This document shows, piece by piece, positions 1-11,591 of a DNA stretch of 11,591 bases. The position numbers and the translations under genes are program-made. This stretch comes from Actinomycetota bacterium (GTDB lineage Bacteria > Actinomycetota > Thermoleophilia > UBA2241). The notes under the pieces are model-generated. The model was not told the origin of the DNA and did not search any database. It saw nothing but the letters and a program-made list of their open reading frames with translations. The DNA is taken from NCBI GenBank assembly GCA_003132645.1, contig PKYM01000133.1:1-11591 (forward strand), in the 5' to 3' direction. Position 1 is the stretch's first letter. Each line of letters begins with the position of its first letter.

Positions 1-4
1 ACTC

Positions 5-721
5 TCACAGGTCGAACAGCCGCAGCTCCGGCAGCCGCCGGGTCAGCTCGGTCAGCGTGCCGGTGATGAGCAGCAGGCCGAACGCGACCAGCACGACGCC
101 CGAGACGATCTGCACGGCCCGGTAGTGACGCTTCAGAAAACCCAGGCGGGCCATCACCCAGTCGTAGGCGAGAGCCGCGAGAACGAAAGGTACGCCGAGC
201 CCGGCCGAGTACAGGGCCAGCAGCAGCGCCCCCGAACCCGCCCCGCCGCCCGAGCCGGCCAGCACGAGGATGCTGCCCAACACGTAGCCCACACAAGGCG
301 TCCAGCCGAGACACACGACCGCTCCCGTGACGAAGGCGCCGGCGATCCCCGTGCGCGGCGAGAGCGACAGGCGCCAGCCCGGCAGCCGCACGATATCGGC
401 CACGGCCACGCCGGCCACGACAAGGAAGACCCCTCCCACGATGGTCAGCAGCCGCCGCTCGTCCTCGAGCAACGAACCGACGCCGCCGGCGGCGGCTCCC
501 AGTGCCACAAAGACGACGCTGAAACCGCAGACGAATGCCAGCGCCGTGCGGAGGACGTCGCGCCGTCGCCGGTCGAGGTCGGCGACGGCGACTCCTGAGA
601 CATACGACAGGTAGGCGGGCACGAGAGGCAGCACGCAGGGCGACAGAAACGACACCGCGCCGGCCACCAGAGCCAGAGCGACCGCCGCCGGCGAGAGCGA
701 GTGGATGGCGGCGGCGATCAT
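5..721 (-). CDS. ccdA: CcdA-like cytochrome c biogenesis / thiol-disulfide transmembrane transporter
   Basis: This is a 238-residue polytopic membrane protein with about six hydrophobic segments. The first helix carries SFLSPCVLPLVPAYLSY (Cys29). The fourth-helix region carries CLGWTPCVGYVLGSI (Cys137, Cys143). Cys29 and Cys143, each next to a proline, match the paired cysteines of the CcdA/DsbD-beta family. That family moves reducing equivalents across the membrane from cytoplasmic thioredoxin to extracytoplasmic thioredoxin-like proteins, for example for haem-cytochrome c assembly. The length is normal for stand-alone CcdA. I chose ATG 721 because it places the first membrane segment at the N-terminus. 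An upstream GTG at 775 would add 18 residues without family features. No good Shine-Dalgarno lies before either start. No thioredoxin-like or ResB/ResC partner is visible, but the gene ends at the window edge, so partners may lie to the left. The exact physiological partner is unknown. Confidence 0.9.
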   Translation of the reverse strand: MIAAAIHSLSPAAVALALVAGAVSFLSPCVLPLVPAYLSYVSGVAVADLDRRRRDVLRTALAFVCGFSVVFVALGAAAGGVGSLLEDERRLLTIVGGVFLVVAGVAVADIVRLPGWRLSLSPRTGIAGAFVTGAVVCLGWTPCVGYVLGSILVLAGSGGGAGSGALLLALYSAGLGVPFVLAALAYDWVMARLGFLKRHYRAVQIVSGVVLVAFGLLLITGTLTELTRRLPELRLFDL

Positions 722-786
722 CGCCCAGCGCCCCGGAGAGCACGGCGCCCACCCGTTCGCAACGCGGCCGAGCACATCGCCGGCCT

Positions 787-810
787 GATGGCCGACCCGA
801 TGGCCGACCC
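787..810. repeat. 12-bp tandem duplication in intergenic region
   Basis: GATGGCCGACCC occurs twice back to back (787-798 and 799-810), followed by a degenerate third piece, GATGGCCTG, at 820-828. It lies in the non-coding gap 722-920 between the divergent ccdA and zinc-ribbon genes. I see no gene in that gap. The repeat probably reflects replication slippage, and no function is implied. Confidence 0.6.
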
Positions 811-920
811 TGGCCTGCCGATGGCCTGTCTCCTGGGCCTTATCGCCGTCTCCCCCTGGCTCGCCGGACCGGCCGGCCTGTTCGCGTCCGTGTTTCGCCC
901 CTCCCGGAGCGGCTCCTGGT

Positions 921-948
921 TTGACGGGGCACGCGACCGCGCCATACT
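921..948 (+). promoter_or_regulatory. Predicted housekeeping-sigma promoter of the zinc-ribbon gene
   Basis: TTGACG (921-926) fits a -35 box at five of six positions. CATACT (943-948) fits a -10 box at four of six, with 16 bp between them. The transcription start would fall near 955, giving a leader of about 30 nt before ATG 987. This is one of the two best -35/-10 pairs in the window. Confidence 0.55.
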
Positions 949-961
949 ACCCCCTAGGGTA
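948..961. promoter_or_regulatory. C-tract/G-tract palindrome (CsoR-family-like operator)
   Basis: TACCCCCTAGGGTA forms an inverted repeat (TACCC and GGGTA arms) with a perfect CCCTAGGG core at 952-959. It covers the predicted transcription start of the zinc-ribbon gene. A/T-flanked C-tract and G-tract palindromes of this form are typical binding sites of the CsoR/RcnR/CstR family of copper, nickel or persulfide sensors. No such regulator is encoded in the window, so the assignment rests on the motif and its position only. Confidence 0.4.
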
Positions 962-986
962 TATCTTCGACGAGCCAGGGAGTCCG

Positions 987-1187
987 ATGGCCACCTACGA
1001 TCTTGTCTGCCTCGAGTGCGGCCACGTCTTTGAGCTCTTCGTGCAGGGCTTCCTCAAAAATGAAGACCGCCAGTGCCCGAGCTGCGGCTCGTTCAAGACC
1101 CGGCAGAAGTTCTCGCCGTTTCTCACCAACGCCACGAGCTCGTCGGGCGACTCGCCAAGCGCGTCGTCGGGCAGCGGCTACAGCTGA
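987..1187 (+). CDS. FmdB-family small zinc-ribbon protein
   Basis: This is a 66-residue protein of the FmdB/CxxC_CxxC_SSSS regulatory-protein family. It opens with MATYDLVCLECGHVFE and continues with CPSCGS, so two CxxC pairs (residues 8/11 and about 30/33) form a predicted zinc ribbon. The tail after residue 45 is a low-complexity Ser/Gly stretch typical of the family. ATG 987 is chosen because the family starts with M-(A/P)-x-Y-x-(F/L)-x-C. AGGGAG (977-982) lies just upstream as a ribosome-binding site, although its spacing is short. Its exact role is unknown. Family members are often annotated as putative transcriptional regulators on slender evidence. It has its own promoter and an operator-like palindrome. 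galE follows after 73 bp with a separate promoter, so the two are probably not strictly co-transcribed. Confidence 0.85.
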   Translation: MATYDLVCLECGHVFELFVQGFLKNEDRQCPSCGSFKTRQKFSPFLTNATSSSGDSPSASSGSGYS

Positions 1188-1245
1188 GGCTGAGCCGCCG
1201 GGCGCGTCGCGCCCGACACTCACCATCCGGCACCGCTCGCCGAAC

Positions 1246-1254
1246 TGGTACTAT
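1246..1254 (+). promoter_or_regulatory. Extended -10 promoter for a leaderless galE transcript
   Basis: TGG followed by TACTAT (TG at 1246-1247, hexamer 1249-1254) is a TG-extended -10 element. It ends 6 bp before ATG 1261, so transcription should start at or next to the A of the start codon. No Shine-Dalgarno precedes the ATG, which fits leaderless translation. No convincing -35 box is present, as is usual for extended -10 promoters. Confidence 0.5.
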
Positions 1255-1260
1255 GGCGCC

Positions 1261-2256
1261 ATGAAGGTACTCGTCACCGGAGGCGCCGGCTACATCGGCA
1301 GCGTGATCGCCGCCGGCCTGCTAGCGGCCGGTCACGACGTGACCGTCTACGACGACCTCTCGCGCGGCCACCGCGCCGCGGTCGCGGCCGCCGCGCAGCT
1401 CGTGGTCGCCGACATTCGCGACACCGAGCGCCTCACTGAAGCGCTCACGGCCGGCGGCTGCGAAGCCATCGTGCACATGGCTGCCCTGGCCGAGGTCGCC
1501 GAGTCGGTCGCCTTTCCGCAGCGTTACCACGACGTCAACGTCGGCGGCACGCGTTCCGTGCTCGAGGCCGCGCGCAGCGCCGGTGTGGCGCGTCTCGTGT
1601 TCTCCTCCACGGCGGCGGTCTACGGCGCGCCTGAGACGCTCCCCATCGACGAAGATTCCCCGCTGGCTCCGGCCAATCCCTACGGCGAGACCAAGCTTGC
1701 GGCCGAGCGGCTGCTGTTCGAGGCGGCCGCCGCCAGCGGCGGCCGCCTCGCCGCCGTCGCGCTGCGCTACTTCAACGCCGCCGGCGCCGACGGGCCTCGG
1801 GGCGAGGATCACGCCCCCGAGAGCCACCTCGTCCCGCTGGCCCTCAAGGCGGCCCGCGACGGCACCGCGCTGAAGGTCTTCGGCGACGACTACCCGACCG
1901 CCGACGGCACCTGCGTGCGCGACTACGTCCACGTGCGCGACCTGGCCGAGGCCCACATCGCCGCGCTCGAGGGACTGCCGCAGACGGCCGGGGCCTTCAA
2001 CCTCGGCACCGGCAGCGGGAGCTCCGTGCTCGAGGTGCTGCGAGCGGTCGACGCGGCGACCGCGCGCAGCACCCCAGTCGAGCACGCCGGCCGCCGGGCG
2101 GGCGACCCCCCGGTGCTGGTGGCCTCGAACGACCGCGCCCGCCGCCTGTTGGGCTGGCACCCGCAAAGACCGCTCGATGACATCGTAGGCGATGCCTGGA
2201 CGTGGCTGCGCGACCATCCGCGCGGCTACGACGACAGGACTGACGGCAGCCGCTGA
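1261..2256 (+). CDS. galE: UDP-glucose 4-epimerase
   Basis: This is a 331-residue extended short-chain dehydrogenase/reductase. It interconverts UDP-glucose and UDP-galactose with bound NAD, supplying galactose for cell-surface glycans and the Leloir pathway. The N-terminus MKVLVTGGAGYIGS holds the GxxGxxG dinucleotide-binding turn (Gly7, Gly10, Gly13). FSSTAAVYG (residues 114-122) supplies the catalytic Ser/Thr (Thr117). NPYGETK supplies Tyr141 and Lys145. ALRYFNAAGA and the CVRDYVHVRDLAEAH segment near residue 220 are characteristic of GalE. The length is close to the usual 325-340. ATG 1261 is fixed by the Rossmann start. A longer open frame running back to 1003 would overlap the zinc-ribbon gene and is rejected. 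A leaderless promoter is predicted. Epimerases acting on related sugars (UDP-GlcNAc, UDP-xylose) cannot be excluded. Confidence 0.93.
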   Translation: MKVLVTGGAGYIGSVIAAGLLAAGHDVTVYDDLSRGHRAAVAAAAQLVVADIRDTERLTEALTAGGCEAIVHMAALAEVAESVAFPQRYHDVNVGGTRSVLEAARSAGVARLVFSSTAAVYGAPETLPIDEDSPLAPANPYGETKLAAERLLFEAAAASGGRLAAVALRYFNAAGADGPRGEDHAPESHLVPLALKAARDGTALKVFGDDYPTADGTCVRDYVHVRDLAEAHIAALEGLPQTAGAFNLGTGSGSSVLEVLRAVDAATARSTPVEHAGRRAGDPPVLVASNDRARRLLGWHPQRPLDDIVGDAWTWLRDHPRGYDDRTDGSR

Positions 2257-2356
2257 CCGCACTGGTGACGGCGGCTGACCGCGCGGGTGGCGGCCACCGA
2301 CAGCGGCAGGAGCGCACGAGAGACCGCGCATCTGACGGCGGCATCGAGGCAGCCCC

Positions 2357-2440
2357 GGGGTTGAGAGGCGCTTAGAGGGCGAATTCGATGCACGGCCCCG
2401 GCCGTGAATCCCCTACCCGGTTTGGCGAGGCGTGTCTCGC
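2357..2440. repeat. Palindromic hairpin element, copy A
   Basis: The element starts with GGGGTTGAGAGGCGCTT, a diverged copy of the tandem-array core. It continues with a hairpin, CACGGCC (2391-2397) pairing with GGCCGTG (2400-2406), and then CCCTACCCGGTTTGGCGAGG. The same order of core, hairpin and CCTAC-GGTTT-GCG block recurs at 2742-2830, although the hairpin arms there have a different sequence. Changed arms with preserved pairing suggest the fold matters more than the bases. Confidence 0.55.
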
Positions 2441-2450
2441 TCGCGGGCTC

Positions 2451-2514
2451 GTCGCAGCGGCAGACCTCCGGTGACGGTCGGCGGCCGTAGGGCGACCGTT
2501 ACCCTGGCTGCGAC
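2451..2514. repeat. Two-tier stem-loop
   Basis: The outer arms are GTCGCAGC (2451-2458) and GCTGCGAC (2507-2514), a perfect 8-bp pairing. The inner arms are GGTGACGGTCG (2470-2480) and CGACCGTTACC (2493-2503), which pair over 11 positions with one G-T wobble. They enclose a 12-nt loop. The nesting gives a stable imperfect hairpin of about 64 nt in non-coding DNA. It could be a structured RNA, a terminator-like element without a T-tract, or part of the repeat family around it. Confidence 0.45.
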
Positions 2515-2533
2515 GCGAAGGCGGAACCGGGGG

Positions 2534-2772
2534 TTGAGGGGCGCTTAGAGCCGTCAGCCTTGCGCGGCGCGTTGGGGGGAGTCGGCGGAGGCGGAGGCGG
2601 AGACTGAGGGACGCTTCAGAGCCGTCAGCCTTGCGCGGCGCTCGAGGGGAGTCGGCGCAGTCGGGCCGCGGCTTGACGAGGGACGCTTCGGAGCCGTGAG
2701 CCCTTCGCGGCGCGCTCGAGGGGAGTCGGCGGAGGCGGGGCCGGGGGTTGAGGGACGCTTCGGAGCGTGAGC
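2534..2772 (+). repeat. Tandem array of an approximately 72-bp G-rich repeat
   Basis: The core TTGAGGGACGCTTCGGAGCC recurs with its (A/G)CGCTT hexamer at 2541, 2611, 2683 and 2755, giving spacings of 70, 72 and 72 bp. Between cores lies a shared block containing GCGCGGCG, CTCGAGGGGAGTCGGC and GGAGGCGG. Three units are nearly full-length and the last one runs into a palindromic element. The 24-codon period produces a false repetitive protein on the minus strand. This looks like an intergenic repeat family amplified by slippage or unequal exchange. Confidence 0.75.
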
Positions 2773-2850
2773 AACATCCGCAGCCTTGGCTGCGGATCCC
2801 TACTCTGGTTTCGCGGAGCGCGTCCCGAGCCCCCGGTCTCGCCCTCCGCC
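2728..2850. repeat. Long imperfect palindrome with perfect 10-bp central hairpin, copy B
   Basis: The centre is ATCCGCAGCC (2776-2785), two T residues, then GGCTGCGGAT (2788-2797), which is a perfect 10-bp inverted repeat. Symmetry extends outward: GGCGGAGGCGGGGCCGGGGG at 2728-2747 and its following TTGAGGGACG correspond, on the opposite strand, to the segment at 2821-2850. Between these arms and the centre the two sides diverge. The whole is an imperfect palindrome of about 123 bp, ending in a block (CCCTACTCTGGTTTCGCGG) shared with copy A. Non-autonomous REP- or MITE-like elements have this architecture. Confidence 0.6.
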
Positions 2851-2898
2851 GACGACCCGCAGACGCCCATGAGACGCTCACACACGGAGCGCGAGCCG

Positions 2899-2925
2899 CG
2901 TCCCGAGCCCCCGGCCCCGCCGCAG
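2899..2925 (-). repeat. Inverted partial copy of the 72-bp repeat
   Basis: CGTCCCGAGCCCCCGG occurs at 2821-2836 and again, identically, at 2899-2914. Its reverse complement, extended through GGCCCCGCCGC, reads as the CGGGGCCGGGGG(T)TGAGGGACG part of the tandem unit, apart from a few changes. Thus two minus-strand copies follow the four plus-strand cores. Confidence 0.5.
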
Positions 2926-2949
2926 CCGCGCCGTGCCGGGCGCTGCGCC

Positions 2950-3375
2950 TCAGACCGAAGCCGGTGAGGGCGCCGCGACCAGATCGTTGAGCGTGACCTC
3001 GCCGAGCACGTCCATCATGCGTTCCTGGGCGAGCACCCACACCTCGTGCATGCGACAGTCGGCGCTGCGGCGACAGTCCCCGGGCCGCAGAACGCAGCCG
3101 TTGAGGGCGATCGGGCCGTCGATCGCTTCGACCACCTCGCGCACCGTGATCGCGGCGGCCGGGCGAGCCAGCGAGAATCCGCCGTGGGCGCCGCGTTGCG
3201 ACACGACGAGATCGGCGTGTACGAGGTTCTGGAAGATCTTGGCGAGGAAGCTCTCGGGGATATCCTGCTCGACGCCGACCTCGTGAAGCGAGGAGATCTC
3301 GCCGACGGGACGCTTTGTCAGGTAGGTCATGGCGCGGATGGCGTACTCGCCGCCGCGTGTCAGTTGCAAGCCCAC
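2950..3375 (-). CDS. Rrf2/IscR-family iron-sulfur transcriptional regulator
   Basis: This is a 141-residue regulator. The N-terminal winged helix-turn-helix begins LQLTRGGEYAIRAMTYL and includes IPESFLAKIFQNLVHADLVVSQRGAHGGFSLAR, the Rrf2 recognition helix and wing. The C-terminal half has Cys94, Cys101 and Cys107, then His110. This matches the Cys3-His ligand pattern of E. coli IscR (Cys92, Cys98, Cys104, His107) except for one extra residue between the first two cysteines. It therefore probably senses a [2Fe-2S] or other Fe-S cluster, nitric oxide or redox state. GTG 3375 is chosen because GGGAG (3381-3385) sits 5 nt upstream. GTG 3387, GTG 3381 and TTG 3369 are alternatives. A promoter and palindromic operator lie directly upstream, suggesting autoregulation. 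No suf/isc genes are in the window, so whether it is IscR, NsrR or RsrR-like is not settled. Confidence 0.88.
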   Translation of the reverse strand: MGLQLTRGGEYAIRAMTYLTKRPVGEISSLHEVGVEQDIPESFLAKIFQNLVHADLVVSQRGAHGGFSLARPAAAITVREVVEAIDGPIALNGCVLRPGDCRRSADCRMHEVWVLAQERMMDVLGEVTLNDLVAAPSPASV

Positions 3376-3399
3376 TCGCACTCCCACGCAGGTACCAGT

Positions 3400-3416
3400 C
3401 GGACAGTTTTTGTCCG
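3400..3416. promoter_or_regulatory. Perfect palindrome at the Rrf2 gene start, probable operator
   Basis: CGGACA GTTTT TGTCCG is a perfect 6-bp inverted repeat with a 5-bp A/T-rich centre, 17 bp in all. It lies 25 bp before the GTG of the Rrf2-type gene and immediately after its predicted -10 box, about where RNA polymerase would start. Dyad sites overlapping their own promoter are usual for Rrf2 regulators, so negative autoregulation is the simplest reading. It could also affect the divergent TPR gene. Confidence 0.55.
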
Positions 3417-3424
3417 TGTTCAGT

Positions 3425-3454
3425 ACTCTAGACGGGCCGTCGCGGCGCCGTCAA
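3425..3454 (-). promoter_or_regulatory. Predicted promoter of the Rrf2-type gene
   Basis: On the minus strand, TTGACG (3454-3449) is a -35 box with five of six matches. TAGAGT (3430-3425) is a -10 box with four of six, and the spacer is 18 bp. The start would fall near 3418, next to the 17-bp palindrome, with a leader of about 43 nt. Confidence 0.5.
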
Positions 3455-3470
3455 GCGAGCCTCCGTATTT

Positions 3471-3497
3471 GTTAAGCACGGGTTAAGGACTGTTACA
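3471..3497 (+). promoter_or_regulatory. Helically phased GTTAAG direct repeats upstream of the TPR gene
   Basis: GTTAAG at 3471-3476 and 3482-3487 and GTTACA at 3492-3497 are spaced 11 and 10 bp apart, so they lie on one face of the helix. Direct hexamers with 11-bp phasing are the layout bound by OmpR/PhoB-type response regulators. The site is about 100 bp before the TTG start of the TPR gene. The call rests on pattern only. Confidence 0.3.
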
Positions 3498-3500
3498 GGC

Positions 3501-3520
3501 GGTCCGACCGGGTCCGACCG
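3501..3520. repeat. Perfect 10-bp tandem duplication upstream of the TPR gene
   Basis: GGTCCGACCG is repeated twice without a gap. Each copy is itself a near-palindrome (GGTC-C-GACC). It lies between the phased hexamers and a possible -10 element, CATACT, at 3536-3541, so it may be a regulatory site or simple slippage. Confidence 0.45.
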
Positions 3521-3597
3521 GCGAAAAGAGAGTCGCATACTACACCTACGGGAACGAACAACGTGCCCCGGGCTGTGCCACGAAAGGAGCTCTCGCG

Positions 3598-4215
3598 TTG
3601 CGTAAGCAGTACGCTGTCGCCGGTGTCGTCGTGGCGGTCCTGGTCGCCTCATTGATCGTCGTCGCCGGCTCGAGGTCGTCCAAGGGCTCGGACCCCGCCC
3701 AGAAGGCAAGCGCCAAGTCTGCGACCACCGGCTACGCGTCGGCAACCTCCGGCGTCCGCGCTCCCACCGACTACAGTGCGATGGTCAAGCTCCTCGCGGC
3801 ACGTTACGCCCGAAACCCCTCCGACTCCAAGATCGCCCTGGCCCTCGCCAACGCCTACCTCATGACCGATCGACCCAAGAAAGCGGGACGCCTGTACACG
3901 AAAGTCCTCAAGAGCGAACCCGACAACGAGACCGCCAAGGTGCAGCTCGCGATGGCGCTCCATGCCGACGGCAACGACGACCAGGCCTTCGAGTTGCTGA
4001 ACGCCGTCCTGCGGACCGACCCGCGCAGCCAGCTCGCCCACTACGACCTGGCTGGCCTCTACTTCTCCGAGCAGAAGTCCACCTTAGCAAGGGATGAGTG
4101 GAAGAGAGCGGCGGCCCTCGACCCCGCCTCGGGCGTCGGCAAGATGGCCCAGGATTTCGTCAACCTGATGGATGAGACCACCGGCCGGCCGCACCCGAAC
4201 GGCACCGGCGGGTAA
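3598..4215 (+). CDS. Membrane-anchored tetratricopeptide-repeat protein
   Basis: This is a 205-residue protein that starts at TTG with a strong ribosome-binding site, AAAGGAG (3583-3589), 8 nt upstream. Residues 1-5 are basic and residues 6-24 form one hydrophobic helix without a lipobox cysteine. The protein is therefore probably anchored in the membrane with its bulk outside the cytoplasm. A Ser/Ala-rich linker (about 25-55) follows, then about three TPR units from roughly residue 60 to 185 (YARNPSDSKIALALANAYL, LKSEPDNETAKVQLAMAL, LRTDPRSQLAHYDLAGLYF). TPRs bind partner proteins. No enzymatic domain is present and the partner is unknown. The gene diverges from the Rrf2 gene and converges on the phosphoribosyltransferase gene, only 16 bp away. 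Its upstream region has phased repeats suggesting regulation. A CcmH/NrfG-like role in cytochrome assembly is possible but unsupported. Confidence 0.82.
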   Translation: MRKQYAVAGVVVAVLVASLIVVAGSRSSKGSDPAQKASAKSATTGYASATSGVRAPTDYSAMVKLLAARYARNPSDSKIALALANAYLMTDRPKKAGRLYTKVLKSEPDNETAKVQLAMALHADGNDDQAFELLNAVLRTDPRSQLAHYDLAGLYFSEQKSTLARDEWKRAAALDPASGVGKMAQDFVNLMDETTGRPHPNGTGG

Positions 4216-4231
4216 CTTAAAACGCGGCGCT

Positions 4232-5332
4232 CTACCCCACCAGCTCGAGACGCGGGTTGGGCCGCTCGCAGCGCCCCCGCTTGGCGCACGGCCGGCCGTC
4301 GACACGCACGACGTCGGCCGTAAAGTCGACCTTGCCGCGCAGCAGGCTCGAGCCAACGCCGTAGGCGTCGGCCGGCACGCCGGTGCACTCGAACTCGCGG
4401 ATGCGATCGGCGTCGAAGCCGCCGCTCACCACGATGCGCACGTGCGCGAAGCCTTCGGCGTCCAGGGCGCGCCGCACGTTGCGCACGAGCTCGGGGGTGA
4501 CGCCGGTCGGGCGGAACTGCCCCATGTCCTCCCATAACGAGCGGTCGACCATGGTCTCTGAGGTGTCGAGGCGCACGCCCCACAGGCGCGCGCCGAGAGC
4601 GCGGGCGCAGGCGAGCGAGGTCGCCACGCAGTCGTTATCGAAGTCAACCAGGGCGACCACGTTGACGTCGGGATGCAGGACGTCGGCGAACGCCTCCGAG
4701 GCGACGACCGTGTCGCCGCCGTAGGCCGCGATCAGGCCGTGCGGCACGGTGCCGCCGCCCTTGCCGCCCCACCACGACGCCTGCTCGTCGGTCGACACGC
4801 CGATGGCGCCGGCGATGTGCGCCGCCCAGCCATCGCCGGCCTGGACCCGATAGTGGTCGAAGCGCGCCGGAAAGAAGAGGATCGGTTTGTCGCCGGCCGC
4901 CTCGACGACCCGGCGCACGTTCGTCGAGATCAGCGTGCGCCGCGTCAGGACCCCGAGGTACACCGTCTCCAGGTGGGCGAACAGCGAGTAGTCGCCCTCG
5001 ATCGTCATGACGGTCTCCCACGGCGCGATGTCGTCGCCGTCGTAGAGCGCCCTGACCTCGAGCTCGTCCCAGCCGTTGACCCAGGTGCGCCTGCCGTCGC
5101 GCTCGACGTGGCGGCCCGAGCACTCACGCAGGGCGGCGATCGCTTCGTCCATGCCGCCCAGCACGGCCGCCTCGTATTTCTGGAAGACCTGCATCAGCAC
5201 CCGCGGATGCTCGCCTCTGGTCTCGAGGACGCGCTTGGACAGGTTGAAGTAGGCGTCGGAGTAGTAGCCCTCCCGCATGCGCTCCACGGGCAGCGCGAAG
5301 ACGGCGGGGTCGAGGCGGCGGCGCTCACTCAT
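4232..5332 (-). CDS. pncB: Nicotinate phosphoribosyltransferase
   Basis: This is a 366-residue type II phosphoribosyltransferase of the nicotinate/quinolinate family. It would make nicotinate mononucleotide from nicotinate and PRPP, with ATP hydrolysis, in the NAD salvage pathway. It has the N-terminal segment YYSDAYFNLSKRVLE, EGDYSLFAHLETVYLGVL, the active-site motif GTVPHGLI (His198), ALVDFDNDC, LWGVRLDTSE, VVSGGFDADRI and GVGSSL, then a basic Cys-containing tail, PCAKRGRCERPNPRLELV. This order and its compact length fit a shorter actinobacterial-type branch better than E. coli PncB. No Shine-Dalgarno precedes ATG 5332. A TG-extended -10 box ends 7 bp upstream, implying a leaderless transcript. 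It shares strand with the CobB-like gene 68 bp upstream. Substrate choice between nicotinate and a related pyridine is inferred from family. Confidence 0.85.
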   Translation of the reverse strand: MSERRRLDPAVFALPVERMREGYYSDAYFNLSKRVLETRGEHPRVLMQVFQKYEAAVLGGMDEAIAALRECSGRHVERDGRRTWVNGWDELEVRALYDGDDIAPWETVMTIEGDYSLFAHLETVYLGVLTRRTLISTNVRRVVEAAGDKPILFFPARFDHYRVQAGDGWAAHIAGAIGVSTDEQASWWGGKGGGTVPHGLIAAYGGDTVVASEAFADVLHPDVNVVALVDFDNDCVATSLACARALGARLWGVRLDTSETMVDRSLWEDMGQFRPTGVTPELVRNVRRALDAEGFAHVRIVVSGGFDADRIREFECTGVPADAYGVGSSLLRGKVDFTADVVRVDGRPCAKRGRCERPNPRLELVG

Positions 5333-5339
5333 GCGCGGA

Positions 5340-5348
5340 AGTGTACCA
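5340..5348 (-). promoter_or_regulatory. Extended -10 promoter for a leaderless pncB transcript
   Basis: On the minus strand TGG-TACACT (5348-5340) is a TG-extended -10 box ending 7 bp before ATG 5332. The arrangement repeats that of galE (TGG-TACTAT). No ribosome-binding site intervenes, so the transcript probably starts at or very near the ATG. The gene can therefore be transcribed separately from the CobB-like gene upstream. Confidence 0.45.
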
Positions 5349-5400
5349 CCGCGGTCGTGGGCGAGGTGTCGTGGTGTGGAGCCGGCCTACCCCGTGGCGG

Positions 5401-6777
5401 TCAGGAGCCGCGCGCCGCGCGCATCGCGGCGATGAAGCGCCCGGCCATGCCGGGCGAGGCCGCGAAGCTCGCGAACAGGGTGGTCGCCAGGCAGCGCCCG
5501 ACGACGAATCCCTCGGTGCGACTGGTGCCGTCGGGCATGGCGATCTGGTAGGCGGACACGTCCTGCTCGAGCACCAGGAACTCGAGGTCGAACAGCTCGT
5601 GCATGACGACCTGCCCGGAGTCGTAGGGATTGGCCCGGGTGGCTTCGGCGGGCACGTAGCGCGGCCGGTCGTACCACTCGAGCAGCTCCGCCTCGGCCGG
5701 CACGAGGCCGAGCAGGTCGTGACTGCGGCCACGGCTGTCCGCCAGGCGCTGGAGCATGAGCAGTGCGCCGCCACCGAGAGCGAGGATGGGCAGGCCCGCG
5801 GCGGCGGCGGCGCGCAGCTCCTGGAGCAGCAAGGCGTTGTCGCAGAAGGTGTCGATGGCCTGCTCGTCGAGCGTGCCGCAGAAAAGCAGGCCATCGCAGG
5901 GTTCGGGCAGCTCGCGGTCGCGGGCAATGTTCAGCGGCACAAGGTTGACACCCATCGCCTGCAGGACATCGACGTTCTCGAGCATGACCGGCTGCAGCGG
6001 CGACCCCCAGGCGACCGCCACCACGAGATCGGTCGCCGAAGTCTCGGCCAGCAACAGACGGCGCGGCGCGGCCGGCAGAAAGCCGCGCCGGGCCGATACC
6101 GCGGCGATCTCGTCGAGCTGAAGGTAGGTGCTGGCTTCGCGGCTGAGCTGCGCCAGGTCGGCTTCGGGGGCCCGCTTGCCCAGCGTGCGCATGGATCGGC
6201 TCGTGCCGGCGTATTGGCGCAGGAACTGCTCGGTGAGCTGCGGCGGGATGTGCCCCAGCAGGGGCAGACCGACATCGCGCCGCAGGGCTTCCTGGAGCTC
6301 CGCGCCGGCGCCCGAGTCGTCGCCGCCGACCAGCACCACGCCGCCGATCTCGAGCTTGCTCGCCAGGGCCCGCGTGCCGTAGACGGCGGCCGCGGCGCTG
6401 GCCCCTCTGCCGCGAGCATCGAGCACCAGCACGACCGGCGCGTCGACGCGGCGCGCCAGATCGACGGCCCGCGAACCGTTGACGCCCTCCCAGCTATCGA
6501 GCAGCGGCCGCACCGCGATGACCAGCGCGAGATCCATGTGCTCGCTCCACTGATCGAACAGCTCGTCAGCCACCGGAGCGGAGTACAGGGCCGGATCGAG
6601 CGCCCGCGGCGCCCGCGCGGCGACGTCGTAGGTGAGACGCCAGAGGGGCAGGTCGAAGCCCAGCAGGATGGCGCGCGTGGTGCGCTGCTCGCCGAAGCCG
6701 GCCAGCAGCGCAGCGGCCACGAGATCGAGCGCGGGGCCCGGTTCGACTCCGGCCAGGATGAGGCGCGGGATGGACAC
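5401..6777 (-). CDS. CobB/CbiA-like cobyrinate a,c-diamide synthase homologue, probably non-catalytic
   Basis: This is a 458-residue protein with the full two-domain plan of CobB/CbiA: an N-terminal P-loop amidoligase-like domain (about 1-230) and a C-terminal class I glutamine-amidotransferase-like domain (about 245-458). Matching landmarks include IPRLILAG at the start, DLARRVDAPVVLVLDARG, LPLLGHIPP, RDRELPE and the C-terminal EGFVVGRCLATTLFASFAASP. Every catalytic signature is altered. The Walker A position reads AGVEPGPALDL with no Gly-Lys-Thr. The aspartates of the DYxDxG-like segment are absent. The nucleophile loop ECGGLMY reads ALGGGAL, with Gly335 where Cys belongs. The C-terminal HLH histidines are Phe and Ser. 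A structural, scaffold or sensor role is likelier than amidation. GTG 6777 is chosen because GAGGAAA (6785-6791) lies 7 nt upstream and the family fold begins there. A GTG at 6837 is less likely. Confidence 0.75.
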   Translation of the reverse strand: MSIPRLILAGVEPGPALDLVAAALLAGFGEQRTTRAILLGFDLPLWRLTYDVAARAPRALDPALYSAPVADELFDQWSEHMDLALVIAVRPLLDSWEGVNGSRAVDLARRVDAPVVLVLDARGRGASAAAAVYGTRALASKLEIGGVVLVGGDDSGAGAELQEALRRDVGLPLLGHIPPQLTEQFLRQYAGTSRSMRTLGKRAPEADLAQLSREASTYLQLDEIAAVSARRGFLPAAPRRLLLAETSATDLVVAVAWGSPLQPVMLENVDVLQAMGVNLVPLNIARDRELPEPCDGLLFCGTLDEQAIDTFCDNALLLQELRAAAAAGLPILALGGGALLMLQRLADSRGRSHDLLGLVPAEAELLEWYDRPRYVPAEATRANPYDSGQVVMHELFDLEFLVLEQDVSAYQIAMPDGTSRTEGFVVGRCLATTLFASFAASPGMAGRFIAAMRAARGS

Positions 6778-6845
6778 TGCTTCGTTTCCTCGATTCTCCC
6801 CCGCCACGCCGGACGCCGCCCGGCCTAACGCGCACACACGTTGGG

Positions 6846-6851
6846 ATTCTA
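6846..6851 (-). promoter_or_regulatory. Candidate -10 box for the CobB-like gene
   Basis: On the minus strand TAGAAT matches the -10 consensus at five of six positions and lies 69 bp before GTG 6777. No good -35 hexamer is seen at 16-18 bp, so the call is weak. It shares the short intergenic region with the divergent histidine kinase gene. Confidence 0.3.
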
Positions 6852-6922
6852 GTGCTTCCGCGCCGTGAGGCGCTTTCCTTCCGCCCGCGGCGCGCGGCCG
6901 ATCTCTAATCCATCGGCCCCGG

Positions 6923-8818
6923 ATGTCGACATTAGACTACGCGACTCGAAAACGAAGAACCGGCGGGAGGCACACCACGGGCAGACAGCTCAGAGAAGTC
7001 ATGACGGCGCGCATCATCTTCGGTGTGGCGCTGTTCATCGCCGGGATCGCCTTTCACCTGCTCAGCGAGAGCTTCATGTCGCTGCCACTGCTGGTGGTCG
7101 TGGTGGTGTTCGTCTGCGCCAACGTGCCGTTTCTGTACCTCAGCCACCGGGGTCGCGAGAGCCAGGTGAGCGTCGCCATGGTGATCGTCGACACGGCGCT
7201 GATCACGGTTGCCGTCGTCTTCACCGGCGGCGTGCTGAGCTCGATGGCGATCTTCTACATCTGGCCGATCGTCTCGGCCAGCCTGCTGCTGCCGCCCTGG
7301 GCCTCGTACATCACCGCCGCCGCGTCGAGCAGCCTCTACATCGTCGTCTGGGTGCTGCAGACCGGGGCGGTGGCGCCGTTCATGAACGACTCGACGATCA
7401 AGCCCCCGGTCATGCCCGCCAACTGGTCCGCCCAGACGGTCGGCATCCGGGTGACCGCGTTCCTGCTGATCGCGCTGCTCACCGGCTTCATCGCCCAGGC
7501 TTTGACCAAGAGCAACGCGCAGCTTCGTGTCGCGAAACTGCGCGCCGAAGGCCAGCTCGACCGCATGAAGGCCGTCAACGAACAGCTGCGGGCGATCGAA
7601 GAGTCGAGTCACGTGTTCATGGCCCACACCGACGTCGAAGGTCTGATGCCCGACTCGCTCGCCAAGCTCTGCGGTCTCATGCGGATCGCCAGCGGCTTCG
7701 TGCTGGTCCGCAACGACAGCACGATCGAAGACCGGCTCGTCGCCTGCCAGGGGCCCGTCACCGTCGAGCTCATCGAGCGGCTGAAGGAGGTCGGGCTCAT
7801 CCGGATCCACCCCGTCGGCCCGCCCCACGTGGCGACGGTCGACGACGGCACGCAGTCCGCCCACGTCCTGAAGCTCATCGAAAAGGACGGCTTTCGCGAC
7901 ATCGTCCTGGTGCCGCTGACGGCCAAGGACCGACACCTCGGTCTGCTGTGTTTCCTGAGTCGCCCGGGCGAGCCCGTACGCGACACCAAGCTCACGGCGC
8001 TCGCCTCGCTGTCGAGCCAGCTCGCCGTCGCGCTGCGCAACATCCAGTACAACGAGGAGCTCGCCCAGAAGAACGAGGAGCTCACCCACCTGGATCAGCT
8101 CAAGAGCGACTTCATGGCCACGATGAGCCACGAGCTGCGCACACCGCTGACCTCGGTGATCGGCTACAGCGACATGCTCCTCTCGGGGGTGACCGGCGAG
8201 TTGAACGAGCGCCAGACCAACTTCGTGAGCAGCATCCTGAAGAACGGTGAGGCACTGCTGAACCTGATCAACGACGTGCTCGACCTGACCAAGATCGAAG
8301 CCGGTCGACTGGAGCTCAACCTCGAGGCCGTCGACCTGCGCTCGGCGCTGCTTGGCGTGCTGCCCGTCGTCAAACCGCGGGCGGCCGACAAGCGCATCAA
8401 GATCTCGACCTACCTGCCCACCGACGTGGCGCCCGTCATCGCCGATCCCGCCAAGTTCAACCAGGTGTTGCTCAACCTCCTGACCAACGCAATCAAGTAC
8501 ACTCACGAGAACGGCAACGTGAGCGTCGAAGCGCGTAGCCAGGACGGCTTCATCGAGATCTGGGTGACAGACACCGGCATCGGCATCGGCCAGGAAGATA
8601 TCGACCGCATCTTCCAGCGTTTCACGCAGGTCGACTCGTCGGCCAGCCGCACGCAGGGCGGCACAGGTCTCGGCTTGGCCATCACGAAGGAGTTGGTCGA
8701 GCTGCACGGAGGCCAGATCCGGGTACAAAGCAAGGTCGGCAAGGGTTCCAGCTTCATCTTTACCATGCCGATATCACACGAGCCGGCCGACCACTTGGCT
8801 GCCGGCAAGATCAGTTAG
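6923..8818 (+). CDS. Membrane sensor histidine kinase with GAF domain
   Basis: This is a 631-residue kinase. About six transmembrane helices span residues 28-195, with only short loops outside, so the signal is probably sensed in or at the membrane. A coiled-coil linker (about 200-230) leads to a GAF domain (about 230-375). A second short coiled coil follows, then HisKA with the H-box FMATMSHELRTPLTS (phosphoacceptor His403) and HATPase_c with the N-box NLLTNAIKYT (Asn522), the G1 box DTGIGIG (Asp550), the F-box FQRF and the G2 box GGTGLGLAITK. All catalytic motifs are intact. It should autophosphorylate and pass phosphate to the receiver encoded 12 bp downstream. ATG 6923 has no Shine-Dalgarno, though TCTAAT (6904-6909) could be a -10 box for a very short leader. 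ATG 7001, just before the first helix, is an alternative start. The signal is unknown. Confidence 0.93.
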   Translation: MSTLDYATRKRRTGGRHTTGRQLREVMTARIIFGVALFIAGIAFHLLSESFMSLPLLVVVVVFVCANVPFLYLSHRGRESQVSVAMVIVDTALITVAVVFTGGVLSSMAIFYIWPIVSASLLLPPWASYITAAASSSLYIVVWVLQTGAVAPFMNDSTIKPPVMPANWSAQTVGIRVTAFLLIALLTGFIAQALTKSNAQLRVAKLRAEGQLDRMKAVNEQLRAIEESSHVFMAHTDVEGLMPDSLAKLCGLMRIASGFVLVRNDSTIEDRLVACQGPVTVELIERLKEVGLIRIHPVGPPHVATVDDGTQSAHVLKLIEKDGFRDIVLVPLTAKDRHLGLLCFLSRPGEPVRDTKLTALASLSSQLAVALRNIQYNEELAQKNEELTHLDQLKSDFMATMSHELRTPLTSVIGYSDMLLSGVTGELNERQTNFVSSILKNGEALLNLINDVLDLTKIEAGRLELNLEAVDLRSALLGVLPVVKPRAADKRIKISTYLPTDVAPVIADPAKFNQVLLNLLTNAIKYTHENGNVSVEARSQDGFIEIWVTDTGIGIGQEDIDRIFQRFTQVDSSASRTQGGTGLGLAITKELVELHGGQIRVQSKVGKGSSFIFTMPISHEPADHLAAGKIS

Positions 8819-8830
8819 GACGGGAGATCC

Positions 8831-9193
8831 ATGGCGAAGTCGATCGTCGTCGCTGATGACGACCCCGATATCCTGAGCATCGTCGCGATGTCTCTCGAGA
8901 CTCAGGGCTACGATGTCTACAAGGCGGCCAACGGGCGCGAGGCCGTCGACCTCGTCCGCGACCACCACCCCGATCTCATCATCCTCGACATGATGATGCC
9001 GGTGATGAGCGGCTACGAAGCGATCGCCGAGCTCAAAGCCGACGACTCGACGAGGGGCATACCCATCATCGGCCTCTCAGCCAAGGCGATGGCCACCGAC
9101 ATGGAACGGGCCACCGACGTAGGCATCGACGGCTATATCACCAAGCCCTTCCGCATCGCCCAGGTGCTCTCCGTCATCGAGGGCTACCTCTGA
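8831..9193 (+). CDS. Single-domain response regulator (CheY-like receiver)
   Basis: This is a 120-residue stand-alone receiver domain with no output domain. The acidic pocket is Asp9-Asp10-Asp11. The phosphoacceptor is Asp53 in IILDMMMPVMSG. The switch residue is Ser83 (GLSAKA), and Lys105 sits in the cis-peptide motif TKPF. All phosphotransfer residues are intact. ATG 8831 follows a GGGAG ribosome-binding site and lies 12 bp after the kinase stop, so the two are one operon and very likely cognate. Without an output domain it must act by binding a partner or by passing phosphate on in a relay. The downstream cyclase gene is a candidate partner. Confidence 0.93.
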   Translation: MAKSIVVADDDPDILSIVAMSLETQGYDVYKAANGREAVDLVRDHHPDLIILDMMMPVMSGYEAIAELKADDSTRGIPIIGLSAKAMATDMERATDVGIDGYITKPFRIAQVLSVIEGYL

Positions 9194-9336
9194 GTCACCC
9201 CCTGGCGTCGCGGGGCGGTCAGACCGGCGCCCTCGGCGCGCACGTTTCGACTCATCCCCGCCCGTGAACTGCCGATAACGTTCGGTAGCCGACGGCGGCG
9301 TTCCAACGAGCGTCCGACAAGGCCGCTGAACCCGCG

Positions 9337-9342
9337 AAGGAG
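9337..9342 (+). promoter_or_regulatory. Strong Shine-Dalgarno placed before an ACG codon
   Basis: AAGGAG is the best ribosome-binding sequence in front of the diguanylate cyclase. It sits 6 nt before ACG 9349, which is in frame with the gene. The first conventional start, GTG 9379, is 36 nt away with only a weak GAGAG nearby. Either translation begins at the ACG (10 extra residues) or at the GTG. Confidence 0.4.
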
Positions 9343-9378
9343 ACTCCCACGAGCGACCCGAACGAGAGCCGTTCCCAC

Positions 9379-10746
9379 GTGAGCATCGAGGTCAAGACCA
9401 CCGGCATGATCGTCGTGATCTTCCTCGTGCTGGTCGCGATCTTCTCGCGCCTGCTCGACCGCGCTCAGATCCTTCAGCTGGGCGTGGCCCTGACGGGGGC
9501 TTTCGCGCTCGTCGTGGCGGTGCTCGACATCTGGGTCTACCGGCCGGTCAACTCTCTGATCCGCCGCTCGCGGCGGCGGCTGGGCAGCCGTTACGAACAC
9601 GACGACCCGCGCCACCGCGATGAGATAGTCGAGCTCGACTTCCTGATCAACACCATCATCCGCACCTTCACCGAGGTGCGGACCCACGAGGTGCGCACGG
9701 AGCGTGCCGAAAGCGACCTCATCCGCCTGCAGGCGTTCAACCGCCAGCTCGTCGAGGTCGGCGACATCGGCCAGGAGATCAACGCCGCCCTGCCCTACCG
9801 CGAGACGGTCGAGCGGATCCTGGCGCGCGCCAAGACCTTCCTGCGGGCCGACTTCGTGGCGCTCATCTCGCTGGAGCCCAACACGCGAGCCTTCGACGTC
9901 GAGGGGGCGCTCGGCGTGCAGGCTCCCTCGATCGACGCCGACTGCTGCCTGTACACGACCGACTGCCCGGTGCGCTCGGCGATCGACGACCACAAGGTCG
10001 TGCGTTCGGCCAACCACACCTGCACCCTGTTTCCCCAGACCATGAAGAGCCAGCTCATCGTGCCCTTCGAGGTCGACCCGCTGGGCGAGATGGCGCTGCT
10101 GGCCACTTCGACCACGAGCGAGCACTTCGACGAGATCGCCACCAACGTGCTCTCGACGCTGCAGGGCCACGTGCACGGCGCCCTGTCGAACGCCCGCAAG
10201 TACGACAGCATCCGCCGTCAGGTGGTCACCGACCACCTGACCCGCCTCTACAACCGCCGCTTCTTCATGAACCGCGCCGACGAGGAGCTCTCGCGCAGCC
10301 TGCGCAACCAGCAGCCGCTCTCACTCGTGATCCTGGACATCGACCACTTCAAGCACTTCAACGACGCGTACGGGCACGCCACCGGCGACCGGGTCCTGCA
10401 GGTCGTGGCGTCGGTCATGCAGCAGCACGTGCGCAAGTCGGACATCTGTTCGCGCCACGGTGGCGAGGAGTTCGGCATGCTGCTGCCCAACACCCCCGGC
10501 GACAACGCCAGCTTCATGGCCAACCGCCTGCGGCGCACGCTGGCCGAGACCCGCTACACCGGCCTCGGGCTGCCGAGTGACGTGAACATCACGATCAGCA
10601 TGGGCGTGGCCACCTGCCCGCGCGACGCGACCACCGTCGCCGAGCTCTTCGAGCTCGCCGACAAGGCCCTCTACCAGGCCAAGGCGGGCGGCCGCGACCG
10701 CGTGATCCAGTACGGCCTCGAGGTGCAGCCGGCCTTCTACGACTGA
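9379..10746 (+). CDS. Membrane-anchored GAF-GGDEF diguanylate cyclase
   Basis: This is a 455-residue protein (465 if ACG 9349 is the start). Two transmembrane helices (about 8-24 and 30-52) are followed by a basic stretch and a helical HAMP-like or coiled-coil linker (about 60-125). A GAF domain (about 130-275) and a GGDEF domain (about 285-450) follow. The active site reads GGEEF at residues 361-365. The inhibitory I-site RxxD is present as RKSD (352-355), five residues before it. The DHLTRLYNRRFF start and LDIDHFKHFNDAYGHATGD segment are intact. It should therefore synthesize c-di-GMP from two GTP and be product-inhibited. The GAF domain carries Cys189, Cys190, Cys196, His213 and Cys215, an unusual cluster. 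There is no EAL domain. It lies 185 bp after the receiver gene and may be separately expressed. Confidence 0.92.
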   Translation: MSIEVKTTGMIVVIFLVLVAIFSRLLDRAQILQLGVALTGAFALVVAVLDIWVYRPVNSLIRRSRRRLGSRYEHDDPRHRDEIVELDFLINTIIRTFTEVRTHEVRTERAESDLIRLQAFNRQLVEVGDIGQEINAALPYRETVERILARAKTFLRADFVALISLEPNTRAFDVEGALGVQAPSIDADCCLYTTDCPVRSAIDDHKVVRSANHTCTLFPQTMKSQLIVPFEVDPLGEMALLATSTTSEHFDEIATNVLSTLQGHVHGALSNARKYDSIRRQVVTDHLTRLYNRRFFMNRADEELSRSLRNQQPLSLVILDIDHFKHFNDAYGHATGDRVLQVVASVMQQHVRKSDICSRHGGEEFGMLLPNTPGDNASFMANRLRRTLAETRYTGLGLPSDVNITISMGVATCPRDATTVAELFELADKALYQAKAGGRDRVIQYGLEVQPAFYD

Positions 10747-10800
10747 CGGAGCTTCTCTCGGGCAGCGCCTGAGCCTCCGGCAAAAAGCCCGCGGCAGTCG

Positions 10801-11591
10801 TCAGTCGTCTGAGTCGAGTCCCATTCCGCGACGGATCAGCGCCGGCGTCGTAGCGCCCCACTCGAGCAGCTCGTCGTGGAAGGCCTTCAGTGACGGTGAG
10901 CGCCGCCGGGCGTAGTCGGAGGCGAGCGCCATAATCTCGCGCTTGCCGATCAGGTAGGCCATCGGATAGCCCGGGACGCCGACATACCAGCGCACTTCGA
11001 GTTCGGCCTTGGAGCGCTCGAGGTGAGCCTCGCGCGACAGGTACTCGACGGCCTCCTCGAAGCTCATGAGGCCGAGGTGCAGCTCCATGTCGATGACCAC
11101 GCGGCAGGCCCTCCAGAGCTGGTCGTTCAACCGCATGAGACGTACGCCGGGGCCGGTGAGAAAGCCCTGCGCCTCCATCATCTCCTCGCAGTAGAAGGCC
11201 CAGCCTTCGATCAGCAGCGTACCGCCATCGGGGATGAAGGCCACCCGGCGCGCCAGGGTCGAAGCGCGGTTGGCGCGGCCGAACTGCGTGTGGTGGCCGG
11301 GGAAGGCTTCGTGCACGCCGACGGTCGGCATCGAGGCGAAAGGGTGTCCGGCAAGGGCGCGGGCGAGCTGCTCGTCGGGCAGATCGGCACTGGGAACCGT
11401 CACCCAGTAGAAACCGCGCTGCAGACGGTCGTAGGGGCCGGCGCCTTCGTAGGCCGCGAACGGCAGGGAGCCGCACAGGGCGGGCGGTGTGGCCTCGACC
11501 ACGAGCTGCTCTCCGGGCGCCAGCGTGACGAGGTCGTGGGCCACGACGTAGTCGCGCGCCGCGGCAAGCGCCTCGCGGTAGCTCGTCAGCA
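10801..11591 (-). CDS. DUF885 family metallopeptidase-like protein, C-terminal part
   Basis: The frame is open to the right edge of the window, so only the last 262 or so residues are seen and the true start lies outside. The fragment holds GVHEAFPGHHTQ (motif encoded at 11290-11313), an HExxPGHH zinc-binding signature. Further on come IEGWAFYCEEMM, a likely third-ligand glutamate region, and the C-terminal WYVGVPGYPMAYLIGK typical of DUF885. Family members are usually 550-600 residues and are predicted metal-dependent peptidases of uncertain substrate. The internal GTG at 11544 is not taken as the start because homology-like sequence (SYREALAAARDYVVAHD) continues upstream without a stop. It converges on the cyclase gene with 54 bp between them. 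Confidence 0.85.
   Translation of the reverse strand, partial: LTSYREALAAARDYVVAHDLVTLAPGEQLVVEATPPALCGSLPFAAYEGAGPYDRLQRGFYWVTVPSADLPDEQLARALAGHPFASMPTVGVHEAFPGHHTQFGRANRASTLARRVAFIPDGGTLLIEGWAFYCEEMMEAQGFLTGPGVRLMRLNDQLWRACRVVIDMELHLGLMSFEEAVEYLSREAHLERSKAELEVRWYVGVPGYPMAYLIGKREIMALASDYARRRSPSLKAFHDELLEWGATTPALIRRGMGLDSDD

Follow-up and report, generated by a model that had tools for sequence, protein, structure and literature searches.

A conserved CobB/CbiA clade lacking the ATP-binding lysine and the glutaminase cysteine, recurrently encoded head-to-head with a membrane histidine kinase in uncultured Actinomycetota

KipI of Bacillus subtilis, a histidine kinase inhibitor that is derived from an enzyme and belongs to the 5-oxoprolinase-like family, acts on the kinase KinA. 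PDX1.2 of plants is described in PMC6829848 as a non-catalytic paralog that regulates vitamin B6 biosynthesis. The CobB/CbiA enzymes, cobyrinic (hydrogenobyrinic) acid a,c-diamide synthases, require ATP and glutamine according to PMC7242693. A homolog of these synthases is encoded in the window analyzed here, a stretch of 11,591 nucleotides (contig PKYM01000133.1, assembly GCA_003132645.1). A preliminary description, made from the letters of the window, had read its product as a CobB/CbiA-fold pseudoenzyme with both active sites lost and the frame intact, and had suggested several new roles for it. The reading as a pseudoenzyme stands, the suggested role as a subunit of a true CobB does not, and that of a ligand sensor is weakened. 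We refer below to proteins of this kind as dead; they come from two families of one uncultured Actinomycetota class, f1, to which the window belongs, and f4.

The coordinates of the features are collected in Table 1. The frame of 458 amino acids is open, and its limits and domain assignment had been given correctly in the preliminary description. The nearest named families are CobB/CbiA and CfbB (NCBIfam PRK01077, TIGR00379 and F430_CfbB); the protein scored 128.8 bits against the NCBIfam CobB model (cut-off 254, E 2.4e-37, residues 51–432) and fell below the cut-off of every CobB-type NCBIfam model that it matched. Among Pfam families, GATase_3 matched above its cut-off (35.5 bits against 27) and AAA_26 below. 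When a profile of 37 homologs was compared with a profile of 17 intact CobB-like proteins by HHalign, the dead family aligned with a probability of 100% (E 7.2e-43) over 439 columns. The protein thus has the two-domain order of the CobB/CbiA enzymes and is homologous to them over its full length, which bears out the proposed fold. Searches of solved structures with the dead proteins returned only weak matches to the PdxT glutaminase subunit and no CobB structure, and two of three f4 members scanned against Pfam matched no family, the third remaining under the cut-off.

Table 1. Features of the window, with positions in the window and strand. Facing motifs are those of intact CobB-like proteins.
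Feature	Position	Strand	Remarks
Nicotinate phosphoribosyltransferase-like gene	4232..5332	-	downstream of dead gene; f1 context
Dead CobB-like protein	5401..6777	-	458 aa, GTG start, open frame
Residues 431-437, ATTLFAS	5467..5487	-	opposite ASY.H.H; both His lost; f4 keeps the second
Residues 393-397, HELFD	5587..5601	-	opposite GHEFH, in alignment with intact enzymes
Residues 333-338, ALGGGA	5764..5781	-	opposite AECGGL; Gly 335 where intact proteins have the nucleophile Cys
Residues 86-95, VIAVRPLLDS	6493..6522	-	about where intact proteins have EGVMGLFDG; no Glu, Asp 94 retained
Residues 40-46, GFDLPLW	6640..6660	-	opposite GPDYIDP; first Asp retained, no Tyr or second Asp
Degenerate Walker A, residues 9-19, AGVEPGPALDL	6721..6753	-	GKTT opposite ALDL (16-19), in alignment with intact proteins
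Intergenic region between divergent genes	6778..6922	.	145 bases; start-to-start spacing over 21 loci 42-267 bases, from start codons chosen by script, the 267 (L045) probably an overestimate and the dead-gene start there uncertain
Ribosome-binding site GAGGAAA	6785..6791	-	ends 7 bases before GTG
Sensor histidine kinase	6923..8818	+	PilS-like membrane domain, GAF, HisKA, HATPase_c; divergent partner
Single-domain response regulator	8831..9193	+	Asp 53, no output domain
GGDEF (diguanylate cyclase) protein	9379..10746	+	near kinase/receiver in 11/13 f1 loci; unmatched in 18 f4; context

We used the homologs of the protein to examine how widely its catalytic residues are missing. At least 285 homologs were found at E ≤ 1e-3 among at most 8,000 candidates; of 120 that were listed, the 118 of at least 430 amino acids were examined and two shorter ones dropped, one of the 118 being the protein cluster of the window itself. 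The Gly-Lys-Thr of Walker A, reported as lost in the window protein, is lost throughout: the same Lys is absent from 118/118 homologs, and the sequence GK[ST] occurs nowhere in any of them. Among the proteins placed in a tree (see below), it is found in 0/30 dead and 46/46 intact rows. A glycine likewise occupies the position of the amidotransferase Cys in 118/118 homologs, where LGGG of the window protein aligns opposite the ECGG of intact proteins; in the tree rows, this position holds Gly in 29 and Ala in one of the 30 dead proteins, and Cys in all 46 intact ones. Shifted copies of these residues do not account for the losses. Six of the 118 homologs have a Cys within residues 328–342 (at 334 in five, at 338 in one and in none at 335), and CAGG, again with the Cys at 334, is found in the f1 genome G003; an off-by-one Cys is therefore a feature of few members, and the window protein has none. 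The ECAG that a regular expression picked up in one f4 row is at a different place in that protein.

At the C-terminal ASY.H.H motif, neither His is present in f1, the window protein included, in agreement with the loss proposed for it; f4 lacks the first and keeps the second (18/18), so that not every loss in f1 and f4 was a joint one. The proposed loss of acidic residues holds in part. The second Asp of GPDYIDP is gone, together with the Tyr, and residue 45 is Leu in 118/118 homologs, but the first Asp (D42) is kept in 114/118 and D94 in 110/118. The GPDYIDP, EGVMG and GHEFH segments are for the most part replaced, and differently in f1 and f4, with D42 and D94 staying in most f1 members; IAVRP stands opposite the EGVMG of intact proteins. 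Since the 118 homologs are without the same Lys and Cys, the losses are a property of the family and not of one sequence.

Whole-genome searches of one sample found the dead gene in 13/15 f1 genomes and a counterpart of about 30% identity in 8/9 f4 genomes. A class-wide sample of 299 genomes, from which only matching ones were picked, supplied nine further f4 carriers of the dead gene; the 197 unlisted, non-matching genomes may include more of f4. Half of the 18 f4 genomes were thus chosen by their match, and frequencies for f4 rest on the sample of nine. In G037, the one listed f4 genome without the dead gene, a contig ends next to the expected place. The CobB-like proteins read from other families of the class were intact. 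All of these genomes are metagenome-assembled (MAGs) and of varied completeness, and the class and the phylum were sampled. In a named genome collection, the best 80 loci of 323 relatives comprised 22 dead loci and 58 (59 proteins) with both the Walker Lys and the Cys, with a gap in score from 527 to 239 bits. The dead carriers here are MAGs titled Thermoleophilia, Gaiellales, Actinomycetes or Actinomycetota, including UBA2241 and RBG_16_64_13; the 22 loci apparently come mostly from the same genomes as the f1 and f4 set and were not counted as independent. Among 396 genomes sampled from the phylum, with few candidates scored in each, there was no match in the range from 541 to 220 bits.

A tree of 76 proteins, obtained by a quick search without bootstrap, contains one branch (SH-aLRT 100) that splits 30 dead proteins (12 from f1 and 18 from f4) from 46 intact ones. 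The tree and the motif tally omit L038, a dead locus cut by a contig end, and L049 and L072, which are of the intact type but have a missing or misread N-terminus. The f1 stem measures 1.99 and the f4 stem 1.69 changes per column, both long, so a single origin amounts to a distant join. That join is supported by the gene arrangement common to both families, and we infer that the catalytic losses happened once, before f1 and f4 split. Two further observations came from these searches. Genome G086 carries two divergent dead CobB copies (L073 and L074), one of them on a 6-kb contig, and may be a mixed assembly. Genomes of another family, f6 (L052, L054, L056 and L058), have beside a normal CobB a second intact CobB-like paralog with HRSSGKTT and FKKGPDFIDPMW, which we presume might be a sirohaem amidase of the DsrN type.

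The dead protein is under ordinary purifying selection. Values of dN/dS were 0.10–0.26 in eight pairs of dead proteins and 0.13–0.30 in six further, more distant f4 pairs, compared with 0.09–0.21 for the kinase (four pairs) and 0.16 and 0.22 for intact CobB (two pairs). The frame is intact in the 12 f1 loci that are free of contig-end cuts. In f1 and f4 there is accordingly a conserved CobB/CbiA clade without the ATP-binding Lys, the glutaminase Cys and most residues of the substrate motifs, and this is almost certainly a pseudoenzyme maintained by selection.

The dead gene faces a membrane histidine kinase, a pairing that is new relative to the preliminary description. The two genes are divergent in 21/21 loci that have the kinase (13/13 in f1). 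A receiver is present in 20 of these 21 loci, and in f1 it follows the kinase in 12/13; it is missing next to the kinase in G002. Among the 18 f4 loci, eight have both kinase and receiver. The kinase histidine (H403) is invariant in the 13 kinases aligned out of 21, and the receiver aspartate (D53) in the 15 receivers aligned out of 20. With a profile of 13 kinases at E ≤ 1e-90, the single threshold on which absence rests, an ortholog of the kinase was found in 22/49 genomes: 14/15 of f1, 8/18 of f4 and 0/16 of the other families of the class. It adjoins the dead gene in 21 of these 22 genomes, the last (G013) having it only in part, where a contig of 3,588 bases ends; apart from such a contig end, no such kinase was found away from the dead gene in the 49 genomes. 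The linkage has a limit in f4, where nine of the 17 genomes with the dead gene gave no such kinase. In the tree, eight of the nine lie in one clade and the ninth elsewhere, which corresponds to at least two losses of the kinase if the ancestor had it.

Comparison of the 13 f1 loci with the 18 f4 loci showed that the frames of at least 90 amino acids common to both are the dead gene, the kinase, the receiver and frames overlapping these; weak matches between genes that we read as thioredoxin-like occur at other positions. Because the surroundings of the two families otherwise share almost nothing, it is the dead gene and the kinase, in most cases with the receiver, that form a conserved, recurrent head-to-head unit. 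A promoter scan of positions 6700–7020 of the window found no sigma-70-like site, and the same interval holds two short terminator-like stems. The six f4 genomes with a live CobB (G017, G027, G052, G077, G081 and G086) all carry the kinase, and the f4 genomes with the kinase and no CobB are G042 (98% complete) and G096 (64%); this co-occurrence may be phylogenetic, and the pattern is not seen in f1.

The wider neighborhood is specific to each family. The genes downstream of the dead gene in most f1 loci encode membrane proteins or resemble nicotinate phosphoribosyltransferase, and five loci (L029, L031, L032, L036 and L040) have there an isochorismatase-family (nicotinamidase-like) gene. Unlike these five relatives, the window has no match to an isochorismatase-family gene in the gap at 4215–4232, between a TPR gene and the nicotinate phosphoribosyltransferase-like gene. 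The order in f4 is gyrB-gyrA-(PilB)-zinc peptidase-(receiver-kinase)-dead gene-chorismate mutase-DUF151. We rejected functional links to nicotinate salvage (f1) and to chorismate mutase (f4) as general explanations, since neither was seen next to the dead gene outside its own family. The mutase and DUF151 genes also occur as a pair without an adjoining dead gene in three f1 and three f2 genomes, and the f4 chorismate mutase therefore probably belongs to a pair that is older. The PilB-like ATPase near several f4 loci is uninformative, PilB-like proteins being present in 34/35 genomes searched.

At 10801–11544 (-) of the window, a DUF885 frame spans profile positions 308–530 of 532; a near relative (L029, 12755–14389) has a DUF885 gene of 544 amino acids, and the window copy looks truncated or frame-broken. 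Several f1 loci have downstream one or two copies of an apparent membrane protein of about 545 amino acids (L031, 9457–11091, and paralogs), of which a member that was scanned had no Pfam match; on the contig of the window, a copy (L025, 12966–14358) matches in two pieces.

Several explanations for such a protein have to be weighed. A decaying pseudogene or a sequencing artefact would fit the loss of catalytic residues if this were taken alone, but the 12 intact f1 frames, the losses common to 118 homologs and the dN/dS of 0.10–0.30 over all 14 pairs refute it, as the preliminary description had anticipated, and we attach practically no weight to it. The preliminary description had also suggested that the protein might regulate, as one of its subunits, a true CobB encoded at another place in the genome. 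A CobB scoring over the cut-off was found in 8/33 f1 and f4 genomes (six of 18 in f4 and two of 15 in f1), and all eight also have the dead gene, which favors this role; however, 25/33 show no such CobB, with the reservation that these are MAGs of varied completeness, and no cob gene is present among the ten neighbors scanned in the window. The genome of the window (about 88% complete) is one of the 25 and also yielded no CobQ; its three other GATase_3 matches are, by our own reading and not by family search, GatD (beside a MurT-like gene), PdxT and PurQ. We rejected the subunit role on this evidence, and a regulatory or structural subunit of CobB is extremely improbable. A sensor of a corrinoid, another tetrapyrrole or a nucleotide, which would bind its ligand in the old pockets and report to the kinase, would agree with a fold that by sequence is kept at full length and with the presence of D42 and D94 in most f1 members; given these two residues, a ligand might still be bound. 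Walker A is erased, though, most residues of the three substrate segments are replaced in ways that differ between the families, and the dead gene occurs with or without cobalamin genes and does not track them (CobQ, like CobB, is in a minority of the genomes, 10/33); these results do not point to a B12-related role, although the co-occurrence of a live CobB with the kinase in f4 speaks the other way, and a sensor of this kind is improbable. Even less can be said for an enzyme with a new active site on the CobB fold. Some polar residues are conserved among the 30 dead rows (E364 and R351 in all, R35 in 29, R122 and D347 in 28), intact proteins seldom have E364 or R35, and f1 has further invariant residues of its own (R124, E394 and D397). 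Only nine positions combine conservation in the two dead groups with rarity in intact proteins, however, and most of these are Gly, Pro or hydrophobic; such an activity, judged from residue conservation, would be very improbable.

The reading that we consider best, at roughly an even chance, is that the dead protein would be a non-enzymatic, CobB-fold effector of the two-component pair. The CobB fold would no longer catalyze a reaction but serve as a module that binds proteins. The receiver would be phosphorylated by the kinase and, having no output domain, would act by binding a protein, for which the dead CobB is the obvious candidate; the dead CobB might thus be the output or target of the kinase-receiver pair. 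It would sit downstream of the kinase and not upstream, with the kinase as the regulator, because the dead gene is kept in nine f4 genomes without the kinase and the kinase is not found alone except at a contig end. Contact with the kinase or receiver is predicted here from gene order, and divergent neighbors can share a promoter without any contact, which counts against a partnership. The dead protein may instead be a stand-alone, non-catalytic housekeeping protein, a scaffold or a binder of some ligand, with which the kinase and receiver merely share an intergenic promoter region. Its commonness in both families (13/15 and 8/9 genomes of one sample) would agree with this, as would its retention in the nine kinase-less f4 genomes, with a dN/dS of 0.13–0.19 in the kinase-less clade (five pairs; dS saturated). 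Such an independence is harder to reconcile with genes that stay together, the receiver included in 20/21 loci, while the other surroundings of f1 and f4 differ, or with the lack of a kinase apart from the dead gene in 49 genomes other than at a contig end, and we regard it as the less likely account, although one of some weight. That the dead protein is in some way a functional partner of the kinase and receiver appears fairly probable from the arrangement of the genes; that it is specifically their effector is put forward with somewhat under even confidence. In the nine kinase-less genomes, either the partnership is dispensable or another kinase serves as a replacement. Tentatively, a three-part module of membrane kinase, stand-alone receiver and pseudoenzyme might have arisen once, in a common ancestor of f1 and f4, with the pseudoenzyme later outliving the kinase in one lineage.

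These data suggest that an old enzyme was recycled into a part of a signaling system. In this one protein both the amidotransferase site and the P-loop site were taken apart while the scaffold stayed whole, which provides a clear conversion of enzyme to non-enzyme with intact relatives for comparison. If the link to the kinase is true, a receiver without an output gains a testable target. There is also a consequence for annotation: many of the dead homologs among the matches listed are named 'cobyrinic acid a,c-diamide synthase' by JGI, and predictions of the B12 pathway that rest on this name would be wrong for these lineages. In the literature searched we recognized neither a description of a dead CobB/CbiA, which does not prove its absence in print, nor a combination of the CobB fold with a kinase partner.

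The likeness to described systems is partial in each case. With the CobB/CbiA a,c-diamide synthases, the dead protein has in common the order of the two domains and homology over the full length, but it is without the Walker A Lys, the nucleophile Cys and the C-terminal His pair, and its substrate motifs are mostly altered. With PDX1.2, as that protein is described, it shares being a catalytically dead homolog of an enzyme of a vitamin pathway. PDX1.2 regulates vitamin B6 biosynthesis in plants, however, whereas 25 of the 33 genomes searched here show no live CobB. The fold of PDX1.2 also differs from that of CobB. KipI provides the other likeness, a metabolic-enzyme fold that acts on a two-component system; the difference is that for the dead CobB a contact with the kinase would follow from gene order alone. 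By analogy, dead vitamin enzymes that became regulators and kinase inhibitors derived from enzymes show, as precedents, that the role proposed here would be ordinary in kind.
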